A stretch of 64,000 bases of DNA from Cyclobacteriaceae bacterium. Lineage in GTDB: Bacteria > Bacteroidota > Bacteroidia > Cytophagales > Cyclobacteriaceae. The notes below the pieces were generated by a model. It searched no databases. It worked only from the letters and a program-made list of their open reading frames with translations, and had not been told where the DNA came from. Both the position numbers and the translations under genes were made by a program. Within the stretch, counting starts at the first letter, position 1. The number at the start of each line of letters is the position of its first letter. The stretch covers positions 1,116,001 to 1,180,000 of the forward strand of contig JABFRS010000002.1 of NCBI GenBank assembly GCA_013141055.1, read 5' to 3'. Positions 1 to 64,000 of this stretch are shown here, piece after piece.

Positions 1-1050
1 TCCTGCGCACGTTGACAAAAGCAAAGCGTACTCTTTTCCCTCTTCCACCTCGTCGATAAGAAGTGTTTTTGCCTCTGGATTCAGTTCACCATCGGATTGA
101 AAATTCTCATCGTTGAATGGGACAAACTCATAAAAGATTCCATTGTTTAGCACCAGCTTCATTGAGCGCTGGCGAGGTTCCGCCTGATAGGCAATAAATC
201 CTTCAGACGCGAGATATGTCTCAATAAAACTAATGGGTCGACCCAGCAATTTTTCAAATCCCTTTCGATAGGGATCAAAGGAGACTCCGCCATGAACATA
301 CACATTCAGGTTGGGCCATATCTCATGAATGTTGCGGACTTTATAGTGAGAAATAATTTTCTCCAGCAATATCTGAATCCATGCCGGCACACCCACAATA
401 ATTCCGATATCCCAGTCATGCGCTTTCTTGGTAATCTCCTCAAGCTTTGAATCCCATTTACGGGTCTTTGCAATTTTCTTTCCAGGCTTATAAAAGTGTT
501 GAAACCAGAATGGCAATCGTGCTGCCTGAATTCCACTTAGATCACCTTCAAAATAACTTCCCTTTTTATTAAGGTGAGTGCTGCCGCCAATCATTAAAAT
601 ACCAGCTTCAAAAAACTTCGTAGGTAAATCATATTTTGACAAAGAGATGATCTGACGAATGCTTGTCTTTTGAATCGCCTTTGTCATATCCTTTGTTACT
701 GGAATATACTTTGAAGCAGCATCAGAAGTACCCGAGCTCAACGCGAAGTATTTGACCCGGCCTGGCCAGCAAATGTTCTTCGCTCCTTTTCTGGCGAGGT
801 GCCACCAATCTTTATATATTTTATTATAATCGTGAAGCGGGATCTTTTTATAATGCTTGTACCAGTCCCCTTTTCTGAAAGTCCTGAGTATTTCAGGGAA
901 ATTGTAATTCTTGCCGAATTCCGTACCACTGGCGGTGATCAGCAATTCTTTTAAAACATGCTTCTGAAGTTCAAATGGCGAAGAATACTCCTGCTCAAGA
1001 TTTTCACGAAGTTTTATTCCTCTTTTCAGCAACGTACCAAGGATAGCCAT
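1..1050 (-). CDS. GH3 auxin-responsive promoter family protein (partial, C-terminus off the window)
   Basis: The frame is open from an ATG at 1050 to the window edge (350 codons), so only the N-terminal part is present. The translation begins MAILGTLLKRGIKLRENL and contains a serine-rich ATP-binding stretch (FALSSGTSDAASKYIPVT) and GVPAWIQILLEKI followed by YVHGGVSFDPY, the order seen in GH3/JAR1-like members of the acyl-adenylating (ANL) superfamily. Such enzymes activate a carboxylate with ATP and usually join it to an amine. Bacterial members are common in Bacteroidota but their substrates are unknown. The frame stays open through ALLLSTCAG at the edge. It is divergent from the YggS-type gene, 41 bp away. 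Confidence 0.85.
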   Translation of the reverse strand, partial: MAILGTLLKRGIKLRENLEQEYSSPFELQKHVLKELLITASGTEFGKNYNFPEILRTFRKGDWYKHYKKIPLHDYNKIYKDWWHLARKGAKNICWPGRVKYFALSSGTSDAASKYIPVTKDMTKAIQKTSIRQIISLSKYDLPTKFFEAGILMIGGSTHLNKKGSYFEGDLSGIQAARLPFWFQHFYKPGKKIAKTRKWDSKLEEITKKAHDWDIGIIVGVPAWIQILLEKIISHYKVRNIHEIWPNLNVYVHGGVSFDPYRKGFEKLLGRPISFIETYLASEGFIAYQAEPRQRSMKLVLNNGIFYEFVPFNDENFQSDGELNPEAKTLLIDEVEEGKEYALLLSTCAG

Positions 1051-1091
1051 ATTTTTGTCTGCCGTTTAAGGGTAGAAAGGTTAAAGATAGA

Positions 1092-1769
1092 ATGGGAATC
1101 AAAGATAACATAGAGAAATTCAGGTCGGAACTTCAACCCTTTGATGCACGGCTGATTGCGGTGAGCAAAACGCATTCAGTGGATAAAATCAAGGAAGCTT
1201 ACAATGAGGGGCAGAGAATTTTTGGTGAAAATAAAGTCCAGGAATTAACAGAAAAGCAATCTCAGCTTAATGAGGATATCGAATGGCACCTGATTGGTCA
1301 TCTCCAAAGAAATAAGGTTAAATACATCGTTTCGTTTGTTTCACTGATCCATTCTGTTGATAGCATCAGGCTCCTGGAAGAGATCGATAAGCAGGCACTA
1401 AAAGTCAATCGTGTCATTCATTGTCTCTTACAGGTGTATATTGCTGATGAAGAAACCAAATTTGGACTGGACGTATCCGAACTTGATCAACTGATTCATT
1501 CAAAAGAGGTTGCAGCTCTAAACAATGTCATGATCGATGGCTTAATGGGAATTGGAACACTCACCGATAATTATGAGAAAGTCCGCAATGAATTCAAGTC
1601 ATTGAAAAAAACATTTGATCATCTTAAGAACCAGTCACTTCCTCCCCACATTCGGATGAAAGAATTGTCAATGGGAATGAGTGCTGATTATAAAATCGCA
1701 CTCGAAGAAGGAAGTACATTGGTGAGAGTCGGGTCCGCTATCTTTGGGGAACGTTCTTATCCTAATTAA
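1092..1769 (+). CDS. YggS/PROSC family pyridoxal-phosphate-binding protein
   Basis: This 225-residue protein has the full family pattern: the PLP lysine in LIAVSK (about residue 26), FGENKVQEL, WHLIGHLQRNK, IHSVDS and the C-terminal SMGMSADYKIALEEGSTLVRVGSAIFG (quoted here in parts that overlap the phosphate-binding loop). The family is a single-domain fold-type III PLP barrel involved in PLP and amino-acid homeostasis in the cytoplasm, without a clear enzymatic activity. Length matches the family (about 220-235). It is followed after 15 bp by the DUF423 gene on the same strand, so the two may be co-transcribed. Confidence 0.93.
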   Translation: MGIKDNIEKFRSELQPFDARLIAVSKTHSVDKIKEAYNEGQRIFGENKVQELTEKQSQLNEDIEWHLIGHLQRNKVKYIVSFVSLIHSVDSIRLLEEIDKQALKVNRVIHCLLQVYIADEETKFGLDVSELDQLIHSKEVAALNNVMIDGLMGIGTLTDNYEKVRNEFKSLKKTFDHLKNQSLPPHIRMKELSMGMSADYKIALEEGSTLVRVGSAIFGERSYPN

Positions 1770-1784
1770 CTTAAAAATTAAAAA

Positions 1785-2159
1785 ATGGGACAGCGGTTAA
1801 TACTTATCATATCATCTATCTCCGGACTGTTGGCGGTAGGTCTTGGGGCTTTTGGTGCACATGCACTGAAAGGCATCCTCACTGCAAATGGACGAATGGA
1901 GACTTATGAACTTGCCACTCGTTATCATTTCTATCACACAATAGCTTTGCTGGTAGTGGGACTGCTGGCGGATAAATATCCCGGAGTTGGCACAGGAGCA
2001 ATATTTTTTCTGGCAGGCATCATTATTTTCAGCGGAAGCTTATATACACTTTCACTCACCAATCAAACCTGGTGGGGAGCGATAACTCCAATTGGGGGCG
2101 TCATGCTTCTGGCGGGATGGGGAAATCTTCTCTGGACTTTTTTCAAAAGCTCAAAGTAA
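1785..2159 (+). CDS. DUF423 family inner-membrane protein
   Basis: This 124-residue protein is almost entirely hydrophobic, with four predicted membrane helices. It carries the family landmarks: ISGLLAVGLGAFGAHALKG near the N-terminus, TRYHFYHTIALL, FSGSLYTLSLT, and ITPIGGVMLLAGW near the C-terminus. DUF423 (YgdD-like) proteins are small integral membrane proteins of unknown function. It lies 15 bp after the YggS-type gene and converges on the DUF1573 gene. Confidence 0.9.
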   Translation: MGQRLILIISSISGLLAVGLGAFGAHALKGILTANGRMETYELATRYHFYHTIALLVVGLLADKYPGVGTGAIFFLAGIIIFSGSLYTLSLTNQTWWGAITPIGGVMLLAGWGNLLWTFFKSSK

Positions 2160-2202
2160 TAGCAGACCGTTTATGTAAATCGAAGAAGTGCCGTAATTAT
2201 AA

Positions 2203-2601
2203 TCAGTTGGGTATTTTCTTTTCCATTACGTTTGCTGTAAACGTAAGCTGACTTCCATCTGCATTGACTGCGTTTGAAATTACAGTTACGACCTTATTCT
2301 GCTTCCCAAATTTACCAAGGCTGTTGAAGGCTACTGTTATTTCCCCCGTTTGACCAGGAGCAATAGGATCACGTGCCCATCCTTTTGGGGTAGTGCATCC
2401 GCAAGTGACCTGCACATTCGTAATGATCAGTGCTTCCGTACCTGTATTCCGGAATCTGAAAATATGTTCGACTTTGTCACCTTGTGCAACGTCGCCAAAA
2501 TCAAAAACTGACTTCTCCCAGGTGATTACAGGACCCTTGTTTTGGGCAGATACCGAAAAGGCCGTCGCTATGGCGAAGAGTACTAAAAATAACTTCCTCA
2601 T
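2203..2601 (-). CDS. DUF1573 domain secreted protein
   Basis: This 132-residue protein starts with a Sec signal peptide (MRKLFLVLFAIATAFSVSAQ). One DUF1573 domain follows, with ITWEKSVFDFGDVAQGDKVEH, FRFRNTGTEALII and VTCGCTTPKGW as recognisable parts (runs separated here). DUF1573 is an immunoglobulin-like fold abundant in Bacteroidota and is thought to act in the periplasm or at the cell surface; no catalytic role is known. It is divergent from the Nudix gene at 2659 and convergent with the DUF423 gene. Confidence 0.9.
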   Translation of the reverse strand: MRKLFLVLFAIATAFSVSAQNKGPVITWEKSVFDFGDVAQGDKVEHIFRFRNTGTEALIITNVQVTCGCTTPKGWARDPIAPGQTGEITVAFNSLGKFGKQNKVVTVISNAVNADGSQLTFTANVMEKKIPN

Positions 2602-2658
2602 AATCCGTGATTTTTTACAAATTTAGGCATTATTACACAATCCAATTAAAACCAACCC

Positions 2659-3135
2659 TTGGATAAAACGGTTCAGGAATTTTATGGGGACCGATTGAGG
2701 ACACGGGTTTGCGGATTGTCTGTGAAGAGCGAGAAAGTGCTTCTGGTCAATCATTTTGGACTTTATAGCCATGATTTTTGGGCTCCTCCAGGTGGAGGAA
2801 TTGAATTTGGGCAGACGGCTCAAGCTAATCTTGAGAGGGAATTCCGAGAGGAAACTGGTCTTGAGGTTAAAGTGGGTGATTTTCTCTTCGCCTGCGAGTT
2901 TATCTCAGCTCCATTTCACGCAGTTGAGCTTTTTTTTGATGTGGAGGTGATGGGTGGCGATCTTTTTAAAGGCTTTGACCCTGAAACAGGAAAAGAGAAT
3001 CAGATAATTTCAGAAGTGAGATATCTTTCTTTTGAGGAGATTAATAAAATAAGAGATGTGAATAAGCATGGGCTCTTTAAAAGGGCCAAAAGCGTTCAAA
3101 ATCTCATCGACCTGAGGGGATATTTGAAAATTTAG
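2659..3135 (+). CDS. Nudix hydrolase
   Basis: This 158-residue protein carries a complete Nudix box at about residues 45-68 (GGGIEFGQTAQANLEREF followed by REETGL), the Mg2+-binding loop that cleaves nucleoside diphosphates linked to another moiety. The substrate cannot be read from sequence. The best start is TTG at 2659 because no upstream ATG exists in frame and the family's first strand begins close after it. It is divergent from the DUF1573 gene, 57 bp away. Confidence 0.85.
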   Translation: MDKTVQEFYGDRLRTRVCGLSVKSEKVLLVNHFGLYSHDFWAPPGGGIEFGQTAQANLEREFREETGLEVKVGDFLFACEFISAPFHAVELFFDVEVMGGDLFKGFDPETGKENQIISEVRYLSFEEINKIRDVNKHGLFKRAKSVQNLIDLRGYLKI

Positions 3136-3227
3136 AATGAAATATTCAGAATGAACTAAAAAACTGAAAATTGAGCTTAAAAATCTCAAAAAACGAACTT
3201 ATTATTGCAAGCTAAACCTGAACCACA

Positions 3228-4040
3228 ATGAACCTGACGAAAATTCTTACGGTAGTTTTATTGGGCGCGAGCCTTTATCTCGGATATTATCTCTACAGCG
3301 GAGTACAAAAAGTCATTGACGATCGTGCTGTTATTGAATCAACAGAAGCTGCTGTTATCGAAAAGCTTAAGCTGATCCGCGAAGCTGAGTCCGTATATCA
3401 GGAACAGAATGGCAGATATACCGCCAGCTGGGATACTCTGGTTCGTTTTATTGAAACCGGCCGTGTGCCGATCTTGCAAAGAAAAGAAATCATCGAGCAG
3501 CAGGCGTATGGTGGTGAAAAGGTTACTATCAAAACCGATACTCTTGGTTTTGTATCCGCAAAAGAAAGAATTTTCAAAAAGAACTATTCAATGAATGCTA
3601 CGGAAGACGGAACATTCATGGGTTATAAGGTTAAGGTCGGAGATGTTGTTGTGAAGAACATGAAAGCATACTCTATCAAGGTTAGCAGCGACCGCACCAA
3701 TGAGCCTCCATTCCAGGAAAAAGGTACAGTAGAGAGTCTTGCTGATCTCAAAGCAGGTGATGCTGTTACAAAAGGAAAAATGTTGATCAACTATTCAAAT
3801 TACGTCTTCAATCCTAACACAGATCTTACCAAGATCGGAGAAGTTCCAGGAAATCCAGGATTGATGTTTGATATCTATGTTAAGAAAATTGACAGAAACG
3901 GATTGATGGTTGATGTGATCGAAGTAAAAGATCCAAAACCAATTAACCCTGCCCGCAAGGACAGCAACGAACAAAAAACTCGCAAGCCATTGCGCTTCGG
4001 TTCAAGAACCGATGTTGCAACCGCTGGAAACTGGGAATAA
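3228..4040 (+). CDS. Conserved hypothetical protein, single N-terminal membrane anchor
   Basis: This 270-residue protein has one N-terminal hydrophobic segment (about residues 5-25), then a short helical stretch rich in Glu/Lys and a long soluble part. The segment LIREAESVYQEQNGRYTASW (residues about 49-70) resembles the post-anchor region of pseudopilin-like proteins, though no prepilin peptidase site is evident. The C-terminus is Lys/Arg-rich. I recognise it only as a Bacteroidota protein that accompanies DUF3822 and coaD. It ends 9 bp before the DUF3822 gene and is probably in the same operon. Confidence 0.75.
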   Translation: MNLTKILTVVLLGASLYLGYYLYSGVQKVIDDRAVIESTEAAVIEKLKLIREAESVYQEQNGRYTASWDTLVRFIETGRVPILQRKEIIEQQAYGGEKVTIKTDTLGFVSAKERIFKKNYSMNATEDGTFMGYKVKVGDVVVKNMKAYSIKVSSDRTNEPPFQEKGTVESLADLKAGDAVTKGKMLINYSNYVFNPNTDLTKIGEVPGNPGLMFDIYVKKIDRNGLMVDVIEVKDPKPINPARKDSNEQKTRKPLRFGSRTDVATAGNWE

Positions 4041-4049
4041 AAAATTATT

Positions 4050-4940
4050 TTGTCATCAATTGCCACGCGTCATAAACTGATCAAGAAGATCAAGGATGAG
4101 AAGTTCGATGAAGAACAACTTCAGCGTTACGTTCTGCTGACTCAAATTGGAGCAAAAGATTTTCAGGCGGCTGTCATCGATAGTGATGACAACCGCCTTA
4201 TTTTTTTTGAGGACTATGTGTTTAATGAAGTCAGCACGCAGGCAGAGTTACAAGAAGCCCTTCAGTCTCTTTTTGATTCACATGAATACCTTCTCGCCGG
4301 CTTCTGGAAAGAGGTGAAGGTTTCAATCAAGAACAACAAGTTCATCCACGTTCCATCGGCTTTATTTATCGAATCAGCCGCCGCCGATTATCTTAAGTTC
4401 AATGCGATTCTGGATGCCGACAAGGAATCCGTTCAGATATGCCGAAATGAGAAATCTGATGCGGTAACCATTTTTGCTTTACAGAATGACATGCTGCAAT
4501 GGCTAAAGAAAGTATATGTTAACTCTACTGTAAATCTTTTTCATCAGTCTTCAGCACTTATAGAAGGAGTACTGGCTTCGGAAGTAAACGTTAAGAATCA
4601 GCCTCTTTATGTTTATGTTGATCGATTTAAGCTTCATGTTCTTTTTGTTCAGGAAGGCAAGCTTATTTACTACAATCAGTTTTTGATCAAACAGTTTACC
4701 GATTACGTAAAGTATATCATGCTAGTGATGAAGGCAATGGGACTTAATCAGGAAACGAGCCCAGTAGTGCTCTGGGGTTACATTGGAAAAAATTCCCCGC
4801 ATTATCAGGAATTTGTCAAGTATGTCAGAAATGTTTCTTTTGGAGATCGTCCTACCCATTTAAAATTTGGTTATCTGTTTGATGAAGTACAGGAACATCA
4901 TTTCTTCGACTTGTATTCATTGAACCTTCTTCCAATATGA
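4050..4940 (+). CDS. DUF3822 family protein
   Basis: This 296-residue soluble protein fits DUF3822, a Bacteroidota family with an actin/ASKHA-like fold of unknown role. Visible pieces are YVLLTQIGAKDFQAAVIDSD at the start, LPLYVYVDRFKLHVLFVQEG-like strands in the middle and HFFDLYSLNLLPI at the end. The start is TTG at 4050; the next in-frame ATG would delete conserved sequence. Its stop overlaps the coaD start by four bases (ATGA), indicating translational coupling, and this pairing with coaD recurs in the phylum. Confidence 0.8.
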   Translation: MSSIATRHKLIKKIKDEKFDEEQLQRYVLLTQIGAKDFQAAVIDSDDNRLIFFEDYVFNEVSTQAELQEALQSLFDSHEYLLAGFWKEVKVSIKNNKFIHVPSALFIESAAADYLKFNAILDADKESVQICRNEKSDAVTIFALQNDMLQWLKKVYVNSTVNLFHQSSALIEGVLASEVNVKNQPLYVYVDRFKLHVLFVQEGKLIYYNQFLIKQFTDYVKYIMLVMKAMGLNQETSPVVLWGYIGKNSPHYQEFVKYVRNVSFGDRPTHLKFGYLFDEVQEHHFFDLYSLNLLPI

Positions 4941-5392
4941 AGCGAATTGCCCTCTTCCCCGGATCATTTGACCCATTTACCAAAGGTCATGAGGATATCG
5001 TACTTCGTGGGCTGATCATGTTCGATGAGATTCACATTGCCATTGGCTACAACAGTCAGAAAGACAAACGATATTTTAAGATCGAAATGATGATTGAGAA
5101 GATACAGAAAACTTTTTCTCAGTATCCTCAGATCAAAGTGCTGACCTATTCCGAGTTAACGGCAGAGCTTGCCCGGAAATTAAATGCTAATTATTTATTG
5201 AGAGGATTGCGAAATACTACCGATTTCGAATATGAAAACAGTATCGCCCAGGTAAATCGCTATCTTAATAATGAACTTGAATCTGTATTCCTGATCACTT
5301 CTCCTCAGTTTGCTGCAATCAACTCCTCGATCATCCGTGAGGTACATCGCTATGGTGGTGACGTATCACCGATGCTGCCTTACGAACTTTAA
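4937..5392 (+). CDS. coaD: Phosphopantetheine adenylyltransferase
   Basis: This enzyme transfers AMP from ATP to 4'-phosphopantetheine, giving dephospho-CoA in coenzyme A synthesis. At 151 residues it has the usual length. It shows the nucleotidyltransferase motif ALFPGSFDPFTKGHED (T/HxGH as TKGH), LLRGLRNTTDFEYE for substrate binding, and the C-terminal ISSS-like NSSIIREVHRYGGDV. It overlaps the upstream DUF3822 gene by 4 bp and converges on the Nudix gene. Confidence 0.96.
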   Translation: MKRIALFPGSFDPFTKGHEDIVLRGLIMFDEIHIAIGYNSQKDKRYFKIEMMIEKIQKTFSQYPQIKVLTYSELTAELARKLNANYLLRGLRNTTDFEYENSIAQVNRYLNNELESVFLITSPQFAAINSSIIREVHRYGGDVSPMLPYEL

Positions 5393-5433
5393 TGGTTTCG
5401 TGCCAGGGATAATCCTGGTAAATAAAATTCAGA

Positions 5434-6123
5434 TCAACGTCTTGGCTTGGCTTTTTCCTTTTTCTTGTAGTATTGCTCAAGCACAAACCGAATGGAATTA
5501 TAGGAATTCTCCAGAGCATGATAGACTTCCTTTTGTGTCATCCATCGCACGTCTTCAATATCTTCGTCGACCTGAGGTCTTAGCTTAGAATCATCCAGCA
5601 GATCCATTACATACCAGCGTGTTTTTTTTAACATACTGTTCTTGTTCATGGTATAGGTATGCCATGTTGTGCAGATCTTTCTTCCCACCTTAACGCTTAC
5701 GTTGCATTCTTCTTCCACTTCCCTCACAGCAGTCTGCCGATAGCGTTCACCACTCTCCTTTTTACCTTTTGGTAAATCCCATTTCTTCAATCGATAGATC
5801 ATCAGAAACCGATCTTTTTTCTTGATGAGACCGCCAGCGGCTTTAATGACCTTGAACTTACTTTTCAGAAAAACCTTAACGGCCTCATAGTCCTCAACCG
5901 TGATATCCAGGGACAGAAGATGAGATGGAATTTTAGTGTTGACGAGATCAAGTATGGTATTAAGGTGCTGCACATTCGCCCCTTTGATGAAGACATGGTT
6001 GAGCAATTTTGCCTTCGTGACAGATTCTTTATGGATATCTATCTGAGAATTGAAATTTCCTTCTTCTGGCTGGGTGCCCGGTTTCCAAAGCCGGACTGGA
6101 ATGTCGTTTACAAAGAGATTCAT
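5434..6123 (-). CDS. Nudix hydrolase with N-terminal extension
   Basis: This 229-residue protein has about 95 residues of uncharacterised N-terminal sequence followed by a Nudix domain. The Nudix box is at about residues 120-142 (GKKESGERYRQTAVREVEEE). WDLPKG just before the box recalls diadenosine polyphosphate or mRNA-cap-type hydrolases, but the substrate is not determined. The C-terminus is basic (KKKEKAKPRR). It is divergent from pyrE, and this coaD-Nudix-pyrE order is common in Bacteroidota. Confidence 0.86.
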   Translation of the reverse strand: MNLFVNDIPVRLWKPGTQPEEGNFNSQIDIHKESVTKAKLLNHVFIKGANVQHLNTILDLVNTKIPSHLLSLDITVEDYEAVKVFLKSKFKVIKAAGGLIKKKDRFLMIYRLKKWDLPKGKKESGERYRQTAVREVEEECNVSVKVGRKICTTWHTYTMNKNSMLKKTRWYVMDLLDDSKLRPQVDEDIEDVRWMTQKEVYHALENSYNSIRFVLEQYYKKKEKAKPRR

Positions 6124-6230
6124 ACGTACTTAGCCCTGCAAAAACACGAATATTTTTCAAACGACCAACCGTAATTTTCAGTCTTTTTAAATGTTGGTCT
6201 GTGGTCATTTCATGATAAATTGCCGCTTCT

Positions 6231-6875
6231 ATGAGCACAAAAATCATGGAGGTTACGGCCGGGCCGATAGCTTCCAAATTAATGGAAATCGGAGCGATCA
6301 AGCTTAGCCATGAAAAGCCGTTCACCTGGAGCAGCGGATGGAAATCACCAATCTATTGTGATAACCGACTAAGTCTCTCCTACCCGGATGTGCGGTCTTA
6401 CGTTAAGCGATGCCTCGCTCAGGCAATTCGTGATCACTTTCCGAAAGCAGAGGTTATTGCTGGAGTAGCGACTGCTGGGATTCCGCAGGGAGCTTTGGTC
6501 GCAGAAGAATTGCAGCTTCCCTTTATTTATGTCAGACCCAAGCCAAAAGATCATGGGATGGAGAATCTTATCGAAGGCAAAATCGAAAAAGGACAGTCTG
6601 TTGTTTTAGTAGAAGATCTTATTTCAACAGGAGGAAGTTCTCTGAAGGCTGCAACAGCTCTTCGCGATGCGGGAGCAACCGTTGCTGGAATGGTAGCAAT
6701 TTTTACCTATGGATTTGATGCTGCTGTCGAGAATTTTGAAAAGGAAAATGTAAGTCTTGTTTGCCTCAGTGATTTTAACCATCTCCTTCAGGAAGCTTTA
6801 AGAAAGAAATTCATTACAGAAGAGCAATTGATTTATATCAAAGCCTGGAGACTGGATCCGGCAAACTGGAAATAG
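6231..6875 (+). CDS. pyrE: Orotate phosphoribosyltransferase
   Basis: This 214-residue protein catalyses orotate + PRPP to OMP in pyrimidine synthesis. The PRPP motif VVLVEDLISTGGSS is at about residues 125-138, and FTWSSGWKSPIYCDNR near the N-terminus is the orotate-side signature. GVATAGIPQGALVAEEL and FIYVRPKPKDHG are also diagnostic. The length is normal. It is followed by pfkA after only 8 bp, suggesting co-transcription. Confidence 0.95.
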   Translation: MSTKIMEVTAGPIASKLMEIGAIKLSHEKPFTWSSGWKSPIYCDNRLSLSYPDVRSYVKRCLAQAIRDHFPKAEVIAGVATAGIPQGALVAEELQLPFIYVRPKPKDHGMENLIEGKIEKGQSVVLVEDLISTGGSSLKAATALRDAGATVAGMVAIFTYGFDAAVENFEKENVSLVCLSDFNHLLQEALRKKFITEEQLIYIKAWRLDPANWK

Positions 6876-6883
6876 AATATCAG

Positions 6884-7984
6884 ATGGAGAAGAAGCATAA
6901 ACTTTTGGTGTTAACCGGAGGTGGTGATTGTCCCGGATTGAATGCAGTAATACGCGGCATAGCAAAGCGTGCCAGGAAGCAAAGGGACTGGGAAGTCTAC
7001 GGAAGCATTGAAGCGTTTGGTGGTGTATTCAGCATACCAACAGAGATTGTCAAGCTCACACGAAGAATGACAGCTGGTATTCATGTTCGTGGTGGCACTA
7101 TTTTAAAAACAACGAATAAGGGTAATCCTTTAAAATTTCCAATGCTCCAACCCGATGGGACAATACGGTTTACGGATCGTACGGATGAATTGGTTAACAA
7201 GATCAAAGAACTAGGATTTGATGCGGTGATTAATATCGGAGGAGATGGTTCACAAAGAATTTCGGATGCACTTTATAAGAAAGGATTAAATATCATTGGT
7301 GTACCGAAGACAATTGATAATGATCTTGCAGCTACTGATATCACCTTTGGATTTCAGACAGCTGTTCAGATTGCTACCGATAGCTTTGATAAATTGGTAA
7401 CTACCGCTGAAAGTCATCATCGTGTGATGATTATGGAAGTGATGGGCCGTGACACTGGATGGATTGCATTGCACACTGCAATTGCTGGTGGTGCTGAGAT
7501 ATGTTTACTGCCGGAAATCCCATATGACATTAATAAAATTGTTAAGAAGATCAATCTTCGGTACAAGAGAGGTAAAGGATTTGTAAATATTGTTATCGCA
7601 GAAGGTGCTAAACCAAAGAACGGATCGGCTACCTATGCAGCAAGTGAAAAAGGCTCCGAGCATGTAAGACTGGGCGGGGTTGCCTATCAATTATCAAAAC
7701 AGCTTAAGGATGCTGGCTGTACGGCAGAAATCCGGGAAACCGTATTAGGACATGTTCAGCGTGGAGGAAGTCCTCTGGCATTTGATAGAATTCTTGCGTC
7801 TCTTTACGGAGTACACGCATTTGAATTGGCAGCCGCTGGAAAATTCGGAAGGATGGTCTCATACAGGAATAACAATATCACCTCTGTTACACTCGAAGAA
7901 GCAACAAAGGAGTGCAGCTATGTAGATAAGAATTCGAATATGGTAAAGGCCGCAAAGGGATTGGGAATTTCTTTTGGGGATTGA
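6884..7984 (+). CDS. pfkA: 6-phosphofructokinase (group III type, probably ATP-dependent)
   Basis: This 366-residue protein phosphorylates fructose-6-phosphate. It has [16 protein letters not shown] at the N-terminus, [16 protein letters not shown], and MGRDTGWIA for sugar binding. The two residues that separate phosphoryl donors are Gly (GGDGS) and Lys (PKTIDND); in characterised group III enzymes this Gly/Lys pair goes with ATP, while Asp/Lys goes with pyrophosphate, so ATP is inferred. It sits between pyrE and pgk and supplies a glycolytic pairing with pgk. Confidence 0.93.
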
Positions 7985-8018
7985 AATAGAATTAATAACG
8001 AATCAACGAACTAATTAT

Positions 8019-9203
8019 ATGAAAACAATTAACGATATCAATTTTGCGGGCAAGCGAGCTCTGATCCGTGTTGACTTTAATGTTCCTCTGGATAAAAGCT
8101 TTAAGGTTACGGATGACAATCGCATTCGCGCGACAATACCAACATTAAAAAAGATCTTAAAAGATGGAGGAAGCTGCATCCTCATGTCTCATCTTGGGCG
8201 ACCTAAAGACGGTCCTGAAGAAAAATATTCTTTGAAGCATACTATTTCTACAGTTGAGAAGCTTCTTGGAGTTAATGTTCAGTTCGCAAATGACTGTATC
8301 GGCGAGGACGCTAAGGCTAAAGCTGCTGCTTTAAAAGCAGGCGAAGTTTTGTTATTGGAAAATCTTCGTTTTTACAAAGAAGAAGAAAAAGGTGATCTGG
8401 CTTTTGCGGAAAAACTTTCAAAACTTGGAGATATTTATGTTAATGATGCTTTTGGCACAGCTCATCGTGCACATGCCTCAACAACAATCGTAGCTCAGTT
8501 CCTGAAAGAGAAGTGCGCTGGACTTGTTATGGCAGCAGAACTTGACAATGCAAAGAAAGTGATGGAGAAGGCTGATAAGCCTTTCACGGCAATCATGGGG
8601 GGCGCGAAAATTTCCGATAAAATCCTGATCATTGAACAATTACTTGATAAAGTTAATCACCTGATTATTGGCGGTGGAATGTCGTACACGTTCTTTAAGG
8701 CAATGGGTGGAAATATTGGTAAATCTTTAGTAGAAGAAGATAAGCTCGCTCTTGCGAAAGAACTCATCCAGAAAGCAAAAGCAAAGGGCGTAGAACTTCA
8801 CTTGCCTATTGACTCTGTCGCTGCAGATAAATTTGACGCTGAAGCAAATACTCAGATATCGATGAACACAGCCATTCCTGATGGATGGATGGGACTTGAT
8901 ATTGGCCCTCAGGCGCAACAGGTTTTTGCAAAAGTTATTGAAGAATCAAAAACCATCCTTTGGAATGGTCCGATGGGTGTTTTTGAAATGAAGAAATTTG
9001 AAGCAGGAACCAAGTCCGTAGCGGAAGCAGTTGTACGTGCTACTGAAAAGGGGGCTTTTTCTCTCATCGGTGGTGGTGATTCAGCGGCAGCAGTTGCTCA
9101 GTTTGGCTTTGCTGAAAAAGTGAGTTACGTATCTACCGGAGGCGGCGCTTTGCTGGAATATTTTGAAGGTAAAGTGTTGCCGGGAGTAAAGGCGTTAGAG
9201 TAA
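8019..9203 (+). CDS. pgk: Phosphoglycerate kinase
   Basis: This 394-residue enzyme interconverts 1,3-bisphosphoglycerate + ADP and 3-phosphoglycerate + ATP. Motifs are [41 protein letters not shown] and the C-terminal [10 protein letters not shown] longer frame begins at 7974 inside the end of pfkA, but the family N-terminus begins [20 protein letters not shown], so the ATG at 8019 is chosen. It is 34 bp downstream of pfkA. Confidence 0.96.
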
Positions 9204-9237
9204 GGATTGAATCAGTGTTATCCGTTATGAGTTGTCA

Positions 9238-10233
9238 ATGATGAATGAACTCATCAGGTTATTCAAGGTTATTATACTGATCTTCTGCCTGGTCCTTGTA
9301 CTTGCAGGGGCGACTTTAATGCTGCGCTATAATCCTAAGGCTTTCGAAACAGTCACAATAGCAGAACCCGAAAAGCCAAAACTTTGGGAAGCACCGGACA
9401 TTAAAACTCTTTCAAAAGATAAAGAAGACGAGCGAATTCTTTATGGTCGCGAACTGATTTCACATACCTCTGATTATCTCGGCCCCAACGGGTCTGTGAT
9501 GAAGATCAGCAATGGCATGAACTGCCAGAATTGTCATCTCGAAGCCGGCACTAAACCTTTCGGAAATAACTTTGGATCAGTAGCTTCAACTTATCCAAAG
9601 TTTCGCGCACGCTCAGGAGGATTTGAAAGCATTGAAAAAAGGGTAAATGACTGCCTGGAGAGAAGCCTCAATGGGAATGCAACGCTTGATTCTCTGTCGA
9701 AGGAAATGGTAGGCATAGTATCATACATCAAATGGCTAGGCAAAGATGTCTCTAAAGAAAGTAAAGCTGCTGGTTCAGGATTTGTTGAAATGGTCTGGCT
9801 CAACCGTCCTGCTGATCCTGCTGCCGGAAAAAAACTTTACATGATGAAGTGCCAGATCTGTCACGGGAACTCTGGTGAAGGTCAGCGCATTTCTGCAAAT
9901 AGTCGATTTATTTATCCACCTTTATGGGGAGAAAATAGTTTTACTACTGCCGCTGGCTTGTTCCGGATCTCAAACTTCAGCAAGTACATTGTAGCCAATA
10001 TGCCTAACGGCGCGACATATGATAGTCCATTACTAAAAGAAGAAGAAGCATGGGATATTGCTGCATTTGTTTTAACAATGCCACGACCTGACAAGAAATT
10101 TTCACAGGACTGGCCAAAGATTGAAACCAAACCAGTAGATCATCCTTTTGGACCTTACGCCGACAATTTTAGTGAACAACAGCATAAATTTGGACCCTTC
10201 AAGGAAATCCTGGAAATGAAAAATGAAAAATGA
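9238..10233 (+). CDS. TsdA-like dihaem cytochrome c
   Basis: This 331-residue protein has an N-terminal membrane anchor or signal (about residues 5-28) and two haem-binding CxxCH motifs, CQNCH at about residue 96 and CQICH at about residue 205. The text after the first haem (LEAGTKPFGNNFGSVASTYP, then RVNDCLERSLNG) is that of the thiosulfate dehydrogenase/tetrathionate reductase (TsdA) family, in which a thiol ligates the first haem. It is placed outside the cytoplasmic membrane. The ATG at 9238 is preferred to the TTG at 9232. Its end is adjacent to the start of a DsrE-like gene, suggesting a sulfur-redox pair. Confidence 0.85.
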   Translation: MMNELIRLFKVIILIFCLVLVLAGATLMLRYNPKAFETVTIAEPEKPKLWEAPDIKTLSKDKEDERILYGRELISHTSDYLGPNGSVMKISNGMNCQNCHLEAGTKPFGNNFGSVASTYPKFRARSGGFESIEKRVNDCLERSLNGNATLDSLSKEMVGIVSYIKWLGKDVSKESKAAGSGFVEMVWLNRPADPAAGKKLYMMKCQICHGNSGEGQRISANSRFIYPPLWGENSFTTAAGLFRISNFSKYIVANMPNGATYDSPLLKEEEAWDIAAFVLTMPRPDKKFSQDWPKIETKPVDHPFGPYADNFSEQQHKFGPFKEILEMKNEK

Positions 10234-10240
10234 AATTACT

Positions 10241-10666
10241 ATGAAATACACTTTGATACTTATGATTGTTTTTGTCACTGCGTTGGCGAAAGCACAAACT
10301 TCACAAGTTGTTGATAACAAAATTCACAAGATCGTGATGCAGTTTACAGTGGGTGACTCTACGGAGCAGGCATCAGTGGTAGCACAGGTGGCTAACATCC
10401 GATCGGCGTGGCCAAAGTCACAGATCGAGGTAGTTTGCCACAGTTCAGGACTGGATGTGATTGTTGCAGGAAAATCCAAAGTTTCTAAACAAGTAGCTGA
10501 TCTTTCTGCTCAGGGGATTGTTTTTGCTGCATGCAACAACACCATGAAAAGAAGAAATATTAAGAAAGAAGATCTATTGTCTTCAGCAGTGGTTGTACCT
10601 TCCGCTATGGTTGAAATAGTTTCAAAGCAGGAAGAGGGATGGGCATATGTGAAAGGCGCTCATTAG
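10241..10666 (+). CDS. DsrE-like secreted protein
   Basis: This 141-residue protein begins with a signal peptide (MKYTLILMIVFVTALAKAQ). The DsrE/F-like core follows: KIVMQFTVGDSTEQASVVAQ, a strand with IEVVCHSSGLDVIV, and FAACNNTMKRRNIKKEDL, whose Cys is at the position of the reactive cysteine in this family. DsrE-type proteins bind or relay sulfur atoms. An in-frame ATG at 10223 overlaps the cytochrome gene, but the signal peptide supports 10241. It probably works with the TsdA-like cytochrome just upstream. Confidence 0.82.
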   Translation: MKYTLILMIVFVTALAKAQTSQVVDNKIHKIVMQFTVGDSTEQASVVAQVANIRSAWPKSQIEVVCHSSGLDVIVAGKSKVSKQVADLSAQGIVFAACNNTMKRRNIKKEDLLSSAVVVPSAMVEIVSKQEEGWAYVKGAH

Positions 10667-10677
10667 AACTAAGTAAA

Positions 10678-12582
10678 TCAGGATTTACGTAATACCCAGT
10701 ATTCGTCATACTTGATTACTTCCTGATCGACCATTTCCCTGACAACTTCAATAAAAAGATGGTGATCATCAGGATTAACAGCAGTCTCGAGTTCATCGAC
10801 GGTCATGGGCTTTTGCGAAACAAGCTGTAAGACCTGATCTTCATAACCTTTAAAGGATGCATGATCATGCGTTTTTTTCTTGTTGATACACACGTCACAC
10901 ATTCCACATTCGTCGTAAGAAAGTTCATCAAAGTACTCCAGCACCACCTGCATGCGGCATCGGTGGGATTGCTGAGCAAATTCAATCATCGCTTCTGACT
11001 TCTTCACGGCAAGATCCCGTCGCTCATTTAATCGAACCTGATTTAAATGCAAGTGATTTGCATCCTGACGAGGAGTAAGAAAAGTAATTTGAGGCCTGTC
11101 GGAAGCCGGTTCATATTCCAGCACCTGAAGTTCCGATAACTGATTCAATAATATCTGAACATCCGCAGCAGCACCTTTAAGGCTTTTTGCAATCATCGTT
11201 TCCGAAATCGGAATAAAATCTGAAAACATTTCTGCTCCATACAATCGAAGCAAGGCTTTTATCAATGGGTCATACTTCTCATTGGCAACCTGAAACTCAT
11301 AAAGGTGTGATTTATTTGTATGAAAATGAATACGTGACGAGCGATAAAAACTCTCGCTGAGTTGAACTAATCCTTCTTCTTCAAGTTTCTTTAAAGCAGA
11401 AAATGCCGCTGCTGATCGGAAGTTGAATTTTGCACAGAACTCTTCCAAATCGAAATCATAGCTCTCACCATCACTGCTTCCCATCGCTAGTTGAAGGTAG
11501 TTGGCGAGACCCTGATAGATTTTTTTCAGGTATTCAGTCGACGGATGAGATTGCTGAACTTTACTTCTTAATCCCACAACATCAGCTTCGTGGAAGACTA
11601 AGGCTGCAAATGATCTACTCCCATCACGCCCTGCACGTCCTGCCTCCTGATAATATGATTCGAGATTTTCAGGGATATCCACATGAATCACTACCCGCAC
11701 ATCCGATTTATCGATGCCCATACCAAAGGCATTGGTGGCAACCATGACCCGAACTTTATTATTGATCCATTGCTCCTGACGCGACATACGATCAGCGTGC
11801 GTCAGACCAGCATGGTAAAAGATGGCATTGATATTCTGCCGACCAAGCCATTTGCTTAAATCAACTGTGGCTTTTCGTGAACGCACATAAACAATTGCTG
11901 TTCCTGGGACATTCCGCAAAATCTCCAGAAGTTTTTTCTCTTTATTCTCTGTCTTTCGAACTACAAATGAAATATTCTCGCGCGCAAAACTTTTCTTAAA
12001 GATTAATGGATCCCTTAAGCCAGCTTTGCTTACAATATCATTCTGAACAATTTTGGTGGCGGTAGCGGTTAGCGCAAGAAACGGAACCTCAGGTTTTATT
12101 TCCCGCAACGCATTGATCTCAAGATATGGGGGCCGAAAATCATAGCCCCATTGAGAAATACAATGTGCTTCATCAATTGCAATTAAACACACATTCATTT
12201 TACGAAACCGTTCTAAAAAAATATCTGTCTTCAATCTTTCTGGAGAAACATAGAGGAATTTGAATTTTCCGTACACACAATTATCAAGAGCTATGTCAAT
12301 CTCACTACGGCTCATGCCAGAATAAACTGCCAGTGCCTGGATACCCCGAATCCGAAGTTGCTGTACCTGATCCTGCATGAGCGCTATCAATGGACTAACA
12401 ACAATGGTAATTCCATCCATCGCAAGACCTGGAACCTGAAAGCAGATGGATTTACCACCCCCTGTAGGCAATAGTGCCAACACATCTTTTCCTTCTAACG
12501 CACCTCGGATAATTTCACGTTGTGGAAGACGGAATTGGTCATGGCCCCAGTATTGCTTTAAGATTGATTCAGGTGATAGCAC
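10678..12582 (-). CDS. recQ: ATP-dependent DNA helicase RecQ
   Basis: This 634-residue SF2 3'-5' helicase shows Walker A LLPTGGGKSICFQVP, DEAHCISQWGYDFRP, LTATAT and the motif VI block ENLESYYQEAGRAGRDG. The RQC region has the zinc-binding cysteines in HRCRMQVVLEYF and CGMCDVC. A clear C-terminal HRDC domain is not seen; a short winged-helix-like tail is present instead. The start is GTG at 12582. It is 21 bp downstream of the enoyl-CoA hydratase gene. Confidence 0.94.
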   Translation of the reverse strand: MLSPESILKQYWGHDQFRLPQREIIRGALEGKDVLALLPTGGGKSICFQVPGLAMDGITIVVSPLIALMQDQVQQLRIRGIQALAVYSGMSRSEIDIALDNCVYGKFKFLYVSPERLKTDIFLERFRKMNVCLIAIDEAHCISQWGYDFRPPYLEINALREIKPEVPFLALTATATKIVQNDIVSKAGLRDPLIFKKSFARENISFVVRKTENKEKKLLEILRNVPGTAIVYVRSRKATVDLSKWLGRQNINAIFYHAGLTHADRMSRQEQWINNKVRVMVATNAFGMGIDKSDVRVVIHVDIPENLESYYQEAGRAGRDGSRSFAALVFHEADVVGLRSKVQQSHPSTEYLKKIYQGLANYLQLAMGSSDGESYDFDLEEFCAKFNFRSAAAFSALKKLEEEGLVQLSESFYRSSRIHFHTNKSHLYEFQVANEKYDPLIKALLRLYGAEMFSDFIPISETMIAKSLKGAAADVQILLNQLSELQVLEYEPASDRPQITFLTPRQDANHLHLNQVRLNERRDLAVKKSEAMIEFAQQSHRCRMQVVLEYFDELSYDECGMCDVCINKKKTHDHASFKGYEDQVLQLVSQKPMTVDELETAVNPDDHHLFIEVVREMVDQEVIKYDEYWVLRKS

Positions 12583-12603
12583 AGTGAATATTAAATCGTA
12601 TGA

Positions 12604-13377
12604 TCACCAGTTAAGAGACTGCTTATTCAGGAAAGCATCGATTCCCCTTTTGCAATCTTCCGTATTACGGGCTATTGCATTCTGCTCGGAAGCAAAGTCA
12701 AGTGCTTCCTCCAGCTTCATGTGCTGGACATCAGAGATCATTTTCTTGGTGAGAGAAAGTGATTGAGCAGAAGTTGTTGAGATCAATCTGGATGCAAAAT
12801 TCTTTACTTCAGTTTCAAGAATATTTTTAGCGGCAATTTTTGTCACGATCCCCAATGCCCTTGCCTCCTCTGAGGCGAAGAGCTCACCAGTGAGAAGAAG
12901 TTCTTTGGCTTTTCCCTCTCCTATTTTTCTTAACAGGAATACCATTACGATTGCAGGAACAAATCCAATCTTCACTTCAGTGTAACCAAATTTCGCTTCA
13001 GGCACGGTGTATACAAAATCACAGACAGTAGCAAGTCCGCAACCGCCGGCGAGTGCCGCGCCTTGCACCTGAGCAATCACAATTTTACTTAATGTGTATA
13101 TCTGAAGAAATAGTTCTTTAAGGTGCTTTGAGTCTGCCAGATTTTCCTCGTAAGAGAATCTCTGAAGATTCTGAAGGTATTGAAGATCGGCACCGGCGCA
13201 AAAAACTTCACCATTTGCACGCAAGACAATGATTTTTACCGCATCGTCTGATTCCATTTTAGCAAAGGCAGACTTCAGTTCAGTCACCATTTCAGGACTT
13301 AATGCATTCCGTTTTTCGGGACGATTAAGCGTGATGAAGCCAATGCGTTCTTCAACTGATATTTCAACGAGTGCCAT
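12604..13377 (-). CDS. Enoyl-CoA hydratase/isomerase family protein
   Basis: This 257-residue crotonase-fold enzyme has ITLNRPEKRNALSPEMV near the N-terminus, the CoA/oxyanion segment GEVFCAGADLQYLQNL, and QVQGAALAGGCGLATVCDF followed by FGYTEVKIGFVPAIV. These include the two oxyanion-hole glycine regions and a catalytic glutamate candidate. It hydrates or isomerises an acyl-CoA. In Bacteroidota similar sequences are often called methylglutaconyl-CoA hydratase (leucine breakdown), but no leucine-pathway neighbours support that here. It lies between comEC and recQ. Confidence 0.88.
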   Translation of the reverse strand: MALVEISVEERIGFITLNRPEKRNALSPEMVTELKSAFAKMESDDAVKIIVLRANGEVFCAGADLQYLQNLQRFSYEENLADSKHLKELFLQIYTLSKIVIAQVQGAALAGGCGLATVCDFVYTVPEAKFGYTEVKIGFVPAIVMVFLLRKIGEGKAKELLLTGELFASEEARALGIVTKIAAKNILETEVKNFASRLISTTSAQSLSLTKKMISDVQHMKLEEALDFASEQNAIARNTEDCKRGIDAFLNKQSLNW

Positions 13378-13425
13378 AGATACAAAAGTGGATTAAAGAT
13401 AATAAAAGCTGTTCGATGTCCTTCA

Positions 13426-15498
13426 TCATAATTCCACCACAAAAGCACCTTTCTTCAAAACAGAGTGACATTCTTTTTTCATCGATACGGCTTCCTTTTC
13501 TATTTTTTCGCTGTATCTGATGGAATTACTGGAATCCAGAATCAAATGCTTAAAACTGATTTTCTCTTCCAACATTTTTAGCGACATGAGAGAGTTGTTG
13601 CTCACAATTAAATAATCAATGCTGAGCTTTGTGGGTAATTTAGAGAGCTTTCTGTACAGCCAAAGAAAAGTTTTACCATCACGATGATATATCTGCAGTG
13701 TTCCTTGATTGAAATTTGTTTGTGCATCAATATCCATGGCACCATTAACTAATCTATTGGAAAGCAAATGGAACTTGATGTTATTTCTATCAACTATGAT
13801 GGCAGAGTCTCCTATGAAATAAGAATGTCCTTTCTCGCTCCACTCCATCGCAGTATGACCCTGAACTCTATAAACCGTCCATCGCGATTTCTTAACATCA
13901 TTTAATAAATGTTCCCATGACAAAAATGAGAAAAGCAGAACTCCCACTACAATCATACTCATCCATTCAATTTTTTTAAAATGAATCAGCATTAGTCCTG
14001 CCAGAACTATTCCGAACAAGACATAACATTGAGTCGCAGAAATGTATACATCGCTAATCAAACTATATGGGATCTTTTCCACAATGAAAATTCCCTCATT
14101 CAGAATTCTTACAAACCATTCCATTGCAATCCCAAGGTATGTTGATACATATGGTATCGCGCTGACGAGTATTAAAAGAATACCTCCCACCAGTACAACG
14201 AAAGATCCGGGAATGATGAAAAGATTAGCAATCATAAAGTAGACCGGGAACTGATGGAAATAATAAAATCCCATAGCAAACGTGGCAATCTGTGCAGCAA
14301 TGGAAACACAAGTCAATTGCCAGGCCCAATTCGCAATAGCGGATTTTGCTTCCCAAAGATTGTAGATCGGTCTTTGCATGTAAACAATTCCCAGTACCGC
14401 CAGATACGATAATTGAAATCCAACCGACATGATAAGATAGGGATCATAGATCAATAGGCAGAAAGCTGAAGCCGCGAGTGTATTATAGATATTTGTGCTT
14501 CTTCCAATAGGTTTTGCGACTGCCACAAACGTAAACATCATCACTGCCCGCAGGACAGAAGGTGACAAACCCGTTAAAAAAGCATATCCCCATAGCAAGA
14601 CAAGACTTAAAATTGCTACAATCCAGTTGGCACTGTTGCTCTTTCCTAATGGCTTAAAAAAGAAAATCAGTATCCCATAAATGATACTGACGTGCAATCC
14701 AGAAACCGCAAGAACATGCATGGCTCCGCTCGCTGCATAAGCATTTAGTAAGTCCGTATCTAATCCATCTGTAACCCCCAAAACAAGAGCTGTTACGATT
14801 GCACGCTCACGTGATGAAGAAATTGTTTTTTTTACTGCAGCGACCGACCAGTTTCGGGCACGATGAGCATAAAACAGTAATCCTTTATCTTCTGATTTTT
14901 GAATCAACTTCCACTCCCCTGACTTGACAAACTGCTGATGATAAATATTTTTAAAGCGAAGGAATTCTTTAAAGTCAAACTCATGGGGATTGTATGCAGA
15001 TTCCAATACTTTAGGCTGACCCTTAATCAAAAGAATATCCCCATAGTCTGGATCAACAATATTCTGATCCTTTGGCCAGTATAATGCGACCTTGGCATAG
15101 GAACTTTGCCAGCCCTTCTCTGTTCTCACTTTTATTACCAATCCTATTCTCTTGAAAGATCTTTCCTTTTCTTCCGCAGGTGTTATCAGTTTTATCTGAT
15201 AGGCAAAAATCGGATCATTAAATTGTAGTAAATGATCCTCGCGACCTGATTCATTCTTTAGTAAAACATTGAGATATCCTGCTATAAAAACTGATGTAAG
15301 TCCAAGAACGCCGGAGACCAGCTTTATCTCAGGAGATTTTCTCAGGATAGACCTGGCCAGGAAATAAATAGTCATGAAAACCAGCAACAGGATAGTCACT
15401 GATTCGAAAGAAATCAGGTCAGGTTGATAGATGCAAAGAAGAACTCCGGCTATAAAAACCGCTGCAATCCTCACCATGGCAAATGGAATCCACTGCAT
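13426..15498 (-). CDS. comEC: ComEC/Rec2 family DNA-uptake channel protein
   Basis: This 690-residue polytopic membrane protein has an N-terminal DUF4131-like region with an OB-like soluble part (about residues 1-220). The Competence core follows: GAMHVLAVSGLHVSIIYGI, LTGLSPSVLRAVMMF and GFQLSYLAVLGIVYMQRP. The C-terminal ~170 residues correspond to the metallo-beta-lactamase-like domain, but the metal motif HxHxDH is absent, so it looks degenerate. In transformable bacteria ComEC carries single-stranded DNA across the inner membrane. It is transcribed toward the hydratase gene, 48 bp away. Confidence 0.9.
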   Translation of the reverse strand: MQWIPFAMVRIAAVFIAGVLLCIYQPDLISFESVTILLLVFMTIYFLARSILRKSPEIKLVSGVLGLTSVFIAGYLNVLLKNESGREDHLLQFNDPIFAYQIKLITPAEEKERSFKRIGLVIKVRTEKGWQSSYAKVALYWPKDQNIVDPDYGDILLIKGQPKVLESAYNPHEFDFKEFLRFKNIYHQQFVKSGEWKLIQKSEDKGLLFYAHRARNWSVAAVKKTISSSRERAIVTALVLGVTDGLDTDLLNAYAASGAMHVLAVSGLHVSIIYGILIFFFKPLGKSNSANWIVAILSLVLLWGYAFLTGLSPSVLRAVMMFTFVAVAKPIGRSTNIYNTLAASAFCLLIYDPYLIMSVGFQLSYLAVLGIVYMQRPIYNLWEAKSAIANWAWQLTCVSIAAQIATFAMGFYYFHQFPVYFMIANLFIIPGSFVVLVGGILLILVSAIPYVSTYLGIAMEWFVRILNEGIFIVEKIPYSLISDVYISATQCYVLFGIVLAGLMLIHFKKIEWMSMIVVGVLLFSFLSWEHLLNDVKKSRWTVYRVQGHTAMEWSEKGHSYFIGDSAIIVDRNNIKFHLLSNRLVNGAMDIDAQTNFNQGTLQIYHRDGKTFLWLYRKLSKLPTKLSIDYLIVSNNSLMSLKMLEEKISFKHLILDSSNSIRYSEKIEKEAVSMKKECHSVLKKGAFVVEL

Positions 15499-15580
15499 GG
15501 TAGAATTTAAGGAATGTGCTGGGAATCATCAACAGTATAGAATTAACATCACGTGTTAATATCCGATAAGGTCGTACGTT

Positions 15581-16534
15581 TTAATTGGAGGGCGTAGTAC
15601 TGGATGTATAAGCGAGAATAATATCCTTAACCAGTCGGTGTCGAACAACATCTTTCTCGCTAAGCTCTATAAACCCAATTCCACTAATATCCTTCAAAAT
15701 CTTTGTAGCCTCTTTTAAACCCGACCGTTGATTGCCAGGTAAATCAATTTGAGTAACATCGCCTGTCACAATCATTTTAGATTCTGGACCCATGCGGGTT
15801 AGAAACATTTTCATCTGCATCGGTGTAGTATTCTGCGCTTCATCCAAAAGTATAAATGCATTATTTAATGTACGACCTCGCATGTATGCCAATGGAGCAA
15901 TCTCTATTATCTCACGCTCCATATAATACTGTAACTTTTCAAAAGGAATCATATCTCCCAATGCATCATAAATAGGGCGCAGGTACGGATCAATCTTTTC
16001 TTTAAGGTCACCTGGCAAAAATCCCAGGTTCTCTCCTGCTTCCACCGCGGGGCGTGTAATGATGATCTTCTTTACTTGCTTGCTTTTGAGAGCTTTCACA
16101 GCCATAGCCACCGAAATATAAGTCTTACCCGTTCCGGCAGGCCCAAGTGCAAAGACAAGGTCGTTGTCTTTTACAGATTGAACCAATCGTTGCTGATTAA
16201 CTGTCTTGGCCTTGATCGGATGTCCTTTTGTACCAAACAAGAGGACACCGTCCGGTGAGTCATCCGGAATATATTGCTGCTTCTCCTGGCTGATATAGCC
16301 GCGCACGCTTTCTTCGGTCACTCTTCCAAATTGATGGAAATGATCGATGAGGGAATTCAAAACTTCGGATATCTGAGTAACGTCGGCCTGCTCTCCTTTA
16401 ATAAGGATCTCATTGCCTCTTGACACAATCCGGCTTTTGGGAAATGCAGATGACAGCTCGTTGATATTCTTATTGCCTGTCCCAAGAAAGTCGACCAGGG
16501 AAACGCTGTCTAATGTGATGGTTTTTTCGATCAA
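15581..16534 (-). CDS. PhoH family ATPase
   Basis: This 317-residue protein has Walker A LGPAGTGKTYISVAMAVKA at about residue 133, VKKIIITRPAVEAGENLGFL, Walker B-like FILLDEAQNTTPMQMKMFL and ESKMIVTGDVTQIDLPG. This is the classic PhoH (PhoL-type) helicase-like ATPase, with an N-terminal KH-like segment. Its role is linked to RNA metabolism and stress. It is divergent from the SAM-dependent gene at 16625. Confidence 0.93.
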   Translation of the reverse strand: MIEKTITLDSVSLVDFLGTGNKNINELSSAFPKSRIVSRGNEILIKGEQADVTQISEVLNSLIDHFHQFGRVTEESVRGYISQEKQQYIPDDSPDGVLLFGTKGHPIKAKTVNQQRLVQSVKDNDLVFALGPAGTGKTYISVAMAVKALKSKQVKKIIITRPAVEAGENLGFLPGDLKEKIDPYLRPIYDALGDMIPFEKLQYYMEREIIEIAPLAYMRGRTLNNAFILLDEAQNTTPMQMKMFLTRMGPESKMIVTGDVTQIDLPGNQRSGLKEATKILKDISGIGFIELSEKDVVRHRLVKDIILAYTSSTTPSN

Positions 16535-16624
16535 TGAATTAATAATGAAAATGATTTAATTTCGTAGCAAAACTAATCAATAAACGGCTTTTCCTAATAA
16601 ACGGTTCAGTCGGGGAAAATCTAA

Positions 16625-17398
16625 ATGGCCATTGTCACTCTTCTTACCGATTCTGGAGAAAGCGACCACTATGTGGCGGCAATTAAGGCTAAAATCCTCA
16701 GCACCAATCCAGGCTTAACGATTGTGGATATCAGTCACAAAATCAACGCCTGCGACATTGCCCACGGCGCTTTCGTTCTAAAATCAGTATTTCGTGACTT
16801 TCCAAAAGGGACGGTACATATCGTAGCAGTGGATGCTGCTGGAAATCGGGGTGATGCCTTTATTGCCATGAGCCTTGAGGAGCATTTCTTTGTCAGTGTC
16901 GATAATGGTTTGCTTGGATTAGTCAGCGATAAAGTCCAGCAAAATCTTGTGGAATTGAATTCGATAAATCCAGTCACCACCTCTTTTCCAGAAAAAGATA
17001 TTATGGCACCCGCTGCTGCACGATTGGCAAGTGGGGTTTCCATCTCAACATTGGGGAAACCAATGGCATCTTTTAAGAAAATGACGGATCGCCATGTAAA
17101 GGCTACGAAAAAGCAAATACTTGGCCATGTGATTCGTGTTGACAATTTTGGAAATCTGATAACAAATATTGAAAAGGATACTTTTGAAATTCTCAGTAAA
17201 GCGAAGGTTTATACCGTCAGTTTTGGTGGAGAAAAGATGAGGAGGATACACACTAATTATCACCAGGCCGAACAGGGTGATTGTTTTCTGCTCTTCAATG
17301 CACTCGGACTTCTGGAGATTGGTATCTACAAAGGTAATGCGAGTGAGCTGCTGGGACTTACTTATGATAGTCCTGTAAACATCATATTTGAGGAATAA
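16625..17398 (+). CDS. SAM hydroxide adenosyltransferase (DUF62) family protein
   Basis: This 257-residue protein starts MAIVTLLTDSGESDHYVAAI and continues with IVDISHKINACDIAHGAFVL, HIVAVDAAGNRG, FVSVDNGLLGLV and HVIRVDNFGNLITNI. This is the family that includes SAM hydrolase (adenosine + methionine) and fluorinase/chlorinase. The SAM-binding Asp at the N-terminus is present. The fluorinase-specific loop is not apparent, so hydrolase activity is the better guess. It is divergent from phoH. Confidence 0.88.
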   Translation: MAIVTLLTDSGESDHYVAAIKAKILSTNPGLTIVDISHKINACDIAHGAFVLKSVFRDFPKGTVHIVAVDAAGNRGDAFIAMSLEEHFFVSVDNGLLGLVSDKVQQNLVELNSINPVTTSFPEKDIMAPAAARLASGVSISTLGKPMASFKKMTDRHVKATKKQILGHVIRVDNFGNLITNIEKDTFEILSKAKVYTVSFGGEKMRRIHTNYHQAEQGDCFLLFNALGLLEIGIYKGNASELLGLTYDSPVNIIFEE

Positions 17399-17494
17399 GC
17401 CATTACAAGCTTTATTTAATCAGGATTTCCGAACATATAATTTCTTTGATGTGCTTTAATCGGTTGATAGTTTCACTATCATAATCACAAGCAT

Positions 17495-18322
17495 ATGAAA
17501 AATCTAAACGAAGATGGACTTGATCCACTGGAGGAGCTTAAGGCATCTTCAGAATTGCTCAAACTAAAACTTGGACTGGAATATGAAATGAAGTTGGGCG
17601 ATACTTCATCCATGAGTCCTGAACTGGAAAATCTGTGGCTCAATAGTATTTACAAGTTTGAAAACGAGTACAAGAAACGTCGAACGATTAAAGTATATGA
17701 TGTCCTGAAAAATCCTTCCTTTCCAAAGTATGACACCTTAACGAAAGAAGAATTACATCTTGAACTCGAAAAGCTTCTTGCCCTGATGGAAACATATCAC
17801 ATGGCGTTGGGTTGCTGTTGCGAATATGATGAAACTACTATTTATAGATTTATCACAGAAGAGTTATTCGAACATGAAACAGATGGAATTTTCGTTGAAG
17901 GAATGGTGCAGCATTTTATCTATGAAGAGTTTCACCCCAATCATGAATATAGCATACGTCAAAGGGTCGAAGATTTCATAGACGTTATCCTAAGAAGAGA
18001 GTGGAAAGAGGAATGGGATATAATAAACTTAACAAAAGAAGTTTCATTCAATGACTTGCAGGTTTCCAGGAATCTCATATCGGCTATGATTCTGGAATTC
18101 CAGGAGGCGCATCTCTCTTTTGAAATAAAATCAATGCAAATAAAAAAGATAAATTTTGACCTCGATAAAAACACTGGTTACGCCAAAGGTTTTATTAAGT
18201 ATCATGCAAATCCCCATAATGATAAGTCAAGGAATTTTGAAGGACCGTTTATTATTGATCTTGAATGTCAGTCATCCCATTGGAACATCAGTGGATTCAA
18301 AATACCAGGGATTGATATATGA
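17495..18322 (+). CDS. Conserved hypothetical protein
   Basis: This 275-residue soluble acidic protein has no signal peptide. It contains a cysteine cluster (HMALGCCCEYDE, about residues 104-115) inside a helical region, and a C-terminal beta-rich part (about residues 190-275: YAKGFIKYHANPHNDK). The N-terminal half resembles Bacteroidota proteins of unknown function annotated from conservation only. No enzyme motif is visible. It starts at the ATG at 17495, which follows an AT-rich leader. Confidence 0.7.
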   Translation: MKNLNEDGLDPLEELKASSELLKLKLGLEYEMKLGDTSSMSPELENLWLNSIYKFENEYKKRRTIKVYDVLKNPSFPKYDTLTKEELHLELEKLLALMETYHMALGCCCEYDETTIYRFITEELFEHETDGIFVEGMVQHFIYEEFHPNHEYSIRQRVEDFIDVILRREWKEEWDIINLTKEVSFNDLQVSRNLISAMILEFQEAHLSFEIKSMQIKKINFDLDKNTGYAKGFIKYHANPHNDKSRNFEGPFIIDLECQSSHWNISGFKIPGIDI

Positions 18323-18377
18323 AATTGTTCAGGGAATGAAATATTACTGTTAACTTTAATCGGTTAACTGAATATTT

Positions 18378-18674
18378 ATGCTCATACGAATTGTGCGTAT
18401 GCACTTTACCGAAGCGGGAGTCGATGAATTTCTGGAAATATTTGATCAGAATAAAATAGCAATCCGGAATTTCTCAGGATGTACTCATTTACAATTATTG
18501 AAGGACGCCGAAGATCCATTATGTTTTACCACTTTGAGTCATTGGAATCATCCTGACGATCTTGAAAAATACCGCAAGTCAGAACTTTTCGGAAGTGTCT
18601 GGGGTAGAGTAAAAACCCTATTCTCAGAACGAACTCAAGCGTTTTCGCTCGAAAAATTCATAGAGCTGAAATGA
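18378..18674 (+). CDS. Antibiotic biosynthesis monooxygenase (ABM) domain protein
   Basis: This 98-residue protein is a single dimeric ferredoxin-like ABM domain: MLIRIVRMHFTEAGVDEFLE, FSGCTHLQLLKD, FTTLSHWNHPDDLEKYRKSE, LFGSVWGRVKTLF. Members range from quinol monooxygenases to haem-degrading enzymes and small sensors; no specific substrate can be named. It is 55 bp after the preceding hypothetical gene and converges on the DinB gene. Confidence 0.85.
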   Translation: MLIRIVRMHFTEAGVDEFLEIFDQNKIAIRNFSGCTHLQLLKDAEDPLCFTTLSHWNHPDDLEKYRKSELFGSVWGRVKTLFSERTQAFSLEKFIELK

Positions 18675-18690
18675 TCTTCAGAAACAATCA

Positions 18691-19182
18691 TTACTCTGAT
18701 TTTCCTGTCAGATAAACCATCTGCCCCAGGTGATAGCTCATGTGGTTGGTTCGGTTGATCAGGATATTCATTTTATTTCTGAATGGCTCTTTTGCAAAGT
18801 CTTCAGAAGATACAGAGTTATGGCGCGTAAACCATTCATCATACGGCATTGTCTTTATATGTTCAGCAACTTTGGCGTCAATATCCTTCCAGTATTCCCG
18901 GATCTGTGATACAGAAGGTTTTTCAAGCCCTGAATTTTCAGGATTCTTTAAAAAAATGTTATCCAGTTGTGGGTACAATTTCTCACCCCAACCTAAAAGA
19001 GGGAAAAGCGCATCGCTGACAGCGGCAAGATGGCCAACCAGGTAAAATCCGGAATTTCTTCCAGGAGCGGTTTCAATAAGGAGCTTCTCATCAGAAAGGC
19101 TATTCATTAGTTTGGTAACTCGAGAAGATTGTGTCTCCCAGGCTCCTACTATCATTTTAAGAATTAGTTGTTGCTCGGTCAT
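18691..19182 (-). CDS. DinB family protein
   Basis: This 163-residue four-helix-bundle protein resembles the DinB/YfiT superfamily, which carries a metal-binding triad of histidines: GFYLVGHLAAVSDALFPLLG has the first His and NHMSYHLGQMVYLTGK carries the C-terminal HxxxH. DinB-like proteins are often thiol-dependent S-transferases. The specific role is unknown. A second DinB gene lies at 25132, with a signal peptide, unlike this one. Confidence 0.85.
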   Translation of the reverse strand: MTEQQLILKMIVGAWETQSSRVTKLMNSLSDEKLLIETAPGRNSGFYLVGHLAAVSDALFPLLGWGEKLYPQLDNIFLKNPENSGLEKPSVSQIREYWKDIDAKVAEHIKTMPYDEWFTRHNSVSSEDFAKEPFRNKMNILINRTNHMSYHLGQMVYLTGKSE

Positions 19183-19370
19183 AAGAGGGGTTATTAATTA
19201 TGCCATAGTAAATGAATTTCCATCTCTAAAAGTTCCCCAAAGATGACCGGATTCGCACAAGGCTCTCCACGTTCGAACATTTCTAAAAAAGAAATGCATT
19301 TAAAACCCCCTTATTGTATTAATAAACGTGGCATGTAGATTGGAATAATCTGATCTGAAAACAGATTTAA

Positions 19371-20033
19371 ATGACATCTCAAAAAATCTTCCTGTCAATT
19401 CTATCGCTCCTTACCTTCGCCCTATCTGACTCAGACATCATGGCTCAAACCCTGACTCCTGACCTGCAAAAAACAAGTACTTGGGAAACTTCAAGCCATA
19501 AAGCTATTCCTATTCAGGAAAGCGGGAGGCAGGGAATCAAATTCAACGAGCAGGAACGTGAAGGAATTCTAATTTTGAAAAATTACGAGTTCACTAACGG
19601 AACAATTGAAATAGACCTTAAGGGAAGGGATCTTCAAGGCAAGAGCTTTCTTGGAGTTGCATTTCATATTCAAAATGAAAAAGTTTTCGACCTGGTTTAC
19701 TTCAGACCATTTAATTTTTCAAATCCTGATTCCGTCAGGAGAAGTCACGCCGTACAATATGTTTCGGCGCCGGATTTTCCCTGGGAGAAGCTAAGAAAAG
19801 AATCACCTCTCAAATATGAAAACTATATCAACCCTGTTCCAGATGGGGATGATTGGTTTCATGCGAAAATTGTAGTGCGTGACAGGGAAGTCAAAGTTTA
19901 TGTTAATGGCTCATCAAAACCATGCCTCGAGGTTGAAAAATTGACAGATACAAAATCAGGAAGTATTGCATTATGGGTTGGGCCTGGCTCGGACGGCGCC
20001 TATTCCAATCTAAAAATTGTGTCAAAAAAATAG
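19371..20033 (+). CDS. Secreted concanavalin-like (LamG/DUF1080-type) protein
   Basis: This 220-residue protein starts with a signal peptide (through IMAQT). One beta-sandwich domain follows with YEFTNGTIEIDLKGRDLQGK, SFLGVAFHIQNE, FDLVYFRPFNF and GSIALWVGPGSDGAYSNLKI. This matches the laminin-G/3-keto-disaccharide-hydrolase-like fold; catalytic residues are not obvious. A paralogue with the same block order is encoded at 51096-51773 in the cassette array. The flanks here have no cassette-type palindrome. Confidence 0.75.
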   Translation: MTSQKIFLSILSLLTFALSDSDIMAQTLTPDLQKTSTWETSSHKAIPIQESGRQGIKFNEQEREGILILKNYEFTNGTIEIDLKGRDLQGKSFLGVAFHIQNEKVFDLVYFRPFNFSNPDSVRRSHAVQYVSAPDFPWEKLRKESPLKYENYINPVPDGDDWFHAKIVVRDREVKVYVNGSSKPCLEVEKLTDTKSGSIALWVGPGSDGAYSNLKIVSKK

Positions 20034-20084
20034 GACCAATCTATAAACCGGCCCCAAAGATTTGGAGGTAAACAATCCGAATAC

Positions 20085-20663
20085 TTACTCTTCTTTCAGC
20101 TTATTGAACAATATTTCAAGCTCGCGCTTCTTGTTCTTGTAAATATTATGTTCCCAGCCTCCTGCCCAATAGACCAAGAAAAAAAAACCAAGCATCAGGA
20201 TTACCACCCAGACTGATTCACTTTTTCCCAGCACACTCAAAAGAGCAAGGGTTCCTATCGGTAAAATATTCCAACGCATTATTTGAGAAAGTCTAACCTG
20301 ATAAGTTGCAACATTGATTGCATGCTTAAGGTCTCCCAGCATAGATCGCTCAAAATTATCCTCACCCCTCAATCTTCGCACACGACTGATCAGTGAGTAA
20401 AGGGCCGTGACGAACATCCAGCCAGCCATCAGGTATAAATACAAATTACTAATCTCTTTGAAAATATTGACTGCCACAACAAAGCCAGCAGACCCCAGGT
20501 TGACAATGATCAGCATCAACTCACTGAAATTAGTAATGTGAATGGCGCTTCTTTTCTTTGAAAGAATGCGGTGATGAATTGCCTGTGAATCATAGGTATA
20601 CAGTGGCAACTGATTCTGCTGATCCCAGATCCTCTTCATCTCTTCAAATTCCATTGTTTTCAT
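20085..20663 (-). CDS. Membrane protein overlapping an ECF sigma gene
   Basis: This 192-residue protein has an acidic cytoplasmic N-terminus (MEFEEMKRIWDQQNQLP), then four hydrophobic segments at about residues 47-68, 75-90, 130-145 and 150-166, and a charged C-terminus. It overlaps the end of the sigma gene by 20 bp, so the two are translationally coupled. The position suggests an anti-sigma function. The N-terminal sequence is not a clear ZAS zinc domain, so it is an unproven regulator. Confidence 0.7.
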   Translation of the reverse strand: MKTMEFEEMKRIWDQQNQLPLYTYDSQAIHHRILSKKRSAIHITNFSELMLIIVNLGSAGFVVAVNIFKEISNLYLYLMAGWMFVTALYSLISRVRRLRGEDNFERSMLGDLKHAINVATYQVRLSQIMRWNILPIGTLALLSVLGKSESVWVVILMLGFFFLVYWAGGWEHNIYKNKKRELEILFNKLKEE

Positions 20664-21156
20664 AGTATTTCGATTTATTGATTAAGTGCTTTTTAATTCT
20701 ATTAATCTTTACGCCAACATTAGATTCTGTAATTCCCAGAATCTCCGACATTTCCCTATAACTAAAACCTTCCATCAGTAATAGAGCAATTGACCTGTCA
20801 ACCTCATCTAGTTTCGAGATTTCGTTATACAACCAGGATAACCGTTCATCAACAGCAGTAGTGTTATCTTCTAAAACATAATGCACGCTACGAAGAGGTT
20901 CATGCTCCTCTTTCCGCCTACCTTCCTTCTTTGTCCATTTGATAGCAGTATTGAGTGATATCCGATACAACCATGTAGTCACAGCCGATTCATTCCTGAA
21001 TACAGGAATGGAATTCCAAACCTGGATGGATATCTCCTGGAAAAGGTCATCACGATCCATAGACGAAACCGAATATGCACGGACAATTTTAAAAATCAGG
21101 TTTTTATACTGATCCATCCATTCCTCGAAAATCTGCCTTTGCACTGCTTCTGTCAC
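20644..21156 (-). CDS. ECF-type RNA polymerase sigma factor
   Basis: This 170-residue sigma-70 family protein has region 2 (MDRDDLFQEISIQVWNSIPV, then FRNESAVTTWLYRISLNTAI) and region 4 (SIALLLMEGFSYREMSEILG, ITESNVGVKINRIKKHL). Regions 1 and 3 are missing, as in extracytoplasmic-function sigmas. It directs RNA polymerase to a small regulon, here unknown. It overlaps the downstream membrane-protein gene, and the two form a likely sigma/regulator pair. Confidence 0.93.
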   Translation of the reverse strand: MTEAVQRQIFEEWMDQYKNLIFKIVRAYSVSSMDRDDLFQEISIQVWNSIPVFRNESAVTTWLYRISLNTAIKWTKKEGRRKEEHEPLRSVHYVLEDNTTAVDERLSWLYNEISKLDEVDRSIALLLMEGFSYREMSEILGITESNVGVKINRIKKHLINKSKYYENNGI

Positions 21157-21261
21157 TCTTTACTCTATTTACCCATTAGTACCTTATCATCTGTCGATTC
21201 TTACAAGAAAGTAGAAAATAGTTAACAATATTTACTGTTCGAAATCGTCTCACTTTAATAA

Positions 21262-21933
21262 ATGGACTTTATGGAACTAAAAATTATCCTTACAGGCGCA
21301 ACCGGAATGGTGGGTGAAGGCGTATTACTGGAATGCCTTCAACATCCTGACATAAGTCAGATTCTGTTAGTCAACCGCAGGGCTTCTGGTGTAAAACATC
21401 AAAAAGTAAAAGAACTACTGATTCCCGATTTTTTGAACCTCGAAGGAAACGATGAAATATTAAAAGGATATGATGCGTGCTTCTTTTGCGCGGGTATTAG
21501 TTCAGCAGGAATGAATGAGGCAGAGTATACACGAATAACATACGACACCACCATCCATTTTGCAAAAAAGCTAGTAACAGTGAATCCTGAGATGATCTTT
21601 AGTTTTGTTTCAGGAAGTCATACTGACAGCTCTGAAAAAGGCTCCATCATGTGGGCACGTGTAAAAGGCAGAACTGAAAACGCATTAGCAAAATTACCTT
21701 TCAGAAAAGTATATAATTTCAGGCCTGGCTTTATGAGACCTACAGTCGGTCAGAAAAATGTCAAGGGTTTTTACAAAGTCATTGGAAGTATGTATACTTT
21801 TTTCAAGTTCTTGTTTCCAAGCAATGTAAGCACTATGAGACAAGTTGGCCAGGCAATGATCAATAGTGTGACCAAAGGATACACCCGGCAGATCCTTGAA
21901 GTTAGAGATATCAACACCTTAGCGGCATCATAA
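21262..21933 (+). CDS. NAD(P)-binding Rossmann-fold epimerase-like protein
   Basis: This 223-residue protein begins with a Rossmann dinucleotide site (LKIILTGATGMVGEGVLLEC). It continues with a short-chain-like core: YDACFFCAGISSAGMNEAEY, FSFVSGSHTDSS, and RVKGRTENALAKLPF, where YxxxK is replaced by a variant. Such atypical SDR proteins act as NAD(P)H-dependent reductases or as binders. A second in-frame ATG at 21271 is a possible alternative start. It is divergent from the ECF sigma gene. Confidence 0.82.
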   Translation: MDFMELKIILTGATGMVGEGVLLECLQHPDISQILLVNRRASGVKHQKVKELLIPDFLNLEGNDEILKGYDACFFCAGISSAGMNEAEYTRITYDTTIHFAKKLVTVNPEMIFSFVSGSHTDSSEKGSIMWARVKGRTENALAKLPFRKVYNFRPGFMRPTVGQKNVKGFYKVIGSMYTFFKFLFPSNVSTMRQVGQAMINSVTKGYTRQILEVRDINTLAAS

Positions 21934-21976
21934 TTCTTTCTTTTAAAAAAATCAAAAGATGAAATGATTATTGAGG

Positions 21977-22696
21977 CTATTTTACCTTAAACGTTGGAAA
22001 GCCGAAATCAGGCAATAAGTCACAAAACCAAAATCCATTTTTAGATTCGGCGGTGTTGTAATCTCTGTAAACAATTTCGCCGATTTTAAATCCGATCGGA
22101 AATTTGAACAGCGGTCCGTCAAAGCAAAAAGTATGGAATTCACCATTCTCGCCGCAAGGATCAATATTTTTAGGCAAACTGTTTACAAACTCCTCGTCAA
22201 CCATTCTGCCAACATAAGAACGATCGAGCACAGCAGCATTGACACAGACTGTTATCGCTTTAAATCCTGTCGAAATAAATTCATGTATGAGTTGTCGGGT
22301 ATCTCTCTTCCATAATGGGAACAGTGGCTTGATATCAAGAGCGGCCAACTTTTCTTCTCTGTACTTTTTCAGATCTTCCAGAAAGATATCTCCAAAGCCT
22401 GCATATTTAAATCCATCCGCCTTTAGCTCGGAAACTTTCTGAAACATCGCTGCTTCATACTCCTGATTGGTTGGTTGTTCAGATAATTCAAGAGATCCAC
22501 CTGGAATTCCGATCGATCGTATCTGTTCTTGCAATAACTCAACACGCAAACCATGCATGCTGACACGCTTGTAATGAGCATTAACAGACGTTAAGAGGTA
22601 TTCTACACTGTATTCTTTATTCTGCAAAAGCTCATGAAGGGCTAATGCAGAATCCTTTCCTGTACTCCAGTTAAAGTAGATCTTATGCCCGGGCAT
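21977..22696 (-). CDS. PP-loop ATP pyrophosphatase, diphthine-ammonia ligase-like
   Basis: This 239-residue protein begins MPGHKIYFNWSTGKDSALAL, the PP-loop SGGxDS motif in its Dph6/COG2102 variant (STGKDSA). It also has MHGLRVELLQEQIRSIGIP and GFGDIFLEDLKKYREE. It activates a substrate by ATP adenylation. Diphthamide does not occur in bacteria, so the substrate is something else. A longer frame to 22774 lies inside the next gene and is rejected because the family starts at this ATG. It overlaps the DUF6580 gene by 14 bp. Confidence 0.85.
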   Translation of the reverse strand: MPGHKIYFNWSTGKDSALALHELLQNKEYSVEYLLTSVNAHYKRVSMHGLRVELLQEQIRSIGIPGGSLELSEQPTNQEYEAAMFQKVSELKADGFKYAGFGDIFLEDLKKYREEKLAALDIKPLFPLWKRDTRQLIHEFISTGFKAITVCVNAAVLDRSYVGRMVDEEFVNSLPKNIDPCGENGEFHTFCFDGPLFKFPIGFKIGEIVYRDYNTAESKNGFWFCDLLPDFGFPTFKVK

Positions 22697-23261
22697 CTTG
22701 CAATTGCAAGACAGGAAATTGTCGTTTCGCCAGAGCGAAGGTTCCAAACAAAACTCCACAATAGAAAAGATCACCCAGTAGTGTTCCCTTTAAATAAGGA
22801 ATTCCTGCTGCATAACATAATGTCAATCCACCCAATGATTGCGAATAGAATGTACTCCCAAGCCAGACGCCAAAATTTGAAATCAAAAAGAAGATCGCAG
22901 AGCTACAAAGCGCCGCTCCCAGGATTCTTCCAGGATTAACTTTATTCAGGATTAAAAAACCAACAGCAGTGATCAAAAGATAACTTCCGTATTGCCAGAA
23001 GAATCCTTCATAAAACCATGTGAACGTCGGGTAATACTGTGCGTAAATAACATTGTTAATAAATAGGTCGCTAAGCCAGGTTGCGAGGATAGGAATCAAG
23101 AATGCCTGCCATTTTCTGGTGAAATATGCTGCTCCGAAAAGGCCGATAGCACCTAAAGGTGAAAAATTAGACATGTGCGGAATGATGCGGCTAAATGCAG
23201 CCAATAGTATCATCAACGCCAGAACACCATTTCGAAGGTTTATTTTTTCATTCATTGACAT
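22683..23261 (-). CDS. DUF6580 family membrane protein
   Basis: This 192-residue protein has about five membrane helices and reads NGVLALMILLAAFSRIIPHM, NFSPLGAIGLFGAAYF, AFLIPILATWLSDLFINN and SAIFFLISNFGVWL. It resembles the S-component type membrane proteins of the DUF6580 family, some of which are predicted vitamin-uptake proteins. In other Bacteroidota it travels with a COG2102 PP-loop protein, exactly as here. A second in-frame ATG is at 23255. No cobalamin riboswitch was seen upstream. Confidence 0.8.
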   Translation of the reverse strand: MSMNEKINLRNGVLALMILLAAFSRIIPHMSNFSPLGAIGLFGAAYFTRKWQAFLIPILATWLSDLFINNVIYAQYYPTFTWFYEGFFWQYGSYLLITAVGFLILNKVNPGRILGAALCSSAIFFLISNFGVWLGSTFYSQSLGGLTLCYAAGIPYLKGTLLGDLFYCGVLFGTFALAKRQFPVLQLQDARA

Positions 23262-23438
23262 AGAATGGGTGATTAAAATGCGATGTAAAGGTAATAATTC
23301 TCATGAAATTACAGACGAATAACTCTTCAACATTATAATAGCTATCCTATACAAATTGTTCAGTCTCATTGGAATGATATTCAATAGGGTAAAAGCATTT
23401 TTTTTCCGACTTTTAATCATTGTGTGAACTGTCATAAA

Positions 23439-24317
23439 ATGAAAAAGAGTATTTTCTTCCTTATCATGTTAGCATCAGGAATAGTCAACGGTCAGCAGAA
23501 AGAAATCCGCCTTTATAGTGGTGCCGCTCCAGGTTCTGAAGGTTGGACATGGAGAGAAGGAATCAACAATAAGAACAGTGCCAATGTAATGACCATTTAT
23601 AATGTGGTCCATCCTACCCTGACTGCATTTTTGCCGGATCCTGCGGTTGCAAATGGAACGGCCATCATCATCGCTCCGGGTGGTGGGTTTCATTTTCTCG
23701 CCATCGATCATGAAGGAACCAATGCTGCAAGGCTTCTGGTTAAAAAAGGGGTTACTGTTTTCATTCTAAAATATAGGCTGGTTCATATTCTTACAGATAA
23801 TCCATTCGATGATATGTTGAATGCTAAAGACCCGAAAGCATGGGATGATGAAGCGATACCTGTTATTCCATTGGCCATTGCAGACGGTAAAGCAGCGATT
23901 GCATATGTAAGAAGTCAATCGGCAGAATATAAAATAGCTCCTGATAAAATAGGTTTCATGGGGTTTTCAGCTGGCGGATTGGTGGCCGCAGCAACTGCAT
24001 TTAAGTATAACAAAAGCGACCGGCCCGACTTTGTGGTTCCTGTATATGCTGATATTCCTGAATCAATACAAAGTGAGGTAGCAACAGACGCACCTCCATT
24101 ATTCATTGCTTGCACCCAGGATGATGAGTTTGGGTTTGCAACTCATGCCGTAAGTCTTTATCAAAAATGGTATGCCGCCAAACGCCCTGTAGAGTTGCAT
24201 CTATTTTCAAAAGGCGGTCATGGATTTGGAATTGGAAATCAGGCAAACACAACGTATCAATGGATTGATAAGCTTGGAGAATGGATGATTGCCCAGAGCT
24301 TGATGAAAGGCAAATAA
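23439..24317 (+). CDS. Secreted alpha/beta hydrolase (acetylesterase-like)
   Basis: This 292-residue protein has a signal peptide starting MKKSIFFLIMLASGIVNGQ. The hydrolase core has TAIIIAPGGGFHFLAIDHEG (oxyanion HGGG-like), the nucleophile elbow IGFMGFSAGGLVAAA with Ser in GFSAG, and a C-terminal GGHGFGIG with the catalytic His. The Asp is in TQDDEFG. This is the carbohydrate-esterase/dienelactone-hydrolase-like type that removes acyl groups from sugars. The ORF can start at GTG 23424, but the signal peptide supports 23439. Confidence 0.85.
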   Translation: MKKSIFFLIMLASGIVNGQQKEIRLYSGAAPGSEGWTWREGINNKNSANVMTIYNVVHPTLTAFLPDPAVANGTAIIIAPGGGFHFLAIDHEGTNAARLLVKKGVTVFILKYRLVHILTDNPFDDMLNAKDPKAWDDEAIPVIPLAIADGKAAIAYVRSQSAEYKIAPDKIGFMGFSAGGLVAAATAFKYNKSDRPDFVVPVYADIPESIQSEVATDAPPLFIACTQDDEFGFATHAVSLYQKWYAAKRPVELHLFSKGGHGFGIGNQANTTYQWIDKLGEWMIAQSLMKGK

Positions 24318-24323
24318 ATTACT

Positions 24324-24650
24324 ATGAATTGGATCATTCTTGTTATTGCAGGATTGTTTGAAGTTGCCTTTGCTTATTGTCTTGGGAAAGCAAAAGAAGC
24401 GACTGGAAATGAAGTTTATTTCTGGTACGGAGCATTTCTTTTATCCCTTACCATTAGCATGACCCTATTGATCAAAGCTACCCAAAGCCTGCCCATTGGC
24501 ACGGCCTATGCTGTATGGACTGGCATCGGAGCAGTGGGAACTGTACTGGTGGGCATATTTCTTTTCAAAGAACCTGCCAGCTTCTGGAGAATTGTTTTCC
24601 TTACTACACTGATCGGTTCCATCGTCGGACTAAAGTTTGTTTCGCATTAG
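24324..24650 (+). CDS. SMR family exporter (SugE/Gdx-like)
   Basis: This 108-residue protein has four membrane helices: MNWIILVIAGLFEVAFAYCL with the essential membrane glutamate in LFEV, a second helix with LSLTISMTLLIKA, then GTAYAVWTGIGAVGTVLVGI, and VFLTTLIGSIVGLKFVS. The GTAYAVWTGIGA form points to the SugE/Gdx branch, which exports guanidinium or small quaternary cations by proton antiport. It works as a dimer in the inner membrane. It is 7 bp after the hydrolase gene, probably in the same transcript. Confidence 0.88.
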   Translation: MNWIILVIAGLFEVAFAYCLGKAKEATGNEVYFWYGAFLLSLTISMTLLIKATQSLPIGTAYAVWTGIGAVGTVLVGIFLFKEPASFWRIVFLTTLIGSIVGLKFVSH

Positions 24651-24701
24651 TTACGTCTAATTTTCCAGATGTTTTTGAATTATTGCTCAATCGAATAACC
24701 C

Positions 24702-25058
24702 TTACCTCTTCTTCTTATTCTTGTCGCGGTCAGATTGGTACTTTTTATCTCGTCTGTCCTTGTCTGCCTTAGCCCGATTTTCTCTCGACTTATCTAAACG
24801 GGCTTTACTCTCTTTTGCCCTTCCTTCCTTGACTTTCTTGTCTCTTGCCTCATCAGCACGGTCGTTTTTTACTTTCTCCGCTTTCTGCGTCTTAACCTTT
24901 TTCTCCTTCTTTACTTTGTTGGCCTTGTACTTGCGGTCTTTAACAATTTTCTCCTCCCTTGCCTCTTCCTTTTTCTCATCAGTGGTTTGAGCAAAGGTCA
25001 ATGTTGAAATGGCCAACAGCACAATCAATAATAAAAATCTAAAGTATCGTAAACTCAT
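24702..25058 (-). CDS. Lysine/glutamate-rich secreted hypothetical protein
   Basis: This 118-residue protein has a signal peptide (MSLRYFRFLLLIVLLAISTL, ending TFAQ). The rest is low-complexity: alternating Lys, Arg, Asp and Glu in short runs (KKEEAREEK, KVKKEKKVKTQKA, DKDRRDKKYQSDRDKNKKKR). Such highly charged repeats tend to be unstructured or single alpha-helices. Bases upstream to 25118 are also open, but the ATG at 25058 fits the signal peptide. No function is assigned. Confidence 0.65.
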   Translation of the reverse strand: MSLRYFRFLLLIVLLAISTLTFAQTTDEKKEEAREEKIVKDRKYKANKVKKEKKVKTQKAEKVKNDRADEARDKKVKEGRAKESKARLDKSRENRAKADKDRRDKKYQSDRDKNKKKR

Positions 25059-25083
25059 AACTGAATCAGGAATTATTGACTTG

Positions 25084-25116
25084 AAAAAATCCCGGATCAT
25101 TTCCGTCCGGGATTTC
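25084..25116 (-). terminator. Rho-independent terminator of the downstream DinB gene
   Basis: A perfect 10-bp stem (25087-25096 with 25106-25115, aaatcccgga and its complement) with a 9-nt loop is followed on the minus strand by a run of Ts. It lies 16 bp after the stop of the DinB gene at 25132, whose transcript it should end. Confidence 0.85.
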
Positions 25117-25131
25117 AATCATAAAAATATT

Positions 25132-25659
25132 CTAGAATAACTTTTCCTGCGGAGGAGTTGCACCCGCCATACGAATATAGACGGTTGTCTGTCCTCTGTG
25201 GTGAGTCTGGTGCTCAAACGACTTTGCAAGAGCAACTCCCTTCGTCATCTCGAACTGATTAAAGACCTTGATCTTTTCAGCCAGTTGTGCTGCTGTCATT
25301 TTTTTAACACTATTGATCACGAAATCATAACCATCCATTACCATTTTAGTTACGTTCGCTTTCGACTTATCAGTGGCTTTTTCTGAATCACCAAAAGCCA
25401 CAGGGCTTTTCTCACCAGAAGCAGTGGCAGCAAATGCATAATTAGCGTCAGTCAGGTGTAGCATTTGATCCGCGAAAGATCTCATCTCTTTGGTAGGCTT
25501 TAATGCATAGCCAGATTCAGGCATCGCATCAAGGTATTCTTTTGTATAGGTTTTTGCTCTTTCCCATTCCTTAACAATTTCTTCAACTGTTTGTGCATTG
25601 GCAAACGTGATCATACTTAACAGAAATGCCAATGTGCATAGAAGTTTTACTCTTTTCAT
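25132..25659 (-). CDS. Secreted DinB family protein
   Basis: This 175-residue protein has a signal peptide (MKRVKLLCTLAFLLSMITFA, cleavage near ANAQT). The four-helix DinB domain follows, with metal-ligand-type histidines in ADQMLHLTDANYAF and SFEHQTHHRGQTTVYIRMAG. The last block is the HxxxH pattern of DinB proteins. Its export is unusual for the family. It differs from the cytoplasmic DinB protein at 18691. A terminator at 25084-25116 follows. Confidence 0.85.
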   Translation of the reverse strand: MKRVKLLCTLAFLLSMITFANAQTVEEIVKEWERAKTYTKEYLDAMPESGYALKPTKEMRSFADQMLHLTDANYAFAATASGEKSPVAFGDSEKATDKSKANVTKMVMDGYDFVINSVKKMTAAQLAEKIKVFNQFEMTKGVALAKSFEHQTHHRGQTTVYIRMAGATPPQEKLF

Positions 25660-25858
25660 AGTTGTATTGGGTTTAAAGTGGATTTGAGTTTCAATTAGAA
25701 CATGATATTAAATAAAAAATCCTAAATCAAAAATGACTCTTCAAAAATGCTTATTAGTAACAATGTCCTTCCAGGCCAGTAAGATGTCGTTCTGGACAAC
25801 CTCAGGATTGACGATCACCAGTCACCTTTGTCTCATTAACAACTAAACAAAAAAGAAA

Positions 25859-26626
25859 ATGACAAACATTGAGATCGCACACGCGATAAACAAAGCTGTT
25901 CAGGAAGGAGACGTTGAAAGCGCATCATTATTGGTCCGGGAAGATTACATCCAGCATACACCTCATATTCCCAATGGAAGAAGTGGCTTGGTGGGACTTG
26001 TTACAAAAATCAAGAAGGGCGAGATGTCCGCTCCATCCATCAAAAACATTCGCACATTCACAGATGGTGAATTTGTAGTTCTTCACCATGACGTGAAATG
26101 GCCTAATAGAAAAGCCATGTTTGAAATTTTTAGAATGCAGGGCAAGCTGGCAGCGGAACACTGGAGTGGAATTATGGACCATCCTGAAAAAACTGCCAAC
26201 GGCCACTCTATGGTAGATGGAGTGAGTGAAATTACTGACAAATCCAATACTGAGAAAAATAAACAGCTCGCAAAGTCATTCGTTGAGACCGTGTTGATTG
26301 ATGCCCGCTTTGATGCAATCCCGGAATTCTATCATCCCGAAATTATTCAACACAATCCTTTTATTGACAACACTGTTCAGGGTTTGATCCATGGCATTGA
26401 AGAATTAAAAAAACAAGGGCTGACCATTCAAATACAAAGAATATGGAAAGTGTTTGGTGAAGGAAATTTTGTGTTAGTTTGCTCTGAGGGATTGTTTGCA
26501 GGAAAATCAACTGCGTTCTTTGATTTATTCCGAACACAAAACGGAAGAATTGTAGAACATTGGGATGTCTTGCAGGAGATCCCTGAAAAGCAGGCTCACT
26601 CAAATGGATTCTTTGAACCAAATTAA
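25859..26626 (+). CDS. Two-domain SnoaL/NTF2-like protein
   Basis: This 255-residue protein contains two related NTF2-fold domains, at about residues 5-120 and 140-250. Each has the pattern LVREDYIQHTPHIPNGRSGL / FYHPEIIQHNPFIDNTVQGL, then a helix, then HHDVKWPNRKAMFEIFRMQG / FDLFRTQNGRIVEHWDVLQ. SnoaL-like domains include polyketide cyclases and binding proteins of predicted ester hydrolysis type. No signal peptide is seen. Its transcript ends at the hairpin at 26647, before the AraC gene. Confidence 0.82.
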   Translation: MTNIEIAHAINKAVQEGDVESASLLVREDYIQHTPHIPNGRSGLVGLVTKIKKGEMSAPSIKNIRTFTDGEFVVLHHDVKWPNRKAMFEIFRMQGKLAAEHWSGIMDHPEKTANGHSMVDGVSEITDKSNTEKNKQLAKSFVETVLIDARFDAIPEFYHPEIIQHNPFIDNTVQGLIHGIEELKKQGLTIQIQRIWKVFGEGNFVLVCSEGLFAGKSTAFFDLFRTQNGRIVEHWDVLQEIPEKQAHSNGFFEPN

Positions 26627-26646
26627 ACAACATAATTACTGACCCA

Positions 26647-26680
26647 CCCCATGTGTAACTTCACATGGGGTAAATTCTTT
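26647..26680 (+). terminator. Perfect hairpin between the NTF2-like and AraC genes
   Basis: A 9-bp perfect stem (ccccatgtg at 26647-26655 with cacatgggg at 26662-26670) encloses a 6-nt loop and is followed by a T-rich run. It should stop transcription of the NTF2-like gene. It spans an in-frame ATG at 26651, which argues that the AraC protein starts downstream at 26684. Confidence 0.7.
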
Positions 26681-26683
26681 TCT

Positions 26684-27661
26684 ATGGCAAAAAGTATAAA
26701 AATAGGAGTCGTGATCTATCGTAATTGTACATCTTCTATGGTGGCAGGTTTCTGGGATATTATGGTACTGGCAAATCAATTACATTATCAGCAATTCAAT
26801 AAAAATCTCCTCAGTATTGAGTTGATCGCCGAAACAAACTCTCCTATAAAGTGCTTCAGCGGACTGAATCTTATTCCACATAAAAATATTAAGACAAAAG
26901 AACAGTTCGATCTTCTCTATGTTCCCGGATTTATTGGCGACGTCGATCAAGTCTTAGCTCTTGAGAAAAAGACCATTCATTACCTTTCAACAATCAAAAC
27001 CACCAAAACTATTCTGACAGCAGCGTGCAATGGAAATTTTTTTCTGGCTTCTTCAGGAGCACTCAAGAATAAAAATGCTACTACTCACTGGAGCCTCATT
27101 GATAAATTCCGAAAGGACTTTCAGAATGTAAATCTACAGCCCGAAAAAATCATTGTTGACAATGGAAACGTGATCTCTGCTGCGGGGGTTACCTCCTATT
27201 TCAATCTCGCGCTCCACATCATACAGCGTCTGACAAATCCTGAAATATCACTTGCTTGCGCCAAGATATTTTTAGTGGATTCCGGCCGCAAAATTCAAAC
27301 TCCTTATCAGATCTTTCAGTTTCCAAAAAACCATGGAGATGATGTTATTGCAAAAACACAAAACTGGCTTGAAAGGAATTTCAAAGAAAAAACATCATTG
27401 ACTCAATTGTCGGAAGTAGGCAACGTAAGCATCAAAACCCTCACAAGAAGATTCAAAAAAGCTACCGGCGAAACTCCACAGATCTATCTGCAGAAATTCA
27501 GAATAGAAACCGCCAAACGCCTACTTGAATCCAAAGACATCACTTTCAATGAAGTAACATGGCAGGTTGGATACAACGATCCCAGCTCTTTTCACAAAGC
27601 ATTTAAAATTGAAACAGGTTTGACACCTATCGATTATCGAAATAAATTTTCATTCCTTTAG
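26684..27661 (+). CDS. GATase1-like AraC family transcriptional regulator
   Basis: This 325-residue protein combines an N-terminal DJ-1/PfpI-like domain (about residues 1-180) with a C-terminal AraC helix-turn-helix pair (about residues 225-325). The first domain has FDLLYVPGFIGDVDQVL and the nucleophile-elbow-like TAACNGNFFLASSGAL. The second has LSEVGNVSIKTLTRRFKKAT and VTWQVGYNDPSSFHKAFKIE. It is a DNA-binding activator with a sensor domain of amidotransferase descent. It probably controls the flanking NTF2-like and DUF1772 genes. Confidence 0.87.
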   Translation: MAKSIKIGVVIYRNCTSSMVAGFWDIMVLANQLHYQQFNKNLLSIELIAETNSPIKCFSGLNLIPHKNIKTKEQFDLLYVPGFIGDVDQVLALEKKTIHYLSTIKTTKTILTAACNGNFFLASSGALKNKNATTHWSLIDKFRKDFQNVNLQPEKIIVDNGNVISAAGVTSYFNLALHIIQRLTNPEISLACAKIFLVDSGRKIQTPYQIFQFPKNHGDDVIAKTQNWLERNFKEKTSLTQLSEVGNVSIKTLTRRFKKATGETPQIYLQKFRIETAKRLLESKDITFNEVTWQVGYNDPSSFHKAFKIETGLTPIDYRNKFSFL

Positions 27662-27771
27662 TCATGAGCTGTATTTTTTTTTGCAAATCGTCTCATGGAA
27701 AAAATAAGAATGTTAGTTATTATTAGAGTTAAACTTTTTAGAACGCAGAATTAAAATTTTGACCTTTCATT

Positions 27772-28248
27772 ATGACGACAAAAATAATTCTATTCTTCGC
27801 ATTGCTGATGTACAGCATCATTGTAAGTCAATCCTTCATGTACATTCTTGCATTGAAAAATGCTCAGTTAGGCCTTGACATAAACTCCTATATAGAAGTG
27901 CGCAAGCTGATTGACGCCAGCATGAGAAGCAATTTCAAATACATAATATACGGGGCTTTAATTTCGAACCTTCTACTGGTGATCTTTACGTTTAAGAATC
28001 CCGGAAGCTTACTGTTTATTACAGCTTGCATTGGCTTTATTGCTTTGGTTGCAGATACTTTACTAACAGTCAAAGGAAGCTTGCCGATTAATGATATAAT
28101 CAATACATGGTCTGCAGATCAATATCCGTCAAACTGGGCGGATGTCAGAGCAAAATGGTTTAACGTTTATCAGTACAGACAAATAGCAAACATTGTTGGA
28201 TTTGTTAGCCTAATGACCGGTGTAGTGTTTGGAAAACAAAACTCCTGA
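27772..28248 (+). CDS. DUF1772-like membrane protein
   Basis: This 158-residue protein has four hydrophobic segments and the pattern NDIINTW...WADVRAKWFNVYQYRQIAN near the C-terminus, which is typical of DUF1772/anthrone-oxygenase-like proteins. This family includes fungal anthrone oxygenases but the bacterial members are uncharacterised. It lies 110 bp after the AraC gene in the same direction. A strong terminator follows. Confidence 0.7.
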   Translation: MTTKIILFFALLMYSIIVSQSFMYILALKNAQLGLDINSYIEVRKLIDASMRSNFKYIIYGALISNLLLVIFTFKNPGSLLFITACIGFIALVADTLLTVKGSLPINDIINTWSADQYPSNWADVRAKWFNVYQYRQIANIVGFVSLMTGVVFGKQNS

Positions 28249-28265
28249 ACTCTATTTCATCACAC

Positions 28266-28299
28266 AGGATCGCAAAGAGAATCACTTTGCGATCCTTTC
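28266..28299. terminator. Bidirectional terminator between convergent genes
   Basis: A 12-bp perfect stem (28266-28277 with 28285-28296) encloses a 7-nt loop. It lies between the convergent DUF1772-like gene (ends 28248) and the acyltransferase gene (ends 28309), so it can serve both. Confidence 0.8.
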
Positions 28300-28308
28300 T
28301 GTGATACA

Positions 28309-29373
28309 TTATACCCTCTGTTCAGACTTTAAACCGAACAATACCCTTACATACTTCCATCTTCGGATGAATAATTCATAAAATCCCAGACAGCCACCGA
28401 CCGTGAATGTCAATACCAAAATGAATTTGACATGAACATCGATTTCCATTGGAAAGATCAGCCATGACGCAGCATAGAGAAAAATCATGTGTATGATGTA
28501 GACAGGATATGCTGCCTGACTCAGATAGCTCAACGCCTTGCCTGAATGATTCAGATAACGGTTTCCAAATGCCAGCACTGAAAATATCCAGAGGTTAGAT
28601 TCAACAGGTATAAGATACTCCGCACCCCACAATTTTATTCCAGCTACCCGAATCACATAATTTGTAAAAGCTATTATCAGAAATATCCAGCGCCATTTAT
28701 TAATTAATTTTAGGAAAGGTTCTCCACTTAGCACAAAACAAAATCCAAAGAAGAATGCAAATAACCCCAGGAAGAATCCATGCCATGTCATTGCGTACAA
28801 TTCATAAGGATTTGGTTTGAAGACTACCACTTCCAAAACAAAAGTTATGATGACTATTATCAGACCCGCCGCATTACCAAATACTTTTTTAATGCTTTGC
28901 GTTAATACTCCCTCCTGATGATTCTTCAGGTAAATGAACAGTGGGGAGAAGAGCAACACATAAACAAATATGTTTCCCAAAAACCATAAATGTCCCGGGT
29001 TATTTAAATCATACACCTGCGTAAAATTGTAGTAATCCCGGAATATGTACATGTGCACAGGCACGATCACAAACATTCCAAAGATAAAGGGTAGGAATAT
29101 TCTCATCAGACGATCTGTGAGGAGCTGTCTCCAGTTCTTGCTTTGCATAGCAAAATAAATTCCCATTCCCGATACAAAGAATAGCAAAGGTATTCTCCAC
29201 ACATTCAGCATCGCCATGGGTATCCATAAGGATGTCCACGGTTTTTCGTTGGTGATGAAACCTATCATTATTCCCCACGACTGAAAACCAATCGCTATAT
29301 GATAGATCAGGAGTAATCCAATCGCGATTACCCTGATCCAGTCAATATCATACCTTCTGTTTGTTGCTATCAT
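28309..29373 (-). CDS. Acyltransferase family integral membrane protein (OafA-like)
   Basis: This 354-residue protein has about ten membrane helices and the acyltransferase-3 signature: RYDIDWIRVIAIGLLLIYHI (Arg and His of the active site), RIPLLFFVSGMGIYFA and DRLMRIFLPFIFG. These proteins move acetyl or other acyl groups onto surface polysaccharides or lipids across the membrane. The length fits the family. It is transcribed toward the terminator at 28266. Confidence 0.9.
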   Translation of the reverse strand: MIATNRRYDIDWIRVIAIGLLLIYHIAIGFQSWGIMIGFITNEKPWTSLWIPMAMLNVWRIPLLFFVSGMGIYFAMQSKNWRQLLTDRLMRIFLPFIFGMFVIVPVHMYIFRDYYNFTQVYDLNNPGHLWFLGNIFVYVLLFSPLFIYLKNHQEGVLTQSIKKVFGNAAGLIIVIITFVLEVVVFKPNPYELYAMTWHGFFLGLFAFFFGFCFVLSGEPFLKLINKWRWIFLIIAFTNYVIRVAGIKLWGAEYLIPVESNLWIFSVLAFGNRYLNHSGKALSYLSQAAYPVYIIHMIFLYAASWLIFPMEIDVHVKFILVLTFTVGGCLGFYELFIRRWKYVRVLFGLKSEQRV

Positions 29374-29388
29374 GCGCTTAGAATTAAA

Positions 29389-29964
29389 CTACTTCAACAT
29401 TTGAGCAATCTCTGGACGTGTCTTTTCGATGTAGGGATAGTCTAGTTTAAGACCCATGGGGCCAAGCATTTTTCCCATCATATCATACGCATCTTTGACA
29501 GAAGCAAACGTACCGGCAACATTATCATACGCTGTTGCATTATACTTGTTCTTGATATTCTTATCAGCTTTCTTGTCCAGCAGCATTTTTACAATTTCAG
29601 GATGACAGAAAAAAGCCGAAGTATGAAGTGCCGTTGATCCGTCATTATTCTGAAAGTTTACATCAGCACCAGCGTCAATAAGAATCTTCGCTGCTTCAGG
29701 GTTTCCAAAAACTGCTGCACTGATCAACGGACTTGAACCCCCAAATGGATCTTTCTCATTAAGGTTGGTACCCGCTTTAATGTGCTGACGAAGAGCATCA
29801 AGATTGTTCGTTACCACGGCTGTATGAATGTCTACATCCGGCGCCGCTGCTTTCTGACTGCCGGCTTCAGAGGGTTGCTTCTGACCACATGCTGAGGATA
29901 TTGATAATACTACCAGCATTGCAAAGTGAGCCAGAGTTCGTGAATTGATTTTTTGTGTTTTCAT
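29389..29964 (-). CDS. Ankyrin-repeat lipoprotein
   Basis: This 191-residue protein has a lipoprotein signal (LVVLSISSACGQ, lipobox SAC). Ankyrin repeats occupy about residues 50-155: DALRQHIKAGTNLNEKDPFG, SSPLISAAVFGNPEAAKILI, DAGADVNFQNNDGSTALHTS and LLDKKADKNIKNKYNATAYD. These repeats bind partner proteins; here on the periplasmic or surface side. A longer frame to 30009 exists, but the ATG at 29964 fits the signal. It ends 15 bp before the acyltransferase gene. Confidence 0.87.
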   Translation of the reverse strand: MKTQKINSRTLAHFAMLVVLSISSACGQKQPSEAGSQKAAAPDVDIHTAVVTNNLDALRQHIKAGTNLNEKDPFGGSSPLISAAVFGNPEAAKILIDAGADVNFQNNDGSTALHTSAFFCHPEIVKMLLDKKADKNIKNKYNATAYDNVAGTFASVKDAYDMMGKMLGPMGLKLDYPYIEKTRPEIAQMLK

Positions 29965-30227
29965 GATTTTAGCTGTTTTAATTTTTGACAAAGAACGCGG
30001 GGCTCCCAAGCATGGGCTGAACAGCTATGCGGATAAAACCATCAAGATTTAGGGAATCAGTGTAAACTATGGCGCAGGCATATCAATTATGGTGCAAGTC
30101 GTGACGCAAGTGGCTAATTGGGTTCAGAATCAAGCTTTTTCAAAATTCAAAACATGACCGTTTCTTTACTGCTTTAACAGTTTCTTTTTGTTATATCGCA
30201 CTTGATTTTACGCAGTAAGACGCCACT

Positions 30228-32294
30228 ATGCCGGAAGCTTCCAATGTTGAAAATGAGTTTTTAGCCGAGATCACTGCACTCGTCGAGAAGAATATTTCCA
30301 ACGAGCAGTTTGGAGTGTCGGAACTGGCGGATGCGATGAACATGAGCCGGTCAAATCTTCTGCGGAAGGTCCGGAAGACAACCAATCTTTCCGTTAGTCA
30401 ACTCATTAGTCAGGTACGCCTTAAAAAGGCATTTCACCTACTAAAAACTTCCTCACTGAATATTTCGGAGGTTTCGCATGAAGTAGGATTTAATAGCCCC
30501 TCCTATTTTATTAAATGCTTCAGAGAATTTTATGGATATCCTCCTGGTGAAATCGGGAAACACGACGTGTCCGAGGTGAATGCAACACTTCTGCAACCCT
30601 CTTCCCGCAATTGGACCAGGATGATCATAGGTGCCGTGACTTTTCTCATCATTTTGACAGCAGGTTTTATTTACTTCAAAAAAATCTCTACCGACTCTAG
30701 TCCAATTGATAAGTCGATCGCAGTATTACCGTTCAAAAATGAGAGCAACGATTCAACAAACGTTTACCTGATCAATGGATTGATGGAGTCCACATTAAAC
30801 AACCTTCAGAAAATCAAGGACCTTAAAGTTATCAGCAGAACGTCTTCAGAAAAATATCGCAACACTTTGAAGTCGGTCCCTGAAATGGCAAAGGAGCTGA
30901 ATGTGAATTACATCGTGGAAGGCAGCGGACAGAAGATTGGCAGCAAAATATTATTAAATATCCAGCTGATAGAAGCAACAACGGATAAGCACCTTTGGGC
31001 AAAACAATACCGGAGAGAAGCAACGGACATTTTTGAATTACAACAGGAAGTCGCGAAGAACATTGCGGAAGAGATCGAAGTGATTATTACACCCGACGAA
31101 GAGCAACTCATTGGAAAGCGACCAACAAATGACATTGTAGCATATGATTATTTTCTGAAGGGAAGAGATCTCTTTTATCAAAGCGGAAGAATGGACCTGG
31201 AGAATGCAATTGTATGGTTCAACAAAGCGATTGATCAGGATCCCAACTTTGCATTGGCGTATGCAAGTGCCACTATGGTTTACTATTATCTTGATCTTTT
31301 CAGGATGGAGAAAAAACATACGATTGAAATCAATGCCTATTCTGATAAGGCAATGCTGCTTGATCCATCCTCTGCGGAAAGTCTGATTGCAAAAGGGTTG
31401 GCGTATGCTGACAGGAAAGAATTCAAACAGGCGGTTCCTTATTTTGAAAAAGCTCTCAAGCTGGTACCACAGTCAGGAATTGCCCTTCACTTTCTTACGG
31501 AATTCTATGCCATTCATGATCCTAATCCACGGAAGTACCTGGAGTATGCAATCAAGAAAGTAAAAAACGATGAGAGCGCGACTGACTCAATAACGATCGG
31601 GTTTAATTACATGCATCTCGCGGATGCCTTTATGCAATGCGGTTTCTTTGATGAAGCATCAAAATACATGGACATATCCCTGAAGTATGATCCCAATGGA
31701 TTTTATTCTCGATTCATTTCAATTTATATCCAGTACTCACGGACGAAAGATCTTCCAAAAATAAAAGAACTCTTTCTGAAGGAAATCGAAAGAGACACCA
31801 ATCGCTTTGATCTTATTCAGGAAGTTGGCAAAATCTGTTTCATGATGCGGGATTATAAATCAGCTCTTGCGTATTATAAAAAATTCGATGCAATGCGGCG
31901 GGCGATGCAGATCGACCTGTTCAGGCATGAGAATCTGAAAATTGGAGCAACGTACGCGAAGATGGGTTTGAAAAAAGAGTCTGAAGAATTTCTACGCGAT
32001 TTTATGGCATGGGCAGCGACCGACAAGACTGTTTATCGGGAAATTCATCCTGCTATGTACTACGCCTATAAAGGTGATGTGAACAAATCCATGGAGCACT
32101 TCAGGGAATTCGCAAAGCAGGAGAATTTTTCTTATTGGATATTGTTACTAAAAGAAGATCCAGAAGCGGATAATGTGAAGTCATTACCAGAGTTTAATGC
32201 AATCATGAAGACAATCGAAATGAAATTCTGGAATACAAATAAAGAAATCCGGAAGGAGCTTGAAGACAGCGGCTTGCTGATAGAGAAAAAATGA
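30228..32294 (+). CDS. Membrane-anchored AraC regulator with TolB-like and TPR domains
   Basis: This 688-residue protein has four parts. An AraC HTH pair is at about residues 5-105 (MNMSRSNLLRKVRKTTNLSV and EVGFNSPSYFIKCFREFYGY). A membrane helix is at about 128-146. A CadC/adenylate-cyclase-type FlgO/TolB-like domain is at about 155-280 (SIAVLPFKNESND, GLMESTLNNLQKIKDLKVIS, VNYIVEGSGQKIG). TPR repeats are at about 330-640. This is a one-component regulator that reads the envelope and binds DNA on the inside. It overlaps the next gene by 4 bp (ATGA). Confidence 0.88.
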   Translation: MPEASNVENEFLAEITALVEKNISNEQFGVSELADAMNMSRSNLLRKVRKTTNLSVSQLISQVRLKKAFHLLKTSSLNISEVSHEVGFNSPSYFIKCFREFYGYPPGEIGKHDVSEVNATLLQPSSRNWTRMIIGAVTFLIILTAGFIYFKKISTDSSPIDKSIAVLPFKNESNDSTNVYLINGLMESTLNNLQKIKDLKVISRTSSEKYRNTLKSVPEMAKELNVNYIVEGSGQKIGSKILLNIQLIEATTDKHLWAKQYRREATDIFELQQEVAKNIAEEIEVIITPDEEQLIGKRPTNDIVAYDYFLKGRDLFYQSGRMDLENAIVWFNKAIDQDPNFALAYASATMVYYYLDLFRMEKKHTIEINAYSDKAMLLDPSSAESLIAKGLAYADRKEFKQAVPYFEKALKLVPQSGIALHFLTEFYAIHDPNPRKYLEYAIKKVKNDESATDSITIGFNYMHLADAFMQCGFFDEASKYMDISLKYDPNGFYSRFISIYIQYSRTKDLPKIKELFLKEIERDTNRFDLIQEVGKICFMMRDYKSALAYYKKFDAMRRAMQIDLFRHENLKIGATYAKMGLKKESEEFLRDFMAWAATDKTVYREIHPAMYYAYKGDVNKSMEHFREFAKQENFSYWILLLKEDPEADNVKSLPEFNAIMKTIEMKFWNTNKEIRKELEDSGLLIEKK

Positions 32295-32869
32295 AAGAAG
32301 AGATAGAGTCCTTTTGTCCCTCCACCCGGCAGCAGTGGAGAAAGTGGCTGCAAAAAAATCATAATAAAAAACAATCCGTTTGGCTCATTCAATATAAAAA
32401 GAGCTCAGGCATATCCACTATTTCCTGGAGTGATGCTGTTGACGAAGCATTATGCTACGGATGGGTTGACAGTAAAAGAAAGACAATTGACAAAGATAAA
32501 TTCATGCAGTTCTTCAGTCAACGAAAAAAGAACAGCACCTGGTCAAAAATCAATAAAGAAAAAATCATAAGGCTGACCAAGGCGGAGCTTATGTCCCCAG
32601 CCGGACTGGCTACAATCGAAACAGCCATCCAAAATGGTTCTTGGACAATCCTGGATAAGGTAGAAGAACTAATGATCCCCAAAGACCTGGAGAAAGAATT
32701 CAAAGCTCATCCTGGTTCAAAGGTATTTTTTAAAAGCCTTAGCAAGTCCTTGAGAAAAATGATCTTGCAATGGATCGAACTTGCCAAGCGACCAGAGACA
32801 AGACAAAAAAGAATCATAGAGATCGCTACACTGGCAGCTCAAAAGCAGAAGCCAAAACAATTCAGCTGA
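32291..32869 (+). CDS. YdeI/OmpD-associated family protein
   Basis: This 192-residue protein matches the YdeI family: QQWRKWLQKNHNKKQSVWLI, WSDAVDEALCYGWVDSKRKT, RKKNSTWSKINKEK and a C-terminal KMILQWIELAKRPETRQKRI. This family is linked to protection against bacteriocin or antimicrobial peptide stress in some bacteria, but the biochemistry is unclear. It overlaps the TPR regulator gene by four bases. Confidence 0.88.
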   Translation: MKEEIESFCPSTRQQWRKWLQKNHNKKQSVWLIQYKKSSGISTISWSDAVDEALCYGWVDSKRKTIDKDKFMQFFSQRKKNSTWSKINKEKIIRLTKAELMSPAGLATIETAIQNGSWTILDKVEELMIPKDLEKEFKAHPGSKVFFKSLSKSLRKMILQWIELAKRPETRQKRIIEIATLAAQKQKPKQFS

Positions 32870-32899
32870 GTGTACAAATCTGATTTCCACATAACGAAA

Positions 32900-33553
32900 T
32901 CATAGATCATACTTTTCAAAACTCATCTCCTGACCCAGGGTTGGATGCGTAAAGACCAGAATGCATGCGTTCAATGCAATTGCGTTGAGTCGATACGGAA
33001 CGTCAGATCCATAAACCGTGTCTCCAATAACAGGACAACCAATATATGCCAACTGAGCACGGATCTGATGAAACTTTCCTGTATGAAGCTCTATGTTCCA
33101 GAGAAATTTGTCTTTGGAAACTGATCTCACTTTGTAGTTTAAAATCACTTTCTCACTGAATTCAATCTCCTCATCGTAGATAACTGCTTTCTTCTTCTCC
33201 TTCCTTAGCCAGCCCGTCAGAACACCCGTCATTTCCCCGGGTCCTTGTGACGTATGAGCCTGATAGAATTTTTTAACCTTGCGCTCTGCAAATTGCTCAC
33301 TCAGATTTTTCAATACAGACCTTTGCTTTGCAAAAAGAATAATGCCACTAACAGGGCGATCCAGCCGGTGAATGTGCTGAAGATATACCTCCTCTCCTTT
33401 GGGTAATTTGGTTTTGAGATAAGCTTTCCCAAGCTGTTGCAGATTGGGGTGACCATTTCTGTCGGGTTCGACCATCAATCCCGCAGGCTTATGAAGAACG
33501 AGGATGAATTCATCTTCAAAGAGAATGTGGTCCTGAATTCTGATTGCTGACAT
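32900..33553 (-). CDS. RluA-family pseudouridine synthase
   Basis: This 217-residue enzyme isomerises uridine to pseudouridine in RNA. The catalytic block is HIHRLDRPVSGIILFAKQRS with the essential Asp in HRLDRP, and LHTGKFHQIRAQLAYIGCPV is the second conserved block. It lacks an S4 domain and is short, like TruC-type members. The RNA target cannot be named. It starts 17 bp before the next minus-strand gene ends. Confidence 0.9.
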   Translation of the reverse strand: MSAIRIQDHILFEDEFILVLHKPAGLMVEPDRNGHPNLQQLGKAYLKTKLPKGEEVYLQHIHRLDRPVSGIILFAKQRSVLKNLSEQFAERKVKKFYQAHTSQGPGEMTGVLTGWLRKEKKKAVIYDEEIEFSEKVILNYKVRSVSKDKFLWNIELHTGKFHQIRAQLAYIGCPVIGDTVYGSDVPYRLNAIALNACILVFTHPTLGQEMSFEKYDL

Positions 33554-33570
33554 TCTTTAAAATTAGTAAA

Positions 33571-34140
33571 TCACCTCAGCTTATCCATCACAATATCGCC
33601 AAGTGGTGAAATACTATAACCTATTTCATGACTGACTGTCAACCCGAGGTTCTTCAGCTTCCTTACATTTATTTTAAAATCGAATTTGTCCATTTGAATA
33701 ATATCCGCAAGATCACCGGCTCGTCGTTCAGGATACCTTTTAATAAGCTTCATAACTTTCAAAACCCAGGGACCGCGTGTCTTATCAAGTCTTTCAAGCT
33801 GACCAAGCATCTTCTGCAGTTCACTTTCTGAAAGATCTGTCCTCTCACGAAGCTCAAGTCGCGGATCCTCAGAAAGGTATTTAACTTTTATTTTAAAGAG
33901 GGTGCCAGTTGTCTTCTTCAGATCATGAAGCAAACTTGCAGCATTGTCGTAACCAGCCCTGATTGCATCACCTGTGCTTATCTTATTATTGCTCACGGGG
34001 TCGACAGCCAGCACCTTGATCACACCGATCGCTGTCTTCATAGTACTGCCTTTCTTGACATTTGGTTTTCCCCATCGCCGGAATGCCAAAGAAATTGTGC
34101 CTGATTTGATGCCGTTAAGCTGGCTGACTTTAAAGATCAT
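33571..34140 (-). CDS. Hypothetical protein with ASCH-like N-terminus and winged-helix-like C-terminus
   Basis: This 189-residue protein has an N-terminal part (SGTISLAFRRWGKPNVKKGS, then TMKTAIGVIKVLAVDPV) that recalls ASCH (PUA-like) domains. The C-terminal part LADIIQMDKFDFKINVRKLK, NLGLTVSHEIGYSISPLG looks like a winged helix. ASCH domains bind RNA. No catalytic motif is seen. It is divergent from the PLD-like gene and upstream of the pseudouridine synthase gene, on the same strand. Confidence 0.65.
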   Translation of the reverse strand: MIFKVSQLNGIKSGTISLAFRRWGKPNVKKGSTMKTAIGVIKVLAVDPVSNNKISTGDAIRAGYDNAASLLHDLKKTTGTLFKIKVKYLSEDPRLELRERTDLSESELQKMLGQLERLDKTRGPWVLKVMKLIKRYPERRAGDLADIIQMDKFDFKINVRKLKNLGLTVSHEIGYSISPLGDIVMDKLR

Positions 34141-34186
34141 TTTATTTGTTGCCTTTGAACGCTATCATAAAAAATAGATAATATTT

Positions 34187-34753
34187 GTGCCCGAAACAAC
34201 TCCCTGCATGATCGTTAAAAAATTATTAGCCCGCTTCATCAATGACAAGATCATTCAGAACGCAGAACACATTTATGTCGCTTCGGCGGCGATATCAGAT
34301 TCCGGCTTTGACCTCATCATGAGCCGGCTACATCCCAAATGTCATGTCGACATTATGACGGGCCTTGATCAGGCAGTCAGCCCCACAGTTCTCAGGAAAA
34401 TATTAAAGGAATATCATAACCGGGTGGCTCTTCGTGTTTTGACACGTGCTGTGCTTCACGCCAATGTGTATCTCTTCGACATGCCTTATCGCAAGCAGCT
34501 TGCATTTATCAGCTCAGGCACATTTACCAAAGAGGGATTTGCTGACGACGAAGAACTATCCTATCGTGTATCCAATGAAAAAGAGATGGAAGAGCTTCAC
34601 AGCTGGTTCACAAGAAACTATGAAGAATCTGATGACCTGACAGAAAAAATGATCGAAGCTTATGAACCTGCCTATCATCGGATGGCAGAACGTGAGCAGG
34701 CCTCAAGAGATGAGAAGGCGCAATGGAAAGAACAAATGGATAAGTTACTGTAG
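34187..34753 (+). CDS. PLD-like domain protein with a modified HxK motif
   Basis: This 188-residue protein resembles half of the phospholipase D fold. A hydrophobic strand (IYVASAAISDSGFDLIMSRL) is followed by LHANVYLFDMP, which fits HxKxxxxD with Asn in place of Lys, and then QLAFISSGTFTKEGFADDEE, like the GS/N element after the HKD motif. A single catalytic motif with Asn suggests it may be inactive or have altered chemistry. The start is GTG at 34187; ATG at 34208 is possible. It is divergent from the ASCH-like gene. Confidence 0.6.
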   Translation: MPETTPCMIVKKLLARFINDKIIQNAEHIYVASAAISDSGFDLIMSRLHPKCHVDIMTGLDQAVSPTVLRKILKEYHNRVALRVLTRAVLHANVYLFDMPYRKQLAFISSGTFTKEGFADDEELSYRVSNEKEMEELHSWFTRNYEESDDLTEKMIEAYEPAYHRMAEREQASRDEKAQWKEQMDKLL

Positions 34754-34773
34754 CAGGGAATAAACCTGTATTA

Positions 34774-34808
34774 TAAAAAAGACCGGAAAGATTAAACTTC
34801 CAGGTCTC
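34774..34808. terminator. Terminator hairpin between the convergent PLD-like and secreted genes
   Basis: Arms at 34780-34790 and 34797-34807 pair over about ten bases with a small mismatch, and a T-rich stretch follows on the minus strand. It lies downstream of both the PLD-like gene and the secreted gene at 34830. Confidence 0.65.
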
Positions 34809-34829
34809 TTTCGGCAAAATTATCATTTA

Positions 34830-35477
34830 TTACTTAGGACATCCACAAAGCCATCTTCTTTCATAAAATGCTTCGCTGGCTCCATAGGTGCCACCGCCTG
34901 CGTATGGTTGATAGATGTACATTTCAAAGACACGGCACCATGGAAAGTCAACAAGGCTGGCATCTTTCTTATACCACACATAACCCCATTTTCTTCTTCC
35001 GGTAGGAATACCATCGTCCCCTTTTTCAATTCTCCAGTTCTTATCCTGTAAACCAATCTTGTGAATTTTAATTTGCTCAATGCCAGTGATCTTTCCTTTC
35101 ATCATGGTCTTCTCTTCTTCCGTTCCGTTAGCAAACATCTCTGCACTTGGAATATGTGCTGCAAGTTTTTTGCTGACTAATGCGGCAAGTTCATCCAGCA
35201 ATACATATATCTTCTTGCGCTCTTCGGCATCCATGGAAGTTGTCTTCCTCCATTCCTCCCGTGCACTTTTTGAAACAGCCCTGACAAGCCATTCCTCAAA
35301 AGCAGGTCGCACAAAATAAGTTCTATCCTTGGGGCTTGTATAAATTTTCGCATCAGCAAGAGCGTCCTGTAATTCATCCTGCCAAACCCAAACACGCCCG
35401 TCACCGTTGCCATCCTGTCCCATTGTCGTCATCAGACCAAATAATATCATAATGATTGATAAATTAATTTTTTTCAT
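34830..35477 (-). CDS. Secreted hypothetical protein
   Basis: This 215-residue protein begins with a signal peptide (MKKINLSIIMILFGLMTTMG). The mature protein is soluble and has a C-terminal aromatic stretch (VDFPWCRVFEMYIYQPYAGG, then GTYGASEAFYERRWLCGC). Four cysteines are present, two of them at the end (CGCPK). I do not recognise a family. Confidence 0.65.
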   Translation of the reverse strand: MKKINLSIIMILFGLMTTMGQDGNGDGRVWVWQDELQDALADAKIYTSPKDRTYFVRPAFEEWLVRAVSKSAREEWRKTTSMDAEERKKIYVLLDELAALVSKKLAAHIPSAEMFANGTEEEKTMMKGKITGIEQIKIHKIGLQDKNWRIEKGDDGIPTGRRKWGYVWYKKDASLVDFPWCRVFEMYIYQPYAGGGTYGASEAFYERRWLCGCPK

Positions 35478-35567
35478 GGCACAAAGGTACCAGCACTCCT
35501 ATCGCCCGATGGATAGAATTGTTTCATTTAGGAGTGTTATGGTTGCTGAATCAGTTTAACCGACGTA

Positions 35568-36197
35568 TTATGATGGCTTGTATACGTTTGCCAGGATGCC
35601 GGACTTAAATTTCTTTGAGCTCACTAATTTTAATTCCAATGAATCTTTAAGCTTTGTAAAGATTGGCAATCCTTTACCAATTGCTACCGGATAAATAAGG
35701 AACAAAAATTCATCAATAAGACCTGTAGCAATGAGACTTTGTGCAAACCCAGCCCCACCGTGGGCAAGAATAGGTTTACCTGATTGTTTTTTGAGTCTCC
35801 TGATGTGAGTTGCTAAATCGCCTGTCAGGATAGGACTGTCATCCCAGTCGGAATCAGCAGCAGCCTTCACAAGAGGTGTCTTAACAAACTTCAATACATC
35901 TTTAAAGCCTGGAGTTGTCTTATTCCATTCCTTGTTCGGTATTCCTTTTCTTGAAAAGGCAATCTTGGGAATCTCATTCATAGGTGCCGCATAAATCTCA
36001 GTTGACGTAGGCCAGTAGGCCTTCATGTCGCGAAAAGTGCGAGAACCCATGATATGAACACCCGCTTTCCAGATCTCCCTGACCTCAAGTTTGCTGACTT
36101 CCTTATCCTGAATTTCAAACATCCAGTCTGATTCACCTTTAGGTCCACCGACAAATCCATCAAGTGACACTGACATCTTCAATTTTAGCTTTCTCAT
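35568..36197 (-). CDS. Dihydrofolate reductase-like (RibD C-terminal) family protein
   Basis: This 209-residue protein matches the RibD_C reductase family: MRKLKLKMSVSLDGFVGGPK, then VHIMGSRTFRDMKAYWPTST, KKQSGKPILAHGGAGFAQSL and EFLFLIYPVAIGKGLPIF. Such proteins use NADPH, though their substrates are mostly unknown. The frame runs to 36245, but the ATG at 36197 matches the family start. It converges with the secreted gene's upstream region and is divergent from the VOC gene. Confidence 0.87.
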   Translation of the reverse strand: MRKLKLKMSVSLDGFVGGPKGESDWMFEIQDKEVSKLEVREIWKAGVHIMGSRTFRDMKAYWPTSTEIYAAPMNEIPKIAFSRKGIPNKEWNKTTPGFKDVLKFVKTPLVKAAADSDWDDSPILTGDLATHIRRLKKQSGKPILAHGGAGFAQSLIATGLIDEFLFLIYPVAIGKGLPIFTKLKDSLELKLVSSKKFKSGILANVYKPS

Positions 36198-36286
36198 AAG
36201 GCTCGATTTTATGGTGATCTGTATACCAAAATGATACCACAGCATTACTTAACTTCGTTCTACTATTTGAACTAACCGCTCACAAG

Positions 36287-36793
36287 ATGAATGGCATTAA
36301 AATCACCGCGAATTTAGAACTCGCCCAGATCGGCTGGGTAATCCCTGATATACACGCCACTGCAGATTTTCTCACGAACACTTTAGGCATCGCAGGTTTT
36401 CCCAAACCACAACATGTACGTGCACAGGATTTAGGCATGACTTACAAAGGCGAGGTGGTGGCATCAGAATGGTTAACCACGCAAACTTATAACGGAGGTG
36501 TATTTATCGAACTTGTACAACCACTTTCCGGTCAAAGTATGTTTCATGATTACCTCGCCCGGTATCCTGAAGGTGGCACGCAACATCTTGCCTACCGTTT
36601 GCCGGTAAGTGATTTCAATAAAGTAACAAACGCCTTGCGCGAAAAGGGCTACGAAATGATCAGTGAAGTTGACCACCCAATTGCGCGGATGGCATTCTTC
36701 GATACTTATAAAACACTGGGAGTAGCGACAGAAATTATGGGCGTGACGCCGGAAGGATGGGACGCAGTTGAAAAGATGAAGAAAGGAATGTAG
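36287..36793 (+). CDS. VOC family (glyoxalase-like) protein
   Basis: This 168-residue protein has a vicinal-oxygen-chelate fold: LAQIGWVIPDIHATADFLTN, VFIELVQPLSGQSMFHDYL, GTQHLAYRLPVSDFNKVTNA and MAFFDTYKTLGVATEIMG. The metal-ligand Glu of EIMG and a His in THL-like QHLAY are plausible. The family includes glyoxalase I, dioxygenases and resistance proteins; the substrate is not identified. Confidence 0.85.
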   Translation: MNGIKITANLELAQIGWVIPDIHATADFLTNTLGIAGFPKPQHVRAQDLGMTYKGEVVASEWLTTQTYNGGVFIELVQPLSGQSMFHDYLARYPEGGTQHLAYRLPVSDFNKVTNALREKGYEMISEVDHPIARMAFFDTYKTLGVATEIMGVTPEGWDAVEKMKKGM

Positions 36794-36826
36794 GCCAACA
36801 GTTTCATCACCTACATGATATAATCA

Positions 36827-37343
36827 TTAAACATCTGTGAAATAACGATAGCTAATGTTACCAATATCATACTGTTCACAGCTGATGGCTCCGTAACCAA
36901 TTCCTTCTGATGGAGCATCAACAGAATCGAGATAGGATTGTGATACCAGTAAATAATGACCCGCATTCACAGAATTCTTTAACAGACGATGCGCTTCTAT
37001 TACCGGAGTTCCATACAGCTTTGTAAATCCATTAATCTTGTAAACTGAAAATGAACCATAATGAACAATCATCTTGACAGAAAGGTCACATCCGCCAGGA
37101 GCTTCACCGAATCCTTTTAGTCGTTCATAAAATCTGGCAGACATTAACTGGAAATGCCGGGTGAGCTCTTTCAATTCCGGAGCTTTACCCTGTTTGTAGA
37201 AAGTATTGTATTGCATCTCCCTCAACTTCATTTACTTCCAGTCTAAGCTGATTGTGCTCCATAATGGAAGAAAGGAGATCCTGATCTTAAACGCCGCGTT
37301 AGTCTTTTTGAAGAGTAAAAGCCTGAAGTAAATATAAAATCAT
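36827..37343 (-). pseudogene. Frameshifted DUF2652 family gene
   Basis: The 134-residue open frame at 36827-37231 matches the C-terminal part of DUF2652 (LSVKMIVHYGSFSVYKINGF, then TKLYGTPVIEAHRLLKNSV). The conserved upstream part is present in the DNA but in other frames: DLLSSIMEHNQLRLEVNEVE, GDA lies just before it in a different frame, and pieces reading SGFYSSK and KTNAAF precede that. At least two to three indels disrupt it, and a start near 37343 is 3 bp past the end of the next gene. Alternatively the indels are assembly errors. Confidence 0.65.
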
Positions 37344-37346
37344 AAA

Positions 37347-38069
37347 TCAAAACTGATACTTCGCGCCAACGGTTGGATAAATCTGAAGGATGTCTTCTTC
37401 CGTGAGCGTATGATAAAAGACGTTGATTCGTGAACCCAGTGACAATCCACCTTTGACTTTCACCCAGATCTGTGGATCACCAAAAAACGATAGCTTTTTG
37501 CCACTGAGGTCTTTCGTAAAGTCATTCCCCTGATTTCGATTTTCGGTCCAGAAAACAAAACTACCTCCGACGAAGATCCTGTAGTTGAAAAATCCTTTGC
37601 CGAAATAAAAAGTGAATTGTGGATCAAAGCTGGGAGCATCAAACGCATTGTAGCGGTACAACAAACTGCTTGTAATGAAGGCACCCTTCCATTGAGTGGA
37701 ATAAGAAACTCCCGCGCTTAAAGAATTCGCAATATAAAATCCGAAAGAAGTTGTAGTCACTCCCAATCCACCGCTATAGCCGATTGAAAGATATATCTTC
37801 GGTTTCCAGAATCGCAGTGACTGAGATATTTGGGTAAACACCTGACCCGCATTGTTGCTTTTTCCTTTTAGATCAAGCTGAGTCTTGAACAGAAAAGATC
37901 CCGTTCCTACGGTATCCACATTCTTAAAATACTCGAAGGTAAGGCTGGGGAAATTCATCGGGTTAGACTCCGGATCGATGGTATGCCTCAGATCATAATG
38001 AAGTTGCACATTTTGAGAAAATCCGACGACTGACCAAAGGCAGGTGACTGAAACGAACAAAAATTTCAT
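37347..38069 (-). CDS. DUF5020-like outer-membrane beta-barrel protein
   Basis: This 240-residue protein has a signal peptide (MKFLFVSVTCLWSVVGFSQ) and alternating hydrophobic strands typical of a beta-barrel. The start NVQLHYDLRHTIDPESNPMN and FTQISQSLRFWKPKIYLSIG are typical of DUF5020, a Tsx-like nucleoside-channel-type family in Bacteroidota. The C-terminus ends with Phe (KYQF), usual for outer-membrane barrels. The frame extends to 38096, but the signal peptide supports 38069. It sits 3 bp from the frameshifted DUF2652 gene. Confidence 0.75.
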   Translation of the reverse strand: MKFLFVSVTCLWSVVGFSQNVQLHYDLRHTIDPESNPMNFPSLTFEYFKNVDTVGTGSFLFKTQLDLKGKSNNAGQVFTQISQSLRFWKPKIYLSIGYSGGLGVTTTSFGFYIANSLSAGVSYSTQWKGAFITSSLLYRYNAFDAPSFDPQFTFYFGKGFFNYRIFVGGSFVFWTENRNQGNDFTKDLSGKKLSFFGDPQIWVKVKGGLSLGSRINVFYHTLTEEDILQIYPTVGAKYQF

Positions 38070-38193
38070 AAAATTGATGGCTGGTTGATTTGACACAAAA
38101 GACCATCAAAGGCGAACCCGCATCCGTAATTGGGGTGGAAACCTTTGGAATTGGCATGGAAATCATCCGGATTTAAAAGATAATCATTCAGAA

Positions 38194-39366
38194 ATGAGGG
38201 ACATTAATGAGATTGTGTTTATTGAGCTTTTTAAAGAGGCATGTCATAAATGTTTTGGGACACCCTTAACGACTGCCCTTTCTGAAACTGACAGTAAACT
38301 GCTTTCGAATAAGATCCTGGAACAGACCGGCCTCCTTCTGGGAGTGAAAAGTCTCAAGAATTATTCCTTGTATATTCTCAAGAGCAAAGAATCAAAAGAG
38401 AATCCATCGATTGCCACACTGGATGTCCTGGCAAGGTATGTGCTGGATGCGCCCAGGACTGATGAGATCCAGCGAAAAAACAATGAGGGACATTTTCCAT
38501 ACTGGTTTCAGTATAAAAAATCTTTTAAGAAAGATACTAATCTGATTCCATCAGTTTCGCCACGACGAAAAACCGGAATGCTTTTAATACTCTCTGTCGT
38601 TATTATCGCAATACTGGCATGGCTACTTTATCCGTTTTCCGGGCAGCCGGTTTCCAATTTCAATGAACCTTTCACATTCCTCTCATACGATTCTTTGACA
38701 GAGAACGGTTGGTGGCTGCAGAATCCAGATAACGAATGGTGGGAAAAGAGAAGAGAGAAAAAGGGATCACTATCATTATACACCCTGAAGGGCGACAACT
38801 GGCCCGACGCAAAAAATGTATCGGGCATAAGAAACCTGCTGGTTCGGAAAATATTGGGAGACTGCTTTTCCACTGAGATCCATTTGAACGATTTTGTTCC
38901 TGACAAGAACTGGCAACAAGCCGGAATTCTTTTGTCAGAAGATTCTACGTTCAGTCACAAGGTTGTGAGAATATCCATTTCGTATAATGATTTTTTCGGG
39001 GGCTATTCGAAACCGCCGGAAATAATTGTTCAGGGCGTCAGTTCATCTGAAAGCGGCAGCACAAGTCAACCGGAAGAATTTGCCCATTTAACAATCTTCA
39101 CGGTAGAAGAACCGAACGAAGCACTGGTTCGCAATAATCTAACAACTGCTGCATTGAAGATCGAACGACAGGATGGGCTTTACAGATTCTTATATAGAAC
39201 CGGACCATCGGAGGGTTTTGCTTTTAAAGAAGTTATCAGTAAGAATTTCAATATCGACCCCCGTTATATTGGAATCTTTGCAATCCAGGGATTTTCTGAG
39301 AATGAAAATGCTATTCCGGCAGCTTTCGATTCTTTTTCATTTTCTACTATTGATTGTAAACATTGA
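38194..39366 (+). CDS. Membrane protein with N-terminal regulator-like domain and C-terminal DUF1349-like sandwich
   Basis: This 390-residue protein has an N-terminal soluble domain (about residues 1-110: MRDINEIVFIELFKEACHKC, LLGVKSLKNYSLYIL, IATLDVLARYVLDAP). One membrane helix is at about 128-146. A C-terminal sandwich domain (LSEDSTFSHKVVRISISYND, LYRFLYRTGPSEGFAFKEV, RYIGIFAIQGFSE) resembles DUF1349/concanavalin domains. The N-terminal domain recurs before membrane anchors in Bacteroidota and may be a DNA- or partner-binding unit. It converges with the immunity relic. Confidence 0.65.
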   Translation: MRDINEIVFIELFKEACHKCFGTPLTTALSETDSKLLSNKILEQTGLLLGVKSLKNYSLYILKSKESKENPSIATLDVLARYVLDAPRTDEIQRKNNEGHFPYWFQYKKSFKKDTNLIPSVSPRRKTGMLLILSVVIIAILAWLLYPFSGQPVSNFNEPFTFLSYDSLTENGWWLQNPDNEWWEKRREKKGSLSLYTLKGDNWPDAKNVSGIRNLLVRKILGDCFSTEIHLNDFVPDKNWQQAGILLSEDSTFSHKVVRISISYNDFFGGYSKPPEIIVQGVSSSESGSTSQPEEFAHLTIFTVEEPNEALVRNNLTTAALKIERQDGLYRFLYRTGPSEGFAFKEVISKNFNIDPRYIGIFAIQGFSENENAIPAAFDSFSFSTIDCKH

Positions 39367-39387
39367 ACTGGTTGACAAATACCGAGT

Positions 39388-39590
39388 TCACAATTCAATA
39401 GCTCTGAAGCTCAGCGCCTTTTCAACCACTTCTTCCACAGACAAATTATCATAGTAAATCAAATCAGTAACCGAGGTTGCGGAACATTGCTCTTCAACAA
39501 CTCAATCAACTTATTGATCTCTCTTTCTGTCTTGCCCTCCACTGCGGTAATTTCCTTCACAAGCTGAACTAATTCGTCTCTTGACATCAT
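39388..39590 (-). pseudogene. Frameshifted E-colicin-type immunity protein (Im family) relic
   Basis: From the ATG at 39590 the frame reads MMSRDELVQLVKEITAVEGK and TEREINKLIELLKSNVPQP, and then hits a stop. One base out of phase the sequence continues VTDLIYYDNLSVEEVVEKAL and SFRAIEL, then a stop at 39388. Joined, this is the Im2/Im7/Im9-type fold, whose signature is a proline-containing turn before DLIYYP. The total of 203 bases fits one lost base near 39475. It follows the propeller-like gene at 39616 after about 25 bp. No nuclease toxin is seen nearby. Confidence 0.7.
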
Positions 39591-39615
39591 TGCAGTTTAT
39601 AAAAATCGTGCGATG

Positions 39616-40689
39616 TTATCTTATAATATCAAAGATTTCCTCCATCTGAAATCTCGCAATCATAGTTTTATTGATCTCCCCGCTTTCTGAAGAAGAATAT
39701 CCTCCGCCTGCATACAGGTATCCATTATACATGACAAGTGCATGGGGATGAAAGTTCACTCCCGGCATAAATGACATCCATTTCTCACCATCCCATTTCG
39801 CAATATTATTTGCTTTCAACCCTTCCGCCTCCGTGAAAAATCCAGCAGTATAAAGCACTCCGTCATACTCGAGCATTGAATAAATGTGTCCGTCGGTCCC
39901 TTTGCTGCCGGTATTCAGCCAGCTCTTGCCGTCAAACCTGTAGATACAGGTCTCACGCTTCTTTCCCTTGTGAGGAAAGTATCCTCCAAAGTAAAGATCA
40001 TCCTTATAAACGATCATGGAATTAGGAACCCCCACTACATCATAGCCGCCCTTCAGCCACTTCATTCCATCCCACATGTTGATGCCTTCCGAACCATTGT
40101 CCATCGCCCAGCCGCTGGTGTACAACAGATCTTTATACACAGCCATTACAGAAATCACATCGACACCTTTTCCAAGGGCAGACCAGTTCTTCCCATTCCA
40201 CTTTGCAATGTTTCGTGCAGGCTTACCATCAGCAGTTGAAAATTCACCACCCGCATATAGTTCATCTTTATAAATCACAAGGTCATTTGGATGAGAATCA
40301 AAGCCACTGCCTACCGCGTGCCATTCCTTTCCGTTCCATGCTGCAATATGGTTGACATTAACAGATCCGGCTTTTGTAAACCAGCCGCTTACCATCAGTT
40401 CTCCCTTATAAATACACAGACTGCTGGCCATCGCATTCAGTCCATCCCCTACTACCGACCACTCTCCACCATTCCACTTCGCAATATAATTCATGGATAT
40501 GCCCGCGACTTTTGTAAATGACCCGACTGCATAAAGCTCACCTTCATACTCAAGCATGTCATAAATATTATTGTGCTGATCCTTGAACTCTGAATTTATT
40601 CCACCACCCACAGGCACCCATTCCTGAGCACTTGCATAACCAGAAATGAGTATTGCGATTAAAAAGAACAGGGACGATTTTAAATTCAT
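39616..40689 (-). CDS. Secreted beta-propeller/kelch-like repeat protein
   Basis: This 357-residue protein has a signal peptide (SLFFLIAILISGYASAQ) and about eight repeats of the type AKWNGGEWSVVGDGLNAM and YKDELYAGGEFSTADGKPAR. The repeats are spaced about 45 residues apart, typical of a beta-propeller. Function unknown; such proteins often bind other macromolecules at the cell surface. It lies 1 bp after the next gene's end on the minus strand, so it is in an operon with 40691-41161. Confidence 0.72.
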   Translation of the reverse strand: MNLKSSLFFLIAILISGYASAQEWVPVGGGINSEFKDQHNNIYDMLEYEGELYAVGSFTKVAGISMNYIAKWNGGEWSVVGDGLNAMASSLCIYKGELMVSGWFTKAGSVNVNHIAAWNGKEWHAVGSGFDSHPNDLVIYKDELYAGGEFSTADGKPARNIAKWNGKNWSALGKGVDVISVMAVYKDLLYTSGWAMDNGSEGINMWDGMKWLKGGYDVVGVPNSMIVYKDDLYFGGYFPHKGKKRETCIYRFDGKSWLNTGSKGTDGHIYSMLEYDGVLYTAGFFTEAEGLKANNIAKWDGEKWMSFMPGVNFHPHALVMYNGYLYAGGGYSSSESGEINKTMIARFQMEEIFDIIR

Positions 40690-40690
40690 G

Positions 40691-41161
40691 CTACTTAACT
40701 TTTGTTTTTACCTTTTTGGTGTTGTCAATCGCGAACTGCTCAAGAAATGCATAAGCAGTAAGAAACGTTGATTTGTCTTCATCGGTAAGTTCAACGGAAG
40801 TGCCGCCTTCTATACAGTGAAATCCAAAGCATATTGATTGCGACCAGCCATCATGCACCGCCACAAATTCCTTTTTGGTATCGATCTTATCAATCTTCAG
40901 GGAGCGAAGTTTCCCAAGGATTGCATCACGGTCCTTTTGAGTTAATAGATAGGCCCTGGTTTTCTTTGGCGCCTGGTTCGAGTCAGTGATATATATACAA
41001 CTGTCGTATGTGAATTTTATGCTGGTCCTGCCTCCGCTCATGCTGCCATGATAGGATACATCGATTGTAAAATCCTTTTCCCAGGTTTTCGGGAGCTCCA
41101 GGCTGAATAAAGAACTTGCCATGCTGATAAAGCCGGTGAGGGCGATTAGAAAAGTTGTCAT
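40691..41161 (-). CDS. Secreted hypothetical protein
   Basis: This 156-residue protein has an N-terminal signal-like hydrophobic stretch (TFLIALTGFISMASSLFSL). A soluble body follows with FTIDVSYHGSMSGGRTSIKF, FTYDSCIYITD and a Lys-rich C-terminus. I do not recognise a family. It is immediately upstream of the propeller-like gene on the same strand (1 bp gap). Confidence 0.6.
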   Translation of the reverse strand: MTTFLIALTGFISMASSLFSLELPKTWEKDFTIDVSYHGSMSGGRTSIKFTYDSCIYITDSNQAPKKTRAYLLTQKDRDAILGKLRSLKIDKIDTKKEFVAVHDGWSQSICFGFHCIEGGTSVELTDEDKSTFLTAYAFLEQFAIDNTKKVKTKVK

Positions 41162-41222
41162 AACCTTGTTTTATCTCTAAGATGCAGAGAAAGACAACAT
41201 TCCACAAAACATAATCAACAAC

Positions 41223-42599
41223 TTACTTTGGCACCACCCCGCATCCTCCGCACCGTGTACATGCCTGGGTGTTTACGGTGGTCTCCACAATCTTTCGACC
41301 TGAGCTTAAGGTCTGATCTATCTCACGCTCTTTATAGGTCTGTGTCACACTTTTTCCCTGACATACGGGACAGGTTTGATAATTCTTTATTGCCTTGTAG
41401 TAAGATCTGTTTTCCAGGTTATCAATGTTCTCAAAGACCTGATAATTGCCAAGTCCTGTGATAGCCTCAAGACTCACCAGCTTATTCTCGAACGGACCTT
41501 TGTCTGCCTGGATCTTATAGATATGTCCTGTTTTAAGACTAATATAGTATGGTTCGAAGGACAGCATGTTGATACGCTGCTTCAATATATTCTCCGGCAG
41601 ATTATTGATTCTGTTTTGTTCTTCCGCAGCCTCCTTTCGTTTTTTGAGCTCGGCATCGGCCATCGATAAACCTGTTTCAGATGTATCCGTTAGCTCCATG
41701 CTTTCGAGGAGCTCACCCGTCAGGTAATTATAAGTGTTGACAAACGAAAATAACATCTTAGCCTTCCCAGGCATATTAGCATATTCAACAACCGTCACGG
41801 TGTTGTCTTGTAGTGATACCCGACTGATACTGGGTGTGTACAGATAAACGGCTCCTGCGTTCCTGATCTGAAATTCTTTTACCGGCTTGAATGCTTCATC
41901 CTCACACTTCACCGACGTCATCATTCTGTTACTTGCATCATTGCGTTGCGTCAGCGATACGCGATAGAATTTTGGATTTTCATCGGTCTTTGCTTTGGCA
42001 GTCTTTCCTGTTCTTAATTTCTTCTCCTTTACGTCATAGTAGGCAACCGGTACCTTCCCTCCTTTTTTATCTTCTTTGTACATGACGATGGTATTTTTGT
42101 CATCTTCAAACCAAAAAGATTCAAAGTCCTCCGCGATCTTTTCCTTCGTCAGCTTTACCGGGTCTATCATGTAAAGCACACTTTTGTTTTTTCCAAGCGT
42201 CCAGTCGCGCACTGGTATCTGTCCATCGGCGGCAAACTGCCTGTCCTGCCATCCCCAGTTCGTAAGCGCGAACGTGTTAAGATTTACCAGGTATATAAAG
42301 GGAGGCTTGTCCGTGTTGTTGCGTTTAAGCATATAGGTCAGTGACGGGTCTGTGGTGACAGATCCGAACGACAGGTCAATGAACTTCCCCAGCTCTTCTG
42401 CCTTCTTTGTCCAGATAGGTTTTTTCTGAACGTAATCCCACATCACAGCTTCACCAGATGAGACGGTCAGGCAACGTGTTCTGTCAGTATTGAAGAACGC
42501 ACACATGGCAGGTGTTGCAGGCATGTGACCTGATTGAGATTGAGCACGTGTCAATCCAATTATAAGAATGCAGACGGGCATTATTAGTATCCTGTACAT
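41223..42599 (-). CDS. Secreted protein with C-terminal zinc-ribbon-like cysteine motifs
   Basis: This 458-residue protein has a signal peptide (IMPVCILIIGLTRAQS). A long middle region of unknown, probably beta-rich structure is followed by two CxxC knuckles at the C-terminus: TCPVCQGKSVTQTYKE and ACTRCGGCGVVP, resembling half of a DnaJ-type zinc domain (CxxCxGxG). Zinc binding is likely and a protein-folding or redox role is possible. It lies 61 bp from the next minus-strand gene. Confidence 0.65.
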   Translation of the reverse strand: MYRILIMPVCILIIGLTRAQSQSGHMPATPAMCAFFNTDRTRCLTVSSGEAVMWDYVQKKPIWTKKAEELGKFIDLSFGSVTTDPSLTYMLKRNNTDKPPFIYLVNLNTFALTNWGWQDRQFAADGQIPVRDWTLGKNKSVLYMIDPVKLTKEKIAEDFESFWFEDDKNTIVMYKEDKKGGKVPVAYYDVKEKKLRTGKTAKAKTDENPKFYRVSLTQRNDASNRMMTSVKCEDEAFKPVKEFQIRNAGAVYLYTPSISRVSLQDNTVTVVEYANMPGKAKMLFSFVNTYNYLTGELLESMELTDTSETGLSMADAELKKRKEAAEEQNRINNLPENILKQRINMLSFEPYYISLKTGHIYKIQADKGPFENKLVSLEAITGLGNYQVFENIDNLENRSYYKAIKNYQTCPVCQGKSVTQTYKEREIDQTLSSGRKIVETTVNTQACTRCGGCGVVPK

Positions 42600-42692
42600 A
42601 TGATGATATTAAGCAGTCTGAACAAATTTGCTTAATAGTAATACAGGCTGTTATACGAAGAACTGCGTAATTTCTTTTTGTGTAAGTATGAT

Positions 42693-43676
42693 CTACTGCT
42701 TTGGACCAATCGATTTGATCAATTTTCCATTCTTTGTCCAAAGAGAGATGGTGCCCCTGATTCCGGTGGTGACAATCTGTTCATTGGTTGAATTCCAGTC
42801 CAGGCCCCACAGCAATTCTGATGATCGTCCTGTGAATAATAATTCACCCTTGTTACTCCATATCCTGAGAGCATCACTTGCTGAAGCCAAAGACTTACCT
42901 GATTTGCTCCATTGTATAGTTCTGTATTCTGCCTTACTACCGTTGAGTGTGCTGATCAAAGATCCATCAATCTTCCATAGCTGAATAAGAGAAGGAACAC
43001 CTTCCTCATTATGTCCGTAGTCCCCCGATGCAAAATAATCGCCCGTTGGATGCCAGCTTAGCGTTAACACTCCCGTATTTTCCTTTCTATGCCTGATAGT
43101 CTTCATGGTGAATCCGGTGGTATCCATGATCCTTATATCATCACCACTTGCGACAAGGATGTTTCGTGACGGATGCCATTGGATTGAGAAATAGCTGTTA
43201 TCATCTTCTTTGGCAATGGTTCTTTTCAGAACTCCTTCCTTACTCCAGATCTTCACAAGCCCATCATTATCTGCCGTTGCAATTAGCTGCCCCGTATAAT
43301 TCCAATCAATTCCCCTTGCCCCATGTCCTATTCCATTGAGTCTTGTCGTCTTGTTCGTGCTTATATCCAGCACACTGATCGCATCATTGTGTGTGGCAAT
43401 CGCCAGGAGGCTTTCCGTGGGATGCCATTTCATCTGACGGATCATCCCTCCAACCTTATACGCTCTCACAAGTGTCAGATCTTTCGCTGAATAAATTCGC
43501 AGCAGGCTGTCATCACCTCCCACTGCAATCAGTCTATCATCGGGTTTCCAATCGACCGTCCACAGCAACGTTGGTTTCTTTAAACGCGGATCATCATTCG
43601 ATGCTAATTGTTGTGAAGATGCAGAATGAACCATTGCCATTACACCAAATGCCCAATACAAACTGAATCTTGTCAT
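42693..43676 (-). CDS. Secreted WD40-repeat protein
   Basis: This 327-residue protein has a signal peptide (TRFSLYWAFGVMAMVHSASS) and about seven WD-type repeats: LLWTVDWKPDDRLIAVGGDD, RQMKWHPTESLLAIATHNDA, IDWNYTGQLIATADNDGLVK, IQWHPSRNILVASGDDIRIM and others. The repeats form a seven-bladed propeller, a scaffold for protein binding. It is probably located in the periplasm or at the surface. The longer frame to 43703 is possible, but the signal peptide supports 43676. Confidence 0.82.
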   Translation of the reverse strand: MTRFSLYWAFGVMAMVHSASSQQLASNDDPRLKKPTLLWTVDWKPDDRLIAVGGDDSLLRIYSAKDLTLVRAYKVGGMIRQMKWHPTESLLAIATHNDAISVLDISTNKTTRLNGIGHGARGIDWNYTGQLIATADNDGLVKIWSKEGVLKRTIAKEDDNSYFSIQWHPSRNILVASGDDIRIMDTTGFTMKTIRHRKENTGVLTLSWHPTGDYFASGDYGHNEEGVPSLIQLWKIDGSLISTLNGSKAEYRTIQWSKSGKSLASASDALRIWSNKGELLFTGRSSELLWGLDWNSTNEQIVTTGIRGTISLWTKNGKLIKSIGPKQ

Positions 43677-43828
43677 TCCTTGCAATCTCTGAAACTCAAA
43701 CATGTGGCAAATTTATAAAAGTCCGGTGGGGTTAAAGCGTGTATTAACAACTCGCTGACAATCTTTTAGGATTTCATTAACATCGTTACCGGAAGCAAGC
43801 CGATAGCTTTGAAGAAACCTAACCGACC

Positions 43829-44686
43829 ATGAGAAAACACATTTTACTGCTTGTATTTTTTATTGTGTGCATAAGCGCAGCTGCCCAAAAGCGTGACGAA
43901 CGCCTGCTCGGATATTGCCAGGCAAGCGACCTGCAGCGTGAACCCTATTCCGTATGGTACAAACCAGGCTATACCGGTTATGTACCCAATGCAGAAGTTG
44001 TCGCACAGCTCAAAAAATCAGTGCCTGAAAAATTTACCATAAAAATCGTTTTTGGTTCGTGGTGTGGCGACAGCAAACGTGAGTTACCACGCATGATGAA
44101 AGTGCTTCATGAAGCTGGCTTTGCGGAAAAGAATATTCAACTACTGGGTGTTTATGATTCACTGGAGGTTTATAAGCAAGGACCCAAGCGCGAAGAAAAG
44201 GGACTGAACATCTATCGTGTCCCCACCTTTATTGTTTATCAGAAAGAAAAAGAAGTGGGTAGAATTGTTGAGTTCCAGGTGGAGTCGCTTGAACGCGATC
44301 TGCTCAAAATTATCACGGGACAATCCTACACACATAATTATAAAGGTTATGCCAGGATCAACGCGTGGCTTGCGCAGGGAATCCTATCAGATGATAATGT
44401 TAGTCCGCGCGGGCTGGCCGATCAGATCAGGACTGATATCGGTCGTGAGACGGATTTAAACTCCTGTGGCTATGTGTTTCTGATGCGCAAAGATGTTAAA
44501 GAAGCGATCACAGTTTTTCGGATCAACGTTAACCTGTTTCCGCAATCGGCTAATTGCTTTGATAGTTTGGGAGAAGCGTATCTCGCTGCCGGAAATAAAG
44601 AAAGTTCAAAGGCATGTTACCAACGTGTGCTTGAAATTGATCCGGTGAATGAGAATGCCAAAGCTCAGCTTGCGAAGCTTAAGTGA
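43829..44686 (+). CDS. Thioredoxin-like protein with C-terminal TPR
   Basis: This 285-residue protein has a signal peptide (MRKHILLLVFFIVCISAAAQ). A thioredoxin-fold domain is at about residues 60-165 (TIKIVFGSWCGDSKRELPRM, YRVPTFIVYQKEKEVGR). Two TPR-type repeats are near the C-terminus (NCFDSLGEAYLAAGNKESSK, ACYQRVLEIDPVNENAKAQL). The active-site position reads WCGDS, with one cysteine where CxxC is usual, so redox activity is unlikely or altered. It is the last plus-strand gene before the cassette array. Confidence 0.75.
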   Translation: MRKHILLLVFFIVCISAAAQKRDERLLGYCQASDLQREPYSVWYKPGYTGYVPNAEVVAQLKKSVPEKFTIKIVFGSWCGDSKRELPRMMKVLHEAGFAEKNIQLLGVYDSLEVYKQGPKREEKGLNIYRVPTFIVYQKEKEVGRIVEFQVESLERDLLKIITGQSYTHNYKGYARINAWLAQGILSDDNVSPRGLADQIRTDIGRETDLNSCGYVFLMRKDVKEAITVFRINVNLFPQSANCFDSLGEAYLAAGNKESSKACYQRVLEIDPVNENAKAQLAKLK

Positions 44687-44708
44687 TTATGACAAAGCGG
44701 AATTATCT

Positions 44709-45497
44709 TTACTCTGTTCTTAACTTTTCAATCATCAATTTTACTTCGTCAATCAATAACTCCGGTTCTGAATCCTGAATATAGTGTCCGCTTTTTGTTG
44801 TTGCTACTAACTTTATTTGTGGGGCCTGATTTAACCATTGATTGAAAAGTTCCTTCTTGATTTGTCTATCCTCTTCGCTCGCCCCAGGTCCTACCCGAAA
44901 TGAACCGATTATTGTTATTGGTATATTGGTTGGATACTTAACATCTCTCATTGCCGCCATCTGTTGATGGTACATAATGGCTTCATTTCTCTCTCCAGTC
45001 TTAAGTGTCATTTCAAATTTTTCTCTCCATTTTATTGTCTTTTCCTGATCCTCTTTAGATTTAATTGCAATAAGTCTATCAAATTGGTCTTCATGGACCG
45101 GATCAATCAAAATCATACCTAAAACATTTTCATGATGATCATTTTGGTATTTTCTTAGGATAGAAGTCCCTAACGAATGTCCGATCAATAAATAAGGTCC
45201 TGGAATTCCATTGCTCGTCAGGAACTCATTCAACTCAATACTTAAATTTTCAATTGTCCTTGGCACACTTGTGGTGTCTGACTTCCCGAGTCCTAATCGG
45301 TCATAAGTCACAACGGTTGTCAACTTGCATAGTCTTGTCTGAAGGGAGTGCCAACTTTGAAGAGTTTCTCCCATTGCCAGATCGACAATAATTGTTGGCT
45401 TACCGTTTCCTGATATCCGATAATTAAATTTTTGGGATTTCTTAACCTCAAATCCAGAAATTAAAATCAGGGTTACAACAATTAGTATTTTATTCAT
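44709..45497 (-). CDS. Secreted alpha/beta hydrolase at the 3' end of the array
   Basis: This 262-residue protein has an N-terminal signal/anchor (MNKILIVVTLILISGFEVK). The hydrolase core has VTYDRLGLGKSDTTSV, nucleophile elbow LLIGHSLGTSILRKY, Asp region LIDPVHEDQFD and C-terminal TKSGHYIQ with the His. It follows the last palindrome (attC-A), but no palindrome lies downstream of its stop, so it is the terminal unit of the array or its adjoining chromosomal gene. The frame to 45557 runs into attC-A; the ATG at 45497 fits a signal peptide. Confidence 0.8.
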   Translation of the reverse strand: MNKILIVVTLILISGFEVKKSQKFNYRISGNGKPTIIVDLAMGETLQSWHSLQTRLCKLTTVVTYDRLGLGKSDTTSVPRTIENLSIELNEFLTSNGIPGPYLLIGHSLGTSILRKYQNDHHENVLGMILIDPVHEDQFDRLIAIKSKEDQEKTIKWREKFEMTLKTGERNEAIMYHQQMAAMRDVKYPTNIPITIIGSFRVGPGASEEDRQIKKELFNQWLNQAPQIKLVATTKSGHYIQDSEPELLIDEVKLMIEKLRTE

Positions 45498-45523
45498 TTG
45501 GAGAAATTTGTCTAAGGATAGAT

Positions 45524-45620
45524 ACCCACAACGTTTGGCTATAAGCCGTTTGTTCACCCAAAATAAAAATAAACAAAAGAAGGCAAATGACTTATAGACT
45601 TTGAAAGCACCTGTGCCGCT
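45524..45620 (-). repeat. attC-like palindrome A
   Basis: Between the amidohydrolase and the alpha/beta hydrolase. The inner arms pair (ctataag near 45539-45545 with cttatag near 45591-45597). The coding-strand 3' arm is intact (ACGTTGTGGG, crossover at 45531/45532). The 5' arm is degenerate but still contains agcacc, the complement of the 3' arm of the next site (B). Confidence 0.7.
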
Positions 45621-45634
45621 CAGTCTCTATGTTG

Positions 45635-47080
45635 TCACTGATCCGCTGAATTAACCTTCCGAACTATTTGTTCAAGAGAGTCATTTAATACAGTTGATTT
45701 GTAAAATTTACCTCTCAAGATAACGCCATCGATTTGTCTGGTATTATTAATATTCTCCATTGGATTAGCATTAAGTATTATGAGGTTAGCCTTTTTTCCA
45801 ATCTCCACCGTTCCAATATCCTTGTCTATTTTAAGGAATAATGCCGGATTGATCGTAGCCGTTTGAAGCGCCTCAAGGGGAGTGAAGGCAGCTTTTTCAA
45901 CAAAAATTTGCAATTCGTCATGCAAACTAAAACCCGGATAACAATTGGGATTTGGATAATCAGTACCGGCAAGAAATTTTACTCCTCCGTCTTTTAATGG
46001 TTTGAAGAGGGAGGTGGTTTGCTTGTACCAATCACTTTCTATCTTTCTGTTCCTGACGCGCGACTTTATACTTGCGGAATCATTGCGTGGCGCCCAATCT
46101 TCAACTGCAAAGTCGGGCATATAATTGATTATGTCCTTGGGTTTGAAGTCAGGCGTTGATCGATCGATAGAACCTTCAGCAGCAATCATAGTCGGACATA
46201 CCCAGGAGTTACTTTTTGCTAAGAGTGACATTAGATTCGATAATTGCGAAGGATCATATGTTTTATTCTCAAACCGCATCCTGGTTAGGAAGGTTGAAAA
46301 TTTACGCGCCTCAAAAAGAGAATCATTTTTATCGGTAGCGTGCATCGCTGTAGTCAGGAACTCTTTTTCCGTGGAACAGAAATCCAGAACTCCAAAAAAA
46401 TGATCCAGTGTTCCTTGACCTGCATGGATTGCCTCTTCAAGAGAAATTTTAAAAGGAATATGTCCGCTAAAGGGAATTCCTTCTTTTCTGCATTCATCGG
46501 CAATGGCGAAATAGACATCTCTCTCCAAATAGGAATACACTTTTATAAAATCAGCGCCCTGAGCTTTTTGATTCCTGACAAGGGCTCTTGCTTTCTCGGG
46601 AGAGTCGGCAATATCAGAACCTTTCCATAATGGCGGATTACCATCAATGATTGCCCCCGAACTTATAATATCCGGCCCTGTCACTAATCCACTGTCAATC
46701 TTGTTTCGAATTTTTTTAACTTCCGCGGGGTCACCCCACATTTCCCTGATTCCGGTTATTCCATTAGCCATCAGTAACGGAAAGAATTCTTTGTAGGCCC
46801 ACCAAGTGTGCGTATGCATATCCCACAATCCGGGTATTATAAATTTATCTTTGCCATCAATAATTTCGTTCGCTAAATACGTATTGTTTTCCCTGTGTGG
46901 TATAATCTCCGTTATTCTATCCTGAATAATTACAATATCCATCGAATTATCAATAGTGCCATCCAAAACATCGATCACTGCAATATTTTTAATGATCAGG
47001 TCCCCTTTGAGTTCCTTTGAACATCCAGCGATTATAAAAATGAGAATGATAGCAGATAAGATGATCAGATGTTTCTTCAT
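45635..47080 (-). CDS. Amidohydrolase-family lipoprotein (cassette)
   Basis: This 481-residue protein has a lipoprotein signal (LSAIILIFIIAGCSKELKGD). The amidohydrolase core has IPGLWDMHTHTWWAYKEFFP (HxH metal ligands), ADFIKVYSYLE, PFSGHIPFK and FLAGTDYPNPNCYPGF with the metal-ligand Asp. It is an imidazolonepropionase/dipeptidase-like hydrolase of an unknown amide or lactone, tethered to the membrane. It is the longest cassette; attC-A follows and attC-B precedes. The ATG at 47080 is chosen because longer frame residues do not belong to a signal. Confidence 0.87.
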   Translation of the reverse strand: MKKHLIILSAIILIFIIAGCSKELKGDLIIKNIAVIDVLDGTIDNSMDIVIIQDRITEIIPHRENNTYLANEIIDGKDKFIIPGLWDMHTHTWWAYKEFFPLLMANGITGIREMWGDPAEVKKIRNKIDSGLVTGPDIISSGAIIDGNPPLWKGSDIADSPEKARALVRNQKAQGADFIKVYSYLERDVYFAIADECRKEGIPFSGHIPFKISLEEAIHAGQGTLDHFFGVLDFCSTEKEFLTTAMHATDKNDSLFEARKFSTFLTRMRFENKTYDPSQLSNLMSLLAKSNSWVCPTMIAAEGSIDRSTPDFKPKDIINYMPDFAVEDWAPRNDSASIKSRVRNRKIESDWYKQTTSLFKPLKDGGVKFLAGTDYPNPNCYPGFSLHDELQIFVEKAAFTPLEALQTATINPALFLKIDKDIGTVEIGKKANLIILNANPMENINNTRQIDGVILRGKFYKSTVLNDSLEQIVRKVNSADQ

Positions 47081-47140
47081 TGTGTTTGTATCATAAAGCA
47101 TATGATGCACCTAGTTCCAAAATAATTCTGTATTAGTATT

Positions 47141-47236
47141 GGTGCTAACGTTCGGCTATAAGGCGTGGCGGCACACCAAAACATAAAATTAAATGTCAAC
47201 CGTGCCGCCACGCCTTATAGCTTATGTTGTGCGCCG
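47141..47236 (-). repeat. attC-like palindrome B (perfect 19-bp inner stem)
   Basis: The inner arms at 47156-47174 and 47202-47220 are perfectly complementary over 19 bases. Crossover is at 47148/47149. The 5' arm (GTTGTGCGC, plus-strand sense) matches the 3' arm of site C (GTTGTGAGC) better than its own (GTTAGCACC). Confidence 0.85.
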
Positions 47237-47256
47237 GGTATTAGCCGCAAAATAAC

Positions 47257-48243
47257 TCATTTGTCAATTTCAAAATAGTCTTTAAACGCTCTCTCATTGA
47301 AATCGCTCAAATCAATTCTCTCAACTAGGTAGTCAAAATTCTTATGGGGATACTTCGTTATTGCGACTTTTACATATGTACTGAAATAGTCTCGTTTCCA
47401 ACGGCCCAAAGCTTTTGTCGTTTTGTTGAAAATTTTAATTGTCCCTTTTTGCTCTGGAAACTTAGCTAAGGCCTGGTAAATCATTCTCAATTCAGAGTAA
47501 TTGTAATGAGTTCTGTACCACCGTTTATAAAATTGCTTTGTCAAAGGCTTGAAAAAGTCCTTGTCTGGGAATTCGCGAATTGCTTTAAAAGCAAAATATT
47601 GGTTGCCTTTGCTATCCAATGTCTTTAGAATAAGATCCTTATCAGCTTCTCTCTGAAATCGAGCTAATGTTACCAATGCGTCACCATTTCCTAGTTCAGC
47701 ATATTGCCTAATGATCCCATAATATTTGTCAGTTGCAGGAAGTTCATTTAATAGTGCATTTTTATAAGCCAGTTGGATAGATTGATCTATTAATATCATA
47801 CTGTCAAGACGAAGCCTCTCACTGGGTGAGATATTGCCAGGAAGAATCGAGGATAAATAGAAATCACTTACTTTTCGAGAATAGATAACATCAAACGCCT
47901 GAATCCCTATCGATTCATTGTCTTTTAGATTATTAACTAGGATTTCGAAAATCTTATTGCTATTTGCTTCGTTTAGTGCCATAAAGGAATAGCATCTCAC
48001 AATTTTGCTCTCATGAGACATATTGTCAATAAGTTCTTGTTCCGAAGCGAATTGCTTTAATTTTTGATAATTGATCCAGAGGTTAGAAACTTCACCGCTA
48101 ATACCGATCTTTTCATATTGAAGTATGTGTCTCTGTGCTATGTCATTTACGATGCTTTTAACTGAATCGGAATTGTTTTGACATACTGTTTCAGTATAAT
48201 TTATTATCAATAAAACAGTTAGAAGAGAGATCCTTAGTGCCAT
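47257..48243 (-). CDS. Secreted hypothetical helical protein (cassette)
   Basis: This 328-residue protein has a signal peptide (LLTVLLIINYTETVCQ). The remainder is alpha-helical with HEAT-like spacing (IVRCYSFMALNEANSNKIFE, ILVNNLKDNESIGIQAFDVI, NGDALVTLARFQREADKDLI). No enzyme motif is visible. It is the cassette between attC-B (downstream) and attC-C (upstream). Confidence 0.65.
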   Translation of the reverse strand: MALRISLLTVLLIINYTETVCQNNSDSVKSIVNDIAQRHILQYEKIGISGEVSNLWINYQKLKQFASEQELIDNMSHESKIVRCYSFMALNEANSNKIFEILVNNLKDNESIGIQAFDVIYSRKVSDFYLSSILPGNISPSERLRLDSMILIDQSIQLAYKNALLNELPATDKYYGIIRQYAELGNGDALVTLARFQREADKDLILKTLDSKGNQYFAFKAIREFPDKDFFKPLTKQFYKRWYRTHYNYSELRMIYQALAKFPEQKGTIKIFNKTTKALGRWKRDYFSTYVKVAITKYPHKNFDYLVERIDLSDFNERAFKDYFEIDK

Positions 48244-48304
48244 TAAGCAACGTCTATGATTTTGTTTTGCCTATGTAAACTGAAACTGTTATGTCTGAGC
48301 CTTG

Positions 48305-48436
48305 CTCACAACGTCTAACTAAAAGCAGTTGCGGGATTTTGAAATCATTTCTGTCCCACGTGTGCGAACTAAATTTAGTAATTACTTTTCATTGGAAAAC
48401 GTTTCCCCGCAATTGCGTTTAGCTTTTGTTGCCGGC
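48305..48436 (-). repeat. attC-like palindrome C
   Basis: The inner arms (ctaaaagcagttgcggg from 48319 with cccgcaattgcgtttag near 48405-48421) match with two mismatches. Crossover at 48311/48312. The 5' arm GTTGCCGGC is at 48428-48436 and resembles the 3' arm of site D (GTTAGCGG), not its own (GTTGTGAGC). Shares arms with site D. Confidence 0.8.
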
Positions 48437-48468
48437 AATTAATTTATATCAGCTCCCTTTCTCTGAGA

Positions 48469-48621
48469 TCATTTATCAATAACCAAAAAATAGCTTTCTG
48501 TCTGAAAGGAAAGGCATACAGAAGTCGTTTTATTGCCTGCTGTCATTTTGTTGTCTTTAGAATTGTTGCAGCTTGTGATTGTCAAAGCTGACAAAGTGAT
48601 TAAAATTGTTATCTTTTTCAT
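48469..48621 (-). CDS. Small putative lipoprotein (50 aa, cassette)
   Basis: This frame reads MKKITILITLSALTITSCNN, with a lipobox (ITSC) at residues 15-18, followed by a short polar tail. It lies 9 bp after the crcB stop in the same cassette. It is too small to be recognised by length. The DNA after its tail continues in another frame as a hydrophobic, Arg-rich stretch (RLLYAFPFRQKAIFWLLIND), so it may be a truncated or frameshifted larger protein. Confidence 0.4.
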   Translation of the reverse strand: MKKITILITLSALTITSCNNSKDNKMTAGNKTTSVCLSFQTESYFLVIDK

Positions 48622-48630
48622 TTGTCAAGA

Positions 48631-49005
48631 TTAAATTCTCTCCGCAATAAAAAGTCCGCTAAAGGTTGCCGTTACACAAAGCAAAATGCTACCAAGTATG
48701 TAAAGCACTAAACTTGTGTTGTGTCCTTGTTGGAAAAGTGTCAGTGTTTCGCTACTGAAAGTCGAGAAGGTGCTAAAGCCACCGCAAAAGCCAACTGCTA
48801 AAAACAGCCGTGCTGTCGGTGAAAGAATTTGTTTGTGGTCAGCAAGTCCGATTACAAAACCCAAAATGAAACAAGCCACCACATTAACTACAAAAGTCCC
48901 GAATGGAAAATTATGGTTGTGCCAACTGTCAACCCACTTACCAAGTCCGAACCGTGAAAGTCCGCCAAGTCCGCTACCAATAAATACTGCAATTAGTTCT
49001 TTCAT
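48631..49005 (-). CDS. crcB: Fluoride channel CrcB/Fluc (cassette)
   Basis: This 124-residue protein has four membrane helices and the Fluc signature: MKELIAVFIGSGLGGLSRFG, FPFGTFVVNVVACFILGFVI, LAVGFCGGFSTFSTFSSETL. It exports fluoride as an antiparallel dimer. The GGFSTFSTFSSE segment and the conserved Asn in FVVNV are pore elements. The frame is open to 49041, but the ATG at 49005 matches the family. The cassette also carries a 50-aa ORF. Confidence 0.93.
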   Translation of the reverse strand: MKELIAVFIGSGLGGLSRFGLGKWVDSWHNHNFPFGTFVVNVVACFILGFVIGLADHKQILSPTARLFLAVGFCGGFSTFSTFSSETLTLFQQGHNTSLVLYILGSILLCVTATFSGLFIAERI

Positions 49006-49048
49006 TTTATGTCCTGTCGTTTGAGTTTGCACTGTCGTCATAGCATGA

Positions 49049-49186
49049 CCGCTAACGTTTAGCTAAAAGCAGTTGCGGGTATAGAAACTGCTTCACTGTC
49101 CACTTTGTAGAATTAAAATTAGGTATTAAAAACTTTTTTACCACCACCGAGCCTAGCAATTGCGTCTAGCTTTTGTTGTGTGCTGT
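49049..49186 (-). repeat. attC-like palindrome D
   Basis: Its inner arms agctaaaagcagttgcggg (49061-49079) and gcaattgcgtctagct (49156-49172) are related to those of site C. Crossover at 49055/49056. The 5' arm (GTTGTGTGC) resembles the 3' arm of site E (GTTGGGTGG), not its own (GTTAGCGGT). Confidence 0.8.
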
Positions 49187-49207
49187 TGGGTTACTCAGTG
49201 CTCGATG

Positions 49208-49543
49208 TCATTTATCCTTTTGTTTCTTTTGTCTGAGTTTTGGTTCTGGCAATTCTTTAGCAGTTACCTTAACCAATTTTTTTAGCCAATCACGATCGTC
49301 CAATTTTTCCGAAATTAAAAAACTTGGCTTTGCTCCTGGATACGGTGGCGCTTCAACAATGTTCCCGATAAATTGTCTCCCCGAAAGTGTGGGCTTAATA
49401 AATAGTTTATTGTCACATACAAGGCCGAATAACTTGTTGTCAAAATACAGCCCATATTCGCCAAACATTTTCTTGCAGGTAACTTGTCCGGAGGTGTCAA
49501 TTTGGTCAAGGATATAGTCTACAAATTTCTGGTCTGATGCCAT
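49208..49543 (-). CDS. TfoX/Sxy N-terminal domain protein (cassette)
   Basis: This 111-residue protein is a single TfoX N-domain: FVDYILDQIDTSGQVTCKKM, FGEYGLYFDNKLFGLVCDNK, LFIKPTLSGRQFIGNIVEAP, SFLISEKLDDRDWLKKLVKV. TfoX proteins in gamma-proteobacteria are competence regulators, while single-domain versions elsewhere have unknown function. It has no C-terminal TfoX domain. attC-D follows and attC-E precedes. Confidence 0.85.
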   Translation of the reverse strand: MASDQKFVDYILDQIDTSGQVTCKKMFGEYGLYFDNKLFGLVCDNKLFIKPTLSGRQFIGNIVEAPPYPGAKPSFLISEKLDDRDWLKKLVKVTAKELPEPKLRQKKQKDK

Positions 49544-49645
49544 GGCAGTGAATTGTCAATGTCTACAAATGTGAAAGAATGTCTGTGGAATAAATGTCAA
49601 ATGGTTTATTTATTGAATTTTCGTATTCGATGTCCCTAGCCACGA

Positions 49646-49744
49646 GAGCCACCCAACGTTTGTGTATGTGACGTGGTGCTGGCAAAAATAAAAATTATTA
49701 TCTCCACCCCAGCACCATGGCGCATACACGGTGTTGCCAGCTGT
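49646..49744 (-). repeat. attC-like palindrome E
   Basis: Inner arms: gtgtatg...tggtgctgg (49662-49682) with ccagcacca...catacac (49709-49729). Crossover at 49656/49657. The 5' arm GTTGCCAGC is identical over 9 bases to the 3' arm of site F and not to its own (GTTGGGTGG). Loop region resembles that of site J. Confidence 0.85.
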
Positions 49745-49749
49745 AGCGC

Positions 49750-50208
49750 TTACAATCTTATTCCACTTTTTATTTGTGTCAGTTTGTACGTTTCTGTCTT
49801 AGGTAAATATTTGAAATAGAAAATGTAGGCTCCGTCAGCGAAGAATGTCATCCCATTACCTCTTTTCTCATGTGTCCCAATGGATAAAGTAACTTGGTTA
49901 CGAATTATTGTTAGTCCGCTGATTTCGAATAAAACATCATTATCACCAAAGTCCTTTGTTTTATAATCCTTCGTCTTGTCTTGTTTAACTATTTTGATGC
50001 TTCTAATTGTCTCCGGAAAATCTTGAATTGCTGACCAATCTGCCTTTAAAATTATTTTTTTTATTCTTTTTTCCTTCTCAATCTTCTTTATCAAAGAGTC
50101 CACCGAGTAATAAAACATTCCTGTCTTGTCAGCCGACAACGAATTGACAATCTGTCCAAAAGTCGTCTGCCAAATAATTGTCGTAAGTATTACTATTAGT
50201 AGTCTCAT
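49750..50208 (-). CDS. Secreted hypothetical protein (cassette)
   Basis: This 152-residue protein has a signal peptide (LLIVILTTIIWQTTFGQI). The mature part is beta-rich with Lys clusters (KKIEKEKRIKKIILK) and ends FYFKYLPKTETYKLTQIKSG. No family is recognised. It is a complete cassette between attC-E and attC-F. Confidence 0.6.
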   Translation of the reverse strand: MRLLIVILTTIIWQTTFGQIVNSLSADKTGMFYYSVDSLIKKIEKEKRIKKIILKADWSAIQDFPETIRSIKIVKQDKTKDYKTKDFGDNDVLFEISGLTIIRNQVTLSIGTHEKRGNGMTFFADGAYIFYFKYLPKTETYKLTQIKSGIRL

Positions 50209-50223
50209 CTGTCTCGCGCTATT

Positions 50224-50316
50224 GCTGGCAACGTCTAGCTATGAGGCATTGGCCTTACCTTAATTTTAAAAATAAACAAAAAAGGCCAATGCCTTATAGC
50301 TTGTGTTGGTGGCTGG
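50224..50316 (-). repeat. attC-like palindrome F
   Basis: The inner arms ctatgaggcattggcctt (50239-50256) and aaggccaatgccttatag (50282-50299) pair with one mismatch in 18. Crossover at 50231/50232. Its 5' arm GTTGGTGGC is identical to the 3' arm of site G over 9 bases; its own 3' arm is GTTGCCAGC. Confidence 0.87.
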
Positions 50317-50320
50317 CCTT

Positions 50321-50917
50321 TTAGTCGGTCACTAATAATGGATCAACCCTTTCGTATCTCAAAGCGTCAACTAGTTCGTTAATGTCCTGTTTTATAATCT
50401 CAATTTTCGGCACCCTTCCGAATTTCATTTTGGTCTTACATGTAAACCAAACTAGTCCGTCCCCCGAGTTGAAATCGTACTTTTTTGCAAGTCTGATGTA
50501 TAGTTCTTCTTGAGTCGCTTTTGGAATGATGAAAACATTTGTCCTAATCCAATCTCCAGTGTCAGCAGTGCTGTCGGGAAAGACCGTTATGTAGTACCCC
50601 TTGTAATGTCCGTTAAAGTTTTCTTCGTTCTCGTCTACTTTAAGTCCGAATTCTTGTAAGTCCAGAGTTTTTATTTTGTTAAAAAGTTTGACCAGTCGTT
50701 TTGGTCTATAAACTTCAAAGAACCAATGATAGATTCCACCGCATATAAGCGATGTCCCAATTATTAGTCCTATTAGTAAACTAAGTCCATTGGCACTAAT
50801 TGTTCTTTCTCTTTTGGGCTCATCAAAAAGTCCAAACGCAAATCGGACTCCAAATATTAATAACATTGCTATCAGCCACGGTCGATAATATGTCGTAAAC
50901 TTTTCTTTTGTCGTCAT
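50321..50917 (-). CDS. Membrane hypothetical protein (cassette)
   Basis: This 198-residue protein has two membrane segments near the N-terminus (WLIAMLLIFGVRFAFGLF, and GLSLLIGLIIGTSLICGGIY). A soluble C-terminal part follows (YYITVFPDSTADTGDWIRTN, WFTCKTKMKFGRVPKIEI). No family is recognised. Cassette between attC-F and attC-G. Confidence 0.6.
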   Translation of the reverse strand: MTTKEKFTTYYRPWLIAMLLIFGVRFAFGLFDEPKRERTISANGLSLLIGLIIGTSLICGGIYHWFFEVYRPKRLVKLFNKIKTLDLQEFGLKVDENEENFNGHYKGYYITVFPDSTADTGDWIRTNVFIIPKATQEELYIRLAKKYDFNSGDGLVWFTCKTKMKFGRVPKIEIIKQDINELVDALRYERVDPLLVTD

Positions 50918-50928
50918 GTCCTAAAGGC

Positions 50929-51066
50929 TTGCCACCAACGTTGGTGTATGAAACGTGGCTGGGCTTTCGAAGCGCGTCACTGTCCCACGACACCAAACGT
51001 ATTTTGAAAAACTAAACTACAAAATTACACTGAACCATTGATTATGCACATTGTTGGCAGCTGGCC
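50929..51066 (-). repeat. attC-like palindrome G
   Basis: The inner pairing is weak (gtgtatgaa with tgattatgcac), but the loop carries a 68-nt block nearly identical to that of site K, including cgaagcgc and tgtcccacgacaccaaacg. Crossover at 50938/50939. The 5' arm GTTGGCAGC is identical to the 3' arm of site H over 9 bases; its own is GTTGGTGGC. Confidence 0.8.
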
Positions 51067-51095
51067 GTTTTAACTCAACTCTTTTTCTTTGCTTG

Positions 51096-51773
51096 TCAGT
51101 CCCGAGTAATCTTTAGGTCGGAAAAAAAACCTTCCGTCCCAATATCAACCCATAGTCCAACTGTCCCTGAGTTATTGTCCCCGTGTTTTAAGTCGTTTAC
51201 AATTAGTGTCGGTTGTTTGTTTTCGTTGAGAAACAGCTTGGCTTGTTTGCCCTTAACTTCAATTTTAATTTTTATCCATTCGTTTAATCCCATGTCGGCA
51301 TACGACTCATATTCCCCAGGGAACTCTTTTCTCAGTCGCTCAAATTTGAAGTCAGGAAAGGAAAAGTATTGAGTCGAACGATTTCTTCTTAGTTGATTGT
51401 CCGCTCGCCCATTTGTTGGGCGAAGGTAAATACACTCAAAATTTGAATTATTGTCATTAATTCTAAAAGCAATTCCGATAAAACCTCGCGCAAAATCAGG
51501 AGCATCTTTCAAAAGTCGGCTTTGTACCTTTACTTCAATTATGCCGTTTTTGAAGTCCGTCCCTTTTATTTTTATAAAAGTCGGTTCGTCAAACTCTTTT
51601 ACGGTGGAGTCTTTGATAACCTTCACCGTCTCCTTTCCGGTCAGTCTTTCTATGGCCATGGTCACATTAACCAATTCGAGTCTGCTTTTGTCAAACTTGA
51701 TTGTCTGTGAGAACACCATAGTCGAACTGAATAATGTCCAAGTAGTCAATATGTATTTTATCGCTCTTATCAT
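51096..51773 (-). CDS. Secreted concanavalin-like protein (cassette), paralogue of the 19371 gene
   Basis: This 225-residue protein has a signal peptide (IKYILTTWTLFSSTMVFSQT) and the sandwich domain DFKNGIIEVKVQSRLLKDA, GFIGIAFRINDNNSN, FECIYLRPTNGRADNQLRRN and GTVGLWVDIGTEGFFSDLKI. Blocks line up in order with the chromosomal protein at 19371-20033, so they are one family. Function is not assigned beyond a beta-sandwich. The ATG at 51773 is preferred. Confidence 0.75.
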   Translation of the reverse strand: MIRAIKYILTTWTLFSSTMVFSQTIKFDKSRLELVNVTMAIERLTGKETVKVIKDSTVKEFDEPTFIKIKGTDFKNGIIEVKVQSRLLKDAPDFARGFIGIAFRINDNNSNFECIYLRPTNGRADNQLRRNRSTQYFSFPDFKFERLRKEFPGEYESYADMGLNEWIKIKIEVKGKQAKLFLNENKQPTLIVNDLKHGDNNSGTVGLWVDIGTEGFFSDLKITRD

Positions 51774-51807
51774 TTTTTGTCGTATGTTACTTTGTCCAAA
51801 ACGGCTT

Positions 51808-51946
51808 GCTGCCAACGCTAGTCTATAAAACGTATGCGTTTAAATACCTACATCTTTGTCCCGCGTTGATAAATAAATTTAAATGCACAAACGTTAAGAA
51901 TCTACAATACAGCATATGTTTTATAGACATTGTTGTGGCTCGTGCC
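51808..51946 (-). repeat. attC-like palindrome H
   Basis: The inner arms gtctataaaacgtatgc (51821-51837) and gcatatgttttatagac (51912-51928) pair with one mismatch in 17. Crossover at 51815/51816. The 5' arm GTTGTGGC resembles the 3' arm of site I (GTTGGTGGC, one base less), rather than its own (GTTGGCAGC). Confidence 0.85.
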
Positions 51947-52476
51947 TACTCAAAATAATCCTCTCGGGTTGCGACTCCTGTGTTGACTCTATATATTTTT
52001 GGAAAGCCGTCCAAATAAATCACGTCTAAGATTTGTCCTTTTTCAATTTCATTTTTCTCATCCTCCTCCCAGTTTGTAATATAGCGTACACTGTCCACAT
52101 AGTACTCTAGTTGAACTGCCCAGTAGTCTGGTCCCTTTCCACTTTTATACTCCTTGTCAATGACAGTTCCAGTTGTCCATAGTCCATCGTATTTTAATTC
52201 TTTTAATTCTCTGTCTTGATGGTAAAGACCAAAGGTGAATCCGTTTAAGGGAATTGAAATTAACAATATGCACTGGACTACCCACGATGCAGAGATAATT
52301 CTTTTAAGTCCATTGTAGAGACATACTGGAATAAGGATAAAAATCACTCCAAGCATGCAAATCCATTTAATCCACTCCATGTCAGAGTACATTAATTCTC
52401 TCGGCATAAAAAAAATAAAAAATTCAAGTCCGATGGCGATTACTAAAAATAAAATGGATTTTAAATTGTTCGTCAT
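51946..52476 (-). CDS. Membrane hypothetical protein (cassette), DUF3592-like tail
   Basis: This 176-residue protein has three to four membrane helices in its first 90 residues (SILFLVIAIGLEFFIFFMPR and WIKWICMLGVIFILIPVCLY among them). The soluble tail GTVIDKEYKSGKGPDYWAVQ, LEYYVDSVRYIT and KGQILDVIYLDGFPKIYRVN resembles DUF3592. No function is assigned. Cassette between attC-H and attC-I. Confidence 0.6.
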   Translation of the reverse strand: MTNNLKSILFLVIAIGLEFFIFFMPRELMYSDMEWIKWICMLGVIFILIPVCLYNGLKRIISASWVVQCILLISIPLNGFTFGLYHQDRELKELKYDGLWTTGTVIDKEYKSGKGPDYWAVQLEYYVDSVRYITNWEEDEKNEIEKGQILDVIYLDGFPKIYRVNTGVATREDYFE

Positions 52477-52524
52477 GTATGACTATGTCTGATTACTTTA
52501 CGATGTCATTGTCTAAAGGCATGT

Positions 52525-52608
52525 GCCACCAACGTCTGGCTATGAGCCGTTGTTTTGGCCTTTAAAAATAATTAATAAAACAATGGCTTATAGCTTTTGT
52601 TGTGGGCA
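52525..52608 (-). repeat. attC-like palindrome I
   Basis: The inner arms gctatgagccgttgtttt (52539-52556) and aaaacaatggcttatagc (52577-52594) pair with two mismatches. Crossover at 52532/52533. The 5' arm GTTGTGGGCA is identical over 10 bases to the 3' arm of site J; its own is GTTGGTGGC. Confidence 0.87.
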
Positions 52609-52618
52609 GCGGGCACCA

Positions 52619-53146
52619 TTAGCCATTGTTAATCGTAGAATCCTTCACGATATCCATCTCCTTTAAAATCCTTCGTTTTAATTCTTTTGATTCTTTTAGA
52701 GATTTTAAACATCGCTCAAATAACTCAAGTTTGTCCGATGGAACGAACTCATAACCAACAACTATGGCATTAACTCTTTGCTCTTTGAAGAAAGTAGAAT
52801 TAAACATCCCTTTTTTAATTGGCTTTGTGTTGGGCGTCATCGTTGTGTCGCCAATCTGAATTCTGATTAGAGCATTCAACGCTCCCCATGTATATTGATT
52901 AGTTATAAAAATGTCAGAGCCGTCTTTATACACCACATGAATTTTTCTCTCCCATTCTTCCCAGCCCTCCATTTTCTTTCCATCATAAGGAATGATTTCT
53001 CCTCCAAGTGGAACCTCTATAGTATAAGCTAAGAACTCGTCATTAAATTCAGAATACCCCCAAAACTCAATTGCTTGGGTCTCTGCTTCCTTCTCCCCAC
53101 AGGAGACAAGTAAAATAAATGTGATTATTAAATTGGTTAACCTCAT
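52619..53146 (-). CDS. Putative lipoprotein (cassette)
   Basis: This 175-residue protein has a lipoprotein signal (RLTNLIITFILLVSCGEKEA, lipobox LVSC). The mature part is soluble with FWGYSEFNDEFLAYTIEVPL and VNAIVVGYEFVPSDKLELFE. No family is recognised. The ATG at 53146 precedes the signal; the frame is open to 53167. Cassette between attC-I and attC-J. Confidence 0.6.
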   Translation of the reverse strand: MRLTNLIITFILLVSCGEKEAETQAIEFWGYSEFNDEFLAYTIEVPLGGEIIPYDGKKMEGWEEWERKIHVVYKDGSDIFITNQYTWGALNALIRIQIGDTTMTPNTKPIKKGMFNSTFFKEQRVNAIVVGYEFVPSDKLELFERCLKSLKESKELKRRILKEMDIVKDSTINNG

Positions 53147-53161
53147 TTTTCTATTGGAGTT

Positions 53162-53255
53162 GCCCACAACGTTTGTGTATATGACGTGGCGCTGGCAAAA
53201 TTAAAAATTAATATCTCCACTCCAGCGCCATGGAATATACACGGTGTTGTGGGCC
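53162..53255 (-). repeat. attC-like palindrome J
   Basis: The outer and inner arms (gcccacaacg with gttgtgggc, gtgtatat with atatacac, ggcgctgg with ccagcgcc) pair strongly. Crossover at 53169/53170. The 5' arm GTTGTGGGCC agrees over 10 bases with the 3' arm of site K; its own 3' arm differs at the last base. The loop resembles site E. Confidence 0.87.
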
Positions 53256-53256
53256 G

Positions 53257-53640
53257 TTATGGGTCAATAACCCACAATGTTGTGTCCAATACACTTTCTC
53301 GATTTTGAATTAATGAGTCCGCGCTTATTTGTTTTATCCTGTATCTCAAGTTGTGATCGATGCTGATATTTATTACTTCGTCAATTAATTGTGAGTCCCT
53401 GTTCTGTAAATAGTCGTCAAGTAGTCTGTTTGCTAGTCTCATGTATGCCTGATCAGTCAACTCTTCATTTGTCGGACGATGTCTGGAATTGGAAAGTGCT
53501 TTTCCCATTAAGTATTGTCGGTACTTAATGCTGTGGCCTCTATGAATTAAGACTTTTTCATACTCTGGATTCAACACGACAATTGTCACCAGTCCGATGA
53601 AAATTATTGAAGTCGTCAATAGTATCGTCTTTCTTTTCAT
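53257..53640 (-). CDS. Small membrane-anchored hypothetical protein (cassette)
   Basis: This 127-residue protein has an N-terminal membrane segment (TILLTTSIIFIGLVTIVVLN) and a short soluble tail with RGHSIKYRQYLMGKALSNS and ADSLIQNRESVLDTTLWVID. No family is recognised. The ATG at 53640 is chosen because the frame to 53721 runs through attC-K. Cassette between attC-J and attC-K; the smallest of the array. Confidence 0.55.
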   Translation of the reverse strand: MKRKTILLTTSIIFIGLVTIVVLNPEYEKVLIHRGHSIKYRQYLMGKALSNSRHRPTNEELTDQAYMRLANRLLDDYLQNRDSQLIDEVINISIDHNLRYRIKQISADSLIQNRESVLDTTLWVIDP

Positions 53641-53671
53641 TGCTATCTCCAAGGAGTCTCTCCGACATAAT

Positions 53672-53809
53672 GGCCCACAACGTTTGTGCATAAGCAGTGG
53701 CGGGAATTCGAAGCGCATCACTGTCCCACGACACCAAACGTATTTTGAAAAAATAAACTACAAATTTACACTGAACCCCGCCATTGATTATGCACTTTGT
53801 TGTGGGCCG
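53672..53809 (-). repeat. attC-like palindrome K
   Basis: Outer arms ggcccacaac / gttgtgggcc pair over 10 bases, and inner arms gtgcataa / ttatgcac and tggcggg / cccgcca pair. Crossover at 53680/53681. Its 5' arm GTTGTGGGCC equals the 3' arm of site L; here its own 3' arm is the same, so this site is not informative. Shares its loop with site G. Confidence 0.87.
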
Positions 53810-53810
53810 T

Positions 53811-54404
53811 TTAAGCATCCACCCCATAATAGTTGTCCAGAAAGTCACGAATCTCTGTCAACGGTTTTAAGTCGTCCGCAAAGTCATTTGATTCACTCAA
53901 ATTGTAAAACTCGTATCCTCTAACTTTGGTCACACAGTCATACTCTCCGATTAGATTGTCAATCAGCATTAAACAACCATATCCAATGTCACTTTTATTG
54001 TCATCGGTTAATGTCCCAGAAAATATTTGGATGTATAAATTGTCGTCCTCAGTTATTGGCAGAAACTTTAACTTTTTGGGGTCGAGTTCGATGCCTTTAA
54101 CTGTTATTGTAATCTTGTTAATGTTTTCCTTCGAAACAGGTTGTCGGAAAGCAACAAAGTTCCACTTGTCAATGGTTGGTGAGTGATTCACAATTTCCTG
54201 TACTATGTCAAAATTCTCTTCAACTCCGTCAGCTGAGATAGTCATGACTATAAGGTCCCCATGCTTCTCAAACTCAACTGCAAGTCCTGTCTGTATTTTT
54301 CTTAGTTCAATGAGTATACTGTCAATTAGGTCGTAGTCCCCGTCAGTAATCTTTCTTAATCCCGCTTGTTGCTTTGTAAACCAGTCCCAGAATTGTTTAA
54401 TCAT
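53811..54404 (-). CDS. Soluble hypothetical protein (cassette)
   Basis: This 197-residue protein has no signal peptide. It reads FWDWFTKQQAGLRKITDGDY, LRKIQTGLAVEFEKHGDLIV and IDKWNFVAFRQPVSKENINK, a soluble alpha/beta protein of a type seen in Bacteroidota cassettes and immunity-like clusters. Function is not recognised. The ATG at 54404 is preferred to 54434. Most upstream complete cassette, between attC-K and attC-L. Confidence 0.6.
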   Translation of the reverse strand: MIKQFWDWFTKQQAGLRKITDGDYDLIDSILIELRKIQTGLAVEFEKHGDLIVMTISADGVEENFDIVQEIVNHSPTIDKWNFVAFRQPVSKENINKITITVKGIELDPKKLKFLPITEDDNLYIQIFSGTLTDDNKSDIGYGCLMLIDNLIGEYDCVTKVRGYEFYNLSESNDFADDLKPLTEIRDFLDNYYGVDA

Positions 54405-54450
54405 ATTTTTGTTGTCCGTCTTTATCGTTAGCACTTCGCTGTCCGCCTAA

Positions 54451-54507
54451 ATGGCCCACAACGTTTGGCTATAAGCCACTAGTGGCCTATATATCTTTAT
54501 TGGATTC
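54451..54507 (-). repeat. Degenerate attC-like palindrome L at the 5' edge of the array
   Basis: The 3' arm is intact (GTTGTGGGCC, crossover 54461/54462) and an internal gccactagtggc palindrome forms a very short stem. The 5' arm (tttattgg) no longer matches. It marks the upstream edge of the array, next to a methyltransferase gene. Confidence 0.6.
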
Positions 54508-54635
54508 GAAGTTAAACAGTTCATAATGGTATTCAAAAGCGCTTTTAAGGTAAAATTCGATCATTGCAGAAAAGAAACTTTCGTTTCCCATTCAAAAAAC
54601 TGCATGGCCGAATTGCTTCCAATACATTTTCCTTC

Positions 54636-55679
54636 CTATAACATCAACCGAAACTCGAAACACTTGAAATTGTCGTAATCCAACTTAGTTTCATTAACTA
54701 AACGGAACCCATTTTCATTGATCACCTTCATGAAATCCTTTCTCGTAAGATGAGATTTACATTCGGGTTCTTTGTCGGTTTCGTCAGTTAATATATCAAC
54801 GATATAAAGCTTGCCGTCTTTCTTGAGTATCCTTTTAAAATCCTTAACCATTTTATCCGGATTGGAAAAATGATGATAGGTATTCCTTACAATGACTTTG
54901 TCAAAAGTATTGGAGGGCAGCAGACTTGAATTTTCATTTCCCAGGATTGCATGATAGGTGATATCCTTCTGGTCGGATAGTTCCAAGAACTTCAGCCTGG
55001 TTTTGAGCTGGGATAAATTTGAGGAATTGATTTCGTTGGCATAAACCGTCAAATGATCGCAGTACATAGAAAGGACTCTTTCAAAATAACCGGATCCTGC
55101 ACCGATATCGGCGATCACATCGTTCTTCCCGAAAGTGTATGTTTTTATTTCTGATAGAAAGACAGAATCCGGGACTTTTACCTTATCCGCATTGAAGTAA
55201 TCAATGGATTGGTTGTGAATGAACTTCGATACCCTTTCTGTCCACAGCCTGGTTTTCTTTATTGTCGATAGCTGAGTGTTAAAATTCCTTTCCAATTCAT
55301 AAATAAGCTCTAACGACACAAGTTTATTCATGGAAGAAACTAATGAAGGATCGAGTTCTTTTACATTTGAATAAGAATCACCGGGCTTATCGTTGGTGGA
55401 CATGTTAATGATCTCAAGAGCAATTCTTTTTTCGTCCATGACTAAGGAAGAATTCCTGATGATATTCCGGACACTATCAGCCTGCCTCTCAATTCTTCTT
55501 ATATCAGAAATTGATTTTTTATATGTGAGAGCATATAGTCTGTAATCTTCTACATTTTTAAATAAAGAGTCATTCTTGCTATTTATTATTTTGTCTATAA
55601 CATCATCATGTTGCCCAAAAGCACATAATGCAGTACAGATTAAAAAATACAGGATAAAAATAAGGTTTAGCTTTTTCAT
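54636..55679 (-). CDS. SAM-dependent methyltransferase with a signal peptide
   Basis: This 347-residue protein starts with a signal-type stretch (LNLIFILYFLICTALCAFGQ). An unusual helical region of about 150 residues follows. Then comes a class I methyltransferase core: VIADIGAGSGYFERVLSMYC (motif I), LTVYANEINSSNLSQLKTRL, FDKVIVRNTYHHFSNPDKMV and ILKKDGKLYIVDILTDETD. SAM is cytoplasmic, so an exported enzyme would be surprising; the N-terminus may be only an anchor. It precedes the array's edge. Confidence 0.75.
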   Translation of the reverse strand: MKKLNLIFILYFLICTALCAFGQHDDVIDKIINSKNDSLFKNVEDYRLYALTYKKSISDIRRIERQADSVRNIIRNSSLVMDEKRIALEIINMSTNDKPGDSYSNVKELDPSLVSSMNKLVSLELIYELERNFNTQLSTIKKTRLWTERVSKFIHNQSIDYFNADKVKVPDSVFLSEIKTYTFGKNDVIADIGAGSGYFERVLSMYCDHLTVYANEINSSNLSQLKTRLKFLELSDQKDITYHAILGNENSSLLPSNTFDKVIVRNTYHHFSNPDKMVKDFKRILKKDGKLYIVDILTDETDKEPECKSHLTRKDFMKVINENGFRLVNETKLDYDNFKCFEFRLML

Positions 55680-55763
55680 TAATTCAATGAATGAAAGCGG
55701 GTCTGCATTTTGGAAGGCTTAAGATCCGAAGGTAAACAGTTCACCATTGAATCCAAAGATTGC

Positions 55764-56648
55764 CTACTTAAAATCCTCCCTTGCTTTCATTGCCCACTCC
55801 TTCTTTACGTTCTCAAAATCTTTGAGAAAACTTTCGTTTTGGAAGAGAAGGTTTACAAACTGCCTCGCAAATATTCTGGCGGATTCCGAATCGCTTGGAT
55901 AATGTACTCCGATAATTTCACGAGAATGAGCCATGTCATAAGCGTCTTTGACAAAAACGTCCGTGAATTCCGGGGCAAGTTCCAGATAGATGTAAGCGTT
56001 TATGTAGGAATTCGCTGCATGTCCACTTGGATAAGCAGCCCAATCAGTTTCCTGTTGGTTTTTTACATTAGGATCAATCACTACGGGACGTATCCTTGCA
56101 TACTTGAATTTCAAAGACCAGATAAAATAACTCGCATCCTGCCATACCCTAGCCATTAAGTCGGCTGTTACCGGGAGAGTTTCCGGATTAAACCATGAAC
56201 CAACAGAACGACCGATGTGAAACAGGTTTCTACGATAGCGAGGGTAATCAGGATTATTGGGTTGTATTCTCAGGTTATAATAAATGTCCGCCAGGTATAG
56301 GCATTCTTTTACCTCCTGTTCGTTTCGATACTTTTGCAATGCCAACAGATAATTGATTTCTGCCCTTGTCTTGTCTGAACTGTTTGCAGGAACATCCGGG
56401 ATTTTGAAATCTTCAGCCGTAATATTTTTAAGGTAGATCGGCTTAAGACTCATCCTCTTTTCAACAGTTTCCTTATCAGTAATAAATTTCTGTTTGTCGA
56501 TTCCTTCATTGGAAGATTTTGTCTTGCCACTGAAGGCCTCTAGTTGTTTATAATGGCCACGTGATGGGGTTAACGTTTTCGTTTTCTGACCATAGCTGGA
56601 TATCATACTGATCATTACAATTGAGGCAAATAACAATAGATGTTTCAT
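55764..56648 (-). CDS. Secreted PAP2-type acid phosphatase
   Basis: This 294-residue protein has a signal peptide (LLLFASIVMISMISSYGQ). The three PAP2 motifs are present: KFKYARIRP (KxxxxxxRP), AAYPSGHAANSY (PSGH) and SREIIGVHYPSD (SRxxxxxHxxxD). It hydrolyses phosphomonoesters in the periplasm. It resembles class A nonspecific acid phosphatases. Its start is followed upstream by a hairpin. Confidence 0.92.
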   Translation of the reverse strand: MKHLLLFASIVMISMISSYGQKTKTLTPSRGHYKQLEAFSGKTKSSNEGIDKQKFITDKETVEKRMSLKPIYLKNITAEDFKIPDVPANSSDKTRAEINYLLALQKYRNEQEVKECLYLADIYYNLRIQPNNPDYPRYRRNLFHIGRSVGSWFNPETLPVTADLMARVWQDASYFIWSLKFKYARIRPVVIDPNVKNQQETDWAAYPSGHAANSYINAYIYLELAPEFTDVFVKDAYDMAHSREIIGVHYPSDSESARIFARQFVNLLFQNESFLKDFENVKKEWAMKAREDFK

Positions 56649-56686
56649 TTTGAATTGTTTTTATCAGTAAGACGCAGACGAGGTGA

Positions 56687-56717
56687 AAAAGACGCAAGAA
56701 TAAAGTTTGCGTCTTTT
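56687..56717. terminator. Hairpin upstream of the PAP2 gene
   Basis: Arms at 56687-56697 (aaaagacgcaa) and 56707-56717 are perfectly complementary over 11 bases with a 9-nt loop. On the minus strand Ts follow. It may end the sigma-factor transcript arriving from 57441 or act in the PAP2 leader. Confidence 0.6.
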
Positions 56718-56788
56718 CCGGAGAGCAATCGTCATTAAAGCGAGCAACAAAGGTTGTTGTCTGATGACAAATCTACCGATTAAAACAA

Positions 56789-56860
56789 ATGGAAAATCTT
56801 CTTGACCCGGGCGGTTGTGATGACAGCTGCTGTGGCGGCATCCGCACCGGATGTTGCTAG
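56789..56860 (+). CDS. Tiny cysteine-rich peptide ORF (23 aa)
   Basis: An ATG at 56789 opens 23 codons ending at 56860. The sequence is MENLLDPGGCDDSCC and then GGIRTGCC, with five cysteines in 23 residues. It is on the opposite strand from the arsenic genes and is followed by a hairpin at 56868-56893. The CC pairs resemble the cysteine tails of the neighbouring ArsM (CCGPDCC) and ArsR (NCC), so a thiol-metalloid binding role is conceivable. It is small enough to be chance. Confidence 0.3.
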   Translation: MENLLDPGGCDDSCCGGIRTGCC

Positions 56861-56867
56861 TAAATTT

Positions 56868-56893
56868 GAAAAGCAGTTTATCAACTGCTTTTC
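56868..56893. terminator. Perfect 11-bp hairpin shared by convergent ends
   Basis: gaaaagcagtt (56868-56878) and aactgcttttc (56883-56893) form a perfect stem with a 4-nt loop. It overlaps the last codons of the sigma-factor gene (stop at 56881) and lies just after the cysteine-rich ORF, so it can end transcription from either side. Confidence 0.6.
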
Positions 56894-57441
56894 ATTTCAT
56901 TAAATGGAACAGGGAAACTACAAGGAGTTTTGTTTTCACAAACTACAATGTTACCGTACGAGTCTGTTTTAATATTATATCTCTCCTCCATCCTCCCTTT
57001 TAAAATCGTACGCGCTCGTTGTACTCTTGATTTAGCGCCTGAATATGAAATACTTAACTGCTCGGCAAGTTGAGTCTGGGAGAGATTTTGCATTTCTGTC
57101 AGTTCAAGGGCCTGCCTGTATTTATCAGGCAACTCAAAAAGCATCTCCCCAAGGCACGTCTCGACGCAATCATTTAACGGATGCTTTTGATCCTCCAAGT
57201 CTGATACCGGAATGAGTTTTTTAGAAGCCGCGCGAAAATGATCGGCGATCACGTTTCTTGTGATCTGATAGATCCATGACATCATCTTGTCCCTATCCTT
57301 GAGTTGTCCCATGTTCGAATGTATTTTCAAATAGACATCCTGCACCATGTCCTGAGCAAGGGATTTATCTTTTACTCTCCGATACACAAAAGCAACAAGC
57401 TCTTTGGATATCCTGGTCCAGGGAATTGTATCAATGTGCAT
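56881..57441 (-). CDS. SigZ-like ECF sigma factor
   Basis: This 186-residue sigma-70 family protein has region 2 (DMVQDVYLKIHSNMGQLKDR, DKMMSWIYQITRNVIADHF) and region 4 (LPDKYRQALELTEMQNLSQT, QLAEQLSISYSGAKSRVQRA). The C-terminal tail has two cysteines in VCENKTPCSF, as in SigZ-type proteins. Placement after the arsenic genes suggests that it regulates or responds to metalloid or thiol stress. No anti-sigma gene is adjacent. Confidence 0.87.
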   Translation of the reverse strand: MHIDTIPWTRISKELVAFVYRRVKDKSLAQDMVQDVYLKIHSNMGQLKDRDKMMSWIYQITRNVIADHFRAASKKLIPVSDLEDQKHPLNDCVETCLGEMLFELPDKYRQALELTEMQNLSQTQLAEQLSISYSGAKSRVQRARTILKGRMEERYNIKTDSYGNIVVCENKTPCSFPVPFNEMKSS

Positions 57442-57448
57442 ATTAGAT

Positions 57449-58096
57449 TTAGATTTTTACTTGCGAGAATGCATACAGAATTTCTCTCCCAATCTCCCTT
57501 ACCCTTTCTGAATATTTGACCGACTCGATCGGGGTGCCATCGAATTCTTTAGGATCATCGTATGTCAACGCGATTCGGGCTGAAGCTCCCAATACAAGCG
57601 GGCAATTCTCATCCGCATGAGAGCATGTCATGATTGCTGCAAAATCCTTATTATGATTGAAGGGATCGTCATACTTTTTAGAGTAAGAGATGACAACCGG
57701 AGCATTCCGGGCATACCTAACTTCATATATTGGATTATAGTCTTCTTTTGTTTTTATAATTTCAAAGCCAGCATTCTGCATTGCCGTCACGGCCCTGGGA
57801 TTAAAGGCCGTTGTCTCCGTCCCTCCTGAAAAACACTCTACTCCAGAAACTCCATAATAGTATGCCGCCGCCTGAGCCCATAGCTGTGCCAGGTGACTCC
57901 GTCGCGAATTATGAGTGCATATGAAATTCAAATAGACTTTTTCTCCGTCTTTAACTTTATTCTGAACGAAGGCCGTAAGCTGTTTCAAAACCTCTTTACG
58001 TTCAACTGGTATTTCGTCGAAATCATAAACAAGTGCTTTTACCGTGATCTCAAGTTCAGCAACCAATGAAGCATGTCTTAGTGAGGGTATTGACAT
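57449..58096 (-). CDS. Low-molecular-weight phosphatase-type arsenate reductase-like protein
   Basis: This 215-residue protein has the CX5R thiol-phosphatase loop FICTHNSRRSHLAQLWAQ (CTHNSRRS). The usual ArsC partner cysteines are plausible in TCSHADENCP. About 45 N-terminal residues precede the core, longer than typical ArsC. It would reduce arsenate to arsenite with thioredoxin or related donor. It lies between an N-acetyltransferase gene and the sigma gene, 7 bp from the sigma gene. Confidence 0.85.
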   Translation of the reverse strand: MSIPSLRHASLVAELEITVKALVYDFDEIPVERKEVLKQLTAFVQNKVKDGEKVYLNFICTHNSRRSHLAQLWAQAAAYYYGVSGVECFSGGTETTAFNPRAVTAMQNAGFEIIKTKEDYNPIYEVRYARNAPVVISYSKKYDDPFNHNKDFAAIMTCSHADENCPLVLGASARIALTYDDPKEFDGTPIESVKYSERVREIGREILYAFSQVKI

Positions 58097-58113
58097 TCGT
58101 TTATTATTTAAAG

Positions 58114-58605
58114 TTAGACGCCTACCACCAAACTTCTGCGCTCAAGAAGTACAACATCCCGCCAGGTACCTTTTAACTGACCCAGCCTTTCACGAACACC
58201 TACTATATGAAATCCACACGCCTCATGAATTTTTATACTGCTAATGTTCTCACGAAGCACGCCTGCCTGCAATGTCCAGAATCCATCACGCTCACTTGTT
58301 CCTATAAGTTCTGCCAGAAGAGTCTTTCCAATTCCTTTTCCCCTGGCGCTCTCACTCAGGTACACGCTTACTTCTGCTACACCCGCATAAACACATCGTC
58401 CGCTAACTGGTGTTAATGCTGCCCATCCTAACACATTACTATTCTCATCAATAGCTATCAATCTGCCCTTTGCCAGATGACTCTCATTCCATTCATCCCA
58501 CTCTGGTGCAGAAGTTTGAAAGGTTGCATGACCAGTAGCAATGCCTTGTTCATAAATTGTTTTGACCTGATCCCAGTGCTCAGGCTGCATAGAAATGATC
58601 TTCAT
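58114..58605 (-). CDS. GNAT N-acetyltransferase, ArsN1/phosphinothricin-acetyltransferase-like
   Basis: This 163-residue protein has the pattern of the PAT/ArsN1 branch: VKTIYEQGIATGHATFQTSA, LGWAALTPVSGRCVYAGVAE, VSVYLSESARGKGIGKTLLA (acetyl-CoA loop), HEACGFHIVGVRERLGQLKG and TWRDVVLLER. ArsN1 acetylates the arsenic-containing antibiotic arsinothricin, and it is usually found in ars operons, exactly the context here. The frame runs to 58728, but the ATG at 58605 fits the family. Confidence 0.87.
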   Translation of the reverse strand: MKIISMQPEHWDQVKTIYEQGIATGHATFQTSAPEWDEWNESHLAKGRLIAIDENSNVLGWAALTPVSGRCVYAGVAEVSVYLSESARGKGIGKTLLAELIGTSERDGFWTLQAGVLRENISSIKIHEACGFHIVGVRERLGQLKGTWRDVVLLERRSLVVGV

Positions 58606-58618
58606 AGTAATTAGGTAA

Positions 58619-59470
58619 TCAGTTGCAACAATCCGGACCACAGCACGACCTTGAGTCTTGCTTTTCGGCATAAACCGTAATACTGAAAATTCCATCCGTA
58701 CCCCTAGTGAATCTTTCGATTGCCTCATCTGAGAGATAGTCTTTCAGGATTTCGGTGGGAAGTATAATTCGCTTTGCCTTTTGTACTGAAAGGTTTGTAA
58801 AGCCTGTCTCTTTAATAATGCCCAGATAATCATCCATCTGGATCGCACCGGATACACAACCGGCATACATCTCTGCGCTCTTTTGTAATCCTTCAGGAAG
58901 ATTGCCAATCAATACAATATCTGACACACTGAAATGTCCACCCGTCTTTAAAATCCTGTAAGTCTCTGCGAATGCCTGTTTCTTGTTGGGAACAAGATTC
59001 AGCACACAATTGCTCACCACAACATCCGCTGTATTCCCGGCAAGCGGCATGTTCTCGATATCTCCCTGACGAAACTCAACGTTTGAATAGTTAAGCTTCT
59101 TTGCATTCAGTCTGGCTTTCTCAATCATCTTCTCGGTGAAGTCAATGCCGATCACCTTTCCACTTTCTCCAACAATCGAACGTGCTACGAACGCATCATT
59201 GCCAGCGCCGGATCCAAGATCAACAATAATGTCACCTTCTTTCATTTTAGCATGCTCCGTTGGTAGTCCGCAACCCAGGCCAAGGTCAGCATCTTTAGAA
59301 TATCCTTTCAGGCTTGAATAGTCTTCGGCCATCACTGTATGATCAATCGTTCCACATCCTGTAGCTCCGCAACAGGATGTCTCATTGCTCTCTTTGCTTT
59401 GCCCTGCAATTTTCGAGTACATCTCTTTTACCATTAGTCTGATGTCTTCTGAGGTTTGTAAGGTGTTCAT
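58619..59470 (-). CDS. arsM: Arsenite methyltransferase ArsM
   Basis: This 283-residue methyltransferase has GDIIVDLGSGAGNDAFVARS (SAM motif I), then VVVSNCVLNLVPNKKQAFAE, GHFSVSDIVLIGNLPEGLQK and MYAGCVSGAIQMDDYL, typical ArsM blocks. Cysteines in ETSCCGATGCG, SNCVLNL and YAGCVSG bind As(III). A C-terminal CCGPDCC tail adds further thiols. It methylates As(III) with SAM. An inverted repeat precedes its start. Confidence 0.94.
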   Translation of the reverse strand: MNTLQTSEDIRLMVKEMYSKIAGQSKESNETSCCGATGCGTIDHTVMAEDYSSLKGYSKDADLGLGCGLPTEHAKMKEGDIIVDLGSGAGNDAFVARSIVGESGKVIGIDFTEKMIEKARLNAKKLNYSNVEFRQGDIENMPLAGNTADVVVSNCVLNLVPNKKQAFAETYRILKTGGHFSVSDIVLIGNLPEGLQKSAEMYAGCVSGAIQMDDYLGIIKETGFTNLSVQKAKRIILPTEILKDYLSDEAIERFTRGTDGIFSITVYAEKQDSRSCCGPDCCN

Positions 59471-59488
59471 GTTCTTTGGTTTAATGTA

Positions 59489-59504
59489 ATCGTAATATTG
59501 CGAT
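59489..59504 (-). promoter_or_regulatory. ArsR-type operator upstream of arsM
   Basis: The imperfect inverted repeat atcgtaa-ta-ttgcgat has one mismatch to the perfect copy upstream of arsR (59862-59877) and lies just before arsM. It is a likely second ArsR binding site. Confidence 0.7.
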
Positions 59505-59525
59505 CAGTTATGTCAAAAAAATACT

Positions 59526-59852
59526 TTAGCAGCAGTTTGCAGGCTGATACGTTTCGAACAGGCCGCCAATTAACTTTTGAGCCCTTGCCCAGGCTTTCTC
59601 ATCAATGCAATAACAGACAGATGGTCCCTCTATATCACCTTTGATGAGTCCTGCTTTTTTCAACTCACTTAAATGTTGAGACACGGTTGATTGGGATAAT
59701 GGAAGCTCATCGACAATGTCTCCACATACACATGATTTTTGTTTAATTAGAAACTGAAGAATAGCAATGCGGGCAGGGTGACCCAATGCCTTCGTTAATG
59801 AGGCCAGTTCATTTTGCGCTTTTGTAAATTCTTCTGTCTTGGTAAGTCCCAT
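59526..59852 (-). CDS. arsR: ArsR-family metalloregulator
   Basis: This 108-residue winged-helix repressor has LTKALGHPARIAILQFLIKQ, the metal-site-like KSCVCGDIVDELPLSQSTVS and QHLSELKKAGLIKGDIE. A vicinal cysteine pair in CVCGD and a CC at the C-terminus (PANCC) are candidates for As(III) binding. It would release its operator when As(III) binds. A perfect inverted repeat overlaps its own promoter. It is the first gene of the island. Confidence 0.93.
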   Translation of the reverse strand: MGLTKTEEFTKAQNELASLTKALGHPARIAILQFLIKQKSCVCGDIVDELPLSQSTVSQHLSELKKAGLIKGDIEGPSVCYCIDEKAWARAQKLIGGLFETYQPANCC

Positions 59853-59861
59853 AATCCTGTA

Positions 59862-59877
59862 ATCGTAAAATTACGAT
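59862..59877 (-). promoter_or_regulatory. ArsR operator in the arsR promoter
   Basis: A perfect 7-2-7 inverted repeat (atcgtaa-aa-ttacgat) lies about 10 bp upstream of the arsR start. On the minus strand it overlaps a TAATTTTA element with an upstream TTG about 20 bp away, fitting the Bacteroidota -7/-33 promoter form, so binding would block transcription. Confidence 0.75.
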
Positions 59878-60003
59878 AAAGGTTTCATTGTTTGCAAAAA
59901 CTCTTTAAAACTTCTTTAACCCAACCAGGATCTGGTGTATTAAATAAATAGTGATGCAATTTTTTAATTATGATTTACCAATCTTTTTTAACCACAAAGC
60001 AGC

Positions 60004-60277
60004 TTTTTTACGTAATTGAAGAACGATGTGAAATTGTCCGAAAAGCCGGAATCCATTAAAAATTCAACATCACCCCGGGCCGAAACCCCCTACCCTTATT
60101 CAGACCTTACTCAGACCTTACTCAGACCTTAGTCAGACTTATCACGGATTATCCCCGGATTACTTACCGATTCCTCTCTTATTCCTCCCGGATGTTCCGG
60201 CTTGTCTCCTCAGTGTCTTGACCTTGTAGTATCTGTGTAGTATGCTTGCCGATACGGATGATCATCGGATGATTGTC
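60004..60277 (+). repeat. Non-coding repeat element, copy 1
   Basis: A ~275 bp block that is repeated at 60323-60605. It has tttttacgtaattgaa at the start, an aacccgggcc-like stretch, a block of 11-bp tandem repeats (60096-60139, four units ttaNtcagacc), and then attcctcccggatgttcc, gaccttgtagtatctgtg and gatacgga near the end. No ORF or known RNA matched. It sits in an 860-bp gap without genes. Confidence 0.8.
60096..60139 (+). repeat. 11-bp tandem repeats in copy 1
   Basis: Four consecutive 11-bp units of the form ttaNtcagacc (last unit ends ct). The unit sequence differs from the tandem units in copy 2, so the tandem expansions arose or diverged separately. Confidence 0.85.
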
Positions 60278-60322
60278 GAGTGCTGTTTAATTTATTCTAT
60301 CATTTTTTTGACTTGTGCCACG

Positions 60323-60605
60323 GTTTTTACGTAATTGAAATACCGGTTAAATTCTGGAAAAGCCTGAATCTATTACAGATTCAAACACAACCCGGGCCCG
60401 AAACCTCCTACCCTTATGGAGACCTTAACGAGACCTTATGGAGACCTTATCGAGACCTTAACGAGACTTTTGCCTGATCATCTCCGGATTACCTACCTAT
60501 CTCCTCCCTATTCCTCCCGGATGTTCCAGCTTGTCTGCTCAGAGTCATGACCTTGTAGTATCTGTGCAGTATGCTTGTCGATACGGACAATCATCGGATT
60601 GTGGA
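60323..60605 (+). repeat. Non-coding repeat element, copy 2
   Basis: The second copy of the element, about 319 bp from the first start to start. Long stretches are closely similar (acgtaattgaa, cctcccggatgttcc, gaccttgtagtatctgtgc), while the tandem block differs. A short open frame through it (60280-60477) is not a real gene. Confidence 0.8.
60414..60468 (+). repeat. 11-bp tandem repeats in copy 2
   Basis: Five consecutive 11-bp units alternate ttatggagacc and ttaacgagacc (one is ttatcgagacc). The variable two bases at positions 4-5 of each unit contrast with the constant rest. Confidence 0.85.
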
Positions 60606-60715
60606 TACTTAAATATGCACTGACGAAAAAAATCTTTTTGACTACAACATTTAGCCTTTACGCTACTTTATCCGTGCCCATGATCCGGAGTTTTGCATAA
60701 ACAAAATATGGATTT

Positions 60716-61621
60716 ATGAACATCGTACTCACAGGTTCTCTGGGGAACATAGGCAAACCGCTTACTCCTGAGCTGGTAAAAAAGGGACATTCAGTCACGG
60801 TTATCAGCAGCAGCAATGAAAAAGCCAAGGACATAAAAGCGTTGGGTGCAACGCCCGCGATCGGCAGAATCCAGGACGTAGACTTTTTAACGCGAACATT
60901 CAACGGTGCTGATATCGTCTATCTTATGGAAACAATGGAAGCCGTCGGTGATATGTTTGATAAAAGTGTAGACTTCATCGGCGGCATCAGCGCGATTGGT
61001 GAGAATTACAAAGAAGCTGTGTCACGGGCTGGCGTAAAAAACGTGATACACCTGAGCAGCATCGGTGCCGACATGAAACAAGGCAACGGCATTCTGGCTT
61101 TTCATCACAATGTTGAAACGATATTGCGAAGTCTGCCGGAAGATGTGGCCATTAAGTTTATCCGCCCTGTAGGATTCTACATTAATATGATGTCATTCAT
61201 TCATACTATTAAAAGTCAGGGAGCTATTATCTCCAACTATGGGGGCGACATGAAAGAACCATGGGTCTCTCCAACCGATATTGCAAGCGTTATTGCAGCC
61301 GAAACCGGCTCGCCATTTCAAGGTCGCACCGTGCGCTATGTTGCCAGTGATGAGATCTCTCCCAACGAAATCGCAAGCGCAATTGGTCAGGCGATCGGAA
61401 AGCCGGACCTTCAATGGAAGGTGATCACGGATGAACAATTACTGAACAGCTGGCTAAAGGCTGGATTTAATGAACAGATCGCAAAAGGGTTTGTGGAATT
61501 ACAGGCGGCACAAGGCGATGGATCGTTATATGTCGATTATTATAACCATAAACCGGAACTTGGGTTAGTTAAATTAAAGACCTTTGTTAAGGATTTTGCG
61601 GCAGCATACAATGAAAGCTAA
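60716..61621 (+). CDS. NmrA-like NAD(P)-binding protein
   Basis: This 301-residue Rossmann protein starts MNIVLTGSLGNIGKPLTPEL (dinucleotide site GSLGNIG) and has KNVIHLSSIGADMKQGNGI, FIRPVGFYINMMSFI and PWVSPTDIASVIAAETGSPF. This is the atypical-SDR/NmrA group, usually NADPH-dependent quinone reductase-like or redox sensor. It is transcribed toward an AraC gene 60 bp further on. Confidence 0.87.
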   Translation: MNIVLTGSLGNIGKPLTPELVKKGHSVTVISSSNEKAKDIKALGATPAIGRIQDVDFLTRTFNGADIVYLMETMEAVGDMFDKSVDFIGGISAIGENYKEAVSRAGVKNVIHLSSIGADMKQGNGILAFHHNVETILRSLPEDVAIKFIRPVGFYINMMSFIHTIKSQGAIISNYGGDMKEPWVSPTDIASVIAAETGSPFQGRTVRYVASDEISPNEIASAIGQAIGKPDLQWKVITDEQLLNSWLKAGFNEQIAKGFVELQAAQGDGSLYVDYYNHKPELGLVKLKTFVKDFAAAYNES

Positions 61622-61681
61622 CCTGGCATTTGTGACCGGACATTCCGAAATAAAGATGAGCGTGAATACAAAAGAATTGCT

Positions 61682-62602
61682 ATGACAGAAATTACACGGG
61701 TTAAAACGATCACCGAATATCACCGCACAAGAAGTCTTCCACCGCCGGAGCATCCGTTGATAAGTGTTATAGACTATTCCGATGTAAAGCTTCCACCGGA
61801 ATTTAACAACACGAGGTGGGTACTGGACTTCTATTTTATTTCTCTCAAAAGAAATTTTGATGGCAAGATAAAATACGGGCAGCAGGAGTATGACTTTGAC
61901 GAGGGACTGTTATTCTTCATCGCCCCGGGACAAGTATTTAGTGTTCAACGTGACAAGCCCGCCTCTAACGATAAGTCAGGGTGGATGCTCCTCATTCATC
62001 CGGATTTTCTCTGGAACACACCGTTAGCGAAAGGCATTAAGCAACATGACTTTTTTGGATATTCGCTCAACGAAGCTTTGTTTGTATCGCCAAAAGAGGA
62101 GACGATACTATTGACAGTCATACAGAATATCCGGCAGGAATACCATGCCAACATTGATAAATTCAGTCAGAACATAATAATATCCCAGATAGAAACCCTT
62201 CTCAATTATTCAGAGCGTTTCTATAACCGGCAATTCATCACACGGAAAAAATCTGCCCATCAGATTCTGATCAGGCTTGAAGATCTGATGGAAGGATATT
62301 TCAGTGACAATACCTTAACAGGTAATGGTCTTCCGACGGTAATTTATTTTGCAGACCAACTGAATCTTTCGCCAAAGTATCTTAGCAGCATGCTGAAAGT
62401 CCTTACGGGAAAAACCGTTCAGGAGTTTATTCACATAAAGCTTATTGAAAAAGCAAAGGAGAAACTTTCTACCTCCACCTTATCAATAGCTGAGATTGCA
62501 TATCAACTGGGGTTCGAACATCCGCAGTCGTTCAGTAAACTATTTAAAGTCAGAACTGAAGTTTCCCCACTTCAATTCAGGCGATCATTCAATCAGAATT
62601 AG
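61682..62602 (+). CDS. AraC family transcriptional regulator
   Basis: This 306-residue protein has an N-terminal cupin-like sensor part (about residues 20-150: WVLDFYFISLKRNFDGKIKY, GLLFFIAPGQVFSVQRDK). The C-terminal AraC HTH pair is at about residues 205-305 (FADQLNLSPKYLSSMLKVLT, IAEIAYQLGFEHPQSFSKLF). It probably controls the NmrA-like gene just upstream. Confidence 0.9.
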   Translation: MTEITRVKTITEYHRTRSLPPPEHPLISVIDYSDVKLPPEFNNTRWVLDFYFISLKRNFDGKIKYGQQEYDFDEGLLFFIAPGQVFSVQRDKPASNDKSGWMLLIHPDFLWNTPLAKGIKQHDFFGYSLNEALFVSPKEETILLTVIQNIRQEYHANIDKFSQNIIISQIETLLNYSERFYNRQFITRKKSAHQILIRLEDLMEGYFSDNTLTGNGLPTVIYFADQLNLSPKYLSSMLKVLTGKTVQEFIHIKLIEKAKEKLSTSTLSIAEIAYQLGFEHPQSFSKLFKVRTEVSPLQFRRSFNQN

Positions 62603-62638
62603 AGAGGTCCACCTGCTGCCAGGATTAACGACAATAAA

Positions 62639-63661
62639 TCAACGCCAACCCAGTCCCGGTGCAACGTGCTTTAAAATGGATGACAGCACATGCACATTGT
62701 AATCAACTCCTAAGGTATTGGGTATCGTCAACAGCAACGTATCTGCTTCCTGGATTGCCTCATCTTTCGCCAGCTCTTTTATCAGTTGATCCGGTTCGGC
62801 TGCATAGCCTCTTCCAAAAATGGCGCGCTTGTCCTGTTCAATCATTCCGATCTTGTCTACCTGCTTTCCTTCCTGACCAAAATAATACTGATCCTGATCG
62901 TTCACCAAAGCAAAAATAGATCGGCTCACCGACACACGCGGTTCTCTCTTGTGTCCGGCTTTCTTCCATGCTTCTTTATACAGCCTGATCTGTTCGGCTT
63001 GCTGTATGTGAAAAGGCTTACCGCTTTCATCGAACTTCAGGGTAGAGCTTTGAAGGAACATTCCATTTTCTGCTGCCCAAACTGCCGTAGCATTGGAAGC
63101 TGCTCCCCACCAAATGCGTTGACGCAAACCTTCCGAGTGTGGTTCCAAGCGCAGCAAGCCTGGAGGATTGGGAAACATCGGATAAGGATTAGGCTGGGCA
63201 AAGCCTACGCCCTTTAACTTTTCAAGAAACTCCAGCGCTTTACTTCTACCCATCTCAGCATCCGTTTCACCTTTGGCTGGTTCATATCCGAAGTGGCGCC
63301 ATCCTTCAATAACTTGTTCAGGAGAACCTCTGCTGATTCCCAACTGCAATCGTCCACCGGAAATCAGATCTGCAGCTCCAGCGTCTTCCACCATATAGAG
63401 TGGATTTTCATAACGCATATCAATTACACCTGTTCCGATCTCTATTTTTTTTGTCTTGGCTCCGATGGCGGAGAGCAAAGGAAATGGAGAAGCCAGCTGA
63501 GCGGCAAAATGATGCACGCGGAAGTAGGCGCCGTCTAATCCAATTTCTTCGGCAGCGACGGCCAGATCAATTGATTGAAGTAAAGTATCTCCTGCTGAAC
63601 GGGTTTTGTAAGCAGGGTGGTTCGACCAATGTCCAAACGATAAAAATCCTATCTTCTTCAT
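62639..63661 (-). CDS. Luciferase-like (LLM) flavin-dependent oxidoreductase
   Basis: This 340-residue protein starts MKKIGFLSFGHWSNHPAYKT and has IGLDGAYFRVHHFAAQLASP, GVIDMRYENPLYMVEDAGAA, GRLQLGISRGSPEQVIEG and a C-terminal LLTIPNTLGVDYNVHVLSSI. This is the bacterial luciferase-like monooxygenase family, using FMN or F420. No bioluminescence partner is present. The frame to 63730 is open, but the ATG at 63661 matches the family. Confidence 0.9.
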   Translation of the reverse strand: MKKIGFLSFGHWSNHPAYKTRSAGDTLLQSIDLAVAAEEIGLDGAYFRVHHFAAQLASPFPLLSAIGAKTKKIEIGTGVIDMRYENPLYMVEDAGAADLISGGRLQLGISRGSPEQVIEGWRHFGYEPAKGETDAEMGRSKALEFLEKLKGVGFAQPNPYPMFPNPPGLLRLEPHSEGLRQRIWWGAASNATAVWAAENGMFLQSSTLKFDESGKPFHIQQAEQIRLYKEAWKKAGHKREPRVSVSRSIFALVNDQDQYYFGQEGKQVDKIGMIEQDKRAIFGRGYAAEPDQLIKELAKDEAIQEADTLLLTIPNTLGVDYNVHVLSSILKHVAPGLGWR

Positions 63662-63798
63662 AAATGTTCTTTCTTCAGATTCAATCCTGTATTCTCGTTC
63701 AATAACTTCATTACATTGCTTTTCGTTCAATTCTTTGCAAACGTGTCAGAAATTTCTGTATTTAGATACTCCCCTCCAAACTGTATCAAATCCTGATT

Positions 63799-64000
63799 AT
63801 GACTCTTCGAAATAAAGTCACGCTTCTTTTCGCCATTATATTAATCGGAACCGGGTCGTGCTCACGCAACACAGAGAAGTCACCAGACTATAGTTTCGAA
63901 CAGTACATACGGTTCAACCATTTGTATATTGTGATTGACAGCACCACATACGAACTTTTGTCTGGCAGCAATTCTTTCTTAAAAGAGTTTTCAGGTGTGG
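63799..64000 (+). CDS. Lipoprotein (partial, 3' end off the window), possibly DUF5829-like
   Basis: Sixty-seven codons are visible from the ATG at 63799. A lipoprotein signal reads LLFAIILIGTGSCSRNTEK with lipobox GSC. The mature start reads FEQYIRFNHLYIVIDSTTYE, which resembles DUF5829, a Bacteroidota family. The gene continues past the window end. It is divergent from the LLM gene. Confidence 0.6.
   Translation, partial: MTLRNKVTLLFAIILIGTGSCSRNTEKSPDYSFEQYIRFNHLYIVIDSTTYELLSGSNSFLKEFSGV

Follow-up and report, generated by a model that had tools for sequence, protein, structure and literature searches.

A stretch of 64,000 nt (the window; contig JABFRS010000002.1 of assembly GCA_013141055.1, positions 1,116,001-1,180,000 of the forward strand) very probably carries an integron cassette array from which the integrase has been lost, and the enzyme accompanying such arrays in related genomes is, judging by its sequence, an IntI-related recombinase without I2. 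The array is a variant that was invisible to the original prediction: it lacks I2, most of its sites have no extrahelical bases, and its arm pairing is longer and broken. Arms that match between neighbouring sites, cassettes bounded by G|TT, the placement of the integrase gene, the lack of I2, the rarity of one-sided bulges and a mismatch at column 11 are all directly observed.

Sites, cassettes and neighbour-matching arms

The array is oriented along the minus strand, on which all features below lie (coordinates are relative to the window). It comprises 11 attC-like sites with both arms, A to K, and one, L, with a 3' arm only. Site A (45524..45611) has a degenerate 5' arm, the 3' arm GTTGTGGGT and the lowest score of the full sites in the window array (45.4 bits). 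Site B (47141..47234) has a perfect inner stem of 20 bp, and sites C (48304..48436) and D (49048..49183) have long bodies. The body of E (49649..49741) is 89% identical to that of J (53162..53254) over 83 nt, and 76 nt of the body of G (50931..51061), where TAnnTTTG is present, are 93% identical to K (53673..53807); in both pairs the arms differ. Within the genus, many genomes contain a body 80-97% identical to that of K. The remaining full sites are F (50224..50313), H (51808..51940) and I (52525..52607). Site L (54454..54494) consists of the 3' arm and a short palindrome (covariance model 19.9 bits, E 0.23); it resembles an attI-like palindrome behind an integrase relic at C1 in the same genome, and is read as either an attI or a truncated attC. 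Only one of the 12 window 3' arms, that of E, fits the R' box GTTRRRY, so this criterion for a classical attC is not met.

Each cassette would span from the TT of one site to the G of the next, and is named here by the site in which it ends. Cassette A (45532..47148) encodes an amidohydrolase of 481 aa (Amidohydro_1), cassette C (48312..49055), whose two end arms are mismatched, a CrcB-like protein, and cassette D (49056..49656) a protein with a TfoX N-terminal domain. Cassette G (50939..51815) gave a weak match to 3keto-disac_hyd, under the cut-off. No Pfam match was obtained for the proteins of cassettes B (47149..48311; 328 aa), E (49657..50231; 152 aa), F (50232..50938; 198 aa), H (51816..52532; 176 aa), I (52533..53169; 175 aa as scanned) and J (53170..53680; 127 aa as scanned). 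Cassette K (53681..54461), with an open frame of at most 207 aa, was outside the Pfam scan.

The original prediction held that the 5' arm of a site agrees not with its own 3' arm but with that of the site upstream (in array sense), and the arms that it quoted are present in the sequence. GTT-anchored arms were compared at fixed columns with the upstream neighbour and with self, and against 400,000 random pairings, which is the shuffling of site order that had been proposed as a check. Over columns 1-7 the neighbour agrees at 69/77 positions versus 47/77 for self, and a single shuffle in 400,000 was as good. The sums are 56/66 v 31/66 over columns 4-9 (at least 56 in 7/400,000 pairings) and 69/99 v 38/99 over columns 4-12 (0/400,000). 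Neighbour-matching arms in the window are thus confirmed as real.

Site by site, columns 4-9 give neighbour v self counts of 6 v 0 (A), 5 v 1 (B), 3 v 3 (C), 4 v 1 (D), 6 v 2 (E), 6 v 3 (F), 6 v 4 (G), 2 v 1 (H, in register) and 6 v 4 (I), with J and K uninformative at 6 v 6; a local alignment of H with one gap scores 10 for the neighbour v 6 for self. The neighbour therefore wins at 8 of the 11 sites, ties at 3 and loses at none, and with columns 4-10 it wins at 9, ties at 1 and loses at 1, site C. The looser trend claimed for A, B, C, D and H is followed by all of these apart from C, the one exception to the rule. That C resembles D was not borne out, because its counts are 3 v 3 over columns 4-9 and 3 v 4 over columns 4-10. 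Likewise, the statement that own-arm identity is worse wherever it differs holds over columns 4-9 and fails for C at columns 4-10. Beyond what had been noticed, the neighbour match restarts past a 2-nt break (columns 12-19 in fixed register, 45/88 v 21/88 for self; 14/400,000 shuffles); when columns 10-30 are aligned locally without a fixed register, the lead of the neighbour shrinks (55 v 51; 6,841/400,000).

The same rule is followed in relatives: of 155 further pairs, 127 match the neighbour better than self and 17 match it worse. These are 113 and 42 distinct cassette pairs, drawn respectively from the best 150 of 197 site matches and from 89 matches at integrase loci (8 loci in already sampled genomes were excluded from the second set), with 0/20,000 shuffles as good in each. 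Arrays beside classical IntI also obey the rule. Scanning the surroundings of IntI loci for classical attC with a regular expression yielded almost nothing (first no sites, then 5 to 11 depending on threshold, with 0 to 2 in shuffles), and arm-chain detection was therefore used instead. The detector is strand-symmetric, counting chains on both strands, and produces only chains of two in shuffled sequence. Since the arm rule is what it searches for, the classical comparison is independent only from column 10 onward. The arm rule is not new for integrons; self-pairing in most attC sites is stated to reach 9-11 consecutive nt (PMC2727003).

The pattern had been attributed to integron crossover at G|TT, with the circle closing its own arms. 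On that mechanism an excised cassette would close to a circle where its 5' arm pairs with its own 3' arm, the attC folding as a single-stranded hairpin, and insertion at G|TT would then separate the two arms, leaving each to match its neighbour. Besides the arm tests, this is supported by whole-cassette duplicates. In one relative (G042) 79 duplicate pairs from 19 cassettes have unrelated sequence on both flanks; 78 of these pairs represent a single cassette type of 357-360 nt, and the other is of 943 nt. Their identity stops at G|TT, overrunning it by only 2-9 nt on the upstream side (2-3 nt in 72/79) and by 2-7 nt on the downstream side (2-3 nt in 67/79). All such duplicates were found in this genome. 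An integron array should consist of cassettes in tandem, flanked by attC sites whose crossover point is G|TT, and this is what the window and the relatives show.

An integrase family without I2

In relatives the gene of an IntI-related tyrosine recombinase immediately precedes the arrays on the same strand, with 85 sites downstream of it versus 1 elsewhere across 80 loci. The bases behind these counts are 269,774 downstream and 679,479 upstream; a contig end lies within 2 kb downstream in 50/80 loci and upstream in 6/80. Of the 30 loci with 2 kb or more of downstream sequence, 9 yielded no R1 site. The arm of the first detected site has, in 22/23 loci examined, a 9/9 partner between the integrase stop and the site, 41-117 nt past the stop in 16 of those 22. 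This further supports the integron reading and meets, in relatives, the criterion of an attI and first cassette beside the integrase gene. The gene stands immediately upstream of attI and points along the array, its product bearing a putative HARP/XPB-like domain at the N-terminus.

The additional domain of classical IntI, which holds helix I2 and lies between K-beta and box II, is absent: 61-63 residues separate the fixed points in 60/60 aligned members, leaving no room for it. Another motif pair is 57-59 residues apart in 52/54 parsable members versus 100 in 14/14 classical IntI proteins (26/80 members were unparsable, two had outlying gaps of 152 and 153, and the 14 classical proteins were recovered from 16 loci). 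Aligned to 2A3V, the family has 11 residues versus 54, jumping from 183 to 238. The six catalytic positions are intact in 60/60 members. Three members scanned with TIGR02249 scored 227.3, 221.3 and 225.5 bits and did not reach the cut-off of 265. By sequence 2A3V is the best PDB match, and Foldseek of the core also ranks 2a3v first. In a tree rebuilt with 22 Xer rows the I2-less family groups with IntI against XerC/D (100/99); support for the I2-less group itself is moderate (81/88; 93/81 in an earlier tree), and the tree alone does not decide between gain and loss of I2. Stops listed for many family matches gave the look of broken genes; the frame runs open to or near the normal C-terminus in 8/8 loci checked, and no broken-gene claim is therefore made.

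Ahead of the SAM domain is an extra N-terminal domain (median 100 residues). Its top match in a profile search is 4o66 (E 0.0025); Pfam HARP matches 6/30 members (best 2.2e-5) and DUF5710 9/30 (best E 0.002). Foldseek ranks 4o66 first and XPB fourth (E 0.084, none <0.001). VIA ranks UvsW first (Z 7.0, rmsd 2.8, 66 aligned), with 4o66 at Z 4.0 (rmsd 1.9, 49 aligned) and eIF1-type folds at up to Z 6. The likeness to the DNA-binding domains of SMARCAL1 (HARP), XPB (DRD) and UvsW (N-terminal) is consistent in its top ranks and weak in its scores, so that a HARP/XPB-like assignment has only weak support, and any function of it in the integrase is conjectural.

The genome that carries the window array fails a further criterion, since it lacks an intact integrase. 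No intact member of the I2-less family was found there; what was found is XerC, XerD, four further recombinase matches and one relic (about 33 aligned residues, E 1.1e-6), which adjoins another array of this genome. The tie to the window array therefore runs via the relatives and the relic, and the responsible enzyme can be named only putatively, by position and kinship in relatives. A classical IntI in this genome was considered and dismissed: its 8 weak matches (XerD, XerC, other recombinases; the one at C1:1217191 is XerD) all fall below the cut-off, and at the same threshold weak matches occur in 14/14 control genomes as well.

Site structure and competing explanations

A one-sided bulge is absent from 159 of 181 I2-less-type bodies and present in 22 (on the 5' side only in 6 of the 181), whereas it is absent from 0/19 bodies of the classical control, which were oriented by gene direction. 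Seven of 8 window bodies also have none, and the classical attC criterion of extrahelical bases on the L'' side is not met. Bodies with an unformed clamp or an inner stem of <8 pairs were excluded (21/202 I2-less, 6/25 classical, 2/10 window). In the circle the arms pair over 9-10 nt, mismatch at column 11 in 154/155 pairs, and then resume pairing. Column 11 matches at a frequency of 0.03 (n=88) and 0.11 (n=64) in arm-chain cassettes, against 0.79 (n=33) in classical arrays of the phylum. Folding is better in the circle than in the array form for 137/158 site pairs from relatives (without de-duplication; mean ddG -7.56 kcal/mol) and worse for 14; in the window it is better in 9/11 sites and worse in C and D.

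These structures bear on who moves the cassettes, and how. The cassettes might have been moved by a classical, I2-bearing IntI, either supplied in trans or no longer present, with the I2-less recombinase as a bystander, as could be argued from the missing intact integrase in the window's genome, from the occurrence of classical IntI in 84/296 genomes of the phylum and from one degenerate-looking copy in the same family. This is improbable: 83 of those 84 genomes are outside the class, where classical IntI occurs in 1/198 sampled genomes versus 99/198 for the I2-less family, it is the I2-less gene that the sites immediately follow, and most of them lack the bulges seen in all classical bodies. 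Somewhat less improbable, but still unlikely, is that the I2-less enzyme uses double-stranded sites like Xer and that the hairpin pairing is incidental. Its core fold is as near to Xer as to IntI (VIA 4a8e Z 22.1, rmsd 7.7, 257 aligned; 2a3v_C Z 20.5, rmsd 3.7, 253 aligned), I2 is missing and extrahelical bases are few. Against this, arms vary among cassettes yet are complementary within each, which double-strand recognition would not need, and all 85 downstream sites point in one direction. That the palindromes spread without any site-specific recombinase, by duplication or as a small transposable element, can hardly be maintained. Near-identical bodies do recur next to unrelated genes, but simple duplication, which the original prediction had judged hard to reconcile with the pattern, is rejected by the arm rule in window and relatives and by duplicates bounded at G|TT, and one-strand arrays stand behind an integrase.

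An integron array served by the I2-less enzyme remains the preferred reading. Recombination of folded single strands by this enzyme is inferred, without an assay, as is any replacement of I2 and extrahelical bases by the N-terminal domain or the mismatch. One tentative possibility, rather less likely than not to be correct in full, is that about half of the sampled genomes in the class have a recombinase lineage, sister to IntI, that acts on cassette hairpins as single strands, doing so without I2 and, for most sites, with no extrahelical bases. The choice of strand would be read from a conserved C.A mismatch and the outer stem of the circle arms (or an uneven central spacer) by a HARP-like, structure-specific N-terminal domain, and insertion would be favoured over excision because the arms pair fully in the circle only. 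Such a lineage might represent a pre-I2 state or an independent solution.

Relation to known systems and shared site bodies

Like classical integrons (TIGR02249; VchIntIA, PDB 2A3V), the type found here has an array behind attI, attC organisation R''-L''-L'-R', the G|TT crossover point and cassette-specific arms; it differs in its lack of I2, few extrahelical bases, extra N-terminal domain and arm pairing broken at column 11. A CALIN is a cluster of attC sites lacking an integrase. The window array resembles one in having sites and cassettes without an integrase, and differs in that its sites are of the I2-less type. With XerC/XerD and archaeal XerA the family shares a catalytic core without I2, and the XerA-type 4a8e has the highest VIA Z, but the XerC/XerD of the class form separate clades.

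The I2 helix reads extrahelical bases and is thought to be necessary for reading folded DNA. A widespread natural relative of IntI without I2, acting on sites mostly without I2-read bases, makes the origin of I2 and attC testable, and the sister-lineage reading, if true, shows how attC sites could predate I2. This origin has been called a chicken-and-egg paradox solvable by intermediate forms, IntI itself being taken as one (PMC4792948), and acquisition of I2 the innovation that gave IntI single-strand recombination, with no ancestor sequence at hand (PMC7790495). For Bacteroidetes, the earlier survey is reported to have had In0 only, followed by a single complete integron in Salinibacter ruber (PMC9024848). 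Among the open-access papers listed by literature searches, none describes an I2-less integron or such arrays in the class Bacteroidia (subscription papers and preprints were outside the search). Surveys using classical IntI and attC models may overlook a large cassette pool in Bacteroidia.

The near-identical bodies that adjoin unrelated genes do not have their arms in common, a kind of sharing that crossover at G|TT does not by itself generate. Recombination of both strands, conceivable from the few extrahelical bases, was rejected as the source, with 0 inverted sites among 86 (counted after dropping overlapping opposite-strand matches). Gene conversion, raised for attC in PMC1382264, is a simpler account of the shared bodies.

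Arm matching in the window array and its genome

Eleven palindromic sites in the region at 45524-54507 are complete (A-K) and a twelfth (L) is a half site; since the intervening genes are on the minus strand, the array is read in that sense. The arms were anchored on AAC (5') and GTT (3') for comparison. The original prediction, that each 5' arm matches the 3' arm of its upstream neighbour better than that of its own site, was borne out for the array as a whole: in columns 1-7, counted from the GTT anchor, 69 of 77 positions match the neighbour and 47 of 77 the site itself, a score equalled by 1 of 400,000 random pairings, and in columns 4-12 the figures are 69/99 and 38/99 (0 of 400,000). Site by site (columns 4-9), the neighbour scores higher in 8 of 11 sites and equal in 3. 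Site C is an exception to the rule, site H fits with one gap only, and J and K are uninformative. Matching resumes beyond a 2-nt break, with E/F, F/G and G/H pairing over 17-19 nt apart from two mismatches at columns 10-11. The roughly 190 geneless nucleotides from crcB to site C (48440-48630) belong to the cassette with mismatched end arms, which may be two cassettes fused.

A covariance model built from ten window sites found 23 sites in this genome (E <= 1.8e-4), 11 in the window and 12 in three further small arrays on contig C1. The recombinases of this genome comprise XerC, XerD and four other matches; classical IntI (TIGR02249) gave matches below cut-off only, and no intact member of the I2-less family, IntI-related tyrosine recombinases that lack the additional I2 domain, was found in the genome. 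A short relic of that family, with one stop in 33 aligned residues, is found at C1:340064-340162. Immediately downstream of it come an attI-like palindrome and the array at C1:336798-339378, whose first cassette, as read from the sequence, fits the arm rule. Since the palindrome of site L is similar to this one, the start of the window array was probably an attI of this kind or else a truncated attC. A tblastn search with 12 family members revealed no relic in the window, and with no intact integrase in the genome either, the window array is a remnant lacking its integrase.

Arms, cassettes and site bodies in relatives

The model detected sites in 97 of the 146 related genomes searched, with at most 22 candidates scored per genome. 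Among 113 distinct adjacent pairs from 20 stretches, resting on the 150 best of 197 matches, the 5' arm agreed with the neighbour at 5.19 of 6 positions, with self at 2.98 and with other sites at 2.78; the neighbour outscored self in 96 pairs, fell short in 12 and tied in 5. Loci of other genomes gave 4.83 versus 2.24 for self over 42 pairs (31 better, 5 worse, 6 tied), and 0 of 20,000 shuffles reached the neighbour score in either set. Arm chains at classical IntI loci in other classes of the phylum obey the same rule (33 cassettes, 7 of 20 loci). The neighbour-arm pattern is therefore a general integron property, and the rule itself is already known; extended self-pairing of attC is set out in PMC2727003.

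The 127 cassettes read out of relatives gave 137 pairs at least 90% identical over their full length. For 79 of these, neither 60-nt flank is related (<0.6 identity); all 79 come from relative G042 and involve 19 of its cassettes. Identity passes G/TT by only 2-3 nt, upstream in 72 of the 79 and downstream in 67. One pair, 100% identical across 358 nt, differs in its neighbours at either end. Judged from sequence comparison, cassettes are thus inferred to move as whole units. As 78 of the 79 pairs are one cassette type of 357-360 nt (the other is of 943 nt), this evidence rests almost entirely on a single cassette type from one genome. With cassette copies bounded at G/TT, and the arm rule found in relatives and in classical IntI arrays, the integron reading of the neighbour-matching arms is supported. 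As far as a search of open-access literature shows, the system is a new integron variant, with its function inferred from sequence.

In G042, five 20-kb stretches of which supplied 76 retained sites, the 357-360-nt cassette lacks a long open frame and occurs in many copies, tandem and dispersed (L084, L085, L086).

Site bodies reached 90% identity or more in 426 pairs. The gene ends are related and the arms identical in 257 of these, whereas 169 have unrelated gene ends. Arms of the latter agree at 2.74 of 6 positions versus 2.58 across all site pairs, so that bodies and arms are unlinked between genes. A crossover at G/TT cannot part a body from its own 5' arm; gene conversion, which is one account of body sharing, or some other exchange at AAC would have to act. 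Bodies common to unrelated genes at 90-100% identity, with random-like arms, are seen at sites of loci L083-L091 and L122-L199 and in window sites E/J and G/K. The motif TAnnTTTG, the Bacteroidota -7 promoter element, occurs in attC bodies (e.g., window site G, 50939-51053) in 45 of 156 in array sense and 3 antisense (shuffles: mean 11.5, maximum 20); certain attC sites may provide a promoter to the cassette that follows.

The I2-less integrase

A recombinase of ~390 residues adjoins arrays in several relatives. The I2-less family to which it belongs (alignments A4, A6) is present in 76 of 146 relatives (E <= 1e-60) and, within the class Bacteroidia, in 99 of 198 genomes (E <= 1e-80); classical IntI exceeds the TIGR02249 cut-off in 1 of 146 and 1 of 198. 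At 80 named loci the model placed 85 sites downstream on the integrase strand and 1 elsewhere. A contig end lies within 2 kb downstream at 50 of the 80 and upstream at 6, as repeats would cause; where the downstream stretch reaches 2 kb or more (30 loci), a site is present at 21 and absent at 9. The arm rule predicts attI: at 22 of 23 loci examined, a 9/9 partner for the 5' arm of the first detected site lies between the integrase stop and that site. It follows the stop by 41-117 nt at 16 loci and by 516-4325 nt at 6; at these 6 an undetected site may intervene.

By sequence, the best PDB relative is VchIntIA (2A3V), but the I2-less integrase has 11 residues where IntI has 54. In 60 of 60 members the fixed points are 61-63 residues apart and six catalytic positions are conserved. 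In a tree with 22 Xer rows the family and IntI fall together (100/99); within this cluster IntI forms one group (100/99) and the I2-less rows form a second (81/88). Because Xer also lacks I2, a single gain on the IntI branch is the simplest reading of these sequences; loss is not excluded. The N-terminal domain (model pLDDT 93.4) resembles HARP/XPB/UvsW DNA-binding domains (profile top match 4o66, E 0.0025), and Pfam HARP matches 6 of 30 members. Foldseek rank 1 lies within this group, but at E 0.084; VIA rank 1 is UvsW (Z 7.0, rmsd 2.8, 66 aligned), and eIF1-type folds also match (VIA Z 6). A HARP-like N-terminal domain is a lead only. HARP and XPB domains read DNA structure.

Going by record titles, L142, L152, L154, L179, L180, L186 and L195 are members outside Bacteroidota (Delongbacteria, Neomarinimicrobiota, Edwardsbacteria, Cloacimonas/Cloacimonadota, Armatimonadetes), and L152 has an array site. 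The classical-type IntI of L009 (G085:C13:43538-44470), from the same taxonomic family as the window's genome, has Q at the expected first catalytic arginine, lacks the usual K-beta motif and looks degenerate despite its score above cut-off.

Site structure and folding

One extrahelical base decides the strand, according to PMC2727003. In classical attC bodies extrahelical bases appear as one-sided bulges in 19 of 19, whereas such bulges are absent from 159 of 181 I2-less bodies and from 7 of 8 bodies in the window. The central spacer of I2-less bodies is uneven, most commonly 3 and 4, or 4 and 5 nt. When a cassette's own arms are paired as in the excised circle, column 11 fails to match in 154 of 155 pairs: A stands in the 3' arm in all 155, and C, which is G in the reverse complement, in the 5' arm in 122. 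Pairing continues past it (match 0.73 to 0.66 at columns 12-16 in relatives, 0.83 to 0.69 at columns 12-14 elsewhere). In classical arrays column 11 matches in 0.79 of 33; the figures for I2-less arm chains are 0.03 of 88 and 0.11 of 64.

Over 158 site pairs, near-copies included, folding favours the circle over the array form in 137, the array form in 14 and neither in 7, with a mean folding difference (circle minus array) of -7.56 kcal/mol. We infer that this could favour insertion over excision. Among window sites, 9 of 11 are more stable in circle form.
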